Origin: Sphingomonas parva (ex Maeng et al. 2020)
Lineage (GTDB): Bacteria > Pseudomonadota > Alphaproteobacteria > Sphingomonadales > Sphingomonadaceae
DNA length: 64,000 bases
Assembly (NCBI RefSeq): GCF_004564275.1
Contig: NZ_SPDV01000018.1
Location: forward strand, 7,501-71,500
Direction of reading: 5' to 3'
Shown: one piece after another, positions 1 through 64,000 of the stretch
Layout: the number at the start of each line of letters is the position of its first letter
Numbering within the stretch: position 1 is the first letter of the stretch
Made by a program: the position numbers and the translations under genes
Notes under the pieces: model-generated
Told to the model about the DNA's origin: nothing
Databases searched by the model: none
Seen by the model: only the letters and a program-made list of their open reading frames with translations

Positions 1-1230
1 GCCGGTGCGTTCGTAAACGTCCACAGGCCCCCCGGGAAGCGGGATGCCGAGGCCGGTCTCCGAGCGGTTACGGGTTTTCAGCACCGGCACCGCACCTTCT
101 TCGCCGGCGTTCCGGCGCGCGGTGAAGCGGTAGACGGTCTCGAGCGACACCCGCGGCCGATGGAGCAGCGCGACCTGCTTCTGGCTGCGCGCGGCGATCG
201 TCACCGGCTCCGGGATGCGGTAGAGCTTGGCGTCGCCGAGATCCTCGAGCCGCGCCGCGATCATCGTCAGCGGGGCCACCGACATTGCGGACACGGATTC
301 GGACACGGTGGAGTAGCGGCGCCGCAGGCTGGGCGGCGAGGCGGGACGAATTACCTCGATCTCACGGAGGTCACTGGTGGTGCTGCCCTGCGGCCAGCAC
401 TGCAGGCGGAGCGGCGGAGCATCGGGCTCCTCGACATCCTCTTCGGCGCGGTTCAGCCGGCCCGCGACGGCCTGCGCCTGCGCCTGCTTGAAGCCGGTCT
501 CGTCGCCGTTCGCCAGCGTCAGCCACGCAAAAAGATCCATGCTCCGTCCGTCGGGCGCGAGCTCGAGGATGTAATCGGCTCGCCAGTCGAAGCCGGTCGC
601 GAGATAGGACAGGGTGACGTCGGCCGCGATCCGTCTGGTGCTGCGTGTGCGCACCGACAAAGTCGGCCTGGCGGAAAGGCCGGGCGGAACTGAGCGATAG
701 AGGAGCGTCTCCGGCAGGCCGGTGCACCGCAGGCTCTCCACGCCCTGGCGCGTCTCGAGGATGACGGCGCCATCGTCGCCCGACCGGATGACCGCATCGA
801 TGCGTGTCACCTCCCCCGTCGCAGGCGAGGTCCGCCGGATCCGCACCCGGCGACCGAGCGACGCATCGAGCAGGCTGCCGGGCGACAGGAGCATGGCATC
901 CCGGTTTCTCTCGACGATCTCCTGCGGGATGCCGGCGATCACCGCGCTCTGCGGAATGATGCCTGCCGCCACGCCTTCGAAGCGCAGCTCGCCTTCGCCG
1001 GCGGGGATCACCATCCTCCGCCTCTCGGTGACCAGCGCATAGCCGTTCAGCCATCGGAGATCGAAGGCCTGGTCCAAGGCGCGCTTGGGATCGCGATAGA
1101 CGGTGACCGACACGGCGTCCGGACCGGCGGAAGTGGCGACCGCTTGTGCGCCGGCCGCGCCGTTTGCGAGGAGGACGATGACAGAGACGATCGCCCGGGC
1201 AAGCTGCGACAGCCGCCGGGCGCTTCTCAC
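1..1230 (-). CDS. DUF4139 domain-containing protein, C-terminus cut by window edge
   Basis: A secreted protein related to the two genes upstream. About 410 codons are visible and the frame is still open at base 1. The GTG start at 1230 overlaps the TGA of the preceding gene as GTGA, so the two are probably translationally coupled. Residues 1-30 form a signal peptide (hydrophobic IVSVIVLLA, then AGAQA). The body aligns along its length with the neighbour: VTVYR near the N-terminus, LRWLNGYAL, AMLLSPGSLLDA, PTLSV, LSYLA, DLFAWLTLANGDETGF, CWPQGSTTSDLREIE and LYRIPEPVTIAARSQKQVALL. DUF4139 proteins (mucoidy-inhibitor MuiA-like) have no settled biochemical role. Unlike the next paralogue it lacks the poly-proline stretch. 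Paralogy is certain; function is unknown. Confidence 0.85.
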   Translation of the reverse strand, partial: MRSARRLSQLARAIVSVIVLLANGAAGAQAVATSAGPDAVSVTVYRDPKRALDQAFDLRWLNGYALVTERRRMVIPAGEGELRFEGVAAGIIPQSAVIAGIPQEIVERNRDAMLLSPGSLLDASLGRRVRIRRTSPATGEVTRIDAVIRSGDDGAVILETRQGVESLRCTGLPETLLYRSVPPGLSARPTLSVRTRSTRRIAADVTLSYLATGFDWRADYILELAPDGRSMDLFAWLTLANGDETGFKQAQAQAVAGRLNRAEEDVEEPDAPPLRLQCWPQGSTTSDLREIEVIRPASPPSLRRRYSTVSESVSAMSVAPLTMIAARLEDLGDAKLYRIPEPVTIAARSQKQVALLHRPRVSLETVYRFTARRNAGEEGAVPVLKTRNRSETGLGIPLPGGPVDVYERTG

Positions 1231-2774
1231 CGCGCAGGCTTCCCGCGCACGTGCATCGTGGCGCGTCCGTTCGCCGGAACGGTGACCGCCCAGACCCGCC
1301 AGCCGTCGCGGCTGACGAGCGGCGTCTCCCAATCCAGCGCATCGGCGAACTGGCCGAACTCGGCCTCGTAGCGAACGGGCGTCGGATAGCCGTTGCTGAC
1401 GCTGACCTCCCATTCGCGCTGCGCCGCGCTGCTGGCGGAGAGGGGGCGCACCTCGACGTTGATCCCGGTCGCGCGGGAGACCGCCAGCTCGAGCTTCTCG
1501 CCGACGGCATGATCGCGCATCGCGCCGCGCCCGATCAGGATCGGCTTACCCTGGCGATCGGCCTGAAAGGTGATGCGCCCGGCCGGCAGCGGCAGGCCGA
1601 GGCCCGCTTCGGGCGTGTTGCGCGTGACCAGAGTGCGGGTGATGTAATTGCCGGCGCCCTCCAGCTGGTAGAAGGTCTGGCGATAGACGGTGTCGATCTT
1701 CACGCGCTTGCGCTCGAGCAGCGCGACCTGCTTCTGGCTCTTCGCAGCGACGGTCACCGGCTCGGGAATGCGATAAAGCTTGAGATCGCCGAGATCCTCC
1801 TGCTGCGCCATGACCGCCGGTGGGGCGGGAGGGGGCGGCGGTGGCGGCGGGGGCGGCGGCGGCGCATACATCGCGTCCGCCGCGATCCGCGATCCGGTGA
1901 CCACGATCTCCTCGCGCTCGAACTGGATTTCCCTGAGGTCGCTGGTCGTGGTCCCCTGCGGCCAGCATTCGAGCGTGAGCGGCTGCGCCCTCGGTTTGGG
2001 AGCACGGATCGAGCGGCGGTTGAGCCGGCCGGCCACGGCCTGGGCGTCGGCATTGCGAAAGCCGGTCTCGTCGCCATTGGCGAGCGTCAGCCAGGCGAAC
2101 AGATCGACGCTGGTGCCGTCCGGCGAAAGCTCGGCGATGTAGCTCGCATCCCAGTCGAAATCGCTCGCGAGGTAGGAAAGCATGACGTTCGCCGTCGTGG
2201 AGCGGGTCGCGCGAACCTTTACCGAAAGCGTCGGCTTGGCGGAGAGGCCGGGCGGCACGCGATCGTAGAGGATCGTCTCCGCCAACCCAGTGCAGCGCAG
2301 CGATTCCACGCCGCCTTCCGTCTCCAGCACCACCGCTCCGTTCTCGGCCGACCGGATCACCGCCTCCGTCTCGCGCACCCGACCGGTTGCCCGCGAGGTT
2401 CGGCGGAGATGGACGCGGCGCCCGAGCGCCGCGTCCAGCAGGCTGCCGGGGGAGAGCAGCATCGCGTCCTGGTTCTTCTCGACCACGCCGGCGGGCAAGC
2501 CCGTGACGATCGCGCTCTCCGGGAGGATGCCGCCGGCGACCGATTCGAATCGCACGTCGCTTTCCCCGGCCGGAATCCTGATCCTGCGGGTCTCGCTGAT
2601 CAGCGCATAGCCGTTCAGCCAGCGCAGGTTGATCGGCTCGCCCGCGCTTCGACCGGGCGCACGATAGACGGTGACATCCACCGCCGCTGGACCCGGCGAG
2701 CGTACGACCTCGGCGGACGCGACGGCGGCGCTCGTGACGAGCAGCGCGCCGACGAGGATCCCTCGTCTCGCCAT
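1227..2774 (-). CDS. DUF4139 domain-containing secreted protein with poly-proline linker
   Basis: Second of three tandem DUF4139 paralogues, 515 aa. I chose the ATG at 2774 because it gives a clean signal peptide (MARRGILVGALLVTSAAVASA) with GAGG just upstream, 8 bp after the stop of the previous gene; a longer in-frame start at 2849 would run antiparallel into no signal. Residues ~287-297 read EEIVVTGSRIA, followed at ~304 by a run of about twelve prolines and then APPAVMAQQEDLGDLKLYRIPEP. The EIVVTGSRI string is the kind of sequence found at the mature N-terminus of sphingomonad TonB-dependent receptors, which is unusual here. The rest resembles DUF4139 beta-rich domains. It is predicted to act in the periplasm or outer membrane; its substrate and role are unknown. 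Confidence 0.88.
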   Translation of the reverse strand: MARRGILVGALLVTSAAVASAEVVRSPGPAAVDVTVYRAPGRSAGEPINLRWLNGYALISETRRIRIPAGESDVRFESVAGGILPESAIVTGLPAGVVEKNQDAMLLSPGSLLDAALGRRVHLRRTSRATGRVRETEAVIRSAENGAVVLETEGGVESLRCTGLAETILYDRVPPGLSAKPTLSVKVRATRSTTANVMLSYLASDFDWDASYIAELSPDGTSVDLFAWLTLANGDETGFRNADAQAVAGRLNRRSIRAPKPRAQPLTLECWPQGTTTSDLREIQFEREEIVVTGSRIAADAMYAPPPPPPPPPPPPAPPAVMAQQEDLGDLKLYRIPEPVTVAAKSQKQVALLERKRVKIDTVYRQTFYQLEGAGNYITRTLVTRNTPEAGLGLPLPAGRITFQADRQGKPILIGRGAMRDHAVGEKLELAVSRATGINVEVRPLSASSAAQREWEVSVSNGYPTPVRYEAEFGQFADALDWETPLVSRDGWRVWAVTVPANGRATMHVRGKPAR

Positions 2775-2782
2775 CCTCGGCC

Positions 2783-4147
2783 TCAGTAGCGGCTGTCGAA
2801 GGTGGCGGTGACGGTCGCCTCGCCGTTCGCCGGCACGGTGACCCGCCACAGGGTCTCGTCAGCCGACCGGCGGGTGCTCTTCTGGCTCTCGTTCACGATT
2901 CGCACGTCGCCCCAGAGTCCTCCCTGGATGAGGTCCACCGTGACCGCCTGCGGACGGGCATTGGTCAGGCGGTAGCGCATCGCGGTGCGCCAGCGGCTGT
3001 CCGACATCTTCTCGCGCCGCTCCACCACCGGCTGGACCTTGACGTCGAACGCCTGGCCGGTGGTGAGCCCGATGTCCGAGCCCATCGGCGTGTGGCCGAT
3101 CTGGCTTTCCCCGACGAACTGGGCATTGCCGCGCGAATCCTTTTGATAGACCCGCACCGTGCCGGCCGGCAGCGCATCGCCAAGCCCGGTGTCGCGGGCG
3201 CTGGAGAATTGCAGCACCGTGTCGGCGCTCTCCGCCTGGTCTGTCTTGCCGAGCCATTCGTTGCGGAAGACATAGGCGCGGCGGGCCGCGGCGCCGGCCA
3301 CATCGAGGAAGCTGACCTGCTTGGTCTGCTGATTTGCAATCGTCGTCCGCTCCTTCAGCGGATAGAGATAGAAGTCGCCAAGGCTCTCGCGATCGGGCGT
3401 CTCCATGCCGGGATTGAAGTTTCTGCGGCGGCCGCCCGAGTAACCGCCGTTGCCGCCCACCTCTCCGGCGACCAGCAAGGTGTCGGCGTTCGTGAAGGTC
3501 GTGCCGGTGGTGTTGGTCAGGGTCACCCAGCCCTGAACGTCGATCCGGCCGGCCTGCTCGTCGAACAGGGTGACGTAATCGGCCTTCCAGCTCATCCCCG
3601 GCGTGAGATAGCTCAGGGTGACCGGGCGGCTTCCGCCACGGCTGCTTTCCAGAGTGACCGAGAGGGTCGGGCGCGCCCGAAGATTCTCGGGCACCTTGTC
3701 GAAGATCACGCGGACCGGCAGGCCGTCGTCGCGCAGCACCTCGATGCGGCTGCCGATCTGCAGCACGACGCCGCCGTTGACCGCGAGCACGCGGGCGCGC
3801 TCCCGCTCCTCGGCGCCGGTCGCCGGATTGGTGCGAACGAGGGTGATCTCCTCGCCCACCGCTTTCTCCATCAACTTGGACGGGGAGAGGAGGTCGAAGT
3901 CGAAATTCTGCTCGACGATGGCGACGTCGCGCGCCGAAAGAGTCACCGTCTCGGGGCTGATCTGCCCGGAAACGTTCGGGAATTCCTGCCGCGAGCGCCC
4001 GCTCGGAATGTCGATCTCGCGCGTGTCCTGCACCAGCGCCAAATTCTGGTTGTAGATGGTGACCGAGACGTTGCCTTGGCCGGGAGGCTGCTGGGCGGCG
4101 GCGGGCGCCGCGACCGCGAAGACGGACAGCAGAAGCAGATGACGCAT
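2783..4147 (-). CDS. DUF4139 domain-containing secreted protein
   Basis: First gene of the DUF4139 run, 454 aa. The ATG at 4147 starts a standard signal peptide (MRHLLLLSVFAVAAPAAAQQ); an ATG six codons earlier would put extra residues before it. Recognisable landmarks are VTIYNQNLALVQDTREIDIPSG near the N-terminus (typical for DUF4139), LLSPSKLMEKAVGEEITL, PTLSVTLESS, LSYLTPGMSWKADYV, GWVTLTNTTGTTFTNADTLLVAGEV and a C-terminal WRVTVPANGEATVTATFDSRY. It is the most canonical of the three and the others look like diverged copies. A TTGACA hexamer lies about 55-60 bp upstream. Exported location is well supported; molecular function is not known for the family. Confidence 0.9.
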   Translation of the reverse strand: MRHLLLLSVFAVAAPAAAQQPPGQGNVSVTIYNQNLALVQDTREIDIPSGRSRQEFPNVSGQISPETVTLSARDVAIVEQNFDFDLLSPSKLMEKAVGEEITLVRTNPATGAEERERARVLAVNGGVVLQIGSRIEVLRDDGLPVRVIFDKVPENLRARPTLSVTLESSRGGSRPVTLSYLTPGMSWKADYVTLFDEQAGRIDVQGWVTLTNTTGTTFTNADTLLVAGEVGGNGGYSGGRRRNFNPGMETPDRESLGDFYLYPLKERTTIANQQTKQVSFLDVAGAAARRAYVFRNEWLGKTDQAESADTVLQFSSARDTGLGDALPAGTVRVYQKDSRGNAQFVGESQIGHTPMGSDIGLTTGQAFDVKVQPVVERREKMSDSRWRTAMRYRLTNARPQAVTVDLIQGGLWGDVRIVNESQKSTRRSADETLWRVTVPANGEATVTATFDSRY

Positions 4148-4180
4148 CACATCGATCCCCCACATCGTTTCGGGGCAAGG

Positions 4181-4207
4181 ATGTTACATTGTCACCTCTG
4201 CTGTCAA
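4181..4207 (-). promoter_or_regulatory. candidate sigma-70 promoter of the DUF4139 operon
   Basis: On the minus strand TTGACA (4207-4202) is followed after 15 bp by TAACAT (4186-4181), 34 bp before the ATG at 4147. The -35 box is a perfect match but the spacer is short, so the exact -10 is uncertain. The stretch also holds a direct repeat of TGACA. Confidence 0.4.
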
Positions 4208-4228
4208 CGGCCGCGGCGCGTGGGCACG

Positions 4229-4257
4229 AAAAAGGCGGCGATCCGAAGACCGCCGCC
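4229..4257 (-). terminator. rho-independent terminator of the DUF4167 gene
   Basis: Read on the minus strand: a perfect 7-bp stem GGCGGCG/CGCCGCC (4257-4251 and 4240-4234) with a 10-nt loop, followed directly by TTTTT (4233-4229). It lies 27 bp beyond the DUF4167 stop codon and separates that gene from the DUF4139 operon. Confidence 0.85.
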
Positions 4258-4283
4258 CCTTCAGTGTCGCACTGGCGTCGCGT

Positions 4284-5015
4284 TCAGGCCGCCGGCGCGA
4301 TGTCCGTATCGTCGGCCTCGGTCCGCGGCCGGCGCGTGCGGCGGCGCGGCTTGGCCGGGCCGTCGCCCTCGACCACCGAGATCGCGGGCGGAAGGACGTC
4401 GAGCGAGATCTGGCTCTCGGCCTCGCCCTCGCCAGCGCCCCCCTCGTCGTTGCGCTCCTCGCGGCGCGGACGCCGCTCGAACTTGCGCTCCGGACGCTCG
4501 GCGCGCTCTTCACGCCGCGGGCGCTCCTGGCGCTCGCCGCGGTCCTCGCGAGGCGCACGCTCCTGGCGCTCGCCGCGATCCTCCCGGGGGGTACGCTCCT
4601 GGCGCTCGCCGCGATCCTCGCGGGAAACACGCTCCTGACGCTCGCCGCGCGGAGACCGCTCGGGACGCTCGGTGGGGACATCCTCGCCCTCGTCGCCGTC
4701 GAGCGCGCTCACCTCGTCCTGATCCTCGTCCTCGTCGGAGTAGAAATCGTCACGACGGGGACGCTGCTCCTCGAAGCGAGCACGATTCTCGTTGAGCACG
4801 CGGAAATAGTGATCCGCGAACTGCAGATAATATTCCGACTGGACGCGATCGCCCTGCAGCTGCGCGTCGCGCGCCAGGGACTTGTACTTTTCCAGCAGCT
4901 GCGCCGCGTTGCCGCGCGAGCGGTTATCCTGGCGATTACCCTGCGGGGACTGGTTCGGGCGCGGCCCGCCACCGCCGCGGCCGCGACGGCGGCCGTTTTG
5001 ACGATTGTTGATCAA
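4284..5015 (-). CDS. DUF4167 domain-containing protein with Arg/Glu repeats
   Basis: A 243-aa highly charged protein of the alphaproteobacterial DUF4167 family. The start is a TTG at 5015 preceded by GAGGA; the N-terminus INNRQNGRRRGRGGGG fits family members. Residues ~35-80 (AAQLLEKYKSLARDAQLQGDR...YYLQFADHYFRVLNENRARFEEQRP) are the conserved helical domain. Beyond that is low-complexity sequence: an acidic patch (~90-110, DEDEDQDEVSALDGDEGED) and then a 12-residue repeat of the form PREDRGERQER-x, three close copies plus diverged ones. The tail ends in KPRRRTRRPRTEADD. The basic N-terminus suggests nucleic-acid or ribosome association, but this is inference. Its place beside prmC-prfA is conserved in alphaproteobacteria. 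Confidence 0.88.
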   Translation of the reverse strand: MINNRQNGRRRGRGGGGPRPNQSPQGNRQDNRSRGNAAQLLEKYKSLARDAQLQGDRVQSEYYLQFADHYFRVLNENRARFEEQRPRRDDFYSDEDEDQDEVSALDGDEGEDVPTERPERSPRGERQERVSREDRGERQERTPREDRGERQERAPREDRGERQERPRREERAERPERKFERRPRREERNDEGGAGEGEAESQISLDVLPPAISVVEGDGPAKPRRRTRRPRTEADDTDIAPAA

Positions 5016-5281
5016 AAGTTGGTCCTCGTCTTGTGGTCCTATCAGCCACTGTCGACGGCCAGGCCCCTCCCGGCCGCAATCTGTTGCACGACTCCGAAGG
5101 CAGGCGGCCGCTCAGCGCGGCTCCCGCCACCTCACGCTACGACCGTCCGAGGACGTCCAAGCAATCGGGGGTCGGCGACGGTCAGCCTCACGCTTGTCTG
5201 TAGCTGTGAAAAGCCCCGTCCCTCGGGACCCTATGTAAACAGTACGAAACGGAAATCCAAGGGGAAAGATTGTTATTTGGA

Positions 5282-6101
5282 TCAAAGGGTCAGGACGAGG
5301 CAGCGCCGGTGTCCGGCGAGGTCGGCGCGCGTCGCCGCATTGAGCCCGCGGGCGGTGAAAAGCGGGGCGACAGCCCCGGCCTGTCCGGCCCCAAGCTCGA
5401 TGCAGGCGACGCCGCCCGGTCGCAGCAGCGGCGCGATCATCGTTGCGAGCCGACGATAATCGTCGAGGCCGTCCCGGCCGGCGAACAGGGCGCCGTGCGG
5501 CTCCCATTCGCGCACGTCCCGCGGCAGCTCTGCATCGGCCTCGATATAGGGTGGATTGCAGAGGATGAGATCGTACGGCCCGGCCAGTCCATCGGCCCAG
5601 TCGCCAAGCCGGAAGTCGGCGCATGCGGCGAGCCCGAGGCGTTCGGCGTTGCGCCGCGCGTAAGCGAGCGCCTCCTCGGAAGCGTCGACACCCAGCCCCC
5701 GCGCGCCGGGCCATTGGTCCAGCGCGGCGAGGAGCAAGGTGCCCGGCCCGGTGCCGAGATCGAGGATCGTCTCGGGCGCGCGCTTGCCGAAGTGGAGGAG
5801 CGCTGCCTCGATCAGCGTCTCGCTGTCCGGACGCGGGATCAGAACGCCGGGGCCGACCTCGAGCTCGATCGTCCAGAACGCCCGGCGGCCGACGATATAG
5901 GCGATCGGCTCGCCGGCCTCCCGGCGCGCGACCAGCGGCGCGAAGGCCGGCGGCTCGGCCGCGTCGGGACAGCCGAGCAGCAGCCGGTCCCGATCGATCC
6001 CAAGCGCATGCGCCATCAGCAATTCGGCGTCGAGCCGCGGTGTCGCGCTTGCCGAGGTGAGCCGCCGCGCGGCGGCGGCGAGCGCCTCGCGGATGCTGAG
6101 C

Positions 6102-6112
<11 letters not shown>
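5282..6112 (-). CDS. prmC: peptide chain release factor N(5)-glutamine methyltransferase
   Basis: Methylates the glutamine of the GGQ motif in release factors, using S-adenosylmethionine. The 276-aa length is normal. The N-terminal helical domain runs to about residue 85; the SAM-binding motif is [12 protein letters not shown] (~115-126) and the catalytic/substrate motif NPPYIE is near residue 186. [15 protein letters not shown] precedes the Rossmann fold as in HemK/PrmC. The ATG overlaps the end of prfA, its substrate gene, by 11 bp, which is the usual prfA-prmC arrangement and implies co-translation. The C-terminal region ends with [10 protein letters not shown], typical of the family. Confidence 0.96.
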
Positions 6113-7171
<1,059 letters not shown>

Positions 7172-7175
<4 letters not shown>

Positions 7176-8416
7176 TGCCGGCGTACCGCCTCGACGAGGC
7201 CGGAAAGGGGAACGCTTTGCTGCGCGCCGCTCTCGAGGTCCTTCAGGGCGGCCTCGCCGCGCGCAAGCTCGTCGTCGCCGAGGATGATGGCCTGGCGGGC
7301 GCCGCTCGCATTCGCGCGTTGCATCCGCTTCTTCATATTGCCCTTGTAGCCCATGTCGGCCGCGATGCCGGCGCGGCGCAGCTGCGCGAGGAGCCCGATG
7401 GCCGCCATCTCGGCCGCATCGCCCATCGGCACCAGCGCAACGTCGATCGTGTTCGGGGCCGGCGCCCCCGCCAGCATCGCCAGCCGCTCGATCCCCGCCG
7501 CCCAGCCGACCGCCGGCGTGTGCGGGCCGCCCAGCGCCTCGACGAGGCCGTCATAGCGGCCGCCGGCAAGCACGGTGCCCTGCGCGCCCAATCGATCGGT
7601 GACGAACTCGAAGGCGGTATGGCGATAATAATCGAGACCGCGGACCAGCCGGGCATTGCGCGTCCAGGCGACCCCGGCGGCGTCGAGGCCCGCGGTGACC
7701 TTGTCGAAGAAGGCGCGCGCCTGATCGGTCAGATAGGCGTCGATGTCCGGCGCGCTGTCCGCCGCGGGACGATCGCGGGGATCCTTGCTGTCGAGGATCC
7801 GCAGCGGGTTCTTGTCGAGCCGCGCGAGGCTGTCTTCGGAGAGATCGTCGCGGTGGCTTTCGAAATGGGCGACGAGAGCGGATCGCCACGCGTCGCGCGT
7901 CTCGGCGTCGCCCAGCGTGTTGAGCTGGAGCGTCACTCCGTCCGTGATGCCGAGCTCGTTCAGGAGCTGGTCGGCGAACACGAGGAGCTCGACATCGGCG
8001 GCGGGCGAGTCCGCGCCCAGGATCTCGGCGTCGAGCTGGTGGAATTGCCGATAGCGGCCCTTCTGCGGACGCTCGTAGCGGAAGACCGAGCCGTGGGTCG
8101 CGACCTTCAGCGGCGCGAGCTGCTGCCATCCTTCCGAGAGGAAGGCGCGGCAAATGCCGGCCGTGAATTCGGGCCGCAGGGTCAACGAATCTCCGCCGCG
8201 ATCCTCGAACGTGTACATTTCCTTGGAGACCACATCCGTGGTCTCGCCGATCGAGCGGCTGAAGACGGCCGTCGCCTCGAACGCCGGCATCTCGATACGC
8301 TGGAAGCCGTACAGCCGCCGCACGCGCTCGAACGCCGCCACCACCGCCTGAAAGCGGTCAGCCTCTTCGCCCCAGATGTCCTGGGTGCCTCGGATCCTTT
8401 GCGGCCCCTTGCTCAT
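7172..8416 (-). CDS. hisS: histidyl-tRNA synthetase
   Basis: Class II synthetase charging tRNA-His in the cytoplasm, 414 aa. The N-terminus has [10 protein letters not shown], then motif 2 region [21 protein letters not shown] (arginine contacting ATP), and the histidine-specific motif [15 protein letters not shown] near residue 255. [13 protein letters not shown] and a C-terminal anticodon-binding domain ([18 protein letters not shown]...) complete it. It heads the minus-strand operon with prfA and prmC; the divergent ppa gene starts 80 bp away, so both promoters must lie in that short gap. Confidence 0.97.
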
Positions 8417-8495
8417 CGCGGCGCCTTAGCATTTTTGCGGCGCGGGGGAAGTGCGGGGTGACGGGGGCCCCCGAAGCCGTTATGGGCGGCGCCCC

Positions 8496-9047
8496 ATGAA
8501 CATCGACCTCATCCCCGTCGGCGACAACCCGCCGCATTCGCTCAACGTGATCATCGAAGTCCCGGTCGGCGGCGAGCCGGTCAAATACGAGTTCGACAAG
8601 GTCTCCGGCGCCATCTGGGTGGATCGCATCCTGCACACGCCGATGCGCTACCCCGCCAATTACGGCTTCGTTCCGCACACCCTCTCCGAGGACGGCGATC
8701 CGCTCGACGCGCTGGTGGTTGCGCGTTCGCCCTTCATCCCCGGCTCGGTCGTCCGCGTGCGTCCGATCGCGATTCTGTTCCTCGAGGACGAAGCCGGCGG
8801 CGACGAGAAGCTGCTCACCGTTCCGGTCGACTCGACCTTTCCTTATTACGAGAACGTCGCCTCGCACGACGATCTGCCGGCGATCGTCCGGCAGCAGGTC
8901 GAGCACTTCTTCACCCACTACAAGGACCTGGAAGAGCAGAAGTGGGTCCGGGTCGGCACCTGGGGCGACCGCGACGAGGCGTTCCGCATCATTTCGGAAT
9001 CAATCGAGCGCGCCAAGAAGGCCAAGGAAGCGGGCGCCATCGGCTGA
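8496..9047 (+). CDS. ppa: inorganic pyrophosphatase
   Basis: Family I soluble pyrophosphatase that hydrolyses PPi to two phosphates, pulling biosynthetic reactions forward. The 183-aa length is normal. The ATG at 8496 gives the family N-terminus MNIDLIPVGDNPP. Active-site and metal-binding signature: KYEFDK, YPANYGFVPHTLSEDGDPLDALV (aspartates of D-x-D-P-x-D type). It is a single gene, divergent from hisS. Confidence 0.96.
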   Translation: MNIDLIPVGDNPPHSLNVIIEVPVGGEPVKYEFDKVSGAIWVDRILHTPMRYPANYGFVPHTLSEDGDPLDALVVARSPFIPGSVVRVRPIAILFLEDEAGGDEKLLTVPVDSTFPYYENVASHDDLPAIVRQQVEHFFTHYKDLEEQKWVRVGTWGDRDEAFRIISESIERAKKAKEAGAIG

Positions 9048-9106
9048 CACTGGACAGGAGGGCGGGGAGACGCCATTCGGCAACAAAATCAGGAGATTGT
9101 TGCCTT

Positions 9107-11038
9107 ATGCGATCCGCCCTCCTCGCCGTCCTCCTTCTTTCCTCCGCACCCCTCTCCGCCCAGCTCACGCCCTCGAACTTCACGCGCGCCGTCCCGGCGG
9201 CAAAGCAGGACACGGTTCCTGCGGCCCGCGACATTCCCTTTCCGGGCACCATCCGCCTCAACGTCGACGTCACCGATCTCGCCCGGCGCATCATCCGGGT
9301 GAAAGAGACGATCCCCGTGCCGGCGGCCGGGCGAATGACCCTCCTCTATCCCGAGTGGCTGCCGGGCGCCCACTCGCCGCGCGGCGCGATCAACAAGGTC
9401 GCCGGCCTCCAGGTCAGCGCCGGGGGCAAGCGCCTCGAATGGGTTCGCGACACGCTCGACGTCTACGCCTTCCATGTCGATGTCCCGGCCGGCGTCGAGG
9501 CGATCGACGTCGAGTTCCAGTTCGTCTCGCCGACCGCCGACAACCAGGGTCGGACGGTGATCACGCCGGACATGGCGAGCATCCAGTGGATCGCGACCTC
9601 GCTCTATCCGGCCGGCTATTACGTGCGGAACATCCCGATCCAGGCCACTCTCACCGTGCCGGACGGTTGGTCCGTAGCGACCTCGCTGCGCCCGGAGGCC
9701 GGCTCGGCCGCCGGCTCGACGATCACGTACCGCACCGTGCCTTACGACATCTTCGTCGATTCGCCGGCCATCGCCGGCGCGCACTTCCGCAAGTGGGAAC
9801 TCAGCCCTGACGTCACCCTCAACGTCGTGGCGGACACGGCGACCGAGCTGGAGGCCAGCGACGAGCTGATCGGCCTGCATCGCAAGCTGGTCGATCAGGC
9901 GGTCAAGACGTTCGGTGCGCAGCATTATGACCATTACGACTTCCTGCTCTCGATCTCTGACAATCTCGGGGGCATCGGCCTGGAGCATCATCGCTCCTCC
10001 GAGAACGGGGTCGACACGGGCTATTTCACCGAGTGGAAAAAGGCGCAGAGCGACCGCAATCTCCTGCCCCACGAATATACCCACAGCTGGAACGGCAAAT
10101 ATCGCCGTGGCGCCGATCTCTGGACGCCGGATTACCGGACCCCGATGCAGAACAGCCTGCTCTGGGTCTACGAGGGGCAAACCCAGTTCTGGGGATATGT
10201 GCTGGACGCGCGCTCGGGCATGCTCTCGAAGCAGGAGACGCTCGATGCGATCGCCTCGATCGCCGCGACCTACGACGCGACCCCCGGGCGCCGCTGGCGG
10301 CCGCTGATCGACACCACCAACGATCCGATCATCGCCCAGCGCGCGCCGCAGCCGTGGCGCGCCTGGCAGCGCTCGGAGGATTATTACAACGAGGGGCTGC
10401 TGATCTGGCTCGACGTCGACCGGATCCTCCGCCAGCAGTCGCGCGGCAAGAAGTCGCTCGACGATTTCGCCAAGGCCTTCTTCGGCGTCAACGATCGCGA
10501 TTACGGCGAGCTGACCTACACCCAGGCGGACATCGTCGGCATCCTCAACCGGCTCCAGCCCTATGACTGGGCCGGCTATCTCGACCGGCGTCTCAACGCC
10601 TACACCGAGCGCGCTCCTCTCGAGGGCATCGAGCAGGGCGGCTACCGCCTTGTCTACACCGGCACGCCGACCGACTGGTTCAAGACCGGCGAGACCAACC
10701 GCAAGGCGGTCGACCTGACCTATTCCGGCGGCTTCGTCGTGGCTTCGGGCGACGGCAAGGTTACCAGCGTGCTCTGGGACAGCCCGGCATTCGACGCCGG
10801 CCTCAGCGTCGGCTCGCAGGTGCTCGCCGTGAACGGCCGCGCCTTTTCCGCGGATGGATTGAAGGCGGCGATCTCGGCCGCGAAGGGCACAAGGGAGCCG
10901 GTGCGACTCCTCGTCCAGAGCGGCGACGCCTTCCGCACCGTCGATCTCGCCTGGCACCAGGGACTTCGCTATCCCCGGCTCGAGCCGACCGCGGGCGGCA
11001 AGGGCACGCTCGACTCGCTCCTCGCACCACTTCGCTGA
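9107..11038 (+). CDS. M61 family metallopeptidase with PDZ domain
   Basis: A secreted glycyl-aminopeptidase-like zinc peptidase, 643 aa. AGGAG lies upstream of the ATG at 9107 and residues 1-19 (MRSALLAVLLLSSAPLSAQ) are a signal peptide. The zinc motif HEYTH sits at ~322-326 with the third ligand in WVYEGQTQF near 355, both as in family M61. DNLGGIGLEHHRSSENG upstream of the zinc site is also family-typical. A PDZ domain occupies ~540-625 (GFVVASGDGKVTSVLWDSPAFDAGL...VLAVNGRAF). The following amidase starts 17 bp after its stop, so the two are probably co-transcribed and may both handle periplasmic peptides or amides. Confidence 0.92.
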   Translation: MRSALLAVLLLSSAPLSAQLTPSNFTRAVPAAKQDTVPAARDIPFPGTIRLNVDVTDLARRIIRVKETIPVPAAGRMTLLYPEWLPGAHSPRGAINKVAGLQVSAGGKRLEWVRDTLDVYAFHVDVPAGVEAIDVEFQFVSPTADNQGRTVITPDMASIQWIATSLYPAGYYVRNIPIQATLTVPDGWSVATSLRPEAGSAAGSTITYRTVPYDIFVDSPAIAGAHFRKWELSPDVTLNVVADTATELEASDELIGLHRKLVDQAVKTFGAQHYDHYDFLLSISDNLGGIGLEHHRSSENGVDTGYFTEWKKAQSDRNLLPHEYTHSWNGKYRRGADLWTPDYRTPMQNSLLWVYEGQTQFWGYVLDARSGMLSKQETLDAIASIAATYDATPGRRWRPLIDTTNDPIIAQRAPQPWRAWQRSEDYYNEGLLIWLDVDRILRQQSRGKKSLDDFAKAFFGVNDRDYGELTYTQADIVGILNRLQPYDWAGYLDRRLNAYTERAPLEGIEQGGYRLVYTGTPTDWFKTGETNRKAVDLTYSGGFVVASGDGKVTSVLWDSPAFDAGLSVGSQVLAVNGRAFSADGLKAAISAAKGTREPVRLLVQSGDAFRTVDLAWHQGLRYPRLEPTAGGKGTLDSLLAPLR

Positions 11039-11055
11039 TCGTCCGGAGGTCTCCC

Positions 11056-12594
11056 ATGCGCCTTGTGCTGTTCTCCACCGCCCTGCTCGCCGTCGCGACG
11101 GCAGGCCCGGGCCTCGCCGCGCCGGCCTTCAGCTCGTCGGCCAAGGCCGAAAGCAACACCAAGGCTGCGCTGCAGCGGATCAAGAAGCTCAACCCCAAGG
11201 TCAACGCGGTAATCGCGACCGATCCGACCGCGCTCCAGCAGGCCCGCGCGCTGGACCGTGGCGACCGGCGCGGCGCGCTGTTCGGCATGCCGGTGCTGAT
11301 CAAGGACAATATCGAATCGATCGGGCCGCTGCCGACAACCGCGGGCAGCCTCGCCCTCTCCCAGAACATTACCAATCGCGACGCGCCGCTGGTTTCGCGC
11401 CTGCGCCAGGCCGGCGCGGTGATCGTCGGCAAGGCCAACCTCTCGGAATGGGCGAACATCCGCTCGAACAGCTCCATCTCTGGCTGGAGCGCGGTGGGCG
11501 GCCAGACTCGCAACCCGCACGCGCTGAACCGCAACCCGTGCGGATCGAGCAGCGGCAGCGGCGCCGCCGTCGCCGCCGGTATGGTGCCGGCGGCGATCGG
11601 CACCGAGACGGACGGGTCGATCACCTGCCCCGCAGCGATCAACGGCATCGTCGGGTTCAAGCCGACGGTGGGCCTGGTCAGCCGCACGCATATCGTGCCG
11701 ATCAGCCACAGCCAGGATACCGCCGGCCCGATGACGCGGACCGTGCGCGAGACCGCGCTCGTCCTTTCGGCCATCGCCGGCAGCGACCCGGCCGACCCGG
11801 CGACGGCGGAAGCGGACAAGCACGTCGGCGACTTCGCGGCGACGCTCTCCGATACTTCGCTGCGCGGCAAGAGGATCGGGGTGCTCCGCTTCGCCACCGG
11901 CTTCGGCACCAACGCGGCGTTCGACGCGGCGCTTGAGACGCTCCGCAGGGAAGGCGCCATCCTGGTCGACATCGACAAGCTCGATGGACGGCAGGAGATG
12001 GGCGAGAACGAGTTCAAGGTCTTGCTCGCCGAGCTGAAGGCGGACCTCAACGCCTATCTCGCCACCACGCCCGCGTCCGTGCGCACGCGCACGCTTGCCG
12101 ACGTGATCGCCTTCAACAAGGCCAATGCCGCGACCGAGCTCGCCCTGTTCGGGCAGGAGACGTTCGAGCAGGCCGAGGCCACCAAGGGCCTCGACGATCC
12201 GGACTACAAGAAGGCGCGGGCAACGTCCTTCCGCCTCGCCGGTCCCGAGGGCATCGACCGCCTGCTTCGCGAGAACAACGTCGTCGCTCTGATCGGACCG
12301 ACCATGCCGGCCTCCTGGCCGATCGACGCGGTCCACGGCGATCAGATTTCCGGCGGCGGCGCCGGCAGCCTCGCCGCCGTCGCCGGCTATCCGCACCTCA
12401 CCGTGCCGATGGGAAGCGTGAAAGGATTGCCGGTGGGGCTCAGCTTCATGGGGCCGAAATGGTCGGACGCGATGATCCTTTCGCTCGGCTACGATTTCGA
12501 GCAGGCCTCGAAGAAGCTGGTCGAACCGCGCGTCCTCCCGTCGATCGAGGAGAGTCCGGAGATCGCACCGCACCTGAGACCCGCGGCGCGCTGA
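11056..12594 (+). CDS. secreted amidase (amidase signature family)
   Basis: Hydrolyses amide bonds with a Ser-cisSer-Lys triad; the substrate is not predictable. The 512-aa protein starts with a signal peptide (MRLVLFSTALLAVATAGPGLA), so it acts in the periplasm. Catalytic lysine lies in VLIKDNIE (~82), the glycine/serine-rich signature with the cis-serine in CGSSSGSGAAVAAG (~161-174) and the nucleophile in TETDGSITCPA (~186). The C-terminal DPDYKKARATSF and PHLTVPMGSVKGLPVGLSF are characteristic. GGAGG precedes the start. A perfect 11-bp hairpin follows the stop. Confidence 0.93.
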   Translation: MRLVLFSTALLAVATAGPGLAAPAFSSSAKAESNTKAALQRIKKLNPKVNAVIATDPTALQQARALDRGDRRGALFGMPVLIKDNIESIGPLPTTAGSLALSQNITNRDAPLVSRLRQAGAVIVGKANLSEWANIRSNSSISGWSAVGGQTRNPHALNRNPCGSSSGSGAAVAAGMVPAAIGTETDGSITCPAAINGIVGFKPTVGLVSRTHIVPISHSQDTAGPMTRTVRETALVLSAIAGSDPADPATAEADKHVGDFAATLSDTSLRGKRIGVLRFATGFGTNAAFDAALETLRREGAILVDIDKLDGRQEMGENEFKVLLAELKADLNAYLATTPASVRTRTLADVIAFNKANAATELALFGQETFEQAEATKGLDDPDYKKARATSFRLAGPEGIDRLLRENNVVALIGPTMPASWPIDAVHGDQISGGGAGSLAAVAGYPHLTVPMGSVKGLPVGLSFMGPKWSDAMILSLGYDFEQASKKLVEPRVLPSIEESPEIAPHLRPAAR

Positions 12595-12618
12595 ACTTTC
12601 TGCACGGTTTATTGACCC

Positions 12619-12644
12619 CACCTCGTCCGAAAGCGGACGGGGTG
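12619..12644. other. strong stem-loop after the amidase gene
   Basis: An 11-bp stem CACCTCGTCCG/CGGACGGGGTG (one G-T wobble) closed by an AAAG loop. No T-run follows on either strand, so it may be a processing or stability hairpin, or a terminator of unusual type, between the amidase and the radical SAM gene. Confidence 0.5.
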
Positions 12645-12702
12645 CGGATCGCCGCGGCACGCGCCGGCTCCACAAGGCTGGAGGTTCGGAACGGAGGCGA
12701 TC

Positions 12703-14160
12703 ATGGCGAGCATCGGTGGGCGGCGTGCGGCGGGGCCCCTCAGGGTCAAATTCATTCTTCCCGCCCTGACTGAGGCAAAGAGCCCCTTCTGGCGCCCGAT
12801 CAAATATTCGCTCTTTCCCCCGCTCGGTCTCGCCTCGCTCGCCTCGCACCTGAGGCCGGATGACGAAGCGGAGATCGTCGACGATCACGTCCAGGCGCTA
12901 AACATAGATGACGCGCCCGATCTTGTGGTGATCCAAGTCTACATCACCAACGCCTATCGCGCCTACGCGCTGGCCGACCATTATCGTTCCAAGGGCTGCT
13001 TCGTCGCCTTGGGCGGCCTCCACGTCACCGCATTGCCGGAGGAAGCCGCCGTCCATGCGGACGTACTCTTCCTCGGCCCGGGCGACGAAACCTTCCCGGA
13101 ATTCCTCGCCCATTTCCGCGCCGGCGAAGCACGAGCCCGCTACGTCTCGAGCGGGGGCCGGACGATCGAGGGCCTGCCGCCGGTGCGGCGAGACCTGATC
13201 GACCGTAGCCGTTACCTCGTGCCGAACTCGATTGTCGTCACGCGCGGCTGCCCTCAGCATTGCGACTTCTGCTACAAGGACGCCTTCTTCTCCGGAGGCG
13301 CCGGTTTCTACACGCAGCGGGTCGACGAGGCGCTGGCCGAGATCGAACGCCTGCCCGGCCGCCACCTCTACTTCCTCGACGATCACCTGCTCGGCAACCG
13401 CCGCTTCGCATCTAACCTGTTCGACGGCATGGCCGGCATGAACCGCCTGTTCCAGGGCGCCGCGACGGTCGATTCGGTGCTTCGGGGAGACCTGATCGAG
13501 CAGGCAGCCAAAGCCGGGCTGCGCAGCCTGTTCGTGGGTTTCGAGAGCTTCAGCGCTGAAAATTTGCGGGCCAGCAACAAGAAGCAGAACCTCGCCCGGG
13601 ACTATGGCGAAGTGACGCGGCGGCTCAGCGACCTCGGGATCATGATCAACGGCTCGTTCGTATTCGGCATGGACGACGACGACGGGGACGTGTTCGACCG
13701 AACCGTCGAATGGGCAGTTCGCCACGGCGTCACCACCGCCACCTTCCACATCATGACCCCCTATCCCGGCACGCGGCTGTTCGCCCGGATCGAGCAGGAA
13801 GGCCGGATCACCAGCCGGAATTGGAATGCCTACGATACCCGGCACGTCGTCTATCGGCCGGTAAAGCTGTCTGCCGATACGCTGAAGGCGGGCTACGATC
13901 GCGCCTATCGAGACTTCTACTCCTGGACCAACATCGGCCGCGCTGCGCTCTCGCACCCGTCCGCCAAGCACAAGGCCAAGCATCTTGCCTATGCCGCCGG
14001 ATGGAAGAAGCTCGAGCCGCTCTGGGACATTGCGATCAAGACGCGGCGCCTGCGACAGATGACGCCGGTGCTGGAGGCGGTGCTTTCTAAGGTCAGCCGC
14101 CGCGAGACGGATGTGTTGCTGGAAACCGGCTCCGCTCGGCCCGGCGCCCTCCGGCTCTAG
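12703..14160 (+). CDS. B12-binding-type radical SAM protein
   Basis: A 485-aa protein with an N-terminal cobalamin-binding-like domain (~15-150: FPPLGLASLASHLRP, VIQVYITNAYRAYALAD, FVALGGLHVTALPEEA, FLGPGDETFPEFL) and a radical SAM core. The 4Fe-4S motif CPQHCDFC is near residues 183-190 (CxxxCxxC). GFESFSAENL and GSFVFGMDDDD are typical of the B12 subgroup. A C-terminal ~100-residue region is basic and unassigned. GGAGG lies 6 bp before the ATG. The protein could be a methylase or a thioether/ring-forming enzyme; hopanoid methylases share this architecture but nothing here proves it. Its TAG stop shares CTAG with the convergent TfoX-like gene. Confidence 0.85.
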   Translation: MASIGGRRAAGPLRVKFILPALTEAKSPFWRPIKYSLFPPLGLASLASHLRPDDEAEIVDDHVQALNIDDAPDLVVIQVYITNAYRAYALADHYRSKGCFVALGGLHVTALPEEAAVHADVLFLGPGDETFPEFLAHFRAGEARARYVSSGGRTIEGLPPVRRDLIDRSRYLVPNSIVVTRGCPQHCDFCYKDAFFSGGAGFYTQRVDEALAEIERLPGRHLYFLDDHLLGNRRFASNLFDGMAGMNRLFQGAATVDSVLRGDLIEQAAKAGLRSLFVGFESFSAENLRASNKKQNLARDYGEVTRRLSDLGIMINGSFVFGMDDDDGDVFDRTVEWAVRHGVTTATFHIMTPYPGTRLFARIEQEGRITSRNWNAYDTRHVVYRPVKLSADTLKAGYDRAYRDFYSWTNIGRAALSHPSAKHKAKHLAYAAGWKKLEPLWDIAIKTRRLRQMTPVLEAVLSKVSRRETDVLLETGSARPGALRL

Positions 14161-14525
14161 GGATTGTTCGGCTTCTTGCTTGGCTCCCTTTTCGCGGTGC
14201 CGCGCGCGCCCGCTTCGGTCGCCAGGCGGGCCCAGCGCCGCAGCGCCTCGGGATCGTCGTAGACATCACTCGGCGGTCGCCTGTAGTTCATCACGTCCAC
14301 CCGGCCATCCTTGAACTTGACGCTGAACTTCTCGCAGCCTTCCGCGTCCCAGATCGCATCGGTTTCAACATCGGCTTTCAGCCAGAGCTCGCCATCGTCG
14401 AGGATCGCGAAAATCACTCCGTCGAGGTAGAGCGTCGCCCCGCCCATCATAGCGCGCCTGGAGACGCTGCCGAGCGGTTCCAGGGCCTCCTGGATCCAGG
14501 CGTAGAGCCCCTCGTCCACGCTCAT
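14157..14525 (-). CDS. TfoX/Sxy N-terminal domain protein
   Basis: A 122-aa protein matching only the N-terminal TfoX domain: YAWIQEALEPLGSVSRRAMMGGATLYLDGVIFAILDDGELWLKAD followed by FSVKFKDGRVDVMNYRRPPSDVYDDPEALRRWARLA. In gammaproteobacteria TfoX/Sxy controls competence; stand-alone N-terminal domain proteins in alphaproteobacteria have no known role. The start overlaps the SMR transporter stop as ATGA, making it the third gene of a coupled trio. The C-terminus is lysine-rich (KREPSKKPNNP). Confidence 0.85.
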   Translation of the reverse strand: MSVDEGLYAWIQEALEPLGSVSRRAMMGGATLYLDGVIFAILDDGELWLKADVETDAIWDAEGCEKFSVKFKDGRVDVMNYRRPPSDVYDDPEALRRWARLATEAGARGTAKREPSKKPNNP

Positions 14526-14851
14526 GCCGCCGTCAGCCGAAGGCCGACGATGCAGCCGATCAGCGCGAGGAGCAGGAGGATACGGATCGAGTTGACCGGC
14601 TCCCCAAAGAACCAGATGCCGACCAGCACCGTCCCAGCCGCGCCGATCCCTCCCCACACGGCATAGGCCGTTCCCATCGGAATGACTCGCGACGCGACCT
14701 CCAGCAGGCCCATCGACAGCGTCACCGAGACGAGGAAGCCGATCGTCCAGGGTATGTTGCGGAAGCCGTCGACATGGCGGAGGCAGGTGGTGAAGCCCAC
14801 TTCGAACAGGCCGCCGACGCAAAGCAGGATCCAGGCGTGTACAGGGTTCAT
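14522..14851 (-). CDS. SMR family multidrug/guanidinium-type transporter
   Basis: A 109-aa inner-membrane protein with four predicted transmembrane helices. The essential glutamate of helix 1 is present in VGGLFEVGFTTCLR (E17), and helix 3 carries GTAYAVWGGIGAAGTVLVG, the SMR signature. Sequence features (SMGLLEVASRVIPMGTAYAVW, GEPVNSIRI) are closer to the SugE/Gdx branch than to EmrE, so guanidinium or quaternary ammonium export is plausible. SMR proteins work as dimers; no second SMR gene is adjacent. Start and stop overlap the flanking genes by 4 bp each. Confidence 0.9.
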   Translation of the reverse strand: MNPVHAWILLCVGGLFEVGFTTCLRHVDGFRNIPWTIGFLVSVTLSMGLLEVASRVIPMGTAYAVWGGIGAAGTVLVGIWFFGEPVNSIRILLLLALIGCIVGLRLTAA

Positions 14852-15750
14852 GGCATCGTCTCGATCGCAGGTTCGGGGTGGGTCTTGGTGCGGGCGGCAA
14901 GCACGCAGCCGGTGACGATCAGCGCCGCGCCGATCAGGGTGGTGAGGCCCACTTCCTCGCCGAATACGACGAAGCCGTAGAGCGCCGCCCATACCAGCGC
15001 AGTATATTCGACGGGCGCCAGCCGGTGCGCCTCGGCGCGAGCATAGGACCAGGCGAGCAGCATCAGCGATACGAGGGCGAGCAGGGCGGCGAGAAGCAGG
15101 TTCGGCCAATGCAATGCCGCGGGGACGACGGCGACGAACGGTGCTGCGAGCGCCAGAAGGCCACCGATGATCAGATATTGGTAAAACGCGATCTCGATCG
15201 GACCGGCGACCAGGGCCTGCTGGCGCATCACCACGATATTGTAGGCGTAGAGCATCGCCGAGATCAGCACCGAGGCCGCGCCCCAGAGGTCGGCACTTCC
15301 AGGCGTGCCGACGCGCGCCCCGACGATGACCAGCACGCCGGCAAAGCCGATCGCGGAGGCGAGCACCGCGCGCGGACCGACCGGCTCGCGCAGGATCGCG
15401 GCGGCGAGGTAGAGCGAGATCAGCGGCGCGACGAAGGTCAGCGCCACCGCCTCGGCGAGCGGCAGCCGGGCGATTCCCCAGAAGAAGGTCAGCGCCATGA
15501 CGGACCCGACCAGGCCGCGGATGATGTGGTAGCGCATCGCTTTGCGGCTCGGGCGGGACGGCCGCGCGAGGGCGTAGAGGATCGACGACAGGAGGAGCCC
15601 GAGGAGCATCCGCCAGAACACGGCATTGTACGCGCCGATCGCAAGGGAGAGACCCTTCATCACCGCGTCCATGGTCGAGAACAGGGCAATGCCCAGCGTT
15701 GCCACGGAGAAGGGGATCAGGATCGCAGGGTGCTGCGCCTTGGAAGCCAT
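14848..15750 (-). CDS. EamA/DMT family transporter
   Basis: A 300-aa inner-membrane protein with about ten hydrophobic helices arranged as two EamA repeats (first repeat ~8-140, second ~150-285). LFSTMDAVMKGL, PLAEAVALTFVAPLISLYLAAAILREPV and the second-repeat ALVWAALYGFVVFGEEVGLTTLIGAALIVTGCVL are typical. Substrates in this superfamily range from metabolites to amino acids and cannot be assigned. Its stop overlaps the SMR start as ATGA, so two drug/metabolite transporters and the TfoX-like protein are made from one message. Confidence 0.9.
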   Translation of the reverse strand: MASKAQHPAILIPFSVATLGIALFSTMDAVMKGLSLAIGAYNAVFWRMLLGLLLSSILYALARPSRPSRKAMRYHIIRGLVGSVMALTFFWGIARLPLAEAVALTFVAPLISLYLAAAILREPVGPRAVLASAIGFAGVLVIVGARVGTPGSADLWGAASVLISAMLYAYNIVVMRQQALVAGPIEIAFYQYLIIGGLLALAAPFVAVVPAALHWPNLLLAALLALVSLMLLAWSYARAEAHRLAPVEYTALVWAALYGFVVFGEEVGLTTLIGAALIVTGCVLAARTKTHPEPAIETMP

Positions 15751-15819
15751 GCCGCCCGATAGCGTCGGCGGCGCCCTGCGTCACCCGCTGCCGGACCGTG
15801 CTCTCATCGATAAGAGGAC

Positions 15820-15843
15820 GGCCCCGGAGAACGCCCCGGGGCC
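15820..15843 (-). terminator. probable terminator of the hsp20 gene
   Basis: Minus-strand hairpin GGCCCCGG/CCGGGGCC with an 8-nt loop, followed by GTCCTCTTAT. The stem is strong, the U-tract weak. It lies 17 bp past the hsp20 stop. Confidence 0.55.
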
Positions 15844-15859
15844 GCCGTCACGTGCCGGA

Positions 15860-16339
15860 TCAGGCGGCGCTCGCCTGATCCTTGTTGTCGTTATGAGACT
15901 GCTGCAGGTCGATCTGCGCCGGCGACGCGCCGGTGATGTCGATCTTGCGCGGCTTCATCGCTTCCGGGATCTCGCGGACGAGCTGGATCGAGAGCAGGCC
16001 GTCCTGCAGATCCGCGCTGCGCACCTGCACATAGTCGCCGAGGGCGAAGCGGCGCTCGAACGCGCGGGTCGCGATGCCGCGGTGGATGTACTGGCCTTCG
16101 TCATTGCCGTTCCTGCGGCCGGCGACGATCAGCTGGTTCTGCTGCGCCGTGATCTCGATCTCGTCGCGGCGGAAGCCGGCCACCGCGATGGTGATGCGAT
16201 AGCTGTCCTCGTCGAGCCGCTCGAGATCGAAAGGCGGATAATTTTCCGCAGCCTGGCCGGCGTTCTCGAGCAGATCGAACAGCCGGTCGAAACCGATCGT
16301 GGACCGCCGGTAAGGCGAAAAGTCGAAATTGGTCCTCAT
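15860..16339 (-). CDS. Hsp20 family small heat-shock protein
   Basis: A 159-aa IbpA-type chaperone that binds unfolding proteins. N-terminus RTNFDFSPYRRSTIGFDRLFDLLE is typical. The alpha-crystallin domain spans ~37-130 (YPPFDLERLDEDSYRITIAVAGF, AQQNQLIVAGRR, YIHRGIATRAFERRFALGDYVQV, ADLQDGLLSIQLVREIPE). The C-terminal I-x-I-like motif is KIDITG. AAGGAGG precedes the ATG and is buried in a thermosensor hairpin; an RpoH-like promoter lies 89-117 bp upstream. Regulation is therefore probably at both transcription and translation. Confidence 0.95.
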   Translation of the reverse strand: MRTNFDFSPYRRSTIGFDRLFDLLENAGQAAENYPPFDLERLDEDSYRITIAVAGFRRDEIEITAQQNQLIVAGRRNGNDEGQYIHRGIATRAFERRFALGDYVQVRSADLQDGLLSIQLVREIPEAMKPRKIDITGASPAQIDLQQSHNDNKDQASAA

Positions 16340-16421
16340 CTCCAAAGTCCTCCTTGAGCAACGTTGGTTACGAGGCCGGGGCGCGGGGCGCCCGCGGCAC
16401 CGGACCCTTCTGGCGTCCGGC
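16340..16421 (-). promoter_or_regulatory. ROSE-type RNA thermometer in hsp20 leader
   Basis: The ~80-nt leader folds into successive hairpins. The 5' one is CCGGAC/GTCCGG (16420-16415 with 16405-16400). The last, 16367-16342, has arms CCAACGUUGCU and AGGACUUUGG around loop CAAGG. Pairing is CC-GG, AA-UU, one C-U mismatch, then G-C, U-A, U-G, a bulged G, C-G and U-A, so the conserved UUGCU pairs with the Shine-Dalgarno AGGA. That UYGCU/AGGA pairing with a bulged G is the diagnostic ROSE element of alphaproteobacterial small heat-shock genes. Warming should open it and release the ribosome-binding site. Confidence 0.85.
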
Positions 16422-16427
16422 AACGGT

Positions 16428-16456
16428 AATATAGAACCAAAGAGGTTCGTATCAAG
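16428..16456 (-). promoter_or_regulatory. RpoH-like promoter of hsp20
   Basis: On the minus strand CTTGAT (16456-16451), a 17-bp spacer, then TATATT (16433-16428) in the context TCTATATTA. CTTGA with CTATAT matches alphaproteobacterial heat-shock sigma (RpoH) promoters as I know them. The implied start site falls at the 5' end of the ROSE leader. Confidence 0.65.
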
Positions 16457-16536
16457 AGCTCGCGCTCATTTCGGATGCAGCTGCCTTGCGTTCCTCCGCC
16501 CACCCTTCCATCCTCCCGCGCGACAGGAGGAATTGC

Positions 16537-17742
16537 ATGCGTATCGCCCCGTTCGTGACCTTCGGCCTTGCTCTCGCCGCGCCGGCCCCCGCCCATCCGC
16601 AGGTCTCCCCCGCGGACCGTCTTGCCCATGAGGAGATGCTCGTCCTCGATACCCATCTCGACACGCCGGTGCTGTTCGAGCGGCAAGGGTGGGATTTCAG
16701 CCGCTGGCACGAATATGCCTGGGACAACAGCCAGGTGGACATCCCCCGGATGGAGGCCGGCGGCCTCGATGGCGGCTTCTTCGTCATCTACACCTCGCAG
16801 GGCAGCCTCGATCCCGCCGCGATGGCCAAGGCCAAGGCGGACGCGCTGATGCGCGCGACCGCCATCCAGCGCGTGGTCGCCTCACATCCCGACAAGCTCG
16901 CCTTCGCGACGACGGCCGACGATGCGGAGCGGCTCCACAAGGAGGGCAAGCACATCGTCTTCCAGAGCATCGAGAACAGCTATCCGCTCGGCGATGACCT
17001 CTCCCTGCTCGGCACCTACTACCGGCTCGGCGTCCGCATGGCGGGGCCGGTGCATTCGAAGAACAACCAGTTCGGCGATTCCGCCACCGATACGCCGCGC
17101 TGGAACGGGCTCAGCCCGCTCGGTCGGCAGTGGGTCGCAGAGATGAACCGGCTCGGCATGATCATTGACGGCAGCCACTCGTCCGACGCTGTCTTCGATC
17201 AGATGCTCGCGCTGTCCAAGGCCCCGATCATCCTCAGCCATTCCGGGCCCAAGGCGATGTTCGATCACAAGCGCAACATCGACGACGAGAGGATGCGCAA
17301 GCTTGCGAAAGCCGGCGGCGTGATGTTCGTCAACTCGGTGTTCCTCGTCCCCTTCGACAATTCCGAGGAGCGCGGCGCGATCACCGACCGGCAGGAGAGC
17401 TGGGAGACGCTGTCGCCTGCCGATCGCCGCCGGCTCGTGGCGGAGAAGACCGCGCTGGACGCGACCCATCCCTATACGACCGCGAATTTCGAGCTCTACA
17501 TGAAGAGCCTGCTCCACACGATCGCCGTCATGGGCGTCGATCATGTCGGCCTGGGCGCGGACTGGGACGGCGGCGGCGGCGTCCTCGGCATGGAGGATGT
17601 CTCCGCCTTGCCGCTGATCACCGCGCGACTCCGCAAGGAGGGCTTCAAGGATGCAGACATCGCCAAGATCATGGGCGGGAACCTGCTGCGCGTGATGCGG
17701 GCCGTGCAGGCGCAGGCCGAGAAAGCCCCCGCCCGCCGCTGA
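16537..17742 (+). CDS. membrane dipeptidase (family M19)
   Basis: A secreted zinc dipeptidase of 401 aa. AGGAGG is 6 bp before the ATG at 16537, and residues 1-20 are a signal peptide (MRIAPFVTFGLALAAPAPAH). M19 zinc ligands are visible: H and D in LDTHLDTPV, the bridging E in FQSIENSYPLG, H in IIDGSHSSDAVFDQ and H in IILSHSGPKAM. DHVGLGADWDGGGGVLG near the C-terminus carries the conserved aspartate, and ALPLITARLRKEGFKDADIAKIMGGNLLRV is the family ending. It likely cleaves dipeptides in the periplasm; L,D-dipeptide specificity is possible in this family. Confidence 0.94.
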   Translation: MRIAPFVTFGLALAAPAPAHPQVSPADRLAHEEMLVLDTHLDTPVLFERQGWDFSRWHEYAWDNSQVDIPRMEAGGLDGGFFVIYTSQGSLDPAAMAKAKADALMRATAIQRVVASHPDKLAFATTADDAERLHKEGKHIVFQSIENSYPLGDDLSLLGTYYRLGVRMAGPVHSKNNQFGDSATDTPRWNGLSPLGRQWVAEMNRLGMIIDGSHSSDAVFDQMLALSKAPIILSHSGPKAMFDHKRNIDDERMRKLAKAGGVMFVNSVFLVPFDNSEERGAITDRQESWETLSPADRRRLVAEKTALDATHPYTTANFELYMKSLLHTIAVMGVDHVGLGADWDGGGGVLGMEDVSALPLITARLRKEGFKDADIAKIMGGNLLRVMRAVQAQAEKAPARR

Positions 17743-17843
17743 GCCGGGCTTCGGCGCAGGCGCCGGACGAAACCGTCGGGCCCCTGCGCCGTTGGGTCTG
17801 AGCCGGCTCGTTCCGGAACCGGCTCGACATCGAAGGCAGAAGC

Positions 17844-18326
17844 ATGCTCCGTTCCCATCCGCTGGAAGTGACCTCGTTCGGCGAGCTGACACTTCGCCTC
17901 GGACTCGCCGCCTTGATCGGCCTGCTGCTCGGCCTCGATCGCGAGGTGCGCGGCCATGACGCCGGCATCCGCACCCACGCGCTGGTCGCCCTCTCCTCGG
18001 CGATGATCATGGTCTCCTCGCTGCTGCTCTATACCGAGATGCGCACCGAAGGCGGCGACGGTCCCGACCCGCTGCGTGCTGTGCAGGGGCTCGCCCAGTC
18101 GATCGGCTTCATTGCCGCAGGGTTGATCTTCGTGCGCGGCGGCGCGGTGCGGAACATGACAACGGCGGCGAACATCTGGATCGCGGCGTCCGTCGGGATC
18201 GCCTGCGGCTGCGGCCAATATGGCGTCGTATTGGTCGGCGGCGGCCTCGCCCTGGTCCTCGTCACCGGCCTCAGGCTGTTCGAGCGCTTCCTACCCTCGG
18301 AGCGGATCTCCGACAAACCGGACTGA
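17844..18326 (+). CDS. MgtC/SapB family membrane protein
   Basis: A 160-aa inner-membrane protein with four to five hydrophobic segments. The MgtC signature is clear: LRLGLAALIGLLLGLDREVRGHDAGIRTHALVALSSAMIMV, and FIAAGLIFVRGGAVRNMTTAANIWIAASVGIACGCGQY. Family members are linked to low-Mg2+ survival and ATP-synthase inhibition in Salmonella; this short version lacks the C-terminal ACT-like domain and its role is not established. An inverted repeat GAGCCGG/CCGGCTC (17800-17825) lies just upstream of the gene. Confidence 0.9.
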   Translation: MLRSHPLEVTSFGELTLRLGLAALIGLLLGLDREVRGHDAGIRTHALVALSSAMIMVSSLLLYTEMRTEGGDGPDPLRAVQGLAQSIGFIAAGLIFVRGGAVRNMTTAANIWIAASVGIACGCGQYGVVLVGGGLALVLVTGLRLFERFLPSERISDKPD

Positions 18327-18483
18327 TCTGGTTGCATTTCAAGACTTGATCCCCATCTCGAGCGCGGCGCGAGGATTTCGCGCTGGTGTTCTTTCTTCCG
18401 GAGACGTAATGGCGCGCGACCGATCGCCGCCTCTCCGGGGGGAGCATGCGCGACCTGGAACCAACGACATTACCGGTGCAATC

Positions 18484-18645
18484 ATGAAGTGGCTGAAGAA
18501 GCTCAACAATCCGTTCCTTCTCGGGCTCCAGGGCTTCGTCGCCGGGGCATTGCTGTTCTTCGCCACCCACCCCGGCGCCGCGGATTCGATCGTCGACCGC
18601 GATGCGTCGCCGGCGACGCAGCAGCAGGCGCGCCAAGCCGCTTGA
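18484..18645 (+). CDS. small single-helix membrane protein
   Basis: A 53-aa protein: basic start MKWLKKLNN, one hydrophobic helix (~10-30, FLLGLQGFVAGALLFFATH), then a polar tail rich in Ala/Gln (PATQQQARQAA). I do not recognise it. Start choice is uncertain: the ATG at 18484 gives a membrane-protein-like N-terminus but lacks a good ribosome site, whereas an in-frame ATG at 18409 has GGAG 6 bp upstream and would add 25 polar residues. Confidence 0.6.
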   Translation: MKWLKKLNNPFLLGLQGFVAGALLFFATHPGAADSIVDRDASPATQQQARQAA

Positions 18646-18677
18646 ACCGCCCGCCTGCGGGGCTATAGCTGGCCGGC

Positions 18678-19340
18678 ATGGTTCGCTTTTCGTTCTCAGG
18701 CACCGAATTGATGCCGCTTCCGCAGGGAGCGCTCTACTGGCCCGCGCGCCGGGCCCTGCTCGTTGCCGATCTGCATCTCGAGAAAGCGAGCTGGTTCGCC
18801 CGGCTCGGCCAGATGCTGCCGCCTTATGATTCGTTGGCGACACTCTCCGATCTGACCGCGCTCACCGTCTCCACCGGCGCCGAGGAGATCTGGTGCCTGG
18901 GGGACAGCTTTCACGACCGCAATGGCTGCGACCGCCTGCCCGTCCGCGCGCGGGAGATGCTCGCGGCGCTGACCAGCGCGACCCGGTGGACATGGATCAC
19001 CGGCAACCACGATCCCGGAATCGCCGACCATTGCGGCGGCGACATCGTCGAAGAGGCTGAGGTCGACGGTTTGCTCCTTCGCCACGAGGCCGATCCCGCC
19101 GAGACGCGGCCCGAGCTCTCCGGACACTTTCACCCCAAGCTGCGGATCAACCTGCGCGGGCGCCAGGTGTCGCGCCGCTGCTTCGTCGCGGCGGACCGCA
19201 AGCTGATCCTCCCCGCTTTCGGCTCCCTGACAGGCGGCCTCGACGCCGCGCATCCGGAGATTGTCCGCGCCGTCGGGACACGTGCGGAAGCGCTGGTCCC
19301 GGTCGCCGACCGGCTCCTGCGCTTCCCGCTGGCGGCCTAG
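18678..19340 (+). CDS. pdeM: PdeM-type metallophosphoesterase (DNA-repair-associated endonuclease)
   Basis: A 220-aa calcineurin-like phosphoesterase matching the ligase-associated DNA-damage-response endonuclease PdeM. Metal-binding motifs in order: VADLHLEKASWFA (D-x-H), CLGDSFHDRNG (GDxxxD), WITGNHDPGI (GNHD), and SGHFHPKLRINLRGR (GHxH). LPPYDSLATL is also typical. In many alphaproteobacteria pdeM sits with lhr-type helicase, exonuclease and ligase genes; here it is alone, convergent with msrB, so either those partners are elsewhere or it acts independently. Confidence 0.88.
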   Translation: MVRFSFSGTELMPLPQGALYWPARRALLVADLHLEKASWFARLGQMLPPYDSLATLSDLTALTVSTGAEEIWCLGDSFHDRNGCDRLPVRAREMLAALTSATRWTWITGNHDPGIADHCGGDIVEEAEVDGLLLRHEADPAETRPELSGHFHPKLRINLRGRQVSRRCFVAADRKLILPAFGSLTGGLDAAHPEIVRAVGTRAEALVPVADRLLRFPLAA

Positions 19341-19347
19341 GCGCTGC

Positions 19348-19842
19348 TCAGGCCGGCCTGAAGGTCAGCGCCGCGCCATTCATGCAATAGCGCTTTCCGG
19401 TCGGCTGCGGGCCGTCGTCGAAGACATGGCCGAGGTGGCTGCCGCAGCGCCGGCAATGCACCTCCGTGCGGCGCATGAACAGGCTATCGTCCGGCCGCGT
19501 GCCCACGGCGTTCGGCAGCGGCCGCGTGAAGCTGGGCCAGCCGGTGCCGCTCTCGAACTTGTCGCGCGAGGCGTAGAGCGGCAGGGCGCAGCCGGCGCAG
19601 AGAAAGGTGCCGGTGCGCTTCTCGTGGTTCAGCGGGCTCGATCCGGAGCGCTCCGTGTCGCCTTGGCGAAGCACGCGGTAGCGCTCCGGGGCGAGGCGCC
19701 TGCGCCACTCGGCGTCGGAGAACGCCACCTCATAGGTACCGCGCGGCGCCGCATCGCCCCTGCGCCCAACCCACCAGAGCCCCAGCCCGCCGACCACGAG
19801 CACGCTTGTGCTGCCCAGCACGCTTCGCCTGCCGATCTTCAT
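19348..19842 (-). CDS. msrB: peptide-methionine (R)-S-oxide reductase, exported
   Basis: Repairs methionine-R-sulfoxide in proteins. The 164-aa protein has both zinc CxxC pairs (CAGC and CRRC), TGWPSFTRP and the catalytic cysteine in RYCMNGAALTF. Its N-terminus MKIGRRSVLGSTSVLVVGGLGLW is a twin-arginine-like signal, so it should act in the periplasm rather than the cytoplasm. EVHCRRCGSHLGHVFDDGP is the family core. The start overlaps the stop of the PabB-PabC gene as ATGA, an unexpected pairing of folate synthesis and oxidative repair. Confidence 0.93.
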   Translation of the reverse strand: MKIGRRSVLGSTSVLVVGGLGLWWVGRRGDAAPRGTYEVAFSDAEWRRRLAPERYRVLRQGDTERSGSSPLNHEKRTGTFLCAGCALPLYASRDKFESGTGWPSFTRPLPNAVGTRPDDSLFMRRTEVHCRRCGSHLGHVFDDGPQPTGKRYCMNGAALTFRPA

Positions 19843-21611
19843 GGCGTCACCTCCGCATCCAGCAGCCGCGCGGCGATCAGCCCGCGGACGGAGTTCCCGA
19901 TGTAGAAACCATGGCTGAGATCGTGATGCGTGAGCTCGCCTTCAACCGCCTCGCCTTCCTCGATCAGCGTCTCGCGAAGAATTCCGGGGAGCAGCCCGCG
20001 TGCGGCCGGAGGCGTCACCAGCCGGCCGTCGCGCTCGACGAAGACGCTGGTGAAGCTCCCTTCGGTGACGAAGCCGTCCGGATCGACGAACAGGCACTCG
20101 AACCGGCCGGTCGTCGCGCGCGCCTCGTCGTAAAAGGCCCGATCGCTGGTCTTGTGCCTGAGACGGAAATCGTCGCGGTCGACCGGCAGGGGCAGAAGCG
20201 CCACGGCGACAGGCTCGTCCGGCTCCGCCGGAAGCGCCCGCACCTCGATGGCGATCGCGCCGCTGCGCGAGAGGAGCAGCCGCACCTTGCGCGCCTTGCG
20301 GAGCGGGAAAGTCGCCGCCTGCAGCTCGTTGCGGGCGGCGTGGCGATCGAAGGCGAAGCCCAGAACCTCCGCGCTGTTCTTGATCCGGTTGAGGTGCCGC
20401 TCGAGACCGACCACGCCGTCCTCCGGCTCGAAGCGCATCGTCTCGATCAGGTCGAAGCTCCGGCCGGTCTCCACAAACGCTCCCTTCGCCAGGCACTCGC
20501 GCCATTCGTCGGCCGGCTCGCTGTCGGCGACGATGCCCGATCCAAGACCGATGCGCGCAATGCTTTCGCCAGCGGCGAGCGTCAACGTCCGGATGGCGAC
20601 ATTGAACGCGGCTTCCCCGTCGGGCGCAACCCTTCCGATCGAGCCGGTATAAACGCCCCGCGGCCCCACTTCGGCCCCGCGGATCAGCTCCATCGCCCGG
20701 ATCTTCGGCGCCCCGGTCACCGAGCCGCAGGGAAAGATCGTCTCGAGAAGGGCGACCGGGTCCACGCCGGCCGCGAGCTCGGCGGTGACGGTCGAGGTCA
20801 TCTGGTGGAGCGTCGGATAGGTTTCGACGGCGAAGAGCTCGGGCACCTCGACCGTCCCCGGGATCGCGACGCGGGAGAGATCATTCCTCAGCAGATCGAC
20901 GATCATCAGATTCTCGGCCCTCTGCTTGGGGTCGGCGCGGAGGGTCTCCGGGTCGGCGGAGCGTGGGGCGGTGCCCTTCATCGGGCGGGTGGTCACCCGG
21001 CCGTTACGCGCGGTGAAAAACAGCTCCGGCGACAACGAGAGCAGCCAGTGCGCGCCGGTGAACACCACGCCGCCCCATCCGGCCCGCGCCCGCTGCCGGA
21101 GTGCGGCATAGATGGCGAGCGGATGGCCGGCGGTCGGCACCTCCGCCGGGAAGGTGAGGTTCACCTGATAGACGTCGCCAGCGAAGATCCGCTCGCGGAG
21201 CGCCGCGACCTGGCTCTCATAGACATGGCGGGCGATCAGCGGCCGCGGCGCCCCGGCCCAGGCGCCCGCCGGGTCCGGAAGGAGCGCGCCGGCGTCTACC
21301 TCCTCGCTCTCCTCGAACAGGCCGAACCAGACCAGCGGGGGCGCACCCTCCTCGGCATTGAGGGCGGAGGCGGCCAGCGTGCGTTCGAGCGTCGCCCCGG
21401 CCTCATAGGCGATGAAGCCGGCGGCATGCTCGCCGCGCAGCCGGCCGAGACAGGCCTGCACCGCGTCCGGGCTGCGCGTCTCGATGATCTGCTTTGGGTG
21501 ACGGTAGAGCCGCGCTCTGCCCTCGAACTCGAGGAGCACGAACGGCACGCCGGCTTGCCAGAAGGGCGCGGCGGGCGCATCTGCCGCCCGGGGAGAGAAT
21601 GTCTTGGTCAC
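19839..21611 (-). CDS. pabB: aminodeoxychorismate synthase component I fused to aminodeoxychorismate lyase
   Basis: A two-domain enzyme (590 aa) making p-aminobenzoate for folate. Residues ~100-385 are the chorismate-binding PabB domain (GDVYQVNLTFP, MKGTAPR, NLMIVDLLRNDLSRV, TYPTLHQMTSTV, IFPCGSVTGAPKIRAMELI, GVYTGSIG, GLGSGIVADSEP). From ~395 a class IV PLP fold (PabC-like) follows, with the PLP lysine in RHKTSDRAFY near 487 and VTEGSFTSVFV. The start is uncertain: GTG at 21611 overlaps the divergent sdaA start by 8 bp, and another GTG at 21548 would begin just before the conserved PFVLLEFE. The stop overlaps msrB as ATGA. Confidence 0.92.
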   Translation of the reverse strand: MTKTFSPRAADAPAAPFWQAGVPFVLLEFEGRARLYRHPKQIIETRSPDAVQACLGRLRGEHAAGFIAYEAGATLERTLAASALNAEEGAPPLVWFGLFEESEEVDAGALLPDPAGAWAGAPRPLIARHVYESQVAALRERIFAGDVYQVNLTFPAEVPTAGHPLAIYAALRQRARAGWGGVVFTGAHWLLSLSPELFFTARNGRVTTRPMKGTAPRSADPETLRADPKQRAENLMIVDLLRNDLSRVAIPGTVEVPELFAVETYPTLHQMTSTVTAELAAGVDPVALLETIFPCGSVTGAPKIRAMELIRGAEVGPRGVYTGSIGRVAPDGEAAFNVAIRTLTLAAGESIARIGLGSGIVADSEPADEWRECLAKGAFVETGRSFDLIETMRFEPEDGVVGLERHLNRIKNSAEVLGFAFDRHAARNELQAATFPLRKARKVRLLLSRSGAIAIEVRALPAEPDEPVAVALLPLPVDRDDFRLRHKTSDRAFYDEARATTGRFECLFVDPDGFVTEGSFTSVFVERDGRLVTPPAARGLLPGILRETLIEEGEAVEGELTHHDLSHGFYIGNSVRGLIAARLLDAEVTP

Positions 21612-22983
21612 CAGCGTATTTGATCTCTTCAAGATCGGGGTCGGCCCGTCGAGCTCGCACACGATGGGCCCGATGACCGCCGCGTGCCGCTTTGTCGAGA
21701 CTCTGCAGCGCAAGGGACTGCTCGACCGCACCGCACGAATCGGCGTCGACCTTTACGGTTCGCTGGCGCTGACCGGCAAAGGCCATGCGACCGATCGGGC
21801 GGTGCTGCTCGGCCTCTCCGGCGAGCAGCCCGACCGGGTCGATCCCGACGAGGCCGAGGCAATCGTCGCGCGGATCCGCGAGAGCAAGCGGCTCCGGCTC
21901 GGCGGCGGGCACGAGATCGCTTTCGACGAGGCCGCCGACCTGCGCTTCCTTCAGCGCGAACGGCTGCCCCATCATTCGAACGGCATGCGCTTCACCGCCC
22001 ACGACGCAACCGGCGCCGCGATCGAGACTGCGGTCTATTACTCGACGGGCGGCGGCGCCGTTGTCGACGAGGCGGCGATCGCCCGCAATGCTCCGCCCGA
22101 AGGCGCGTGGGACGTCCCGTTCAACTATCTCTCCGCCGAGGAGCTGCTCGACGTGGCGGAGCGGGAGGGCCTCACCATCGCCGATGTCGCCCGCGCCAAC
22201 GAGCGCGCGGCCCTGTCGGACGAGGAGATCGACACGCGGCTCGGGGCAATCGAGGACGCGATGTCGCGCTGCATCGATCGCGGCATCGGCCAGGATGGGA
22301 TCCTGCCGGGCGGCCTGAAGGTGAAGAGGCGCGCGCCCGGCCTCTACAAACTGCTGCTCGACCGGGCCGAGCGGACGCTCTCCGATCCGCTGACCGTGAT
22401 CGACTGGGTGAACCTCTGGGCGCTGGCGGTGAACGAGGAGAATGCCGCCGGCGGCCGCGTGGTCACCGCCCCCACCAACGGCGCAGCGGGCATCGTGCCG
22501 GCGATCCTGCGCTATTATCAGAGGTTCACGCCGCGCTCGAACGAAGAGGGGGTTCGCACCTTCCTGCTGACCGCGGCGGCGATCGGTTCGCTGTTCAAGG
22601 AGAATGCGTCGATCTCGGGCGCCGAGGTCGGCTGCCAGGGAGAGGTCGGGGTCGCCTGCTCGATGGCCGCGGCGGGGCTGACCGCAGCGCTCGGTGGCAG
22701 CAATCGCCAGATCGAGAACGCCGCCGAGATCGGCATGGAGCACAATCTCGGCCTCACCTGCGATCCGGTCGGCGGGCTCGTCCAGGTGCCTTGCATCGAG
22801 CGCAACGCCGTCGGTGCTATCAAAGCGATTGAGGCCTCCCGACTCGCGCTCGTCGGAGATGGCTCGCACCGCGTCAGCCTCGACCAGGTGATCGAGACGA
22901 TGCGCAAGACCGGCCTCGACATGAACGAGCGCTACAAGGAGACCGCCCAGGGCGGTCTCGCCGTCAACGTCGTCGAGTGCTGA
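21604..22983 (+). CDS. sdaA: L-serine ammonia-lyase (iron-sulfur type)
   Basis: Converts L-serine to pyruvate and ammonia using a 4Fe-4S cluster. Start is TTG at 21604, preceded by GGGAGAG; the N-terminus [23 protein letters not shown] is exactly the family start. Cluster cysteines are seen in [18 protein letters not shown] and [31 protein letters not shown] is also diagnostic. Length 459 aa, single-chain (alpha and beta domains fused). It diverges from the pabB-pabC gene with no spacer, so each gene's promoter must lie inside the other's 5' end. Confidence 0.96.
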
Positions 22984-23052
22984 GCCGGCCAGGCTGATCG
23001 GGAAACTCGACGCCCGCCCGGCGTTCACCCGCCTCACACTGGAGGAGGATGC

Positions 23053-23973
23053 ATGGCCGGCGGTTCGAAGAAGGTGGTGTTCGCCGCAGGTGCGGCCAAT
23101 CTCGGCATCGCCGCCGCGAAGTTCGTCGGGGCGGCGCTCACCGGCTCGTCGGCGATGTTCGCCGAAGGCGTCCACAGCCTGGTCGACACGTCGAATCAGG
23201 GCCTCCTCCTTCTCGGCATGAAGCGGTCCCAGAAGCCCGCCGATGCCCGCCATCCGTTCGGCTACAGCCGCGAAATCTACTTCTGGAGCTTCGTCGTCGC
23301 CGTCCTGCTGTTCGCCGCCGGCGGCGCCGTGGCGATTTACGAGGGCATCCACAAGCTGCACGCGCCCGAACCGATCGAGAACCCTGTGGTCAATTACGTC
23401 ATCCTGCTCGTCGCCGTTGCGCTGGAGGCGGGCTCGTTCGTCGTGGCGCTGAAGGAATTCCGGACCGTCACTGGCGGCCGAAACTGGTGGACGGCGATCC
23501 GCGAGGCCAAGGATCCGGTGCTCTACACGGTCTTGTTCGAAGACAGCGCCGCCCTGCTCGGCCTGGTCGTGGCGCTGATCGGCCTCGCCCTCGCCCATCT
23601 GCTCGACCAGCCGGCGCTCGACGGCGTCGCCTCGATCGTAATCGGTGCGATCCTGATCGTCGCCTCGCTGCTGCTTGCGCGCGAGACCATGGGACTGATC
23701 ATCGGCGAATCGGCGATGCCGGCCGTCCTGGCTGACGTCGAGCGGCTGATCCGAGCCGGCGAAGGCGTCGAGACGGTGCGCGACATCAATTCGGTGCATC
23801 TCGGACCGCACGACATCGTCGTGACCGCCGCGGTCGATTTCGACGATCGCCTGACCGCCGGCGACGTCGAGCGGAGCATCGCGGCGATCACCGCGGCGGT
23901 CACCGCCGCCCAGTCCGACGTGAAGCGGGTCTATCTGGCGCCGGTTTCACTGGGAGCGGCCGCCCCCGCCTGA
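23053..23973 (+). CDS. cation diffusion facilitator family transporter
   Basis: A 306-aa inner-membrane divalent-metal exporter (zinc, cobalt, iron or manganese class not determinable). GGAGGAGG precedes the ATG. Six hydrophobic segments are visible; helix 2 carries the metal site in SAMFAEGVHSLVDTSNQGLLLL (H and D), helix 5 the second pair in LFEDSAALLGL. HPFGYSREIYFWSFVVAVLLF is typical of the DUF-like FieF/ZitB-distant branch with a long cytosolic loop. The C-terminal ~95 residues form the cytosolic metallochaperone-like domain (VRDINSVHLGPHDIVVTAAVDFDD). Its last codons overlap the decayed kptA gene on the other strand. Confidence 0.92.
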   Translation: MAGGSKKVVFAAGAANLGIAAAKFVGAALTGSSAMFAEGVHSLVDTSNQGLLLLGMKRSQKPADARHPFGYSREIYFWSFVVAVLLFAAGGAVAIYEGIHKLHAPEPIENPVVNYVILLVAVALEAGSFVVALKEFRTVTGGRNWWTAIREAKDPVLYTVLFEDSAALLGLVVALIGLALAHLLDQPALDGVASIVIGAILIVASLLLARETMGLIIGESAMPAVLADVERLIRAGEGVETVRDINSVHLGPHDIVVTAAVDFDDRLTAGDVERSIAAITAAVTAAQSDVKRVYLAPVSLGAAAPA

Positions 23974-24221
23974 CCGACCGGGGCCCCAGCCCTCAGCAGC
24001 GGCGACGAGGAAGGCCGGCGGCACTCTATCGGTAAGCCACACCCCATCGGAGCTTTGGACGAGCGCCTCCAGGTCGTGCCGCGCGAAAGCGCCGAATCGG
24101 CTCAAGAGCGCCGCGAGCACGTGCTCGACCGCATCCAGCCGTGCGGGTCGAGGGCCAGTCCGCCCGCCTCCGGCTTGTGGCGCAGGATCGGCGCAAGGAT
24201 CCCGCTGGCCCTGGTGCTCAT
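23947..24221 (-). pseudogene. kptA: kptA (RNA 2'-phosphotransferase) remnant, frameshifted and internally deleted
   Basis: From the ATG at 24221 the reading frame gives STRASGILAPILRHKPEAGG-LALDPHGW, matching the KptA/Tpt1 N-terminal domain (ILRHKPEA, GW). At about 24134 the frame breaks; the next frame continues AVEHVLAALLSRFGAFARHDLEALVQSS, the rest of that domain. It then jumps directly to DGVWLTDRVPPAFLVAAAE, which resembles the extreme C-terminus of KptA (NGVWLT...FL). The middle, including the RxxQGHS and HGT catalytic segments, about 100 residues, is absent. The start overlaps the serine hydrolase stop as ATGA, so an intact gene was once co-translated. KptA removes 2'-phosphates from RNA via NAD+. 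Confidence 0.82.
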
Positions 24222-25441
24222 CGCCGCCCACTGCGACGGGCGGCGCCATGGAGCCTCGCCGCCAGCCACTCCTCGATGGCGCGATAGGAGGAGCGGCCGC
24301 GCGGCGCATCCTCGTCCACGCCGGTCGCGAAATAGGCGATGCCGCGGCCGCTGCGCGGGTCGATCCACAGGCCCGAGCGGACACGATAGGCGTCGCCGGC
24401 ATGGCCGAAGCGGATCCGCCCGTCACCGAATGGATCGTCGCTGGGGACGCAGGACGCGAGACGCTGCACGGCGAGGCCGTAGCCGCAATAGAAGCCTTCC
24501 TCCGTTACCCCGTTGGCGCCGTCGAAGCGCCAATGCTCCTTCGTCATGGTCGCGAGGCTGCCGGGTGAGAGAAAGGTCGTGCCGTCGGGCAGGCGCCCCT
24601 CGCGGAGCAGCAGCTGCCCCACCTTGGCCAGGTCCGCGGCCGAGATCCTCAGCCCGCCCTGCGGCGAAAAGACCGCGCCGTTGATTCCTGGTCGATAGGC
24701 AGTCCAGTCGCAGCTGCCGTCGTAAGCGGGCGTTACCGGGCATGCAGGCCGTGCGCCCTTCAGGTCATCGCGCAGCACCTCGCCGTCCGGCGTGTAGAGC
24801 ACCACCGCCCGGGCGATCGCGCCATCGGAGCAGCTCGCCCAATTGTAGCAGCCGTCGATACCGAGCGGCTCGAGCACCAGCCGCTGCATCAGCAGATCGA
24901 AGCGCTCACCCGATGCCTTTTCCATCACTGTGGCGACGACCGGGAAGTTGAGGTTCGAATAGCGGAAGAAGGTGCCCGGCGGGTGCTCGGGATCGAAGGC
25001 CTCGGGGTCGGCAACGGCCCGCTCGACGATCGCATCGAGCGGCAACGCGTAATCGACCTCGTCACGCAGGCTCGAGCGGTGCGACAGCAGCAGGCGCAAC
25101 GTGATCGGCTGGGCCGGGAAGGCCGGGTTGCGGAGCGGCCAGCCCAGCCAATCGGAGACGTCTCGGTCGAGATCGAGCTGGCCGCCCTCCACCATTCGCA
25201 TGACGCCTAGGGCCACCAGCAATTTGCTGATCGAGGCGATCCGCACCGGATCCTCGACCGACAGCGCACGGCCGGCCGCCCGATCGGCGAGACCCTGCGC
25301 ACCGGTTTCGAGGACGCCGGCCCGGTCGAAGATGACGAAGGCGTGCGCGCCATGGGCGGGCGCCATATCCGCGGCGGGCCGGTACGGCGCCGCGGCACAG
25401 CCGGCGAGGGCGAGGAGGGCGAGAAGGGCGAACCACTTCAT
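24218..25441 (-). CDS. beta-lactamase-fold serine hydrolase lipoprotein
   Basis: A 407-aa class C beta-lactamase/DD-peptidase-like protein. The ATG at 25441 gives a lipoprotein signal with lipobox LALAGC (Cys15), so it is membrane-anchored in the periplasm. The catalytic S-x-x-K is SISK at ~70-73; the second motif Y-x-N appears as RYSNLNF (~164). LLLSHRSSLRDEV and PGTFFRYSNLNF are typical of the esterase/peptidase branch (COG1680). C-terminal FGHAGDAYRVRSGLWIDPRSGRGIAYF holds the HxG equivalent. True beta-lactamase activity is unlikely; peptide or ester cleavage is more probable. Confidence 0.9.
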   Translation of the reverse strand: MKWFALLALLALAGCAAAPYRPAADMAPAHGAHAFVIFDRAGVLETGAQGLADRAAGRALSVEDPVRIASISKLLVALGVMRMVEGGQLDLDRDVSDWLGWPLRNPAFPAQPITLRLLLSHRSSLRDEVDYALPLDAIVERAVADPEAFDPEHPPGTFFRYSNLNFPVVATVMEKASGERFDLLMQRLVLEPLGIDGCYNWASCSDGAIARAVVLYTPDGEVLRDDLKGARPACPVTPAYDGSCDWTAYRPGINGAVFSPQGGLRISAADLAKVGQLLLREGRLPDGTTFLSPGSLATMTKEHWRFDGANGVTEEGFYCGYGLAVQRLASCVPSDDPFGDGRIRFGHAGDAYRVRSGLWIDPRSGRGIAYFATGVDEDAPRGRSSYRAIEEWLAARLHGAARRSGRR

Positions 25442-25552
25442 CGGCGGGAGCCTAGCGGGGGCAGGCAAGTTCGCAAGCGCGGACCAGCGGCTAGGCTTTC
25501 CGCGCCCCGCTGCGCCTGCCATGGTCGCGCGACAGTCACGCCCGGAGTTCCC

Positions 25553-27358
25553 ATGGCCGATCGCCCGCACCGTCGCCTTGCCGCCGCTTTGTCCCTGACC
25601 GCGCTCGTGTTCGTGCCGGCGCCGCCGCTCGCCGCGCAGCAGCCATCCGCCGCCCGCGAGTGGACCCCCGCCCAGGTCCAGGAGATCCTCGAGAGGACAC
25701 AGACGACGCGGCTCGCGCCCAGCCTCACTCATCTCAGCCCCGGCGAGCAGACCGCGGTCGGCAAGCTCGTCGAGGTGGGGCGGATCTTCCAGAACGTCTA
25801 CGAGCTCCAGCGCCACCGAAGCGCGCTGCAGATCCGCGACGCCCTCGCCCGCCGCACCGATCCGCACGGCCGCAATCTCGGCACCTTGTACAATCTGTTC
25901 CAGGGGCCGATCGCCACCACGCTCGACAACAAGAGAGTGCCGTTCGTGGCGGCCGAGGAAGCGCCTCCGGGGAAGAACGTCTACCCATGGGGCCTGACCA
26001 AGGCGGAGATCGACGCCTATCTCGCCGCACACCCGGGCGAGCGCGCCAGCCTCACCGACCTTCGTTCGATCGTGCGCCGCGCCGAGATGGCGGTACTGCG
26101 CCGCGATCTCGGCAAGCTGCGCCAGTATCCTGTGCTCGACACGCTCCACCCCGGCCTTCGCGCCCGCATCGAGCGGCTCGCCAAGGCGCCCGACCGCGCG
26201 ACCCTCTACGCCGTTCCCTACTCCCTTGCTTATGCCGACGAGATGATCGAGGCGCACCGCCTGCTCAACGAGGCGGCGGCCGCAGTCGAGCCGAGCGACT
26301 GGGAGTTCGCCAAATATCTGCGCAATCGCGCCCGCGACCTCCTTTCCGACGATTACGAATCGGGCGACGCCGCGTGGATCAAGGGCCGCTTCAAGAACCT
26401 CAACGCGCAGATCGGCGCCTATGAGACCTATGACGACGAGCTCTACGGCACCCGCGCCTTCTACAGCCTGAGCCTTCTCGCTGCGCGAAACGAGGAAGGC
26501 GCCGCGCTGCGCAAGGCGATGCAAGGCATCCAGGCACTCGAGGATTCACTGCCGACCGAGCGCCACAAGAAGGTGCAGGAGGACATTCCTGTCGGCGTCT
26601 ACGATGTGGTCGCTGATTTCGGTCAGGCGCGCGGCGCCAACACCGCCACCAACCTGCCGAACGAAGCCTATCTGGCCGCGCGCTACGGCAGCATCATCCT
26701 GCTGCGCGCCAACATCATGCGCGATCCGAACATCTTCCGCGGCAGCGGCGACGTTTTCGCGGCGGCGATGGTGCCGCAGGACGCCGCGCACCTCACCTCG
26801 GATGCGAACTTCTACCGCACCCTGTGGCACGAGGTCGGCCATTATCTCGGCCCGGACGTGACCCGCAGCGGACAGGCGCTCGACGTCGCGCTCGGACCCG
26901 ACGCCAGCCTGCTCGAGGAGATGAAGGCGGATCTCGTCTCGCTGTTCGTCGCCAGGGAGCTGCGGCGGCGCGATTATTATACGGCCGATCAGCTGCGCGC
27001 GCTCTACGCCAGCGGCATCCTGAGGACGCTCCAGAACAACAAGCCGCGGCGCGAGCAGCCTTACAACATGATGCAGCTGATGCAGTGGAACTGGTTCCTC
27101 GACCGCGGCGTGCTGAAGTTCGATGCGACGACGGCTAAGATGTCGATCGACTACGACCGATATCACGAGGCGGTGCGCGATCTTCTCCAGCAGGTGCTGG
27201 CGCTGCAGGAGAATGGCGACCGCGCCGCAGCGGAGGCCTTCATCGCGCGCTGGGGGCAATGGGACGAGGCGCTGCACGGCCGGATCGCCGCCAACGTGCG
27301 GGCCCAGCAGCGCTATCGCTACCGCCTGTTCGACTATGCGGTGATGCAGGGCCGCTGA
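25553..27358 (+). CDS. secreted M49-like zinc metallopeptidase (DPP III-related)
   Basis: A 601-aa protein with a signal peptide (residues 1-30, ending APPLAAQQ) and a long helical body. The zinc motif is HEVGH (~426-430) with a second ligand motif EEMKADLVSLF (~455), and RYGSIILLRANIMRDPNIF lies upstream. The EEMKAD spacing and overall plan fit the M49 dipeptidyl-peptidase III relatives also found fused to Nudix domains, but the zinc motif is the shorter HExxH, not the HExxGH of classical DPP III. CCGGAG precedes the ATG at 25553. It probably cleaves dipeptides from oligopeptides in the periplasm. It converges on cysNC with only 7 bp between. Confidence 0.72.
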   Translation: MADRPHRRLAAALSLTALVFVPAPPLAAQQPSAAREWTPAQVQEILERTQTTRLAPSLTHLSPGEQTAVGKLVEVGRIFQNVYELQRHRSALQIRDALARRTDPHGRNLGTLYNLFQGPIATTLDNKRVPFVAAEEAPPGKNVYPWGLTKAEIDAYLAAHPGERASLTDLRSIVRRAEMAVLRRDLGKLRQYPVLDTLHPGLRARIERLAKAPDRATLYAVPYSLAYADEMIEAHRLLNEAAAAVEPSDWEFAKYLRNRARDLLSDDYESGDAAWIKGRFKNLNAQIGAYETYDDELYGTRAFYSLSLLAARNEEGAALRKAMQGIQALEDSLPTERHKKVQEDIPVGVYDVVADFGQARGANTATNLPNEAYLAARYGSIILLRANIMRDPNIFRGSGDVFAAAMVPQDAAHLTSDANFYRTLWHEVGHYLGPDVTRSGQALDVALGPDASLLEEMKADLVSLFVARELRRRDYYTADQLRALYASGILRTLQNNKPRREQPYNMMQLMQWNWFLDRGVLKFDATTAKMSIDYDRYHEAVRDLLQQVLALQENGDRAAAEAFIARWGQWDEALHGRIAANVRAQQRYRYRLFDYAVMQGR

Positions 27359-27365
27359 GGCGTGA

Positions 27366-29147
27366 CTACAGGCCGAGGAAGCGCACGATCTCCTCGGCCG
27401 CGTCCTCGGCGCTGATCTCCAGAGTGTCGATGACGAGCTCCGGATGCTCCGGCGGCTCGTAGGGCGAATCGATCCCGGTGAAGTTCGGCAGGCGCCCCGC
27501 GCGCGCCTTGGCATAGAGGCCCTTCGGATCGCGGCGGGCGGCTTCCTCGAGCGGCGCGTGGACGAAGACCTCGACGAACGCTTCCTCGCCCACCAGCGCG
27601 CGCACCATCCGTCGCTCGGCGCGGAACGGCGAGATGAAGGCCGCGAGCACGATCAGACCGGCATCGAGCATCAATTTGGCCGTCTCGCCGACCCTGCGAA
27701 TGTTCTCCGCCCGATCGGCGTCGGTGAAGCCGAGATCCCGGCTGAGCCCGAGACGGATGTTCTCGCCATCGAGCAGGAAGCTGTGGCAGCCCCTGGCATA
27801 GAGCTTCGCTTCGACCAGGTTCGCGATGGTCGACTTCCCGGCGCCGCTGAGGCCGGTGAACCAGACCAGACGGGGCCTCTGGCCCTTCAGCGCCGCCCGG
27901 GCTTCCCGGCTCAGCCGGGGCGGCTGCGGCGAGAGATTCTCCGACCGGCGGAGCGCGAAATGGATCAGCCCGGCGCCGACGGTCTCGTTGCTGATCCGGT
28001 CGATCACGATGAAGCCGCCGAGCTCCCGGCAGTCCCGGTAGGGCGCGAAGACGATCGGGTGATCGGTCCAGAAATGCGCGACTCCGATGCCGTTCATCCT
28101 CAGCGTCTTCGCCGGCAGCCGGTCGAACGTGTTGACGTCGATCTCGTGCTTGGGCGGCAGGATGGTGACCAGAGCCGACTGACCGGCCAGCTTCAGCTCA
28201 TATTGCCGGCCGGGGGTCAGCTCCTCGCCCGAGAGCCAGATGATCGTCCCTTCGAACTGGTCCGCCACCTGGGCGCCCTCGGCGGCGACGAGGACGTCGC
28301 CGCGCGCGCAATCGACCGGCTCGGTCAGCTCGATCGACACCGATTGACCGGCCTCGGCCTGTTCGAGCGTCGCATCGCCAAGCAGGATGCGCGCGACGCG
28401 GGCACTGGTTCCCGCCGGCATCACCCGCAGGGAGTCGCCCGGGCGGACGGCACCGCTGGCGACGAGCCCGCAAAGGCCGCGGACGCCGCCACGCGTCACG
28501 CTCTGAACGGGAAGCCGGAATGGCGCCGAATCTGCCTCGGCGGTAGCCGGGTCGGCCGCGTCGAGGTGATCGAGCACGGTGGGGCCTCGATACCAGGGCA
28601 TCTGATCCGACGGGCGGGCGACATTGTCCCCGGACCGACCCGAGACCGGGATGGCGGTGAACTCCGGAACCACCTCGCGATAATCCGCGACGATCCGGTC
28701 GAACGCCGATTGGTCCCAGCCGACGAGATCCATCTTGCTGACGACCAAAACGAAGGCGCGGACGCCGAGCAGGCGGCAGAGGAAGCTGTGCCGCCGCGTC
28801 TGCGGGAGGATCCCGTGCCGCGCGTCGACCAGAACGAGCGCGAGCTCTGCATTGCTCGCGCCGGTAACGAGATTGCGGGTATATTGCTCGTGGCCGGGCG
28901 CGTCGGCGACGATGAAGCTGCGCCGCGGCGAAGCGAAGAAGCGATGAGCGAGGTCGATCGTGATGCCCTGCTCGCGCTCGGCCTCCAGCGCATCGAGCAG
29001 CCTCGCGAGATCGCCGCCACACCGGGCCAGCTCCGCCTGCGACGCGGAGCCGGTCTCGACGAGCAGGCGTCCGAGAAGCGTCGACTTGCCGTCGTCGACC
29101 GATCCGCAGGTGATGAAGCGCAGGCTCGATCGGGCAGCGGCCGGCAT
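27366..29147 (-). CDS. cysN: sulfate adenylyltransferase subunit 1 fused to adenylylsulfate kinase
   Basis: A 593-aa CysNC fusion for sulfate activation. The GTPase part (~1-400) has the P-loop GSVDDGKST (15-23), [13 protein letters not shown] and SKMDLVGW, with EF-Tu-like beta domains after it. The C-terminal ~170 residues are APS kinase: P-loop GLSGAGKST (~428), [18 protein letters not shown], and [24 protein letters not shown]. It powers ATP sulfurylase (CysD) by GTP hydrolysis and then makes PAPS. Its ATG directly follows the CysD stop codon, so the subunits are co-translated. PAPS production suggests sulfated products or PAPS-dependent reduction elsewhere in the genome. Confidence 0.96.
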
Positions 29148-30047
29148 CTAGAAATAGCCCTCGCGCTTCTTCCGCTCCATTGCGGCAGTCCCGTCACGAT
29201 CGATCAGCCGTCCGTGCCGCTCGGGCAATCGCGTTGCTCCCATCTCCGCCAGGATCTCCGGCACTGATCGTGCCCGGCTCTCGATCGCGCCGGACAGCGG
29301 GTAGCAGCCCAGGGTGCGAAAGCGGACGAAGCGCTGCCGCAGCGATTCCCCCGGGAAGAGCGGCAGCCGATCGTCATCGGCGACGAGGATCGTCCCGTTG
29401 CGCTCGACCGTGGGGCGCGGAGCCGCGAAATAGAGGGAGCAGACCTCCACCCCCTCCGCCTCGACGTAGCGCCAGACATCGAGCTCGGTCCAGTTGGACA
29501 AAGGAAAGGCCCGGATGCTCTCCCCCTCCCCCTTGCGCAGATTGTAGACCCGCCAGAGCTCCGGGCGCTGCTGCCTCGGATCCCAGCGATGGCCGCGGCT
29601 GCGCAATGAGAAGATCCGCTCCTTCGCCCGCACGCCCTCCTCGTCCCGGCGCGCGCCCGCAATGGCGACGTCGAACCGATGCGTATCGAGCGCCTGCTTC
29701 AGGCCATCGGTCTTCCACAGGCGCGTATGCAGCGCCGAGCCGTGCTCGAACGGGTTGATGCCCCTCGCCTGCGCTTCCGGGTTGCGATGGACGATCAGCT
29801 CCATGCCGGCGGCGGCGGCCACCCTGTCCCGCAAGGCGTACATCTCGCGAAACTTCCAGCTGGTATCGACGTGCAGAAGCGGGAAGGGCGGCGGCGCCGG
29901 CGCGAAGGCCTTGCGCGCCAGGTGAAGCAGAACCGAACTGTCCTTGCCGGCGGAATAGAGCATCACCGGCCGATCGGCTTCCGCCGCGGCCTCGCGGAGA
30001 ATGTGGATCGCCTCCGCCTCGAGGCGCTGGAGATGGGTGAGCACCAT
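29148..30047 (-). CDS. cysD: sulfate adenylyltransferase subunit 2
   Basis: Forms APS from ATP and sulfate with CysN. The 299-aa protein starts [19 protein letters not shown], the normal CysD N-terminus, which is why I chose the ATG at 30047 even though it lacks a clear ribosome site; an ATG at 30105 would add 19 residues. PP-loop [13 protein letters not shown] is at ~31-43. [28 protein letters not shown] and [15 protein letters not shown] are family signatures. It leads the cysD-cysNC operon and diverges from the metallo-beta-lactamase-fold gene. Confidence 0.95.
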
Positions 30048-30114
30048 CGCGGCGGAAGGTAACGCGAGCCCCGGGGTTGTTGCAACGTGCCGGGGCGCGG
30101 GCCATGTCCGCGCC

Positions 30115-30777
30115 ATGACCAATCCTCCCTTGAAGGCCGCGATCGTGCCGGTGACTCCGCTCCAGCAGAACTGCACCTTGCTGTGGTGCACCGAGACGAT
30201 GCGCGGCGCCTTCACCGATCCGGGCGGAGACCTCGACCGGCTAAAGACGGCGGCGGCGCAGAACGGCGTGACGATCGAGAAGATCCTGCTCACCCACGGC
30301 CATATCGACCATTGCGGATCGGCCAAGATCCTGGCTGACGAACTGGGCGTGCCGATCGAGGGCCCGCATGAGGACGACCGCTTCTGGATCGCGCGGCTCG
30401 AGGACGACGGCCGCAGCTACGGCATCACCGGAAAGGTCTTCGAATCGGACCGTTGGCTGGTGAACGGGGACACGGTCACCGTCGGCAACCTGACCTTCGA
30501 CGTTTATCATTGCCCCGGCCACACGCCGGGCCATGTCGTCTTCCACCACGCCCCGTCCAAGCTGGCGATCGTCGGCGACGTGCTGTTCCGCGGCTCGATC
30601 GGTCGCACCGACTTCCCGATGGGCAACCACCAGGACCTGCTCGATGCGATCACCCAGCGCCTGTGGCCGCTGGGTGATGATACCGCCTTCGTGCCGGGCC
30701 ACGGGCCGATGAGCACCTTCGGCCACGAGCGGCGGAGCAACCCGTTCGTCGGCGATCAGGTGCTCGCCCGCGGCTGA
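30115..30777 (+). CDS. metallo-beta-lactamase-fold hydrolase (glyoxalase II-like)
   Basis: A 220-aa cytosolic hydrolase of the YcbL/glyoxalase-II-like group. Metal ligands are in [16 protein letters not shown] (HxHxDH), [26 protein letters not shown] and [19 protein letters not shown]-like QNCTLLWC at the start and [13 protein letters not shown] are typical of the small bacterial group. The physiological thioester substrate is unknown. Confidence 0.92.
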
Positions 30778-30793
30778 GCGCGCGGGTGCGGAG

Positions 30794-31234
30794 TCAGAGG
30801 GCGGTGTGCTCCGCATAGGTGACCGCCGGCTGCGGCCGGTATGTCGAGGCAAGAACCAGGGCATAGCCGGCGAGCCCGACCAGGATCAGCCAGGTGGTGA
30901 GGATGCCGATCATCCGCAGCTTGTTGGGAGCGGGACGGTCCATTCCGAACGGATGGAGCAGCCGGCCGACGATGAAGACCACCGCGACGATCCACAGCCA
31001 GGTCGGCGATCCCGCGGCAAGCTCGATCAGGGCGAGCAGGATCAGGAAGAAGGGAGTGTATTCGGTGAAGTTCGCCTCCGCCGGCCGCATCCGGTTCAGG
31101 ATCGCGGCGTTGCCGGCGTCGCCCACCGAGACCTTGTCGCGGAGCCTGAGGCGGCTGATCCTTGTGCCCAGCCAGATGTTGATCAGCGCCGCGCCGGCAG
31201 CGATGGTGAGGGTGATCGGCAGGGTCAGGGTCAT
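30794..31234 (-). CDS. MAPEG family membrane protein
   Basis: A 146-aa integral membrane protein with four hydrophobic helices. The MAPEG signature is visible: INIWLGTRISRLRLRDKVSVGDAGNAAILNRMRPAEANFTEYTPFFLILLALIELAAG, with the conserved R-x-x-x-N and E residues. Bacterial members such as YecN are of unknown function; eukaryotic ones are glutathione transferases or leukotriene synthases. It is monocistronic, convergent with the metallo-hydrolase. Confidence 0.9.
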   Translation of the reverse strand: MTLTLPITLTIAAGAALINIWLGTRISRLRLRDKVSVGDAGNAAILNRMRPAEANFTEYTPFFLILLALIELAAGSPTWLWIVAVVFIVGRLLHPFGMDRPAPNKLRMIGILTTWLILVGLAGYALVLASTYRPQPAVTYAEHTAL

Positions 31235-31427
31235 CGGCTCGGGCTCCTTGGCTCATCCACCGCTTCTCATGCCAAGGCGATGCTTGCAACAGCGGCCGAA
31301 ATCGCTATAGGGCACACCGCTCAGGCGCGAGCACCCGGCCGCCATGGCCTGCGGCCGAACCAGCCGTTGACCATTGGCCGCTCGCTCGCCACATCAACGA
31401 ACCCGATCGATTGGAACAGGTGCCAGG

Positions 31428-31607
31428 ATGGCCGTCCCTAAGAGAAAGACCTCGCCCTCGAAGCGCAACATGCGCCGCAGCCATCATGCGCTGAAGCCCG
31501 TGAACTTCCAGGAATGCTCGAACTGCGGTGAGCTGCACCTCCCGCACAACCTGTGCACCGGTTGCGGTCACTACAACGGGCGTGAAGTCCTGCCGGTCGA
31601 GGCCTAA
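31428..31607 (+). CDS. rpmF: 50S ribosomal protein L32
   Basis: A 59-aa large-subunit protein. N-terminus [21 protein letters not shown] is invariant for L32, and a zinc-ribbon pair CSNCG and CTGCG is retained. AGGTGCCAGG precedes the ATG at 31428. It lies 34 bp before plsX, the widely conserved rpmF-plsX-fabH order that links translation and lipid synthesis. Confidence 0.97.
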
Positions 31608-31641
31608 GGCTTTAGACTGACGGTTTCAGGAGACGACGTCG

Positions 31642-32691
31642 GTGGTCAGCTCGCCACGGATCGCAATAGACGCGATGGGTGGTGATGTCGGCCCGGCGGT
31701 AATGTGCGCGGGCGCCGCCCTCGCCTACCGCCGTCGTCCCGATCTGTCCTTCCTGCTGATCGGCGACGAATCCGCGATTCGGGCGGAGCTCGCCGCGCAT
31801 CCGGAGCTCGCCGCGGTCAGTGAGATCGAGCACACGCCGGACGTGATCTCGGCCGAGGACAAGCCGAGCCAGGCGATTCGCCGCGCCAAGACCACGTCGA
31901 TGGGCCGCGCCGTCGCGGCAGTGAAAGCCGGCGAGGCCCATGCCGCCGTCTCCGGCGGCAACACCGGCGCGCTGATGGCGATGGCCAAGCTCGCGCTCCG
32001 CACGATGAAGGGCATCGATCGCCCTGCGCTGGCCGCCCTGCTGCCGACGCTCGGCGAGAACGATCTCGTCATGCTCGATCTCGGCGCCAACACCGAATCG
32101 GACGCGCGCAACCTCGTCCAGTTCGCCGTGATGGGCGCGGCCTATTCCCGCGTCGTCCTCGATCTCGAGCGTCCGCGCGTGCAGTTGCTCAACATCGGCA
32201 CCGAGGAGCTGAAGGGCACGGACGAGCTGAAGGAAGCCGCCGCGATCCTGCGCGAGGCCGATTATCTCGGCATGCGCTTCGAAGGCTTCATCGAGGGAGA
32301 CAAGATTTCGCGGGGCGACGTCGACGTGGTCGTCACCGACGGTTTCTCCGGCAACATCGCCCTCAAGTCGCTCGAAGGCACGGCCCGCTTCGTCACCGAC
32401 CTGCTGCGCCGCGCGTTCACCAGCTCGCTGCGCTCCAAGATCGGCTTCCTGATCTCGCGGCCGGCGACCGAGCTGCTCAAGCACCATCTCGATCCGAACA
32501 ACCACAATGGCGCGGTTTTCCTCGGCCTTAACGGTCTGGTGGTGAAGAGCCACGGCAGCGCCAACGAGAAAGGCGTCGCCAACGCCATAAGAGTTGCCGC
32601 CCGCATGGTACGCGAAGATTTGACCCGCAAGATCATCGAGGATCTCGACAACATTTCCGCGCACCGCGCCGCCGTGGAAGCGGCGAAGTGA
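31642..32691 (+). CDS. plsX: phosphate acyltransferase PlsX
   Basis: Makes acyl-phosphate from acyl-ACP for phospholipid synthesis. The 349-aa protein starts with GTG at 31642 behind [66 protein letters not shown] and [16 protein letters not shown] are PlsX hallmarks. Its stop overlaps the fabH GTG start (GTGA). Confidence 0.97.
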
Positions 32692-33650
32692 CCCGGCGCT
32701 CGGTCATCGTTGGCACCGGCTCGGCGCTTCCCGCCAACCGCGTCACCAACGCCCAGCTCGCCGAGCGCGTCGATACCAGCGACGAATGGATCGTCGAGCG
32801 GACCGGCATCCGCACCCGCCACATCGCCGGGGACGGCGAGACCACCGCAACGCTCGCCACCGAGGCGGCGCGGAAGGCTCTCGCGGCGGCCGGCATCTCG
32901 CCCGAACAGATCGGCCTGATCGTCCTCGCCACCGCGACGCCCGACCAGACCTTCCCGGCCAGCGCCACCCGCGTCCAGACGGCGCTCGGCATAAATGATT
33001 GCATCGCCTTCGATGTCGCCGCGGTCTGCACCGGCTTCCTCTATGCACTGTCCGTCGCCGACAACATGGTGAAGGGCGGCATGGCCGATTACGCCCTGGT
33101 CATCGGATCGGAGACCTTCAGCCGCATCCTCGACTGGGAGGACCGGGCGACCTGCGTCCTGTTCGGCGACGGCGCCGGCGCTCTCGTCCTCCAGGCGCAG
33201 GACACAGAGGATCGCGGCATCCTCGCCAGCCGCCTCCACGCCGACGGGCGGCACAACGACCTGCTGTACGTCGACGGCGGGGTTTCCACGACCGGTACGG
33301 TCGGCAAGCTCCGGATGAAGGGCAAGGAAGTCTTCCGCCACGCGGTGGTGAATCTCGCCGACGTGCTGAACGAGGTGCTCGGCGTCGCCGGGCACAGCGC
33401 GGACGAGGTCGACTGGGTGGTGCCGCACCAGGCCAACAAGCGCATCCTCGACGCGACCGCCAAGAAGCTCGGCCTGCCGCCGGAGCGCGTGATCGTCACC
33501 GTCGACCAGCACGCCAACACCTCGGCGGCCTCGGTGCCGCTGGCGCTCGACACGGCGGTCCGCGACGGCCGGATCAAACAGGGCGACCTGATCGTGCTCG
33601 AAGCGATGGGCGGCGGCTTCACCTGGGGCGCCGCAGTCGCCCGCTTCTAG
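32688..33650 (+). CDS. fabH: 3-oxoacyl-ACP synthase III
   Basis: Starts fatty-acid synthesis by condensing acetyl-CoA with malonyl-ACP. 320 aa, GTG start overlapping plsX. Catalytic cysteine in AVCTGF (~114), histidine in PHQANKRI (~246) and asparagine in HANTSAAS (~276). [14 protein letters not shown] and GDGAGALVL are family signatures. The C-terminus [17 protein letters not shown] is standard. Confidence 0.97.
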
Positions 33651-33673
33651 AGACGCCTCGTCGCAACACAGGT

Positions 33674-33702
33674 TTGCAGACGTCGGGCATTTGCACTATG
33701 CT
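33674..33702 (+). promoter_or_regulatory. candidate sigma-70 promoter for ihfA
   Basis: TTGCAG (33674-33679), a 17-bp spacer, then TATGCT (33697-33702), 37 bp before the ihfA start and within the 88-bp fabH-ihfA gap. It would let ihfA-merR be expressed apart from the fatty-acid genes. Confidence 0.5.
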
Positions 33703-33738
33703 TTTACTTCATTTTTCTTCCGGGGAGGGGGACGCCAG

Positions 33739-34062
33739 ATGGCTGACGCGGGAATCTTGAGGCGCACGGAGGCGGGAACGCTGACGAGGGCGGACCTCTC
33801 GGACGTGATTCACCGCGAGATCGGCCTGTCCCGCGCCGAATCGGCCGGCATCGTCGAGCGCATCCTCCACCACATGTGCCACGCTCTGTCCGACGGGCAG
33901 AACGTCAAGATCTCCGGCTTCGGCAGCTTCATCCTGCGCGACAAGGGCGAGCGCGTCGGACGCAATCCGAAGACCGGCGTCGAAGTCCCGATCGCGCCGC
34001 GCCGGGTGCTGACCTTCCGCGCCAGCCAGATCATGCGCGAGCGTATCGCCAAGGCCGGCTGA
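33739..34062 (+). CDS. ihfA: integration host factor subunit alpha
   Basis: DNA-bending protein of the HU/IHF family, 107 aa, partner of IhfB. ATG at 33739 follows [46 protein letters not shown], the GFGSF turn in [25 protein letters not shown] and the DNA-arm [14 protein letters not shown] are standard; the alpha-type sequence and location before a MerR gene fit IhfA. It begins 5 bp before the next gene's ATG. Confidence 0.94.
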
Positions 34063-34067
34063 GGCCT

Positions 34068-34448
34068 ATGGCCGAGGCGCCCCGCAAGAGCGAACAGGCC
34101 TTCCGGACGATCGGCGAGCTGGCGTCCGACCTCGGCGTCCCGCAGCATATATTGCGCTACTGGGAGACGCGCTTTCCGCAGCTCCGGCCGCTGCAGCGCG
34201 CCGGCAACCGCCGCTATTACCGGCCGTCCGACGTCGCGCTCGCGCATCGTATCCACCGGCTGCTGAACCAGGACGGCTACACCATCCGCGGAGTCCAGCA
34301 GCTCTTGGCCGGCAAGGCGGGCGACGGCGAGGATCTGGTCGGAGCCACCGGCCCGACGCCGGCCAATCAGCAGGCGAGCCTCCCGCTCGAGGAGCTCCGC
34401 GCGATCCGCCAGACGCTGGCCGAGGCGCTGGACGAGGCCGCGGTCTAG
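34068..34448 (+). CDS. MerR family transcriptional regulator
   Basis: A 126-aa regulator with an N-terminal winged-helix domain: [56 protein letters not shown]-terminal region is short, with no cysteine-based effector site, as in the alphaproteobacterial gene that normally follows ihfA. Targets are unknown; the constant position suggests control of this operon or a cell-cycle role. Confidence 0.92.
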
Positions 34449-34484
34449 GCTCGTTTCAGCCGCTATTCCGTCGATTCCCGTGCC

Positions 34485-34596
34485 CGTCATCCCGGCGAAG
34501 GCCGGGGTCCCAGCGAGATTAGCCCCAGCGCTGATGGAGCACTCTCTTGAGGCACAGGCCAACTGACCCGCGATCCCGGCCTTGGCCGGGATGACG
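34485..34596. repeat. sphingomonad-type inverted repeat (REP-like)
   Basis: Left arm 34485-34510 reads CGTCATCCCGGCGAAGGCCG then GGGTCC; right arm 34572-34596 is its near-exact reverse complement (GATCCCGGCC...GGGATGACG). About 60 bp lie between. The GTCATCCCGGC...GCCGGGATGAC unit is a dispersed intergenic element common in alphaproteobacteria. It fills the gap between merR and the sixA-like gene and could form a long hairpin in either transcript. Confidence 0.75.
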
Positions 34597-34616
34597 GATC
34601 TGGGCCGGGGCCAGCC

Positions 34617-35150
34617 TCAGTGCGTGTCCTCGTCGGGCCCGAGCTCGGGGTCGAGGTCGCGCGGACGGATGAAGCGGGCGAGGCGCCCGGTTCCGGGGGC
34701 GATCTCGGACCAAGGGATGTCGAAGGCGATCTCGGCGAGCGTCGCGGTCGGGTATTTGACCGCGACCTCGCTGCGCAGCGCCCCGTCGCCGGCAAGCAGC
34801 AGCGCGAGCTCCTCGAGCCCCGGATTGTGGCCGACGAGGAGCAGGCGGGCCACCTCGTCGGGGGTGGCATGGACGAGATCGAGCAGGGTCGTCGGGCTGG
34901 CGAGGTAGAGGCGCTCGTCATAATCGGCGCCGAGCCGGCCGAAGGCACCCTCCACCTCGCCAAGCGTCTCCATCACCCGGCGCGCCGGTGAGGCAAGGAC
35001 GCGGTCGAAGCCGAGGCCGAGGCTGCGCATCTCGGCGCCGACGGTGCGGGCGGCGCGGCGGCCGCGCGGATTGAGCGGACGATCGAAATCCCGGGCGACC
35101 GGATCGTCCCAGGTGGACTTGGCGTGGCGCAGCAGCGTCAGCGTCTTCAT
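34617..35150 (-). CDS. SixA-like histidine phosphatase
   Basis: A 177-aa histidine phosphatase superfamily protein. Catalytic LLRHAKSTWDDP (RH-x-K form typical of SixA-like proteins), RPLNPRGRRAA, RVLASPARRVMET and the second histidine in LLLVGHNPGLEELALLL. SixA removes phosphate from phosphohistidine in signalling proteins; this group may act on small molecules. Overlaps the helicase stop as ATGA. Confidence 0.88.
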   Translation of the reverse strand: MKTLTLLRHAKSTWDDPVARDFDRPLNPRGRRAARTVGAEMRSLGLGFDRVLASPARRVMETLGEVEGAFGRLGADYDERLYLASPTTLLDLVHATPDEVARLLLVGHNPGLEELALLLAGDGALRSEVAVKYPTATLAEIAFDIPWSEIAPGTGRLARFIRPRDLDPELGPDEDTH

Positions 35151-37861
35151 TCGGCCTCTTCGGTCTGAAGCCGCGGCTGATGCCCGAAAGCGCTCTCGCT
35201 GGAAAGCAGCATCCGCACCCGCTCGATCGCTTCGCTGAGCGGCAACCGCCGGATCGCGACGCCGGGCGGGAAAGCCGAAAGCAGGCGCGAAGGCGTCGCG
35301 GAAGAGAGGAGGACGAAAACGCCTTTGTCGTCGCGGCGGCGGATGAGCCGTCCGAATGCCTGGGCGAGACGGGCGCGGACGACCCGATCGTCATAGGCCG
35401 TGCCGCCGCCGGCCGCGCGGCGCGCAGCGTGGAGAACGGTCGGTCGAGGCCAGGGGACGCCCTCCATCACAACCAGGCGCAGCGAATGGCCGGGCACGTC
35501 GACTCCATCGCGCAGCGCATCGGTGCCGAGCAGGGAGGCGCGCGGATCGTCGCGGAAGATGTCTACCAGGGTGCCTGTGTCGATCGGATCGACGTGCTGG
35601 GCGTAGAGCGGCAGGCCGCCGCGCGCGAGCCGGTCGGCGATGCGGGCGTGGACCGCCTTGAGGCGCTGGATGGCGGTGAACAGGCCGAGCGTCCCTCCGC
35701 CCGCGGCATCGACCAGCCGGGCATAGGCGCCGGCGAGCTGGGCGACATCGCCGCGCTTCACATCGGTGACGATCAGGACCTCGCTGTTGACCGCATAGTC
35801 GAACGGGCTGTCGGCGACGAAGCGATGCGCCGGCGCGGGCAGATGGCAGGCGCCGGTCCGCGCCTCGGCAGCGCCCCAATCCTCCGCCCCGCGCAGGGTC
35901 GCCGAGGTGACGACGACGCTGTGGGCGGGCTCCAGCACGGCGCGGGCGAGCGGACGGGTGGGATCGAGCCAGCGGCGATGGAGGCCGATGTCGAACTCGC
36001 GGCCGTCGACCCGGTCGACGGCGAGCCAGTCGACGAAATCGGGATCGGCCGGCCCCCCTAGCCGGGCGGCGAGGGCGATCCACGACTGCAGGGTCTGGGC
36101 CCGCCAGGTGAGGCCGCCGATCGCGCCCTCGATCCGCGCTCGCGCCTGGGCGTCGAGCCAGTCGGGCGCGTCCTCGAGCACCGCCTCCAGGCGCTTGCCG
36201 AGGGCGATCAACGGCCGGAGCAACCGCTCGAGCGCCTCGACCGCGGGCGCGGCGGCGCTGACGATATCGCCGTCGAGCTCGGCGATCTCCGTCTCGATGC
36301 CGTAGCCCGCGTCCTGGGCGGTGGCGCGGGCGTATGCGGTGGCACGGACGGCGGCGAGCAATTTCTCCAGCGGGCCGAGCGGCAGCCCCTCGGCAATTCG
36401 CTGCAGCCAGCCGTCGGCGGGTAGCTGCCCGGCGGCATCGACGGCCGCTTCGAGCGCCAGAGCGCCTGCCTCGTCATAGGACGCGACGTCGGTAAGCCGG
36501 GCGGCGAGACCGCGGCGCCGGCCGCGCGACTTGCCCTCGGGGCCGATCAGCCAGCGGCGGAGCTCGATCGTCTCCTGGCCGGTCAGCGCGGCGGCGAAGG
36601 TCGAATCGGCGGCGTCGAACAGATGATGGCCTTCGTCGAACACCATGCGCGTCGGCGGGTTGTCGCGGGCACGGGCGGCGTTGACCATCACCAGCGCATG
36701 GTTGGCGATGACGATGTCGGCGTCGGCGCTGGCCCGGGCGGCGCGCTCGATGAAGCATTTGCGATAATGGGGGCAGCCTGCGTAGACGCATTCGCCGCGG
36801 CGATCGGTGAGGGCGGTGGCGCCGGCGCGACGGAACAGCGAGGTTAGCCAGCCCGGGAGATCCCCGCCGACCATGTCGCCGTCCTTGGTATAGGCCGCCC
36901 AGCGCGCCACGAGCTGGGCGAGGATCGCCGCGCGCCCGCTGAAGCCGCCCTGCAGCGCGTCCTCGAGATTGAGCAGGCAGAGATAGTTCTCGCGGCCCTT
37001 GCGAACGACGATCCTGCGGCGCCGCTCCTGCGGATCCGGGAAGAGGCGGACGCCCTCGCGGTCGAGCTGGCGCTGCAGCGCCTTGGTGTAGGTCGAGATC
37101 CAGACCGCGCCGTCCGCCTGCTCCGCCCAGAGCGAGGCGGGGGCGAGATAGCCGAGCGTCTTGCCGATGCCGGTGCCGGCCTCGGCGAGCAGCATGTTGG
37201 GCGCGCCATCGATCTTGCGCGGCGCGAAGGCCGCGGCGGCGGCGGCGGCGTAGTCGCGCTGGCCCTGCCGGACCTCGGCGGCGCTGCCGACGAGTTCGGC
37301 AAGCCGCTCGACCGCCTCGAGCTCGCTGACGCGCACGCTGCGCGGCTGCGGGCGCCCGGCCCCCTCCTCCCATTCCGGAAGGCGCGAGAACAGCCAGCGC
37401 TCATCCCGCTCCGGCCTGGCGAGGGCCTGGCCGACGACCGGCGCCCAGGGCCAGTGCAGGCGCCACAGCGACTGGGCGGAGGCCCAGGCGCCTTCCCGCT
37501 CCGGCCAGTCCCCACCCATGCGTGCGACAAGGGCGCCGGCCGCCTCCTGCAGGAACGGTGCCGCCTCGGCGTCGCTCTCCGGTGCGGCGAGGCCGAGCGC
37601 GTCGGCAAAGCCCTTCGCCGTCGGCACCGCGAAGCGCGCAGGATGGACGAAGGCGAAGAGCTCGAGCAGATCGAGCCCGGAGAGCTCGGGATAGCCGAGA
37701 CGCTGGCCGATCAGCGGCGCGTTCAGCATGATCATCGGCGTCTCGGCCGCCCGGGCGATCGCCTCGCCCCGGCCGAGCGCGCGCACCTCCCCGTCGGGCG
37801 TGGCCAGCCAGATCCCGCCGTGGGTGGCGTGCAGCGCCGGATAAGGGAAGGGAGAGGTCAT
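35147..37861 (-). CDS. DinG/YoaA-like ATP-dependent DNA helicase
   Basis: A 904-aa superfamily 2 helicase of the XPD-like group. Walker A AEAGTGIGKT near 230, motif Ia ISTYTKALQRQL, and DEGHHLFDAAD (motif II, DEGH) near 410. Four cysteines in the region GECVYAGCPHYRKCF (~355-368) plus NYLCLLNLEDA upstream indicate an Fe-S cluster. Motifs V/VI: SLLGTDALRDGVDVPGHSLRLV and AQAFGRLIRRRDDKG. The first ~200 residues are an extra N-terminal domain seen in alphaproteobacterial versions. It likely removes replication roadblocks or R-loops. It is coupled to the SixA-like phosphatase. Confidence 0.92.
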   Translation of the reverse strand: MTSPFPYPALHATHGGIWLATPDGEVRALGRGEAIARAAETPMIMLNAPLIGQRLGYPELSGLDLLELFAFVHPARFAVPTAKGFADALGLAAPESDAEAAPFLQEAAGALVARMGGDWPEREGAWASAQSLWRLHWPWAPVVGQALARPERDERWLFSRLPEWEEGAGRPQPRSVRVSELEAVERLAELVGSAAEVRQGQRDYAAAAAAAFAPRKIDGAPNMLLAEAGTGIGKTLGYLAPASLWAEQADGAVWISTYTKALQRQLDREGVRLFPDPQERRRRIVVRKGRENYLCLLNLEDALQGGFSGRAAILAQLVARWAAYTKDGDMVGGDLPGWLTSLFRRAGATALTDRRGECVYAGCPHYRKCFIERAARASADADIVIANHALVMVNAARARDNPPTRMVFDEGHHLFDAADSTFAAALTGQETIELRRWLIGPEGKSRGRRRGLAARLTDVASYDEAGALALEAAVDAAGQLPADGWLQRIAEGLPLGPLEKLLAAVRATAYARATAQDAGYGIETEIAELDGDIVSAAAPAVEALERLLRPLIALGKRLEAVLEDAPDWLDAQARARIEGAIGGLTWRAQTLQSWIALAARLGGPADPDFVDWLAVDRVDGREFDIGLHRRWLDPTRPLARAVLEPAHSVVVTSATLRGAEDWGAAEARTGACHLPAPAHRFVADSPFDYAVNSEVLIVTDVKRGDVAQLAGAYARLVDAAGGGTLGLFTAIQRLKAVHARIADRLARGGLPLYAQHVDPIDTGTLVDIFRDDPRASLLGTDALRDGVDVPGHSLRLVVMEGVPWPRPTVLHAARRAAGGGTAYDDRVVRARLAQAFGRLIRRRDDKGVFVLLSSATPSRLLSAFPPGVAIRRLPLSEAIERVRMLLSSESAFGHQPRLQTEEAE

Positions 37862-38013
37862 GGGTCTGCTTAGCCGAGATGGGAACGAAACGGCAACGAG
37901 GAAGGCGGACGACTCGCGGGAGGCAAGCGTAGGCAGGCGCGGTTGAACGGCGGCTGGCCAAGGGCCAGAGGAAGAACCTTGCGCGGCGGCGGTGAAGGGG
38001 CGAAGAGCGGCGC

Positions 38014-39636
38014 ATGCCGACCCATGAAATTCCTGCCGCGCTGCGCGAAGCCGCGCTCGTCTCCAAGGCCTGGCCGTATGAGGAAGCGCGCAAGCTGCTG
38101 AAGCGCTACCCGAACGGCCCGGACAAGGGCGAGATCGTGTTCGAGACGGGTTATGGGCCGTCGGGCCTGCCGCACCTCGGCACCTTTCAGGAGGTTGCCC
38201 GGACTTTGATGGTCCGCCACGCTCTGGCGGAGATGGTCGACTGGCCGAGCCGGCTGATCGCCTTTTCGGACGACATGGACGGCATGCGCAAGGTGCCGCC
38301 GGGCGTGCCCCACCAGGACATGATGCACGACCATCTCGACCAGCCGCTGTCGCGCGTGCCGGATCCGTACGGCTGCGGCCACGACAGCTATGCGGCGCAC
38401 AACAACACTCTGCTGCGCCAATTCCTCGACCGCTTCGGCTTCGATTATGAGTTTCTCTCCTCGGCCGATTGCTACGGTTCGGGCCGGTTCGACGAGGCGC
38501 TGCGCCAGGTGCTGCGCAAGTACGGCGAGATCATGGACGTGATGCTGCCGACGCTGAGGGAAGAGCGGCGCAAGACCTATTCGCCGGTGCTCCCCGTCAG
38601 CGCCGTCTCGGGCAAGGTGCTGCAGGTGGCGATCGAGGTGGTCGATCCCGAGGCGGGCCTGGTTCGCTACGTCGAGCCGGAGACGGGAGAAACCGTGGAG
38701 CAGTCGATCCTCGGCGGCGGCGCCAAGCTGCAGTGGAAGGTCGATTGGGCGATGCGCTGGTACGCGCTCGGCGTCGATTACGAGATGGCCGGCAAGGATC
38801 TGATCGATTCGGTCGTGCAGAGCTCAAAGATCGTGCGGATCCTCGGTGCCCGTCCGCCCGAGGGCTTCAACTACGAATTGTTCCTCGATGAGAATGGCGA
38901 GAAGATCTCGAAGACGAAGGGCAATGGCGTCACCATCGACGAATGGCTGACCTATGCGCCGCCCGAAAGCCTCGCCTTCTACATCTATCGCGAGCCCAAG
39001 AAGGCCAAGCAGCTGAGTTTCGGCGTGATCCCCCGCGCGGTCGACGAATATTACCAGTTCCTCGCCACCTATCCGACCCAGGAATGGGACAAGCGGCTCG
39101 GCAATCCGGTCCACCACGTCCATGGCGGCAACGTGCCGGAGGAGAAGCTGCCGATCAGCTTCGCCTTGCTCCTGAACATCGCCAGCCTGCCCGGCGTCGG
39201 CGATCGCGAGACGGTCTGGAGTTTCCTCAGCCGCTACAATCCGGGCCTCAGCGCCGAGGCCAGTCCGGCGCTCGACCGGCTCGTCGGCTATGCAGTGGAA
39301 TATGGCTGCAGGTTCGTGGCGCCATCGCTGCGGCGGCGCGCGCCGACGGCGGCCGAGATGCCCGCGCTGCAGGAGCTCGACGCGCTGCTCGCCGCGCACG
39401 AGGCGGCGAGCCGCGAGGACGCGGCAGGCGAGGAGGATCCGGCGGTGGTGCTGCAGAACCACGTCTACGAGATCGGCAAGGCGCATTATGGGAAGGAGGG
39501 CCTGCGCGACTGGTTCAAGGTCCTCTACGAGACCCTGCTCGGCAGCGAGCAGGGACCGCGCATGGGCAGCTTCTTCGCGCTCTACGGCGTCGAGAACAGC
39601 CGCAGGCTGATCCGTGAGGCGCTGGCGGCGCGATGA
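38014..39636 (+). CDS. lysK: lysyl-tRNA synthetase, class I
   Basis: A 540-aa class I LysRS, the form used by archaea, spirochaetes and many alphaproteobacteria in place of the class II LysS. Signature motifs: GPSGLPHLGT (HIGH-like, ~48) and KISKTKGNG (KMSKS, ~297). FSDDMDGMRKVP, VDWAMRWYALGVDYEMAGKDL and FGVIPRAVDEYYQFL are family-specific, and the C-terminal helical domain (~400-540) is complete. Gene stands alone, divergent from the helicase. Confidence 0.96.
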   Translation: MPTHEIPAALREAALVSKAWPYEEARKLLKRYPNGPDKGEIVFETGYGPSGLPHLGTFQEVARTLMVRHALAEMVDWPSRLIAFSDDMDGMRKVPPGVPHQDMMHDHLDQPLSRVPDPYGCGHDSYAAHNNTLLRQFLDRFGFDYEFLSSADCYGSGRFDEALRQVLRKYGEIMDVMLPTLREERRKTYSPVLPVSAVSGKVLQVAIEVVDPEAGLVRYVEPETGETVEQSILGGGAKLQWKVDWAMRWYALGVDYEMAGKDLIDSVVQSSKIVRILGARPPEGFNYELFLDENGEKISKTKGNGVTIDEWLTYAPPESLAFYIYREPKKAKQLSFGVIPRAVDEYYQFLATYPTQEWDKRLGNPVHHVHGGNVPEEKLPISFALLLNIASLPGVGDRETVWSFLSRYNPGLSAEASPALDRLVGYAVEYGCRFVAPSLRRRAPTAAEMPALQELDALLAAHEAASREDAAGEEDPAVVLQNHVYEIGKAHYGKEGLRDWFKVLYETLLGSEQGPRMGSFFALYGVENSRRLIREALAAR

Positions 39637-39853
39637 AGGTGGCGCAGGAGCCGATGGCGCTCCGGCCGCTGCCTTTTTGCGTGAATAGGCGGAGAATAGG
39701 CTAAATCGATGGGCGGGCGCCGCGGATGTCTCCGCCGGAGCTGGCCGGCCGACATCGCGCCTTGTAAAAGCACGAAAAAAACGCCAGGTTCGGCATGCGG
39801 CGGCGGGGGCGCGGTTCGCGACTGGGTCCATCGAGCACAGGCGCATTCCCCTG

Positions 39854-41758
39854 ATGAATTTTTTCCTGCTTTCCCGCCTGAACCAGCGCGCCGTGCGGCG
39901 CTGGCTCGGCGGCACGACCGGCTTGGCCGCAGCCCTGCTCCTCTCCGCCTACGCCTGGATCGCCTTCAGTCCTGTCCTGGAGCTGGACGATCCCGCGGTG
40001 GCGCGGCCGTCCCTCGTGCTTCTGACCGCCCAGGGCGAGCCTTTCGCACGTCGCGGCGATTATCGCGAGGCGCCGGTGGCTGCGGGAAGCCTCCCGGCCC
40101 GGGTCACGGCACCGTTCGTGGCGATCGAGGATCGGCGCTTTTACGTGCATGGCGGCATCGACCTGCGCGGCACCGCGCGCGCCGCGCTGGCCAATGTGCG
40201 GGCAGGCGGCGTCGAGCAGGGTGGCAGCACGATCACCCAGCAGCTCGCCAAGATGGCGTTCGTCGGCAGTGACCGCAGCTTCGCCCGCAAGCTGAAGGAA
40301 GCCACGATCGCGCTGAGGCTCGAGCGGCACTACAGCAAGGACGAGATCCTCGCCGCGTATCTCAATCGCGCCTATTTCGGCGACGGCGTCTACGGCATCG
40401 GCGCGGCCGCGCGGCACTATTTCGGCAAGGATGCCGCCGCGCTCGAGCTCGGCGAGGCGGCGATGCTGGCCGGAATCGTCAACGCGCCCTCGCGGCTGGC
40501 GCCGACGCTGCACCTCGAGGCGGCGCAGCGGCGGACGCGAACCGTACTTGCGGCCATGGCATCGGCCGGCATGCTGGCGCCCGGCGAGGCCGCGAGCGTC
40601 CCGCTTGCGCAGCCCCTCCCGGCCCTGGCCCCGGTTTCCGGCGCCGGCTGGTTCGCCGATTGGGTGGAGCCGCAGGTCCGCGGCTCGCTCGGTGCGGGGA
40701 CCGGGCGCGTTGACGTGCCGACGACGCTCGACGGCCGGCTCCAGCGCCAGGCGGAAGCCGCCGTCGCGGCCGTGCTGAAGGCGGGCAAGAGCGAAACGCG
40801 GCAGGCGGCATTGATCGCGATGCGGCCGGACGGCTCGGTCGCGGCGATGGTCGGCGGCCGGGACTATGGGCGATCCCAGTTCAACCGCGCGGTCCAGGCC
40901 GAGCGGCAGCCCGGCTCCGCGTTCAAATTGTTCGTCTACCTTGCCGCACTCCGCGCCGGCGCCGAGCCCGAGATGCTGGTCGAGGACCGGCCGCTGAAGG
41001 TCGCCGGCTGGTCGCCGAAGAACTTCAGCAACCGCTACCACGGCCCGATCACGCTGACCCGCGCCTTCGCCGATTCGAGCAACGTCGCGGCGGTGCGCCT
41101 GTCCGAGCAGGTCGGCCGCGATGCCGTCATCCAGGCGGCCCACGATCTCGGCCTCAGAGGCGAGATGAAGGCGGTGCCGAGCCTGGCGCTCGGCGCCTCG
41201 ACGACGACCCTGATCGACCTGACCTCGGCCTATGCAGGCGTCGCCTCGGGCGTTTACCCGATCGTGCCGCACGGCCTGGCGAGTGCGCCGGACGGCTTCG
41301 CGGCGTCGATGGCGCCGGCCCGGGCCGCGCTGTCCTATCACGAGCGCGCGGCGCTGCTGCAGCTGCTCAGCGCCGCTGTGGAGACCGGCACGGGCAAGGC
41401 CGCGCGGCTGCCGATCCCGGCGTTCGGCAAGACCGGGACGACCCAGAATTCGCGCGATGCGTGGTTCATTGGCTTTGCCGGCGACCTGATTGTCGGCGTC
41501 TGGGTCGGCAACGACGACGAGACGCCGATGAAGGGCGTGACCGGCGGCGGCGCGCCGGCACGGATCTGGCGCGCGTTCATGACCGAGGCGCTCGGCCAGG
41601 AGATCGCCGCCGAGGCCGCCCGCCAGGCGGAGGAAGCGGCACGCGCCGCACGGGAGGCGCAAGAGGAAGAGGAAAGGTGGCGCGAGGAACGGGAGGAGCG
41701 GGCGCCGGGCTGGCTCGACCGCGTGTTCGGCGGCCGCATGCGCGACTGGTTCAGCTGA
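39854..41758 (+). CDS. bifunctional penicillin-binding protein (PBP1A-like)
   Basis: Polymerises and cross-links peptidoglycan at the inner membrane. 634 aa. One N-terminal transmembrane helix (~20-42); glycosyltransferase domain with IEDRRFYVHGGIDLRG (~90) and QGGSTITQQLAKMAF, then LAAYLNRAYFGDGVYGIGAAA. Transpeptidase motifs: S-x-x-K in PGSAFKLF (~355), S-x-N in DSSNVAA (~407), K-T-G in FGKTGTTQNSRDAWF (~525). The protein is shorter than classical PBP1A; no OB domain is evident. The C-terminus is a charged coiled stretch (AEAARQAEEAARAAREAQEE) of unknown role. Confidence 0.93.
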   Translation: MNFFLLSRLNQRAVRRWLGGTTGLAAALLLSAYAWIAFSPVLELDDPAVARPSLVLLTAQGEPFARRGDYREAPVAAGSLPARVTAPFVAIEDRRFYVHGGIDLRGTARAALANVRAGGVEQGGSTITQQLAKMAFVGSDRSFARKLKEATIALRLERHYSKDEILAAYLNRAYFGDGVYGIGAAARHYFGKDAAALELGEAAMLAGIVNAPSRLAPTLHLEAAQRRTRTVLAAMASAGMLAPGEAASVPLAQPLPALAPVSGAGWFADWVEPQVRGSLGAGTGRVDVPTTLDGRLQRQAEAAVAAVLKAGKSETRQAALIAMRPDGSVAAMVGGRDYGRSQFNRAVQAERQPGSAFKLFVYLAALRAGAEPEMLVEDRPLKVAGWSPKNFSNRYHGPITLTRAFADSSNVAAVRLSEQVGRDAVIQAAHDLGLRGEMKAVPSLALGASTTTLIDLTSAYAGVASGVYPIVPHGLASAPDGFAASMAPARAALSYHERAALLQLLSAAVETGTGKAARLPIPAFGKTGTTQNSRDAWFIGFAGDLIVGVWVGNDDETPMKGVTGGGAPARIWRAFMTEALGQEIAAEAARQAEEAARAAREAQEEEERWREEREERAPGWLDRVFGGRMRDWFS

Positions 41759-41814
41759 TCCCGCGGGCACTTAAAGGGGGAAGCCTCCAGCTCGCGCGAT
41801 CGTGCTCTCCGGGA

Positions 41815-42135
41815 TCAGCAGCCTCCTAGCGGGAGCATGAATGAGCCCTTCATGCCCTTTCGTTCCTGGACCAGGCGGGAGATGTCCGCCGGCGTGAGGG
41901 CGCAATTGCGGCCGTCCGCCATGGTGATATCAACGCCGGTGAGATCGGCCGCGGCACATTTCACCAGCAGCCGCTCGCTCGGCGCGAGGCTCTCCGGCTT
42001 CGCCGAATCGCATTTTCCGTCCTTGCTGGTGAAGGTGACCGTCATCGACGCTTTCGACTGGTTCTGCAGCGCCAGCGGCAGCGTATCGTTGCAGCCGGCA
42101 AGGAGGACGAGCGGTAGGGCAAGCAAGATGCGCAC
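41815..42135 (-). CDS. small hypothetical lipoprotein
   Basis: A 106-aa protein starting with GTG at 42135, with a short lipoprotein signal and lipobox LLAGC (Cys15). The mature part has three more cysteines (KCDSAK, LVKCAA, RNCALT) and a final GGC. I do not recognise a family. It lies in a tail-to-tail arrangement with the penicillin-binding protein gene. Confidence 0.75.
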   Translation of the reverse strand: MRILLALPLVLLAGCNDTLPLALQNQSKASMTVTFTSKDGKCDSAKPESLAPSERLLVKCAAADLTGVDITMADGRNCALTPADISRLVQERKGMKGSFMLPLGGC

Positions 42136-42270
42136 GGGCGTGGTCCTGGCGTTGTGTAGGCAGGTCCATAGCGGGCAGGAAAGCGCGGGAGAAGCTCGAG
42201 CCGCCGCGGTTGCCGAGCGGAACGCCTGGCGAGCCGCTCAAGCGACGCTCTCGATCGGAATGGCCCCGCG

Positions 42271-43428
42271 TCACCCTCGGCGGCGGCGCTCCATCGATCC
42301 CTCGACCTTTACCTCGGCGGCGATCCGGTCCGCTTCGGCGGCGGAAAGGCCGCTGCGCAGCAGCGCCTCGGCCAGCGCGCGCTCCGCCGGCACCGCGACG
42401 TGCGGCGCGACGCCGTCGCCTTCCCAGCCCTTGCCGGTGTCGGGATCGTAGGTGCGGCCGACGGGCACGAAGGCGGCGAAGCGGCGGCCGATCGGTCTCA
42501 GCCCGCCGTAATGGCCGGCACCGCCGGTCGATGTGCCGATCAGCGTGGCGCGGCCGCTGCGCTTCATCGCCAGAGCGAAATGCTCGGCTGCGGAGGCGGT
42601 GAAGCCGGAGGTGAGGACGAACACCCTGGCGTCGAACAGGCGCGTCTCGGACGGATGCGGAATGGCACGGTGGACGCGGCGGACGATGTCGTCGCCGGCG
42701 ACTTCGCGGGTGAGCGTCGGGCTGTCGTCGAGCGGGCCGCCGCGGCCCGCCTCGACGGCCGCGCGGGTGTCCATCGTCACCAGCGGCGTCGGCTTGGCGA
42801 AGAGATAGGGGAAGATCGCATCCATCTGATCGAGGCCTCCGCCGCCATGGGTGCGGATGTCGAAGATCAGGGTCTCCGCCTCGGCATGGTCGGCCATGAA
42901 GGCTTGCGCCGCCTTGGTCACCGCCTCGTCGCGCGGGAAGCCGGTGAAGCGGATGTAGGCGATGCCGGGTGCAAGCCAGCGTTGCTCCTCGATCGCCTGG
43001 GTCGGGCGACGCGGCGCCGGCGCACCGGCGGGGCCGCCGGCGAGCGCGGGGCGCCGGATCGAGACCGGCCCGCCGCCTTCCGGTACGCGGGCGACGTGCA
43101 GGCGGAGGTGGTTGTCCGGCGAGACGGCGCGCAGATCGGCGCTCACCCGCTCGGCGAAGGCGCCGGCGGTGCCGAGGCCGTCATAGGCGCCCGCCGCAGT
43201 CTTCTCGCGCAGCGTCGCGGCGTAATTTCGGGCGATTTCGGGAAAGACGTAATTCTCCTCGAGAGTGCGCGCGAGGTCCAGCGCTGCGCCGCGGGCCTCC
43301 TCCGCGGCAATCGGGGAGGCGGGATCGTCGGAGGCGGGCGCGGGGGCGGCCGGGGCGGGGGCCCCGCTTTGGGCGAGGGCGGTGACCGAAAGGGCTGCCC
43401 CGACCAGCGCCCCGACTGCGAATCTCAT
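42271..43428 (-). CDS. S41 family serine peptidase
   Basis: A 385-aa secreted tail-specific-protease relative of the IRBP-like group. ATG at 43428 follows GGGAGTG; signal peptide MRFAVGALVGAALSVTALAQ, then an Ala/Pro linker (~20-40). Helical N-terminal domain LARTLEENYVFPEIARNYAATL; catalytic core has LIFDIRTHGGGGLDQM and the serine region VFVLTSGFTASAAEHFALAMK, with GTSTGGAGHYGGLRPIG after it. No PDZ domain. C-terminal tail is basic (SMERRRRG). Substrate unknown. Confidence 0.9.
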   Translation of the reverse strand: MRFAVGALVGAALSVTALAQSGAPAPAAPAPASDDPASPIAAEEARGAALDLARTLEENYVFPEIARNYAATLREKTAAGAYDGLGTAGAFAERVSADLRAVSPDNHLRLHVARVPEGGGPVSIRRPALAGGPAGAPAPRRPTQAIEEQRWLAPGIAYIRFTGFPRDEAVTKAAQAFMADHAEAETLIFDIRTHGGGGLDQMDAIFPYLFAKPTPLVTMDTRAAVEAGRGGPLDDSPTLTREVAGDDIVRRVHRAIPHPSETRLFDARVFVLTSGFTASAAEHFALAMKRSGRATLIGTSTGGAGHYGGLRPIGRRFAAFVPVGRTYDPDTGKGWEGDGVAPHVAVPAERALAEALLRSGLSAAEADRIAAEVKVEGSMERRRRG

Positions 43429-43706
43429 GCTCTCACTCCCGCAATTGGCGAATGCGGACGGGGTGGCAGCATCGAGGCCGCAGGTGGAGCGGGGATCTAC
43501 GAAGCCGGCGATGGGCTCGACGAACGGCGGGGACGGCAGCGGGGCGGACGATACGCTCGCCGCGACAGCCGCGCCAAATATGTGTCCCCGTTTTGAGGCG
43601 GCAGGCGTGTCGGCCACGAAATATCAATCATCGGACGGCACCCACGTCGGGCTGGAAGCACCGGCGAGCAGTCGCGAGGGGGCGGCGCAGGGGGAGACGA
43701 CAGGAG

Positions 43707-44222
43707 ATGATGAACGCGATCCTGATGCTGGCGGCGCTGTCGCCGGACGCGGCGGCTTCCTTGCCCCGGCCGGCGATCGGCCCTGAGTTGCGGGCGACGA
43801 ACTGCGCGGTCGCCGACGAGCGCAAGCGGCTCCTTCGCGAGGGCGAAGCGGCCCTCGAAGCCGCCAAACCGCTGATGGAGGACGCCACCCGCCGGATGGA
43901 AGCGCGGGCCCATGCCGTCGGCGATCAGCTGATCGCGCGCGGCGTCTGGACCGAGACGGACCGCGCCCGGTTCAGCCTGGCGATGTTGGGACGACCCGAG
44001 TTCAAGGCCCATCTCGCCGAAGTGACATCGATCCTCGACGCGATGATGCGATCGGTCGACACGCTGGCGGCCGCGCCGAAAGACGAGGCGCTGAGCTGCC
44101 GCGTGATGCTGGACATGCTCGGCCAAGTCGATCGGAGCGCGGCTGCCGCCGACGACGGCTGGCGGATCATCGAACATTATTATGCCGAGGAGGCGCAGCG
44201 CCTCGGCGTGTCGCTGAACTAA
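43707..44222 (+). CDS. hypothetical secreted helical protein
   Basis: About 171 aa; two adjacent ATGs (43707, 43710) follow CAGGAG. Residues 1-18 (MMNAILMLAALSPDAAAS) resemble a weak signal peptide. The body is predicted mostly helical with charged heptad-like stretches (RKRLLREGEAALEAAKPLMEDATRRMEARAHAV) and two cysteines (TNCAV, LSCRVM). I do not recognise a family. The 278-bp gap upstream, between it and the divergent S41 peptidase, has no other gene I can support. Confidence 0.65.
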   Translation: MMNAILMLAALSPDAAASLPRPAIGPELRATNCAVADERKRLLREGEAALEAAKPLMEDATRRMEARAHAVGDQLIARGVWTETDRARFSLAMLGRPEFKAHLAEVTSILDAMMRSVDTLAAAPKDEALSCRVMLDMLGQVDRSAAAADDGWRIIEHYYAEEAQRLGVSLN

Positions 44223-44308
44223 GGCAGGTGAATAGGGATCGACGGGCGCGGAGGGGCAAGCTTCCGCAGATTGCGTCGCGTCCTTCTGCCCTGCTTCCGG
44301 TCTCTTAA

Positions 44309-44340
44309 CCCCTTCCACCACCGCTCGGTGGAGGAAGGGG
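44309..44340 (-). terminator. long hairpin, probable terminator of the inositol operon
   Basis: Arms CCCCTTCC-A-CCACCG and CGGTGG-A-GGAAGGGG pair over 14 bp with one A-A mismatch and a 2-nt centre. Read leftward it is followed by TTAAGAG, a weak U-tract. It lies 20 bp past the ino1 stop and could also serve the gene ending at 44222. Confidence 0.5.
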
Positions 44341-44359
44341 AGAGAAGAGGAGCCCGCGA

Positions 44360-45466
44360 TCAGCCCTTGATGAAGGACTCGAGCGCCGCGTGGGCCTCGT
44401 CGTCGGTGGTCTGGATCGGGGGGTGCTTGCAGAAATAGGCCGCCGCCGGGTGGATCGGGCCGGCGAGCCCGCGGTCCTTGGCGATCTTGGCGCAGCGAAT
44501 CATGTCGATCGCGACGCCGGCCGAGTTCGGGCTGTCCTCGACGCTGAGGCGAAGCTCGATGTTCATCGGCACGCCGCCGAACAGCTGGCCTTCCATGCGC
44601 AGGAAGCAGACCTTGTTGTCGTTCTGCCAGGCGACATAGTCGCTCGGGCCGACGTGGATGTTCTCGTCGTCGAGCCGGTGCTCGGCGACCGACTGAACCG
44701 CCTCGGTCTTCGAAACCTTCTTGGACGCGAGCCGCTTGCGGTTCGACATGTTGAGGAAGTCGGTGTTGCCGCCGGTGTTGAGCTGGTAGGTCCGATCGAG
44801 CTTCACACCGCGCTTGTGGAACAGATCGGTCAAAACACGGTGGACGATGGTGGCGCCGAGCTGGGCCTTGATGTCATCGCCGATGATCGGCACGCCGGCA
44901 TCCTGGAAGCGCTTCGCCCAAGCCTCGTTCGAAGCGATGAAGACCGGGATGTTGTTGACGAAGGCGACACCCGCCTCGAGTGCGCACTCGGCGTAGAACT
45001 CCGTCGCTTCCTGGCTGCCTACCGGAAGGTAGTTCATCAGCACGTCGGTGCCGGTCTCCTTCAGGCGGCGGACGACGTCGGCTTTCTCGGGCTGGGCAAT
45101 GTCGGCGACCAGGAAGGTGCGATCGGCCGGAGCCTCCGCCATGTGGTCCGAATAGCCGTCGAGCACCCGGCCCATTTCGACCGTCACGCCGGACGCCGGC
45201 ACGTGATCGCAGAACACGGCGGTGCAGTTCGGCTTCTCGAAGATCGCCTCGGCGACGTCGCGGCCGACCTTGCGCCGATCGATGTCCCAGGCGGCGACGA
45301 CAGTGATGTCCTTCGGACGATAGCCGCCCATGTCCCAGTGCATGAGACCGATCTGCTCGTTGGCGCCGCCATTCTGATAATGAGCGATGCCCTGGACGAG
45401 CGAGCTTGCGCAGTTGCCCACGCCGACGATGGCGATGTTGATCGCCTTGGGATCGTGGAGGCTCAT
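44360..45466 (-). CDS. ino1: myo-inositol-1-phosphate synthase
   Basis: Converts glucose 6-phosphate to myo-inositol 1-phosphate with NAD+. 368 aa, of the shorter actinobacterial/archaeal type. NAD-binding IAIVGVGNCASSLVQGIAHY (~11-30); NYLPVGSQEATEFYAECAL, FVNNIPVFIAS, GDDIKAQLGATIVHR, QLNTGGNTDFLNM and NRKRLASKKVSKTEAV are family signatures including the catalytic lysines. Its ATG overlaps the glycosidase TGA as TGATG. De novo inositol synthesis is uncommon in proteobacteria, so it points to an inositol-containing product made by this cluster. Confidence 0.95.
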   Translation of the reverse strand: MSLHDPKAINIAIVGVGNCASSLVQGIAHYQNGGANEQIGLMHWDMGGYRPKDITVVAAWDIDRRKVGRDVAEAIFEKPNCTAVFCDHVPASGVTVEMGRVLDGYSDHMAEAPADRTFLVADIAQPEKADVVRRLKETGTDVLMNYLPVGSQEATEFYAECALEAGVAFVNNIPVFIASNEAWAKRFQDAGVPIIGDDIKAQLGATIVHRVLTDLFHKRGVKLDRTYQLNTGGNTDFLNMSNRKRLASKKVSKTEAVQSVAEHRLDDENIHVGPSDYVAWQNDNKVCFLRMEGQLFGGVPMNIELRLSVEDSPNSAGVAIDMIRCAKIAKDRGLAGPIHPAAAYFCKHPPIQTTDDEAHAALESFIKG

Positions 45467-46383
45467 CAGGCGACCGCCTTGCGCTGCTGGGCGGGGGCGT
45501 AGCGCTCGATCATGCGGGCGCAGAAATCAGCGAAATACATCGGATCCTTCGGTGGGCTGGTGTGGTGGGGCTGAATGCCCTCGGACTCGGGCGTGAAGCA
45601 GAAGGTGACGGTGGTCTCGAATTCCTCGAGCGCCTCCATCTGACGATCGAACCAGGCTTCCCAGCCGGGGCGGTAGCTATCCGCCCAGCTGAGCCCGGTC
45701 CGCAAATGCGTGACACCAAGCCGTTTCAGCCAGGCGACAGCGTCGTCCAGCCGCGGATCCTCGAAGTGGAACCACTGCATGATGCCCATGTGCGGGGTGT
45801 GCGCCCGAAAGTGATCGAGCGCAAGCTTGGGCGTACCGTCCTCACGGATTAAGCCCATGTAGAAATGGCGATAATAGCTCGACCCCTCGGCTTCCTTGTG
45901 CCGGGTCGTGGCGCCCCAGGCCTGGGGAAGATCGTAGAGCGAATACCAGAAGATGCGGGGCACGCGGCCGACCAGCAGCTCGGCCGTACGGTCGACTCCG
46001 AAGACCTGGACCTCCTCGGCGCCGAAGCTGCCGACGCCGACTTCGGTCGCCCAGATCTCGTGATCGGGAGCAACCGCCTCGATCTCGGCGATCTTCTGCG
46101 GCCATTCCTGGATCGGCCAGAGGTTCCAGTCGAGCGGGAAGCCGTGAACGGCAATCACGTCAACATGATCGAGGACACCGTGGCCGCGCAGCTTTTCGAT
46201 GAAGAACGGATCGATCGGCGAGATGCCGCCAAGCACGCGCTTCACGTCCGGGTTGACCGCCTGGATGGCCTTGGCGGCCTCGATCACGGTCGTCCCGAAC
46301 AGGCTCCAATCTGGGTCAATCTCCGGGTCCCAATGCGACTTGTTGTTGGGCTCGTTCCAGATCATGGCCGCTTCGATGGACAA
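45466..46383 (-). CDS. GH39/clan-A-like glycosidase, apparently circularly permuted
   Basis: A 305-aa TIM-barrel protein. TTG start at 46383, preceded by GAGGTG; no upstream extension is possible because the methyltransferase stop is in the same frame two codons before. The protein opens at once with the acid/base motif MIWNEPN (residues 7-13, normally strand 4), continues to the nucleophile strand WATEVGVG (E~113) and the last-strand-like FWYSLYD, then the usual C-terminal LIREDGTPKLALDHF. Only after that, from ~198, comes MGIMQWFHFEDPRLDDAVAW, LGVTHLRTGLSW, TVTFCFTPESEG and FADFCARMIERYA, which is what normally precedes WNEPN. All catalytic residues are kept. Substrate unknown. Confidence 0.82.
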   Translation of the reverse strand: MSIEAAMIWNEPNNKSHWDPEIDPDWSLFGTTVIEAAKAIQAVNPDVKRVLGGISPIDPFFIEKLRGHGVLDHVDVIAVHGFPLDWNLWPIQEWPQKIAEIEAVAPDHEIWATEVGVGSFGAEEVQVFGVDRTAELLVGRVPRIFWYSLYDLPQAWGATTRHKEAEGSSYYRHFYMGLIREDGTPKLALDHFRAHTPHMGIMQWFHFEDPRLDDAVAWLKRLGVTHLRTGLSWADSYRPGWEAWFDRQMEALEEFETTVTFCFTPESEGIQPHHTSPPKDPMYFADFCARMIERYAPAQQRKAVA

Positions 46384-46386
46384 ATT

Positions 46387-47169
46387 TCACCTCTTCTTTG
46401 GGTAGACCGCCCCGGTTCCCCACGCTGCATAAGGCATTTCCGCGCGACGGCAAATGTAGACCTCGTCCTCGGCGCGCGTTTCTATCGCGAAGCCGGAAGC
46501 GCGCAGCATCGCTTCGGCGCAGGCGCGGTTCGGCACCCACCAATTCGTCCAGTCATGAGCATATTCGCGCTCGACGAAATGGAGCCTGGGATAGCCGCTC
46601 TCGTGGAAGATGCCGGTCTCCTCGAACGGATAGTCCTCCTCGAGCGGGAGGACCGAGCCGGAGCCGCGCTGCATCGACTGGAAAATCAGGAGATCGCCGG
46701 CGACGTGCTCGTGGATGAGATCGAGTGCGAGCAGCGGGTGGCGCAGGTGATAGAGCACGCCCATGAAGATCACGACGTCGAACCGCTCGCCCAGGGCCGC
46801 GACGTCGTAGACCGAGAGATTGCGGAACTCGATATTGTCGTAGCCCAGCGTGGTCGCGGCGAAGCGCGCCTGCTCGAGATAACGATCGTCGCTGTCGATG
46901 CCGACGACCCGCTCGGCGCCGCGCCGCTTCATTTCCATCGAGTAGAAGCCGGCGTTGCAGCCGATGTCGAGGACGCTCTTGCCGCTGAGATCCTTCGGAA
47001 GGTGCGGCGCGAAGCGCTTGAACTTCGAACCGGGATAATCGCCGAGGAAATGATCGGGCGCGGTCCACACTCCGCCGAGATCGATGTTGTGGAACCAGGG
47101 GCCGAGCGCGTCGATGCGCTCGCGAAGCTCCTTGGCTTCCGGCTCGATGCTTCGTGCGGCAACGTTCAT
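46387..47169 (-). CDS. SAM-dependent methyltransferase (CmoB-like)
   Basis: A 260-aa class I methyltransferase. ATG at 47169 overlaps the phosphatase stop (ATGA). N-terminal helical lead ELRERIDALGPWFHNIDLGGVWTAPDHFLGDYPGSKFKRF, SAM site VLDIGCNAGFYSMEMKRRG (~65-80), VVGIDSDDRYLEQA and FDVVIFMGVLYHLRHPLLAL follow the CmoB/DUF1698 pattern. C-terminal ANWWVPN-like NWWVPNRACAEAMLRASGF. Methyl acceptor unknown; in this operon a sugar or cyclitol is plausible. Its TGA is followed by AAT and then the TTG start of the glycosidase in the same frame. Confidence 0.9.
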   Translation of the reverse strand: MNVAARSIEPEAKELRERIDALGPWFHNIDLGGVWTAPDHFLGDYPGSKFKRFAPHLPKDLSGKSVLDIGCNAGFYSMEMKRRGAERVVGIDSDDRYLEQARFAATTLGYDNIEFRNLSVYDVAALGERFDVVIFMGVLYHLRHPLLALDLIHEHVAGDLLIFQSMQRGSGSVLPLEEDYPFEETGIFHESGYPRLHFVEREYAHDWTNWWVPNRACAEAMLRASGFAIETRAEDEVYICRRAEMPYAAWGTGAVYPKKR

Positions 47170-47765
47170 TGGTAGAGCCTTTCGTTGACGGTCATGATGC
47201 GCGCCCCCCAATCGCCCAGTGCGAGGCGGGACACGGAAGCCGGATCGACGTCGAAGCGCAGCATGTTCTCGAGCGGCAGGCCGAGATAATGCGCGATGAC
47301 GCCGCGGATGATGTCGCAATGGCTGACGCAGGCGATCGTTGCACCCTCGTGCTCGACGGCGAGCTCAGCGAGCGCGGCGGTGACCCGATCGACCGCCTCG
47401 GCCATGCCCTCGCCGTTCGGCGGGCGGGCGCTGCCGCGCCGCTCGTTCCACTCGGTCCAGAGCGGATCGCCCTCGAGCTCGCTGAAGCCGCGGCCGGTCC
47501 AGTCGCCGAAATCGAGCTCGTCGAGGCGATCATCGACGACCACCTTCAGCTCGTGCGGCTCGGCGATCGCGCGTGCGGTGTAATAGGCTCGCTCGCGAGG
47601 CGAAGCGTAGACGGCGGCGAGCGGCTCGACGCCGAGGAGATCGCCGACGATCTGCGCCTGATCGAGCCCTTCGCGGCTCAGCGCGACGTCGCGGCGCCGG
47701 CCGGAGAGGACTCGGCCGAGCTCGACGTGCGCGGCATGCCGGATCAAAAAGATGGTCGCCGTCAC
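47166..47765 (-). CDS. histidine phosphatase (phosphoglycerate-mutase-like)
   Basis: A 199-aa phosphatase. GTG start at 47765 gives TATIFLIRHAAHVE with the catalytic RH; further motifs ALSREGLDQAQ, VYASPRERAYYTA, DELDFGDWTG and the second histidine in IACVSHCDIIRG. GpgP-type relatives remove phosphate from sugar phosphates. As first gene of the ino1 operon it might dephosphorylate inositol phosphate or a phosphorylated glycoside; that is inference. Confidence 0.9.
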   Translation of the reverse strand: MTATIFLIRHAAHVELGRVLSGRRRDVALSREGLDQAQIVGDLLGVEPLAAVYASPRERAYYTARAIAEPHELKVVVDDRLDELDFGDWTGRGFSELEGDPLWTEWNERRGSARPPNGEGMAEAVDRVTAALAELAVEHEGATIACVSHCDIIRGVIAHYLGLPLENMLRFDVDPASVSRLALGDWGARIMTVNERLYQ

Positions 47766-47803
47766 GCTCGATCGATGCCGTCCTGAAACCCTTCGTACCG
47801 CGC

Positions 47804-47829
47804 AAACCGACCGCCGCGTGCGGGGTTCC
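47804..47829 (-). promoter_or_regulatory. EcfG-type (general stress) promoter candidate, leftward operon
   Basis: On the minus strand GGAAC (47829-47825), 16 bp, then GGTTT (GTTT at 47807-47804), matching GGAAC-N16/17-cGTT of the alphaproteobacterial general stress sigma factor except for one base. It sits about 40 bp before the phosphatase GTG. The rest of the 47766-48067 gap holds the rightward promoter and no gene. Confidence 0.5.
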
Positions 47830-47961
47830 GCCAGCCTGAAGCCAGCGCAGGCATGGCACGGGCAGGCATCGCGCCGCACTGATCCAAGTTAAGCTCAAGT
47901 GCCGGAAATTGCCTCGATTTCGCCGCGGGACTTGTGATTCGAGCCGAGTCTTTGCGCGCAC

Positions 47962-47988
47962 GGAACAAAGCTGCCGAGTCCTGTGTTT
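47962..47988 (+). promoter_or_regulatory. EcfG-type promoter candidate, rightward operon
   Basis: GGAAC (47962-47966), 17 bp, TGTTT (47984-47988): GGAAC-N17-tGTT. It lies ~80 bp before the first epimerase gene, with an A/G-rich leader (GAAGAAGAAGAAGCAGCAACG) between. Confidence 0.55.
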
Positions 47989-48067
47989 GGGGAAGAAGAA
48001 GAAGCAGCAACGAAGAGGAAAACCGGGCTTCGCGCCAGGGAAACCTCGACAAGAAACGGGGGTACAA

Positions 48068-49183
48068 TTGCCGGAACGGATCCTCATCACCGGCGGCGCC
48101 GGCTTTATCGGGCGCGCGGTCACCAAGGAACTTCAGCAGCGCGGACACGAAGTCCGCATCCTCGACAGCCTGATAGAGCAGGTGCACGGCGACCGCGAGC
48201 GGCCGGAGGACCTTTCCGACGACGTCGAACTGATCCGCGCCGACGTGCGCAACGGCGATGCGGTCACCAAGGCACTGAAGGGCATCGACAGCGTCATCCA
48301 CCTCGCCGCCGAGGTCGGCGTCGGTCAGTCGATGTATGCGGTCGAGCGCTACACCTCGGTCAACGACGTCGGCACGGCGGTGCTTTTCGAGAAGCTGATC
48401 GACAATCCGGTCCGCCGGGTCGTGACCGCCTCGTCGATGAGCATCTACGGCGAAGGCCTCTACGTGGACGGAGACGGTAATCAGGTTCAGGAAGCGAAGC
48501 GCCAGGTGCGCACCAGCGAGGCGCAGAGCTGGGATCCCATCGATGCGCAGGGCCGACCGCTAAAGCCGATCGCCACCCCCGAGTGGAAGCGCCCCGATCT
48601 CGCCTCGATCTACGCGCTCAACAAATACGTCCAGGAGCGCACCACCCTGATCATGTCCGAGGCCTACGGCATCGAGGGCGCGTGCCTGAGGCTGTTCAAC
48701 GTCTACGGCCCCGGCCAGGCGCTCTCCAACCCTTACACCGGGGTGCTCGCGATCTTCGCCTCGCGCCTGCTCAACGGGCAGCAGCCGATGATTTTCGAGG
48801 ACGGCGAGCAACGCCGCGACTTCGTCTATGTCGGCGACGTGGCCCGGGCCTTCGCCGATGCGCTGGAACTGCCCCAGGCGGTGGGCCAGACGTTCAACAT
48901 CGGCTCCGGCCATGACCGCTCGGTCACCGAGGTGGCGCAGGAGCTCGCCCGCGCGATGGGCAAGAACGACATTTCGCCTCAGATCGCCGGCAAGACCCGC
49001 ATCGGCGACATCCGCCATTGCTTCTGCGACGGCAGCAAAAGCGCCGACGTGCTCGGCTTCCGCGCGCAGAAGGACTTCCAGGAAGGCCTCGGCGAGCTCG
49101 CCGAATGGGTGGCGGTGCAGACCGCCGACGACAGGGTCGAGCAGGCGCGGGCCGAGCTCGAGGCGCGAGGACTCGTCGCGTGA
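48068..49183 (+). CDS. dTDP-L-rhamnose 4-epimerase-like NAD-dependent epimerase
   Basis: Extended SDR nucleotide-sugar enzyme, 371 aa, starting with TTG at 48068 (no in-frame ATG or GTG nearby). NAD site ITGGAGFIG; catalytic SSMSIYGEG and YALNK (~183-187). QVHGDRERPEDL, EVGVGQSMYAVERYTSVND, GPGQALSNPYTGVLAIFASR and FEDGEQRRDFVYVGDVA closely follow the dTDP-L-rhamnose 4-epimerase subgroup, which makes dTDP-6-deoxy-L-talose; that exact substrate is inference. It leads a six-gene run of overlapping cistrons. Confidence 0.85.
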   Translation: MPERILITGGAGFIGRAVTKELQQRGHEVRILDSLIEQVHGDRERPEDLSDDVELIRADVRNGDAVTKALKGIDSVIHLAAEVGVGQSMYAVERYTSVNDVGTAVLFEKLIDNPVRRVVTASSMSIYGEGLYVDGDGNQVQEAKRQVRTSEAQSWDPIDAQGRPLKPIATPEWKRPDLASIYALNKYVQERTTLIMSEAYGIEGACLRLFNVYGPGQALSNPYTGVLAIFASRLLNGQQPMIFEDGEQRRDFVYVGDVARAFADALELPQAVGQTFNIGSGHDRSVTEVAQELARAMGKNDISPQIAGKTRIGDIRHCFCDGSKSADVLGFRAQKDFQEGLGELAEWVAVQTADDRVEQARAELEARGLVA

Positions 49184-50289
49184 GCCGCGGCGACGAGAGG
49201 AGCGAGGCCGACACCGGCCCCGTCCTGGTCACCGGGGGGGCGGGCTTCATCGGCTGCAACATCGCCAACCGCCTGGCCGAGCTCGGCCACGAGGTGCTGG
49301 TCTATGACGCGCTCACCCGCCCCGGCGTGGAGCGCAATCTCGCCTGGCTGAAGGAGCGGCACGGCGAGCAGGTGCAGGCGATCATCGCCGACATCCGCGA
49401 CGAGGACGAGCTCGCCCGCGCCGCCCGCGAGGCCAAGGCGGTGTTCCACATGGCCGCGCAGGTTGCTGTGACCACGTCGATGATCGACCCGCGCGAGGAT
49501 TTCGAGATCAACATCCGCGGCACGCTGAACCTGCTCGACGCAGTGCGACTGAAAGGCGACCGGACACCGGTCATCTTCGCCTCGACCAACAAGGTCTACG
49601 GCGATCTCGGCGATCTCGACTTTCGTCTGGACGGCGACAAATACGTGCCGATGGACGGCGAGATCGCGGCGCGCGGTATCGGCGAGCAGCGCCCGCTCGA
49701 TTTCCACACGCCCTACGGCTGCTCCAAGGGCGCGGCCGACCAATATGTTCTCGATTACGCCCGCAGCTTCGGCCTCGCCACCGCCGTGGTGCGGATGAGC
49801 TGCATCTACGGCATGCGGCAGATGGGCACGGAGGACCAGGGCTGGGTCGCGCATTTCCTGATCCGCGCGCTCGAAGGCAAGACGATCACCCTTTACGGCG
49901 ACGGCTGTCAGGTTCGCGACATCCTCGACGTCTCGAATGCCGTCGAGGCCTATCTCAAGGCGTGGGAGCGGATCGATGCGATCCAGGGCCATGCCTTCAA
50001 TCTCGGCGGCGGGCCGGAGAATTCGGTCTCGCTGCGCGAGCTCCTCTCCCATATCGGCCAGCTGACCGGCCGCGAGGTGGACGTCGAATTCTCCGACTGG
50101 CGCGCGGGCGACCAGCGCTATTTCGTCGCCGACACACGCCGAATCCGCAGCGCGCTCGGCCTTTCGCCGGCGGTGCCGTGGAAGGAGGGGGTCGCACGCC
50201 TCGCCGAGTGGCTGCGCGAAAGCCGCGCGCCGAGCGCCGAGTTCATCGCCGCGACGACCGGCGTCGTGCCGGCGGGAGCGGCCTCGTGA
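49180..50289 (+). CDS. CDP-paratose 2-epimerase-like NAD-dependent epimerase
   Basis: 369-aa extended SDR; GTG start overlaps the previous stop (GTGA). VTGGAGFIGCNIANRLAELG, DALTRPGVERNLAWL, HMAAQVAVTTSMIDPREDFE, FASTNKVYGDLGD and YGCSK (~181-185) match the CDP-paratose 2-epimerase (RfbE) branch, which normally forms CDP-tyvelose. The CDP-sugar precursor genes are not nearby, so the true substrate may be a different NDP-sugar. Overlaps the next gene as GTGA. Confidence 0.85.
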   Translation: MSRGDERSEADTGPVLVTGGAGFIGCNIANRLAELGHEVLVYDALTRPGVERNLAWLKERHGEQVQAIIADIRDEDELARAAREAKAVFHMAAQVAVTTSMIDPREDFEINIRGTLNLLDAVRLKGDRTPVIFASTNKVYGDLGDLDFRLDGDKYVPMDGEIAARGIGEQRPLDFHTPYGCSKGAADQYVLDYARSFGLATAVVRMSCIYGMRQMGTEDQGWVAHFLIRALEGKTITLYGDGCQVRDILDVSNAVEAYLKAWERIDAIQGHAFNLGGGPENSVSLRELLSHIGQLTGREVDVEFSDWRAGDQRYFVADTRRIRSALGLSPAVPWKEGVARLAEWLRESRAPSAEFIAATTGVVPAGAAS

Positions 50290-51407
50290 GCGGCGGCCAC
50301 CTCCGCATCCTGATCACCGCCGACGCAGTCGGCGGGGTCTGGCAATACAGCACCGAGCTCGCCGCCGGCCTGGCCCAGCTCGGCATCGAGACGGTGCTGG
50401 CGGTCATGGGACCCTCGCCATCCGAAGCGCAGCGCAATGCGGCGATGCGAATCCCGGGACTCACCCTGGTCGATACCGGCCTCGCGCTCGACTGGCTGGC
50501 CGAGAACCGCTCGGCCCTGCGCCGCGCCGGCTCGGCGATCCGCGAGCTTGCCGAGGACCATGAGGTCGACGTGATCCAGCTCAACACGCCGGCGCTGGCC
50601 GGCGCGGTGCGGTTCGACCGGCCGGTGGTCGCCGTTCAGCACAGCTGCGTGGCGACCTGGTGGGAGGCGGTGCAGGGCACGCCGCTGCCGCAGGACTTCA
50701 CCTGGCGCACGAAGCTGGTCCGCACGGGTCTCCACGCCGCCGATGCGGTGGTCACGCCAACAGCGGCGTTCGGCGCCGCGGTCCAGCGCCGCTACGACCT
50801 GCCGGAGGCGCCGCGCACCGTCCACAACGGCCGCACGCCGCTGCGGATCGATCGCGGCGCGCCGCACGATTTCGTCTTCACCGCCGGGCGGCTGTGGGAC
50901 CGCGGCAAGAACCTGGGCACGATCGACGCCGCCGCCGCGCGGCTCGGCGTCCCTGTGCATGCCGCGGGGCCGGTGCGCGGGCCCCACGGCGAGGAGGTGG
51001 TGTTCGACAACATCCATTGCCTCGGCGCGCTCGACGAGAGCGAGCTCGGCCGCTGGCTCACCGCCCGACCGGTGTTCGTCTCCGCCGCGCTCTACGAGCC
51101 GTTCGGCCTGGCGGTGCTCGAGGCAGCAGCCGCCGGCTGCCCGCTGATCCTCTCCGACATACCGACCTTCCGTGAGCTGTGGGACGGCGTCGCCAGGTTC
51201 GTCGCCCCGCGCGACGAAGCGGGATTCACCCGCGCGATCGCCGAGCTGGTCGGCGACGATTTCGAGCGCGCGGTCATGGGCAAGGCGGCCCGCGACCGCG
51301 CCGCGCGCTTCACCCCGGAGGCTATGGCCGCGCAAATGGCCTCGATCTACCGCAGCCTGCTGCCGGCGGTGAACCGGCCGGTGCTCGCGTCGAGGGCGGC
51401 GGCGTGA
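50286..51407 (+). CDS. GT4-type glycosyltransferase
   Basis: 373-aa GT-B fold enzyme. N-terminal acceptor domain RILITADAVGGVWQYSTELAAGLAQLG; donor domain FTAGRLWDRGKNLGTIDAAAARL and the E-x7-E-like motif SAALYEPFGLAVLEAAAAGCPLILS. MshA and sucrose-synthase-like enzymes share this plan. GTG start overlaps the epimerase; with Ino1 nearby an inositol-phosphate acceptor is conceivable. Confidence 0.9.
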   Translation: MSGGHLRILITADAVGGVWQYSTELAAGLAQLGIETVLAVMGPSPSEAQRNAAMRIPGLTLVDTGLALDWLAENRSALRRAGSAIRELAEDHEVDVIQLNTPALAGAVRFDRPVVAVQHSCVATWWEAVQGTPLPQDFTWRTKLVRTGLHAADAVVTPTAAFGAAVQRRYDLPEAPRTVHNGRTPLRIDRGAPHDFVFTAGRLWDRGKNLGTIDAAAARLGVPVHAAGPVRGPHGEEVVFDNIHCLGALDESELGRWLTARPVFVSAALYEPFGLAVLEAAAAGCPLILSDIPTFRELWDGVARFVAPRDEAGFTRAIAELVGDDFERAVMGKAARDRAARFTPEAMAAQMASIYRSLLPAVNRPVLASRAAA

Positions 51408-52528
51408 GGATCACCTATTTCACCCATTCACTGGCTTCCTGCTGGAATCACGGCAACGCCCATTTTCTGCGCGGCGTGCTGCGCGAGCTGATCGCCCGCG
51501 GGCACGAGGTAACGGCGTGGGAGCCGGAGGGCGCGTGGAGCCTCGAGAATCTGCTCGCCGACCATGGCGAGGCGGGGCTCGCCGCTTATCGGGAAGCTTA
51601 TCCCGAGCTCTCCTCCCGAACCTTCGCGGCCGAGACGGATCCGGCGGAGCTGGTCGACGGGGCCGACGTGGTGATCGTCCACGAGTGGAACGATCCCGCA
51701 CTGGTGGCCCAAATCGGCCGTCTGCGCGCCGCCGGGGGGCGCTTCACCCTGCTGTTCCACGACACGCACCACCGCGCCGTCTCCGAGCCCGACGCGATCC
51801 AAGCCTTCGACCTCTCCGGCTATGACGGCGTGCTCGCCTTCGGCGAGACACTGGCGGAGGTCTATCGCGGCTGGGGATGGGGCGGCCGGGAGTTCGTCTG
51901 GCACGAGGCCGCCGACCTCCGTTTGTTCCACCCGCCCGAGGAGGAGGGACCGCGAGAGGGCCTGGTCTGGATCGGTAATTGGGGCGACGGCGAGCGCACC
52001 CGGGAGATCGAGGATTTCCTCCTTGCCCCCGCCCGCACCGCGCGGCTGCCACTGGACATATACGGTGTGCGTTACCCAGCCGAGGCGAAGAGCCTTCTCG
52101 AGCGCTACGGCGTCAATTATCGAGGTTGGCTGGCCAACGCGCGGGCCCCGCAGGTGTTCGCGCGCCATCTGGCGACGGTGCACGTGCCGCGGCGCTTCTA
52201 CACCACGATCCTGCCGGGCATCCCGACCATAAGGGTATTCGAGGCGCTCGCCTGCGGCATCCCGCTCGCCTCCGCCCCGTGGGACGACAGCGAAGGGCTG
52301 TTCCGGCCGGGGCAGGACTTTCTGTTCGCGCGCTCCGGGGCGGAAATGACGCGGACGCTCGTGGCGCTGCGCGAGGATGCGGCGCTGCGCGCCTCGCTCG
52401 TCGCCAGCGGGCTCGAGACGATCCGCGCCCGCCACACCTGCGGCCACCGCGCCGACGAGCTGCTCGCCATCCTCGCCACCCTCAACACGCGCGCCGCGGC
52501 GCCGCTCGACGTGAGACTCACCGCATGA
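51404..52528 (+). CDS. CgeB-like glycosyltransferase, copy 1
   Basis: 374-aa GT-B protein of the CgeB (COG4641) type, GTG start overlapping the previous gene. Begins RITYFTHSLASCWNHGNAHFLRGVLRELIARGHEVTAWEPEGAWS. C-terminal donor site region RRFYTTILPGIPTIRVFEALACGIPLAS followed by DDSEGLFRPGQDFLFA. First of three tandem relatives that share the N-terminal S-x-x-W-x-x-G-x-A-x5-R-x-L pattern. Donor and acceptor unknown. Confidence 0.85.
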   Translation: MRITYFTHSLASCWNHGNAHFLRGVLRELIARGHEVTAWEPEGAWSLENLLADHGEAGLAAYREAYPELSSRTFAAETDPAELVDGADVVIVHEWNDPALVAQIGRLRAAGGRFTLLFHDTHHRAVSEPDAIQAFDLSGYDGVLAFGETLAEVYRGWGWGGREFVWHEAADLRLFHPPEEEGPREGLVWIGNWGDGERTREIEDFLLAPARTARLPLDIYGVRYPAEAKSLLERYGVNYRGWLANARAPQVFARHLATVHVPRRFYTTILPGIPTIRVFEALACGIPLASAPWDDSEGLFRPGQDFLFARSGAEMTRTLVALREDAALRASLVASGLETIRARHTCGHRADELLAILATLNTRAAAPLDVRLTA

Positions 52529-53613
52529 AGATCGCCTTCTACGGCTCCAGCCTGCTCTCTTCCTACTGGAACGGCGCCGCGACCTATTATCGGGGGCTGC
52601 TGCGCGACCTCGCCGCACGCGGCTACCAGATCACCTTCTACGAGCCCGACGCTTTCGACCGGCAGAAGCACAAGGACATCGATCCGCCCGAATGGGCCCG
52701 GTCGGTGGTCTATGCGGCGACGCCCGAGGGGCTGCGCGCCGTGCTCGACGAGGCCAAGGCGGCCGACATCGTCGTCAAGGCGAACGGCGTCGGCGTGTTC
52801 GACACCGAGCTTCTCGAGGGCATCGTCGCCCACAGCCGGGAGGACGCGCTCCGGATCTTCTGGGACGTCGACGCCGCAGCGACCCTCGACGAAATGCGCG
52901 CCGACGAGAGCCATGTCGTACGCCGCACTCTGCCCAGGCTCGACATGGTGCTGACCTATGGCGGCGGTCCGCCGGTGGTCGACGCCTATTCCGGCTTCGG
53001 CGCGCGGCGCTGCGTGCCGATCTACAATGCGCTCGACGCCAGCACCCACCATCCGGTGGCGCCGGACCCCGCCTTTTCCGCCGACCTCGCCTTCCTCGGC
53101 AACCGGCTCCCCGACCGTGAGGCGCGGGTCGAGGAATTCTTCCGGAAGGCGGCGGCCGCGCTCCCCGAGCGGCGCTTCCTGATCGGCGGCAACGGCTGGG
53201 AGACGAAGGGGATGCCGGACAACGTGCGCCACCTCGGCCACGTCTACACCCATCAGCACAATGCCTTCAATTGCACGCCGCTGGCCGTGCTCAACGTCGC
53301 CCGCGATTCGATGGCCGACGTCGGCTTCTCGCCGGCGACCCGGGTGTTCGAGGCGGCTGGCGCCGCAGCCTGCCTGATCACCGACGCCTGGGAGGGGATC
53401 GAGATGTTCCTCACCCCCGACGAGGAGGTGCTCGTCGCCCGCGACGGGCAGGACGTCGCCGATCATGTCGCCGCGCTGACGCCGGAGCGGGCGCGGGCGA
53501 TCGGTGCCCGGGCGCTGGAGCGGATCCTGGCCGAGCACACCTACACCCATCGCGGCGAGCAGGTGGACGCCCTGTGGCGGGAATCGCTGCAGCCGGAACG
53601 GAGCGCGGCCTGA
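52525..53613 (+). CDS. CgeB-like glycosyltransferase, copy 2
   Basis: 362 aa, ATG overlapping the previous TGA (ATGA). N-terminus KIAFYGSSLLSSYWNGAATYYRGLLRDLAARGYQITFYEPDAFDRQ parallels copies 1 and 3. Donor region LNVARDSMADVGFSPATRVFEAAGAAACLITDAWEGIEMF is the CgeB signature, with the F-E-A motif. Predicted cytoplasmic. Confidence 0.87.
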   Translation: MKIAFYGSSLLSSYWNGAATYYRGLLRDLAARGYQITFYEPDAFDRQKHKDIDPPEWARSVVYAATPEGLRAVLDEAKAADIVVKANGVGVFDTELLEGIVAHSREDALRIFWDVDAAATLDEMRADESHVVRRTLPRLDMVLTYGGGPPVVDAYSGFGARRCVPIYNALDASTHHPVAPDPAFSADLAFLGNRLPDREARVEEFFRKAAAALPERRFLIGGNGWETKGMPDNVRHLGHVYTHQHNAFNCTPLAVLNVARDSMADVGFSPATRVFEAAGAAACLITDAWEGIEMFLTPDEEVLVARDGQDVADHVAALTPERARAIGARALERILAEHTYTHRGEQVDALWRESLQPERSAA

Positions 53614-54704
53614 TGCGGCTGGTCGTCCTCGGCCTCAGCCTCTCCTCGAGCTGGGGGAATGGCCACGCCACGACCTTTCGCGCGCTGCTCAAGGCGTTCG
53701 CGGCGCGCGGTCATGACATCCTGTTCCTGGAGCGGGAGGTCCCCTGGTATGCGGCGAACCGCGACGTCACCGATCCGGACTATTGTCGTCTCGAATATTA
53801 TGCCGACCTCGAGCGGCTCGAGGCGTGGCGGGACGAGATCGCCGGCGCCGATGCGGTGATCGTCGGCTCCTACGTTCCGGAAGGCGTTGCCGTCGCACGG
53901 TTCGTCCAGGCCCATGCGCGGGGCGTCACCGCCTTCTACGACATCGACACGCCTGTGACGCTCGCCAAGCTGGAGAGGGGCGATTTCGAGTATCTCTCGC
54001 CGGAGGTGATCCCCGGCTACGACGTCTATCTTTCCTTCACCGGCGGGCCGACCCTGCGCCACATCGAGCGGCACTACGGATCGCCGGCGGCGCGGGCGCT
54101 CTACTGCTCGGTCGATCCGGAGGCCTATCCGCCGCTCGACGTCGAGAAGCGCTGGGACCTCTCCTATCTCGGGACCTACAGCCCCGATCGCCAGCCGACG
54201 CTCGAGCGGCTGCTGATCGAGCCGGCGCGGCGCATGCCGGAGCGCCGCTTCGTCGTCGCCGGCCCGCAATATCCGGCCGACATCGACTGGCCGGCGAATG
54301 TCGAGCGGATCGAGCATCTGCCGCCCGCCGACCACCCCGCTTTCTACTCGGCCTCCCTGTTCACGCTGAACGTAACACGCGCCGACATGATCGCCGCCGG
54401 CTGGTCGCCCTCGGTGCGGCTGTTCGAGGCGGCGGCCTCGGCGGTGCCGGTCATCTCCGATCGCTGGCAAGGTCTCGACAGCCTGTTCGCGCCGGGACGC
54501 GAGATCGTCCTTGCCGACGGACCGGACGAGGTCGTCCGCCGGCTCCAGCAGGGCGACGCGGCGACCGCCGCCGGCATCGGACGGGCGGCGCGCGAGAGGG
54601 TGATGCACGGCCATCGCGCGGCCGACCGCGCCGCGGAGCTCGAGTCCCATCTCGAGGAGGCGGCGGCGGCGCGGCCGCGCCCCCGACTGGAGGCGGCGTG
54701 CTGA
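53613..54704 (+). CDS. CgeB-like glycosyltransferase, copy 3
   Basis: 363 aa, start fused to the previous stop as TGATG. N-terminus RLVVLGLSLSSSWGNGHATTFRALLKAFAARGHDILFLEREVPWY; donor region LNVTRADMIAAGWSPSVRLFEAAASAVPVISDRWQGLDSLF. Most similar to copy 2. The central YDIDTPVTLAKLERGDFEYLS resembles the matching FWDVDAAATLDEM of copy 2. Last gene of the overlapping run. Confidence 0.87.
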   Translation: MRLVVLGLSLSSSWGNGHATTFRALLKAFAARGHDILFLEREVPWYAANRDVTDPDYCRLEYYADLERLEAWRDEIAGADAVIVGSYVPEGVAVARFVQAHARGVTAFYDIDTPVTLAKLERGDFEYLSPEVIPGYDVYLSFTGGPTLRHIERHYGSPAARALYCSVDPEAYPPLDVEKRWDLSYLGTYSPDRQPTLERLLIEPARRMPERRFVVAGPQYPADIDWPANVERIEHLPPADHPAFYSASLFTLNVTRADMIAAGWSPSVRLFEAAASAVPVISDRWQGLDSLFAPGREIVLADGPDEVVRRLQQGDAATAAGIGRAARERVMHGHRAADRAAELESHLEEAAAARPRPRLEAAC

Positions 54705-54731
54705 TGAAGACGTAATCTTTCGTTGGGGAGG

Positions 54732-54758
54732 TGAACCAAGCCGGGGGGCGCGGTGTTT
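54732..54758 (+). promoter_or_regulatory. weak EcfG-like promoter before the decarboxylase gene
   Basis: TGAAC (54732-54736), 17 bp, TGTTT (54754-54758): the same spacing and downstream box as the promoter at 47962 but with one mismatch in the upstream box. It lies in the 109-bp gap before the UXS-like gene. Confidence 0.35.
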
Positions 54759-54813
54759 AGGTAAGTTGTTGTCGGCTTCGGAAAAACGACCCATGGAACA
54801 AGGGAGCAGCCTC

Positions 54814-55836
54814 GTGAAAATTGCAAACAAGAAGACTGCTTTGGTAACCGGCGGCGCAGGCTTCATCGGCTCCCATTTGATCGATTCATTGTTGGCGGAA
54901 GGCGCGACCGTGGTCTGCCTCGACAGTCTGCTGACCGGCCGCGAGAAGAATCTGCGCCATCTGCAGCGCGAGGCGCGGTTCGACTTGATTCAGGCGGACA
55001 TCATCGACGCGCTGCCGCGAACGGTGGCGCGGACCGCCTTCACCCATGTCTACAATCTCGCCTGCGCGGCCTCGCCGCCGCATTACCAGGCCGATCCCGA
55101 GCATACGATGCTGACCAATGTCGTCGGCACCCGCAACCTGCTGCGCCTGGCCGAGGAGAAGAAGGCGCGCTTCCTGCTGACCTCGACAAGCGAGGTCTAT
55201 GGCGATCCCGAGGTCCATCCCCAGCCGGAGAGCTACCGCGGCTGGGTGAGCTGCACCGGCCCGCGGGCCTGTTACGACGAGGGCAAGCGCGCCGCCGAGA
55301 CTTTGACCTTCGACTATCAGCGCATGCGACGCGCCGACGTGCGGGTGGCGCGGATCTTCAACACCTACGGACCGCGGATGCGCCCCGACGACGGCCGCGT
55401 CGTTTCCAACGTGATCTGCCAGGCGCTCGCCGGCGACGACATCACCGTCTATGGCGACGGATCGCAGACCCGCAGCTTCTGCTACGTCTCCGACCTCGTC
55501 GCAGGGCTGATGCGGCTGATGGACAGCGACGTGACCGACGGCCCGGTCAATCTCGGCAACCCGGTCGAGCTCACCGTCTCCGATCTGGTCGAGCGGGTGG
55601 TGCGGATGACCGGATCGACCTCGCGCATCGTCAACCGGCCGCTGCCCGTCGACGACCCGCGCCGCCGCAAGCCGAACATCGAGCGGGCCAAGGCGCTGCT
55701 CGGCTGGGAGCCGCGAGTGGCGCTGCAGCAGGGACTGGAGGCGACCGCCGCCTGGTTCGCCGAAGAGCAGGCCGAGGCCCGCCCCGCCGAGCGCGAGGCC
55801 CGCGAGGAGCTGATGGTCGAGGTCGCCGCGGAATAA
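54814..55836 (+). CDS. UDP-glucuronate decarboxylase (UDP-xylose synthase)-like SDR
   Basis: 340 aa from the GTG at 54814, which has AGGGAG 7 bp upstream; an ATG at 54793 lacks one. LVTGGAGFIGSHLIDSLL, NLACAASPPHYQADPEHTM, TSTSEVYGDPEVHPQPESYRG, GPRACYDEGKRAAETL (catalytic YxxxK ~153) and FNTYGPRMRPDDGRVVSN are UXS signatures. The usual ACPASP is ACAASP here. It would supply UDP-xylose or a related sugar to the cluster's transferases. The C-terminus has an extra acidic tail. Confidence 0.9.
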   Translation: MKIANKKTALVTGGAGFIGSHLIDSLLAEGATVVCLDSLLTGREKNLRHLQREARFDLIQADIIDALPRTVARTAFTHVYNLACAASPPHYQADPEHTMLTNVVGTRNLLRLAEEKKARFLLTSTSEVYGDPEVHPQPESYRGWVSCTGPRACYDEGKRAAETLTFDYQRMRRADVRVARIFNTYGPRMRPDDGRVVSNVICQALAGDDITVYGDGSQTRSFCYVSDLVAGLMRLMDSDVTDGPVNLGNPVELTVSDLVERVVRMTGSTSRIVNRPLPVDDPRRRKPNIERAKALLGWEPRVALQQGLEATAAWFAEEQAEARPAEREAREELMVEVAAE

Positions 55837-55904
55837 GCGCTGGGGCCCGGCCACGCCCGGCTCCCCTTCCCTCGGGGAGGGGCGGCTTCGGTCGACCCGG
55901 ATCG

Positions 55905-56327
55905 TTATTTCGCGAACAGATTGCCTGGGTTCGCCATCGCCTTGAACTCGAGCGCGTTGCCCGACGGATCGTGGAAGAACATCGTCGCCTGCTCGCCCGG
56001 CTGGCCGCGGAAGCGGATCGCGGGCGCGATGACGAAGGCGATGTCTGCCTCGGTCAGACGGTCGGCGAGCGCCTGCCAGTCCGCCATCGACAGCACCGCG
56101 CCGAAATGCGGCACCGGCACGTCGTGGCCGTCGACCGGATTGTGGTGGGCGTGGGGCCGTGCGTCCGGCGAGAGGTGGGCGACGATCTGGTGGCCGAAGA
56201 AATCGAAGTCGATCCATTCCGCGCTGCTCCGGCCCTCCGGGCAGCCGAGCAGCCCGCCGTAGAAGGCGCGGGCGGCGGCGAGATCGTGGACCGGGAAGGC
56301 GAGATGGAAGGGCGGCAGGCTGGGCAT
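55905..56327 (-). CDS. VOC family (glyoxalase-like) protein
   Basis: 140 aa with two beta-alpha-beta-beta-beta halves. [22 protein letters not shown] opens the fold and [18 protein letters not shown] closes it; metal ligands are likely the first His, H in PHFGAVLSM and the final Glu. Enzymatic role unknown. A stem-loop without T-run (about 55861-55882) precedes it in the convergent gap after the UXS-like gene. Confidence 0.88.
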
Positions 56328-56456
56328 GACCCTTCTTAGCCGCCCAAAAGCCCTGGACCAAGGTGGCGGGCCCGGCCTCGCGCGCGCTGCTGCCGGCCTT
56401 CCCTCGGCGATTCATCTTCGGCATGGAGGCGCAATGCTTTCTTCCGTCCTTTCCGC

Positions 56457-57998
56457 ATGAAGCACAATCTCCTCGCCCTGCTGATCGGGGCGCTCGCCGC
56501 GTGCGGCTTTGCACCGCTCGGAATGTGGCCGGTGACGCTCGCCGGCTTCGCCATGCTGCTCGGGCTGATCGCGGAGGCGCCGCGACTGCGCAGCGCGCTG
56601 GCCCGCGGCTGGTTCTTCGGGGTGGGGCATTTCACCGTCGGGCTGAACTGGATTGCGACCGCCTTCACCTTCCAGGCGGCGATGCCGCCCTGGCTCGGCT
56701 GGATCGCGGTTTTCCTGCTCTCGCTCTACCTCGCCGTTTATCCTGCCGCGGCGGCGGGGCTCGCCTGGCGCTACGGGCGCGGCGACCCGCTGCGCCGCGT
56801 GCTGGTGTTCGCCGCCGCCTGGATCGTCACCGAGTGGCTGCGCGCGACGATGTTCACCGGCTTCGCCTGGAACCCGCTGGGCGTGTCGCTGCTGCCGACG
56901 TCCGTCTCGTGGCTGGCGCCGTGGCTCGGGACCTATGGGCTCTCCGGCGTCGCGGCCCTGATCGCCGGGCTCCCCCTCCTCCTCGTCCGCAAGGCCTGGC
57001 GTCCGGCCGCGGCGCTCGCCGGCACGATCGCGCTCGCGACGCTGGGCGCGACCCTGCTCCGCCCGCCGCCGGCCGGCCACGGCAGGATCGCGCTGCGCAT
57101 CGTCCAGCCCAATATCGGCCAGCAGGACAAATGGCGGGAAGGCTTCGAGGCGGAGAACCTCGCCCGCCTCGAGCGGCTCTCGGCCGGACGCGGCGGCGCG
57201 CCGCGCCTGCTGCTCTGGCCGGAAGCGGCGGTCACCCGGCCGCTCCAGAACGAGCTGCGCTATCCCGAGCTGCAGGCCGAGGCGGAGCGGCTACGACGCC
57301 GCGTCGGGGCGATGCTCGGGTCGCAGGATCTGCTGCTGACCGGCGGAGTCACCTGGCGCTCGCGGGACGGGCAGGAGATCTCGAGCGCGACCAACAGCGT
57401 GTTCGCGATCGACCCGAGCGGCCGCATCCTCGCTCGCTACGACAAGGCGCATCTCGTCCCGTACGGCGAATATCTGCCGATGCGGCCGCTCCTCTCCTCG
57501 ATCGGCCTTTCGCGCCTGGCGCCCGGCGACGTCGATTTCGATTTCGGCCCCGGCGCGCAGACGCTGACGCTGCCGGGCATCGGCGAGGTCGGCTTCCAGC
57601 TCTGCTACGAGATCATCTTCTCGGGCGAGGTGGTCGACCCGGAAAACCGCCCCGCCTTCCTGTTCAACCCGTCGAACGACGCCTGGTTCGGCGCCTGGGG
57701 CCCGCCCCAGCATCTCGCCCAGGCGCGGCTGCGCGCGCTCGAGGAGGGGCTGCCGATCCTCCGCTCCACGCCGACCGGGATCAGCGCGGTGATCGACGCC
57801 GAAGGGCGGCTGCTCGCCAGCCTGCCGTGGCGCACCGAGGGCGTGATCGACGCGAGGCTGCCGCAGCCCAAGCCGCCGACGCTGTTCGCCCGCGCCGGCA
57901 ACCTCCTGCCGCTCGGCTTCGCGCTGCTGCTCGCGACACTCGCATTCGCGCTTTTCCGCAGGGCGCGAGCCATTGCGGAGCCCGCCAATCCGCGCTAG
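56457..57998 (+). CDS. lnt: apolipoprotein N-acyltransferase
   Basis: Adds the third acyl chain to lipoproteins at the inner membrane. 513 aa with several N-terminal transmembrane helices (~1-200), a nitrilase-like domain and a final helix. Catalytic triad: E in [11 protein letters not shown] (~254), K in [14 protein letters not shown] (~329) and C in FQLCYEIIF (~382). Matches the presence of several lipobox proteins in the window. It lies immediately upstream of metK. Confidence 0.95.
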
Positions 57999-58008
57999 GG
58001 AGCGGCGC

Positions 58009-58028
58009 ATATAAGGATATCTTTATAT
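58009..58028. promoter_or_regulatory. 20-bp palindromic operator upstream of metK
   Basis: ATATAAGGAT-ATCTTTATAT is a palindrome with one mismatch, 47 bp before metK. From memory, an AT-rich palindrome of this type is the site of the ArsR-family S-adenosylhomocysteine sensor SahR at methionine-cycle genes in alphaproteobacteria. Alternatively GGATAT/ATATCC could form a small RNA hairpin. Confidence 0.6.
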
Positions 58029-58075
58029 CCGCATCTCCTATCAAATCAGCTCTCTCAGGAAGGCCGGTTCTCTCC

Positions 58076-59281
58076 ATGCGCAGCAATTACCTCTTCACGT
58101 CCGAGTCGGTGTCGGAAGGCCATCCGGACAAGGTCGCCGACCAGATTTCGGACGCGATCGTCGATCTTTTCCTGTCGAAGGACCCCGAGGCGCGCATCGC
58201 CTGCGAGACGCTGACCACCACCCAGCTGGTCGTGCTCGCCGGCGAGATCCGCTGCCGCGGCGTCTATGAGAACGGCGCCTGGGCGCCCGGAGCGCAGGAA
58301 GAGATCGAGCGCACCGTCCGCGAGACGGTGAAGCGGATCGGCTACGAGCAGGAGGGCTTCCACTGGAACGAGTTCACGTTCCACAATAACCTCCACGGCC
58401 AGTCGGAGCACATCGCGCAGGGCGTCGACGCCAGCGGCAACAAGGACGAAGGCGCCGGCGACCAGGGCATCATGTTCGGCTTCGCCTGCGACGAGACTCC
58501 CGACCTGATGCCGGCGACGCTCTATTACAGCCACAAGATCCTCGAGCGGATGGCCGCCGACCGTCACTCCGGCGCGGCGCCGTTCCTGGAGCCGGACGCG
58601 AAGAGCCAGGTGACGCTGCGCTTCGAGAACGGCGCCCCGGTCGCCGCCACCGCGATCGTCGTCTCGACCCAGCACGGCAAGGGCTATGACCAGGGCGAGC
58701 AGGAGAGCAAGCTCAAGGCCTATGTGAAGAGGGTCGTCGCCGATATCCTCCCGGCCGAGCTGCTCAACGGCGAGACCGTCTACCACATCAATCCGACCGG
58801 CAGCTTCGAGATCGGCGGACCGGACGGCGACGCCGGCCTCACCGGCCGCAAGATCATCGTCGACACCTATGGCGGCGCGGCCCCGCACGGCGGCGGCGCC
58901 TTCTCCGGAAAGGATCCGACGAAGGTCGATCGCTCGGCGGCCTACATCTCGCGCTACCTGGCCAAGAACATCGTCGCGGCCGGGCTCGCCCGCCGCTGCA
59001 CCATCCAGCTCGCCTACGCCATCGGCGTGTCCGAGCCGCTGTCGCTCTACGTCGACACCCACGGCACCGGCACGATCGACGACGCCGCGATCGAGAAGGC
59101 GATCATGGGCATTTCGGAGCTCGGCGGCCTGACGCCCCGCGGCATCCGCACCCACCTCGGCCTCAACAAGCCGATCTATCAGCGCACCGCCGCCTACGGC
59201 CACTTCGGCCGCAAGGCCGAGGGCGACTTCTTCCCCTGGGAGAAGACCGATCTGGTCGAGAAGCTGAAGGCGGCGCTCTGA
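58076..59281 (+). CDS. metK: S-adenosylmethionine synthetase
   Basis: Makes SAM from methionine and ATP. 401 aa. [21 protein letters not shown] (~8), [16 protein letters not shown] (~118), [20 protein letters not shown] and [15 protein letters not shown] are invariant motifs. CAGGAAGG lies upstream of the ATG at 58076. The palindrome at 58009 suggests feedback control, and a strong terminator ends the transcript. It supplies several methyl and radical SAM enzymes in this window. Confidence 0.97.
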
Positions 59282-59311
59282 GCCTCGCCGCGCGAAGCAT
59301 GACGCACGAAG

Positions 59312-59341
59312 CCGCCCCTTCCCACCGGAAGGGGCGGTTTT
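59312..59341 (+). terminator. rho-independent terminator of metK
   Basis: Perfect 11-bp stem CCGCCCCTTCC/GGAAGGGGCGG, loop CACC, then TTTTCGTTT. It begins 31 bp after the metK stop. Confidence 0.92.
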
Positions 59342-59401
59342 CGTTTGGGGACAGGCTCAAGGCCCTTGGCGGGCGGGCCAAGGCGCTTTAGGCGCCGCGG
59401 C

Positions 59402-60082
59402 GTGAACGATCCCAGCACCATCCGCCGCCTCTACGGCCGCCGCTCCGGCCACAAGCTTCGCCAGGGCCAGTCCGCCCTGCTCGAGGAGTTGCTGCCGGCG
59501 ATCAGCGTCCCCGACAGCGGGCCGATCGACTCCACCCGCCTGTTCGGCAGCGAGCGCCCGCTCCATTTCGAGATCGGCTTCGGCTCGGGGGAGCATCTCG
59601 CCTATCGCGCCGATCTGCTGCCCGACCATGCGTTCATCGGCGCCGAGCCGTTCCTCAATGGCGTGGTCGGCGCGCTGATGCACGTGCGCGACCAGCACCT
59701 CACCAACGTCCGCCTCCACATGGGCGACGCGCTCGACGTGCTCGAGCGGCTGCCCGACGGGGCGCTGAGCTTCGTCTACCTGCTCCACCCCGACCCCTGG
59801 CCCAAGGCGCGTCACGCCAAGCGTCGGATGGTCAATCACGGCCCGCTCGACCTGATCGCCGCCAAGTTGAAGCCGGGCGGCGAATTCCGCCTCGGCACCG
59901 ACGACCCGGTCTATTGCCGCTGGTCGATGATGGTGATGAACCAGCGGCCCGACTTCGAATGGCTCGCCGAGAGCGCGAAGGACTTCCTGACCCGGCCCGG
60001 CGGCTGGCCCGAGACACGCTACGAGGCGAAGGCCCGGCGCAAGGGCCACGAAGTGTGGTACTTCCGATACCGGCGGATTTAG
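59402..60082 (+). CDS. trmB: tRNA (guanine-N7-)-methyltransferase
   Basis: Methylates G46 in the tRNA variable loop. 226 aa from the GTG at 59402 (VNDPSTIRRLYGRRSGHKLR). SAM site FEIGFGSGEHL, GAEPFLNGVVGAL, VYLLHPDPWPKARHAKRRMV (catalytic DPWPK-x-RH) and the C-terminal TRYEAKARRKGHEVWYFRY are all family-typical. An AT-rich stretch with a nine-T run follows its stop (60083-60115). Confidence 0.95.
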   Translation: MNDPSTIRRLYGRRSGHKLRQGQSALLEELLPAISVPDSGPIDSTRLFGSERPLHFEIGFGSGEHLAYRADLLPDHAFIGAEPFLNGVVGALMHVRDQHLTNVRLHMGDALDVLERLPDGALSFVYLLHPDPWPKARHAKRRMVNHGPLDLIAAKLKPGGEFRLGTDDPVYCRWSMMVMNQRPDFEWLAESAKDFLTRPGGWPETRYEAKARRKGHEVWYFRYRRI

Positions 60083-60210
60083 ATCAATCACGTATCACGT
60101 ATAATACTTTTTTTTCATTAGCTTAGACCGAAACACGCCGCCGTCTACCGCCGCCAATTTCCGCGACGGTGATTGCCCGGTGATTACTTTTCTGGTACAT
60201 AAGGTTCGTC

Positions 60211-61419
60211 ATGGCTACCGGAAAAATCACCAAGCGAACCCTCGACGCGCTCCAGTCCGGCGCGGTCACCGGCTTCCTTTGGGATGACGAACTGAAGGGG
60301 TTCGGGCTTAAGATTACGGCAGGCGGTTCGGCGTCCTACGTCATCCAATATCGGATGGGTGGCCGCGAGGCGAAGACGCGTCGCTACACCATCGGCAGTC
60401 ATGGTTCGCCATGGACGCCTTTCACCGCTCGTGAGGAGGCGACGAGGCTCCTCCGCCTGGTCGCGCAGGGCATCGATCCCGTCGAATCGGATAAGCAGAG
60501 GCGGCGCGAGGCTGTCGACCTTGCCTTTTCCAACTATGCTGATCGGTTCGCAGCGGACTGCAAAGGGAAAGGTTGGTCAACGCTGGTAACGCGATCACTT
60601 CATCTGCACGTCAAGCCCGTGCTCAGGGACAAGGCGCTTCCCACAATCACGCGCATTGATGTCGTTGCCGTGTTCGATCGCATGCCCTTGGAGCAGGCCG
60701 CTAATCGTCGTAATGTGTTCGCGGTGCTGAGGCGCCTATTTCGATGGGCGGTGAGTCGTGGCGACATCGACAGAAGCCCAATGGAGGGCATGGAGACGCC
60801 GAAGGCGGTCAAACCGCGCGAGCGCTGGCTGAGCGACAGTGAGTTGGCGAGGGTCTGGATTCAAGCGGCGGAATGCCACCTGTGTTTCGGCCCGATCGTT
60901 CGGCTGCTGATTGCCACTGGTCAGCGGCGCGAGGAGATTGGCGGCCTTCACTGGCAGGAATTGGATCGCTCGGAGCGCGAAATGCGGTTGTCCGGCGATC
61001 GGACGAAGAACGGCGAACCCACCACGATCCCGCTCAATGATCTCGCGGTTGCCGAGCTCGACAAAGTGGCGGGCAGTGAAAAGTGGCCATCTCGCGGTAG
61101 GGTGTTTCCAACCGCGACTGGTGCCGCTTTCACTGCCTATCACAAGGGCAAAATGAAGCTTGATAAGCTACTATCGAAGGACGGCCGCAATCCCGTGCCG
61201 CCTTGGCGGCTCCATGACCTCAGGCGAACACTGGCAACAGGCTTTCAGAGGCTCGGCGTGCGGTTTGAGGTAACCGAAGCAGTCCTCAACCACGTTGGTG
61301 GCTCCCGGTCCGGAGTTGCAGGAATCTATCAGCGCCACGACTGGAAGCCGGAGAAGCGTGAGGCGTTAGCAACGTGGAACAATCACCTTTCCAGCGCGAT
61401 CGAGGCGGCGCAGAAGTAA
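60211..61419 (+). CDS. tyrosine recombinase / phage-type integrase
   Basis: 402-aa P4-type integrase. N-terminal DUF4102-like arm-binding domain (KGFGLKITAGGSASYVIQYR), core-binding helices (~90-190) and catalytic domain: R in TGQRREEIGGL (~237), K in RTKNGEPTT, H-x-x-R in HDLRRTLATGFQ (~334), H in LNHVGGS and the tyrosine nucleophile in GIYQRHDW (~373). Base composition is lower in GC than its neighbours. Marks the left part of an island that starts just after trmB. Two near-identical CGGTGATT words (about 60167-60190) precede it. Confidence 0.93.
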   Translation: MATGKITKRTLDALQSGAVTGFLWDDELKGFGLKITAGGSASYVIQYRMGGREAKTRRYTIGSHGSPWTPFTAREEATRLLRLVAQGIDPVESDKQRRREAVDLAFSNYADRFAADCKGKGWSTLVTRSLHLHVKPVLRDKALPTITRIDVVAVFDRMPLEQAANRRNVFAVLRRLFRWAVSRGDIDRSPMEGMETPKAVKPRERWLSDSELARVWIQAAECHLCFGPIVRLLIATGQRREEIGGLHWQELDRSEREMRLSGDRTKNGEPTTIPLNDLAVAELDKVAGSEKWPSRGRVFPTATGAAFTAYHKGKMKLDKLLSKDGRNPVPPWRLHDLRRTLATGFQRLGVRFEVTEAVLNHVGGSRSGVAGIYQRHDWKPEKREALATWNNHLSSAIEAAQK

Positions 61420-61479
61420 CTCCTTGCGGCCAACGCAATCGGCTCGTTCCACATTCATTGTCGACGCTATGTCCCGTGC

Positions 61480-61513
61480 CGCAAAGCCGAGTTCGAATCC
61501 TGCGGGGCGCGCC
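61480..61513 (+). other. tRNA 3'-end-like sequence, possible attachment site
   Basis: AAAGCCGAGTTCGAATCCTG followed by CGGGGCGCGCC resembles a tRNA T-arm and acceptor strand (GTTCGAATCC). No full tRNA precedes it and the T-stem pairing is imperfect. Located 60 bp after the integrase, as expected for an att site or its remnant. The rest of 61420-61667 holds nothing I can assign. Confidence 0.35.
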
Positions 61514-61667
61514 GTGCAGGACAAAGCTAACGAATATATTTCACCCTTCGCGCTACGATGAATTTTTAATCAGCGCTTTCGGTCTCATGATGGATACTCT
61601 ATCCTCTTCCATCGGGTTACAGCGGGTTACAAGATAAAGGACCGCGCTACGCCGCCGCGGACATCGT

Positions 61668-61958
61668 CTACGGGGTGCCGGGGCAGGTCAGGCCAGTGCT
61701 TCGCGAGACGACATAATGCAACATGGCCTTGTCGAGGCTCAGGTAAGCAACCAACCGCTTCAGCTTGGCGTTCTCTTCCTCGAGTCGCTTCAGCCGTCGC
61801 ATCTCCGACGGCATCAGCCCCGCGTATTTCTTGCGCCACCCATAGAACGTCGCCTCGCTGATCCCGGTCTTCCGGCACACATCGCCGACGCTCGTGCCAT
61901 CCTCGGCTTGCTTCAGCACAAAGCCTATCTGCGCCTACGAAAACTTTGACTTCTTCAT
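61668..61958 (-). pseudogene. IS3-family transposase OrfA, interrupted and truncated
   Basis: From the ATG at 61958: KKSKFS, then an in-frame TAG (61937-61935), then AQIGFVLKQAEDGTSVGDVCRKTGISEATFYGWRKKYAGLMPSEMRRLKRLEEENAKLKRLVAYLSLDKAMLH..., the helix-turn-helix and coiled-coil of IS3 OrfA. The last ~12 residues (STGLTCPGTP) do not match OrfA, and the orfB integrase is missing. The nucleotide sequence there, TGACCTGCCCC on the minus strand, resembles the terminus of another IS3-group element. About 30 bp at 61989-62018 may be the element's other end. Confidence 0.85.
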
Positions 61959-62085
61959 CACTCACTCCGCTTCCGTGGTCCTCCTCCATAAGTGGAATTT
62001 TCAGCTCAAAGCGGTCCAGAAAACGGGCAGAAGGTCAATGGTATCGGCGCTAACATGACCCCCAGCGTTCGGGCGCCGACGCCGG

Positions 62086-62736
62086 TCACGTGTTCCTGGA
62101 TGCCGGGCTGTCGGCGCACCCAACGAGCCAAGTGACCGCATTATCGATGTATCCGTCTATCTCTTTCTGCGTCGGCTGATCGGATACGCCTGCGAGGATC
62201 CGCTGTGTCGCGTCTCCCTGGAGCATGGCGAAGAAAAGTATAGCCCAGCGTCGGCGGATTTCGTCGGTAGTGCCAGGCGCGAGCTCGCTCAAGAAGTCGG
62301 TTAGCTTATCGTAGGCGATCTCGTGACCCTTACCGAAGAAGATATCGGCAATGTCAGGGTTGCGCGCGCCCTCGGAATAGACGATCCGTTGCAGGGCTAT
62401 GGCGTCGTCGCTTGCCAGCACGCGCACGAACTGGCGGCCAAGCCGCGTTAGAGTGCGGCACGGATCATCCGCCTCACCCATCTCGCGTTTGAGCGGCTCG
62501 AGAATTTCCGCGCAGCGCTCGACCATCATCGCCTCGAACAGGCCGGCCTTGTCCTTGAACTGCTCGTAGAGCAGCGATTTCGAGCCTCCGGCGCGCGCGA
62601 CGATTTCCGCGACCGAAGAGCGCTCATATCCCTTCTCCAAAAAAATGGCCGCAGCAGCGTCGAGCATGGCGCGGCGACGCGCCGCACCGCGGCGCTGCAT
62701 CGGTTTGGGCTTGAATTCTTGGTCGGGCTGTGACAT
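62086..62736 (-). CDS. TetR/AcrR family transcriptional regulator
   Basis: 216-aa repressor with N-terminal HTH: RRRAMLDAAAAIFLEKGYERSSVAEIVARAGGSKSLLYEQFKDKAGLFEAMM. The ligand-binding C-terminal half (TetR_C-like, VLASDDAIALQRIVYSEGARNPDIADIFF) resembles AcrR-type regulators of efflux pumps. It is divergent from an RND operon with a 72-bp gap, where its operator should lie; I see no clear palindrome there. Confidence 0.93.
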   Translation of the reverse strand: MSQPDQEFKPKPMQRRGAARRRAMLDAAAAIFLEKGYERSSVAEIVARAGGSKSLLYEQFKDKAGLFEAMMVERCAEILEPLKREMGEADDPCRTLTRLGRQFVRVLASDDAIALQRIVYSEGARNPDIADIFFGKGHEIAYDKLTDFLSELAPGTTDEIRRRWAILFFAMLQGDATQRILAGVSDQPTQKEIDGYIDNAVTWLVGCADSPASRNT

Positions 62737-62808
62737 CGGACCTCAAACAGTAGCGTTCGGTACGGTATGATTCTAGCCGGCTGCGACGTGTCACGCAAGG
62801 ATTGCCGC

Positions 62809-63885
62809 ATGAACCGTTGTGTCGCCGCCGTAAGTCTTCTTGCCGGTGGCTTGATGCTGTCGGGATGCGGCGGACCCGCCGGAGGGGAGCCTGCCCCAGT
62901 CTCGGTGCGCACCATGCTGGCTTCTTCGAACGTTGACGATGGCGCCTTCAGCTATGCTGGCGACATCGCGCCGCGAGTCGAAAGCGCAGTCGGCTTCCGG
63001 GTCGCGGGTCGCCTGATCGCGCGTCCAGTCGACGTCGGAGACCGGGTCGGTCAGGGAACGGTGCTGGCGCAGCTCGAGACCGCTCCCTTCGCCTTGGCGC
63101 TGCGCGAGGCACGCGGGGCGACCGCCGCCGCGCGCGCCGAACTGCAGCAGGCCGAAGGCGATGTCGCACGCAACGCAGATCTCGCGAACGAGCGCATCGT
63201 CGCGCCCGCCCAATTCGAACGGCTCCGGACCACGCGCGACACTGCCCGGGCCCGGCTGACCGAAGCCCAGAGTCGACAATCCCTTCTACAAGACGAGCTC
63301 GGCTATGCCACTCTGCGTGCGCCCGTATCCGGGGTGGTGACCGCAGTCGACGCCGAGGTCGGCCAGTATCTGGCGGCGGGACAGCCAGCGTTTCGCGTCG
63401 CGCGCGATGGCGGCATGGAAGCGGTCGTGGATGTGCCGGAAGGTCGGATAGCCGACCTCTCGCTTGGCCAGCCCGCCACTGTCGAGCTTGTCGGCAACGA
63501 CGCGCGCCTGGCGGGTCGTGTCCGCGAGATCGCGCCGTCCGCCGATCCGGCCACGCGCACCTTCCGCGTCCGGGTCGCAATTCCCGATGGCGGGCCGGCG
63601 CGGCTGGGCATGACCGCGCGAGTACGCTTCACCGGTGGGACGCGCTCGTCAGCGATCCGTCTGCCAATTACTGCGCTGTTCCAGGACGCGAAGCGTCCGG
63701 CCGTCTGGATCGTCAAGCGAGACCGGGCAACGCTCGAGCTTCGTCCGATAACCATCGGCGAAATGGGGTCCGAGACATTCTCGGTCGCGCGCGGCGTGCG
63801 GGCGGGCGAGCGCGTCGTCACCGCTGGCGTCCATCGTCTTGATGTCAAGACACCGGTCCGCGTGTGGGATGGGCGACTGCCATGA
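62809..63885 (+). CDS. RND efflux periplasmic adaptor lipoprotein
   Basis: 358-aa membrane fusion protein. ATG at 62809 gives a lipobox LMLSGC. Lipoyl-like halves AGRLIARPVDVGDRVGQGTVLAQLE and YATLRAPVSGVVTAVDAEVGQYL flank a coiled coil (~95-170). Beta-barrel and membrane-proximal domains follow (VDVPEGRIADLSLGQPATVEL, GMTARVRF). Its stop overlaps the RND permease ATG (ATGA). Probably controlled by the adjacent TetR protein. Confidence 0.93.
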   Translation: MNRCVAAVSLLAGGLMLSGCGGPAGGEPAPVSVRTMLASSNVDDGAFSYAGDIAPRVESAVGFRVAGRLIARPVDVGDRVGQGTVLAQLETAPFALALREARGATAAARAELQQAEGDVARNADLANERIVAPAQFERLRTTRDTARARLTEAQSRQSLLQDELGYATLRAPVSGVVTAVDAEVGQYLAAGQPAFRVARDGGMEAVVDVPEGRIADLSLGQPATVELVGNDARLAGRVREIAPSADPATRTFRVRVAIPDGGPARLGMTARVRFTGGTRSSAIRLPITALFQDAKRPAVWIVKRDRATLELRPITIGEMGSETFSVARGVRAGERVVTAGVHRLDVKTPVRVWDGRLP

Positions 63886-64000
63886 GCGGCTTCAACCTCT
63901 CCGAATGGGCGCTGCGCCACCGTGCGCTCGTCATCTTCGCCATGGTCGTCTCGGTATTCGCAGGGCTATCGGCCTATTTCGCGCTCGGGCGGGCCGAGGA
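63882..64000 (+). CDS. RND efflux permease, N-terminal fragment at window edge
   Basis: First 39 codons: SGFNLSEWALRHRALVIFAMVVSVFAGLSAYFALGRAEE, the usual cytoplasmic start and first transmembrane helix of an AcrB-type pump. Truncated by the window. Confidence 0.85.
   Translation, partial: MSGFNLSEWALRHRALVIFAMVVSVFAGLSAYFALGRAE

Follow-up and report, generated by a model that had tools for sequence, protein, structure and literature searches.

The general stress response of Alphaproteobacteria acts through the sigma factor EcfG, which also goes under the group names SigT and ECF15; under stress, phosphorylated PhyR takes NepR off the EcfG sigma factor. The promoters of this type that are closest to the locus considered here are those of Sphingopyxis granuli TFA and Sphingomonas melonis Fr1. 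In S. granuli TFA, the commonest -10 variants after CGTT are TGTT, CATT, and GGTT, and less transcript is obtained in vitro from the non-consensus boxes, as described in the sections of PMC7083833 that are drawn on here. In S. melonis Fr1, genes under EcfG control show an enrichment of their motifs at distances of up to 100 bp from the coding sequence (PMC6599016, again for the sections used).

The window, by which the whole 64-kb stretch of analysed DNA is meant, contains two sites of this type in the gap between two divergent operons. The site facing the phosphatase operon (47804..47829, minus strand) has the -35 box GGAAC at 47829-47825, a 16-bp spacer, and the -10 box GGTT(T) at 47808-47804, and the site facing the epimerase operon (47962..47988, plus strand) has GGAAC at 47962-47966, a 17-bp spacer, and TGTT(T) at 47984-47988. 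The gap itself (47766-48067) is 302 bp long and is flanked by the first codons at 47765 (GTG, minus strand) and 48068 (TTG, plus strand), the distance from the end of the NGTT box to the first codon being 39 bases for the phosphatase operon and 80 bases for the epimerase operon. This is in agreement with the preliminary description of this DNA, which had placed GGAAC-N16-gGTTT on the minus strand and GGAAC-N17-tGTTT on the plus strand of one 302-bp gap, 40-80 bp from the first codon of each operon, with a single mismatch to the consensus: the -35 box is exact in both predicted promoters, and each site is one base off GGAAC-N16/17-CGTT. Neither -10 box is the CGTT optimum, and both GGTT and TGTT are published sphingomonad variants. 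When both strands of the 64-kb window are searched, GGAAC-N15..18-NGTT is matched by these two sites only, and the number of N16/17 matches expected per window is 1.35 (sd 1.25; 60 simulations with a second-order Markov model of the window). Scanning of the gap for the sigma-70 consensus gives no match, which is a weak test in this organism.

In the GGAAC box, the N16/17 spacers, the NGTT box (as GGTT or TGTT), and the distance of less than 100 bp to the coding sequence, the sites resemble the EcfG promoters of S. granuli TFA and S. melonis Fr1. The locus differs from those systems in that the divergent pair would serve both halves of one biosynthetic cluster and in that the plus promoter of the relatives often has a conserved GAA-triplet spacer, with little else like it in the genomes tested. 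Both sites are highly likely to function as promoters in the general stress response of Alphaproteobacteria, and, judged from the sequence comparisons below, the 11-gene cluster is very probably a direct target of this response. A conserved biosynthetic cluster of 11 genes would thereby be added to its probable direct targets.

The general-stress machinery of the host

The general-stress locus of the host is compact, one strand carrying nepR together with a HisKA_2 kinase gene and the other phyR followed by an ECF sigma gene (L031, L219). The NepR protein scores above its profile cut-off, PhyR is also present, and the sigma factor exceeds the cut-offs of PhyR_sigma2 (PF22029), Sigma70_r2 (PF04542), and Sigma70_r4_2 (PF08281); from the PhyR_sigma2 similarity and the position beside phyR, it is assigned as EcfG-like. 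GGAAC-N16-TGTT is found on the nepR side (L031), in the same form as the plus site of the window, and GGAAC-N16-CGTT is found in the interval between phyR and the sigma gene. The nepR promoter, however, drives regulators, whereas the sites of the window face a biosynthetic cluster. Among the 50 cluster-bearing genomes sampled (50 of the 62 records first tried), NepR is found in 49. The earlier assignment of EcfG-type promoters to both operons is thus supported by the conserved boxes, spacing, and orientation described below, by the presence of NepR, PhyR, and the sigma factor in the host, and by the GGTT and TGTT boxes published as -10 sequences for a sphingomonad. As a separate observation, a small open frame (2799-2996) accompanies the GGAAC-N16-CGTT site at L031: 2803-2827 (plus strand), in the interval that separates phyR from the EcfG-like sigma gene.

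Conservation of the two sites in orthologous gaps

Orthologues of epimerase 1 were found at E<=1e-80 in 40 of the 249 genomes of the family, host included, and 78 named loci, mostly of Sphingomonas, Novosphingobium, and Paracoccus, came from the species genome collection. Removal of four repeat copies of the same contigs from the 110 loci with an epimerase-1 match leaves 106, of which 14 were left out for having no phosphatase neighbour across a gap of 60-420 bp; in the other 92, the phosphatase is divergent to epimerase 1 over such a gap, as in the window. Four near-duplicates were dropped, so that 88 gaps, including that of the window, were counted; these are related to each other, and the counts are not independent trials. 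A strict site was defined as GGAAC-N16/17 followed by NGTT or CATT, and 200 dinucleotide shuffles and the backward-read pattern were used as controls.

A strict plus-facing site, directed toward the epimerase operon, occurs in 67 of the 88 gaps (shuffles: mean 0.8, maximum 4), and a strict match of any kind on the minus strand occurs in 38 (shuffles: mean 0.6, maximum 3). When mere reverse readings of the plus site are removed, 27 gaps have a minus-facing site of their own, located 26-63 bp from the first codon of the phosphatase. The backward pattern is found in one of the 88 gaps on each strand, and with NGTT alone, excluding CATT and before removal of the reverse readings, the counts are 54 (plus) and 35 (minus). 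The strict plus site is absent from 21 gaps and a separate minus site from 61; in Paracoccus, the strict plus site is present in only 3 of 14 gaps and a minus site of its own in 0 of 14, though NepR is found in 14 of 14, and outside Paracoccus, ten further gaps have no strict plus site.

Both sites are kept in all five closest relatives holding the gap (L062, L063, L064, L134, and L135), whose epimerase 1 is 86-94% identical to that of the window and whose gap DNA is 47-53% identical, and only the plus site is kept in the next closest relative (L065, 82% identity). As to spacing, GTT follows a plus-strand GGAAC (n=111) 41 times at spacer 16, 15 times at spacer 17, and at most four times at any other spacer from 10 to 24, and for the minus-strand GGAAC (n=54) these numbers are 21, 16, and at most five. 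A single palindromic bidirectional promoter in place of the pair was considered and is not claimed; the plus site is also readable on the other strand in 11 of the 67 gaps that have it, a share close to what is expected from the frequency of CC after GTT (about 0.1 by our own arithmetic). The two promoter sites of L104, from a record titled Microvirga sp. SRT01, are closely like those of Sphingomonas sp. Leaf343 (L113), and the record name may be wrong.

That the sites are chance matches in GC-rich intergenic DNA is the least probable of the explanations weighed here, and is considered extremely improbable, although the weakness of the genome-wide excess of the pattern speaks for it. In the host genome, the NGTT pattern is matched 148 times and its backward reading 121 times; for the CGTT pattern, the counts are 53 and 47. 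The count of GGAAC-N16/17-NGTT over the genome, which had been proposed as a check on the background, therefore gives no useful excess as a test. At the density of the host, the probability that one 302-bp gap holds an outward pair is about 2.5e-5 (own arithmetic); over divergent gaps assumed to number on the order of a thousand, the rarity of the pair is suggestive and not decisive. The preliminary argument that two outward matches are unlikely by chance is accordingly weak as far as it draws on one genome, because the pattern is hardly in excess genome-wide; it is the orthologue comparison, with its counts, drifted gaps, and spacing peak, that excludes chance. Chance is refuted by the composition-preserving shuffles for the plus site and for the separate minus site alike, and the 115-fold density contrast between the gaps (114 sites in 18,350 bases) and the other, mostly coding bases of the same loci (49 in 909,865) argues against it too. 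Through comparison, a weak one-genome pattern thus becomes a strong prediction. A sorting of 30 genome matches into intergenic and coding by codon score was set aside as unreliable, since the control locus L031 was under-called. Elsewhere in the host, on contig C68, there is a second outward pair of GGAAC-N16-CGTT sites, at 21998-22022 (minus strand) and 22140-22164 (plus strand), 117 bp apart.

The sites could in principle be read mainly not by EcfG but by another sigma factor of the ECF type that recognises GGAAC as its -35 box. GGAAC-like -35 boxes are common to many ECF groups, and the host has 15 Sigma70_r4_2 matches, 13 of them over the cut-off; the AAC triplet is described as near-invariant among ECF -35 boxes in the sections of PMC7083833 used here. 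This explanation is nevertheless improbable. The -10 sequences, for which no selection was made, are NGTT or CATT at spacers 16-17, which matches the sphingomonad EcfG set published in the same sections, and the nepR promoter of the host is of this form too.

A Crp/Fnr-type box and a GAA-triplet element in the gap

Between the two predicted EcfG promoters lies a candidate Crp/Fnr-type box, CTGATCCAAGTTAA (47879..47892), with one mismatch to TTRAY-N4-RTYAA. This relaxed box is exact in 23 of the 88 gaps (shuffles 0.6) and is present with at most one mismatch in 48 (shuffles 6.3), and the strict box TTGAY-N4-RTCAA is exact in 13 (shuffles 0.1); when the spacing is changed to N3 or N5, none of the 88 gaps has an exact match. 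In Sphingomonas deserti (L062), the exact box TTGATCCAGATCAA is found at nearly the same place as the box of the window. A box of this type, TTGAc/t-N4-g/aTCAA, is published for Fnr of S. granuli TFA (PMC7713065, in the part used). A second input through the Crp/Fnr-type box is likely. It is even conceivable that a Crp/Fnr-family regulator is the main control, the EcfG sites being secondary, or that EcfG acts via a Crp-type regulator in a feed-forward arrangement. The exact boxes and their fixed N4 spacing favour this explanation, as does a short host gene with a Crp-type HTH (L240 on contig C9, open frame 1315-1842, no other Pfam domain found), which has a consensus GGAAC-N17-CGTT site of its own at L240:1237-1262, 52 bases before the open frame. 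Since this gene has a CGTT-type EcfG site and the top EcfG-dependent genes tabulated for S. melonis Fr1 include one of the Crp type (PMC6599016, sections used), a feed-forward chain from EcfG over a Crp-type regulator to the cluster is possible. The place of the box relative to the promoters varies among the gaps, however, the window's own box has a mismatch, and the 15 Crp-type HTH matches in the host do not single out a binder. The two inputs are also compatible with each other, and Crp/Fnr control as the main control is regarded as rather unlikely, with EcfG remaining the preferred direct regulator.

The second conserved feature is the GAA-triplet element GAAGAAGAAGAAGCAGC (47992..48008, plus strand), just downstream of the plus -10 box in the window and in four of its five nearest relatives. 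The form GAAGAAGAAG, with GAA or GAT triplets, is found in 34 of the 88 gaps (shuffles 0.0), and many relatives have the element within their plus-promoter spacer; in several Paracoccus gaps the GAA element stands beside GCAAC. One could read the stretch from GGAAC to GAAGAAG as a ribosome-binding site and the start of a leader peptide instead of a promoter, and some species do read GGAACAAAGATGAAGAAG, which is like a start region. An ATG is missing in many species, though, including that of the window, and the AAG frame does not stay open for clearly longer than another one (median 26.5 versus 21.5 codons to the stop in 66 gaps). Since the start codon is not kept, and a frame not clearly so, the leader peptide is rejected as very improbable, and the promoter reading is retained.

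A role of the GAA element as a regulon-wide binding site was also considered and rejected. In 14 genomes, GGAACAAAGAWGAWGAAG with at most two mismatches has only 16 matches, from zero to two per genome, distributed over 12 of the 14 genomes. All eight matches with zero or one mismatch lie in this gap, as does one of the eight with two mismatches. Within the 14 genomes tested, the GAA element is almost confined to this locus, and a spacer element so restricted poses a question on promoter spacers that goes beyond the consensus. The place of the GAA/GAT element shifts relative to the promoter, and further examples are seen at L095:5871-5895 and in the L084 gap.

The gene cluster and its possible product

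The minus-strand set consists of four tightly packed genes and the plus-strand set of seven genes (48068-55836); neighbours overlap or are almost contiguous, the one wider space being that before the last gene. From this packing, we infer that the whole 11-gene cluster would be under EcfG; EcfG binding, the extents of the operons, and the nature of the product are predictions. In the proposed mechanism, stress would lead to removal of NepR by phosphorylated PhyR, and EcfG set free in this way would direct RNA polymerase to transcribe both sets. Leftward transcription would cover the histidine phosphatase (47166..47765, minus strand; PF00300, E 1.8e-47), the TIGR04290 family methyltransferase (46387..47169, minus strand; 380.3 bits, over the cut-off of 300), a GH39/PslG-related (beta/alpha)8-barrel protein (45466..46383, minus strand), and the inositol-3-phosphate synthase (44360..45466, minus strand; PDB 1gr0, E 3.6e-123). 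Rightward transcription would cover two NAD-dependent epimerase/dehydratases (48068..49183, with the TTG start set by homology, and 49180..50289, both plus strand and PF01370), four glycosyltransferases, and the UDP-glucuronate decarboxylase (UDP-xylose synthase; 54793..55836, plus strand; PDB 4gll and 2b69, E about 7e-101). Glycosyltransferase 1 (50286..51407, plus strand) is of the GT4 type (PF13439, PF13692), and glycosyltransferases 2 (51404..52528), 3 (52525..53613), and 4 (53613..54704), also on the plus strand, match PF13524. In this way, stress would jointly raise the two halves of a single inositol/xylose glycoconjugate pathway.

The combination of an inositol-3-phosphate synthase, a weakly MshA-like GT4 enzyme, and a phosphatase in one cluster recalls the first steps of the mycothiol pathway. 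The similarity of glycosyltransferase 1 to MshA (TIGR03449) stays below the cut-off, with 39.2 versus 462.5 bits, and so does that of the synthase to the mycothiol-type inositol synthase (TIGR03450), with 457.5 versus 638 bits, the latter protein still being plainly an inositol-3-phosphate synthase homologue. The cluster departs from the mycothiol pathway in also having a UDP-xylose synthase, a methyltransferase, three further glycosyltransferases, and the hydrolase-like barrel protein; among its 11 genes, no gene for a ligase, an acetyltransferase, export, or a polymerase is recognised. The best guess from these families is that the product may be an inositol oligosaccharide or glycolipid that is methylated and carries xylose. 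More tentatively, sphingomonads and Paracoccus might share a conserved stress-induced pathway to an undescribed methylated xylose-containing inositol glycoside, with mycothiol-like logic and no thiol ligation. The single regulatory hub of this pathway would unite the two divergent EcfG promoters with the locus-specific GAA element and with a Crp/Fnr-type box that is served by a Crp regulator under EcfG control; this wider proposal is possible but doubtful.

The promoter type is known, and the cluster and its product appear to be little studied. In the sections of the S. melonis EcfG study that are drawn on here, the word 'epimerase' is absent and the cluster is not recognisable; the genes listed there as EcfG-dependent do include the glycosyltransferase genes #3505-3509, and an exopolysaccharide gene is named as well (PMC6599016); the parts of PMC3238334 and PMC4219479 that were used make no mention of 'epimerase' or 'inositol'. 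The literature searched contained no paper visibly describing this cluster or its control by stress and none naming TIGR04290, which is no proof that the cluster is undescribed. The locus points to a stress-linked sugar-inositol product, and this can be tested in Sphingomonas melonis, whose ecfG deletions are in print.

The barrel protein of the minus-strand set is probably circularly permuted. Its profile match to PslG covers only residues 4-155, corresponding to chain positions 132-301, and the C-terminal half gives weak beta-glucosidase/GH1 profile matches (E 0.14 and above, mixed with nanobodies), on account of which the permutation is not proven. Fold searches with the model (m20a1af4246a5) return general TIM-barrel matches, the best being a designed barrel (Z 13.2, rmsd 3.7 over 217 residues), with the rows nearly tied and no family assigned. 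The model itself has eight strands at a mean pLDDT of 85, with WNEPNN at the first strand and TEVG at the fourth, a spacing that we take to be that of the two catalytic glutamates of the GH-A clan, and on this model the protein looks like a circularly permuted GH-A/GH39 barrel.
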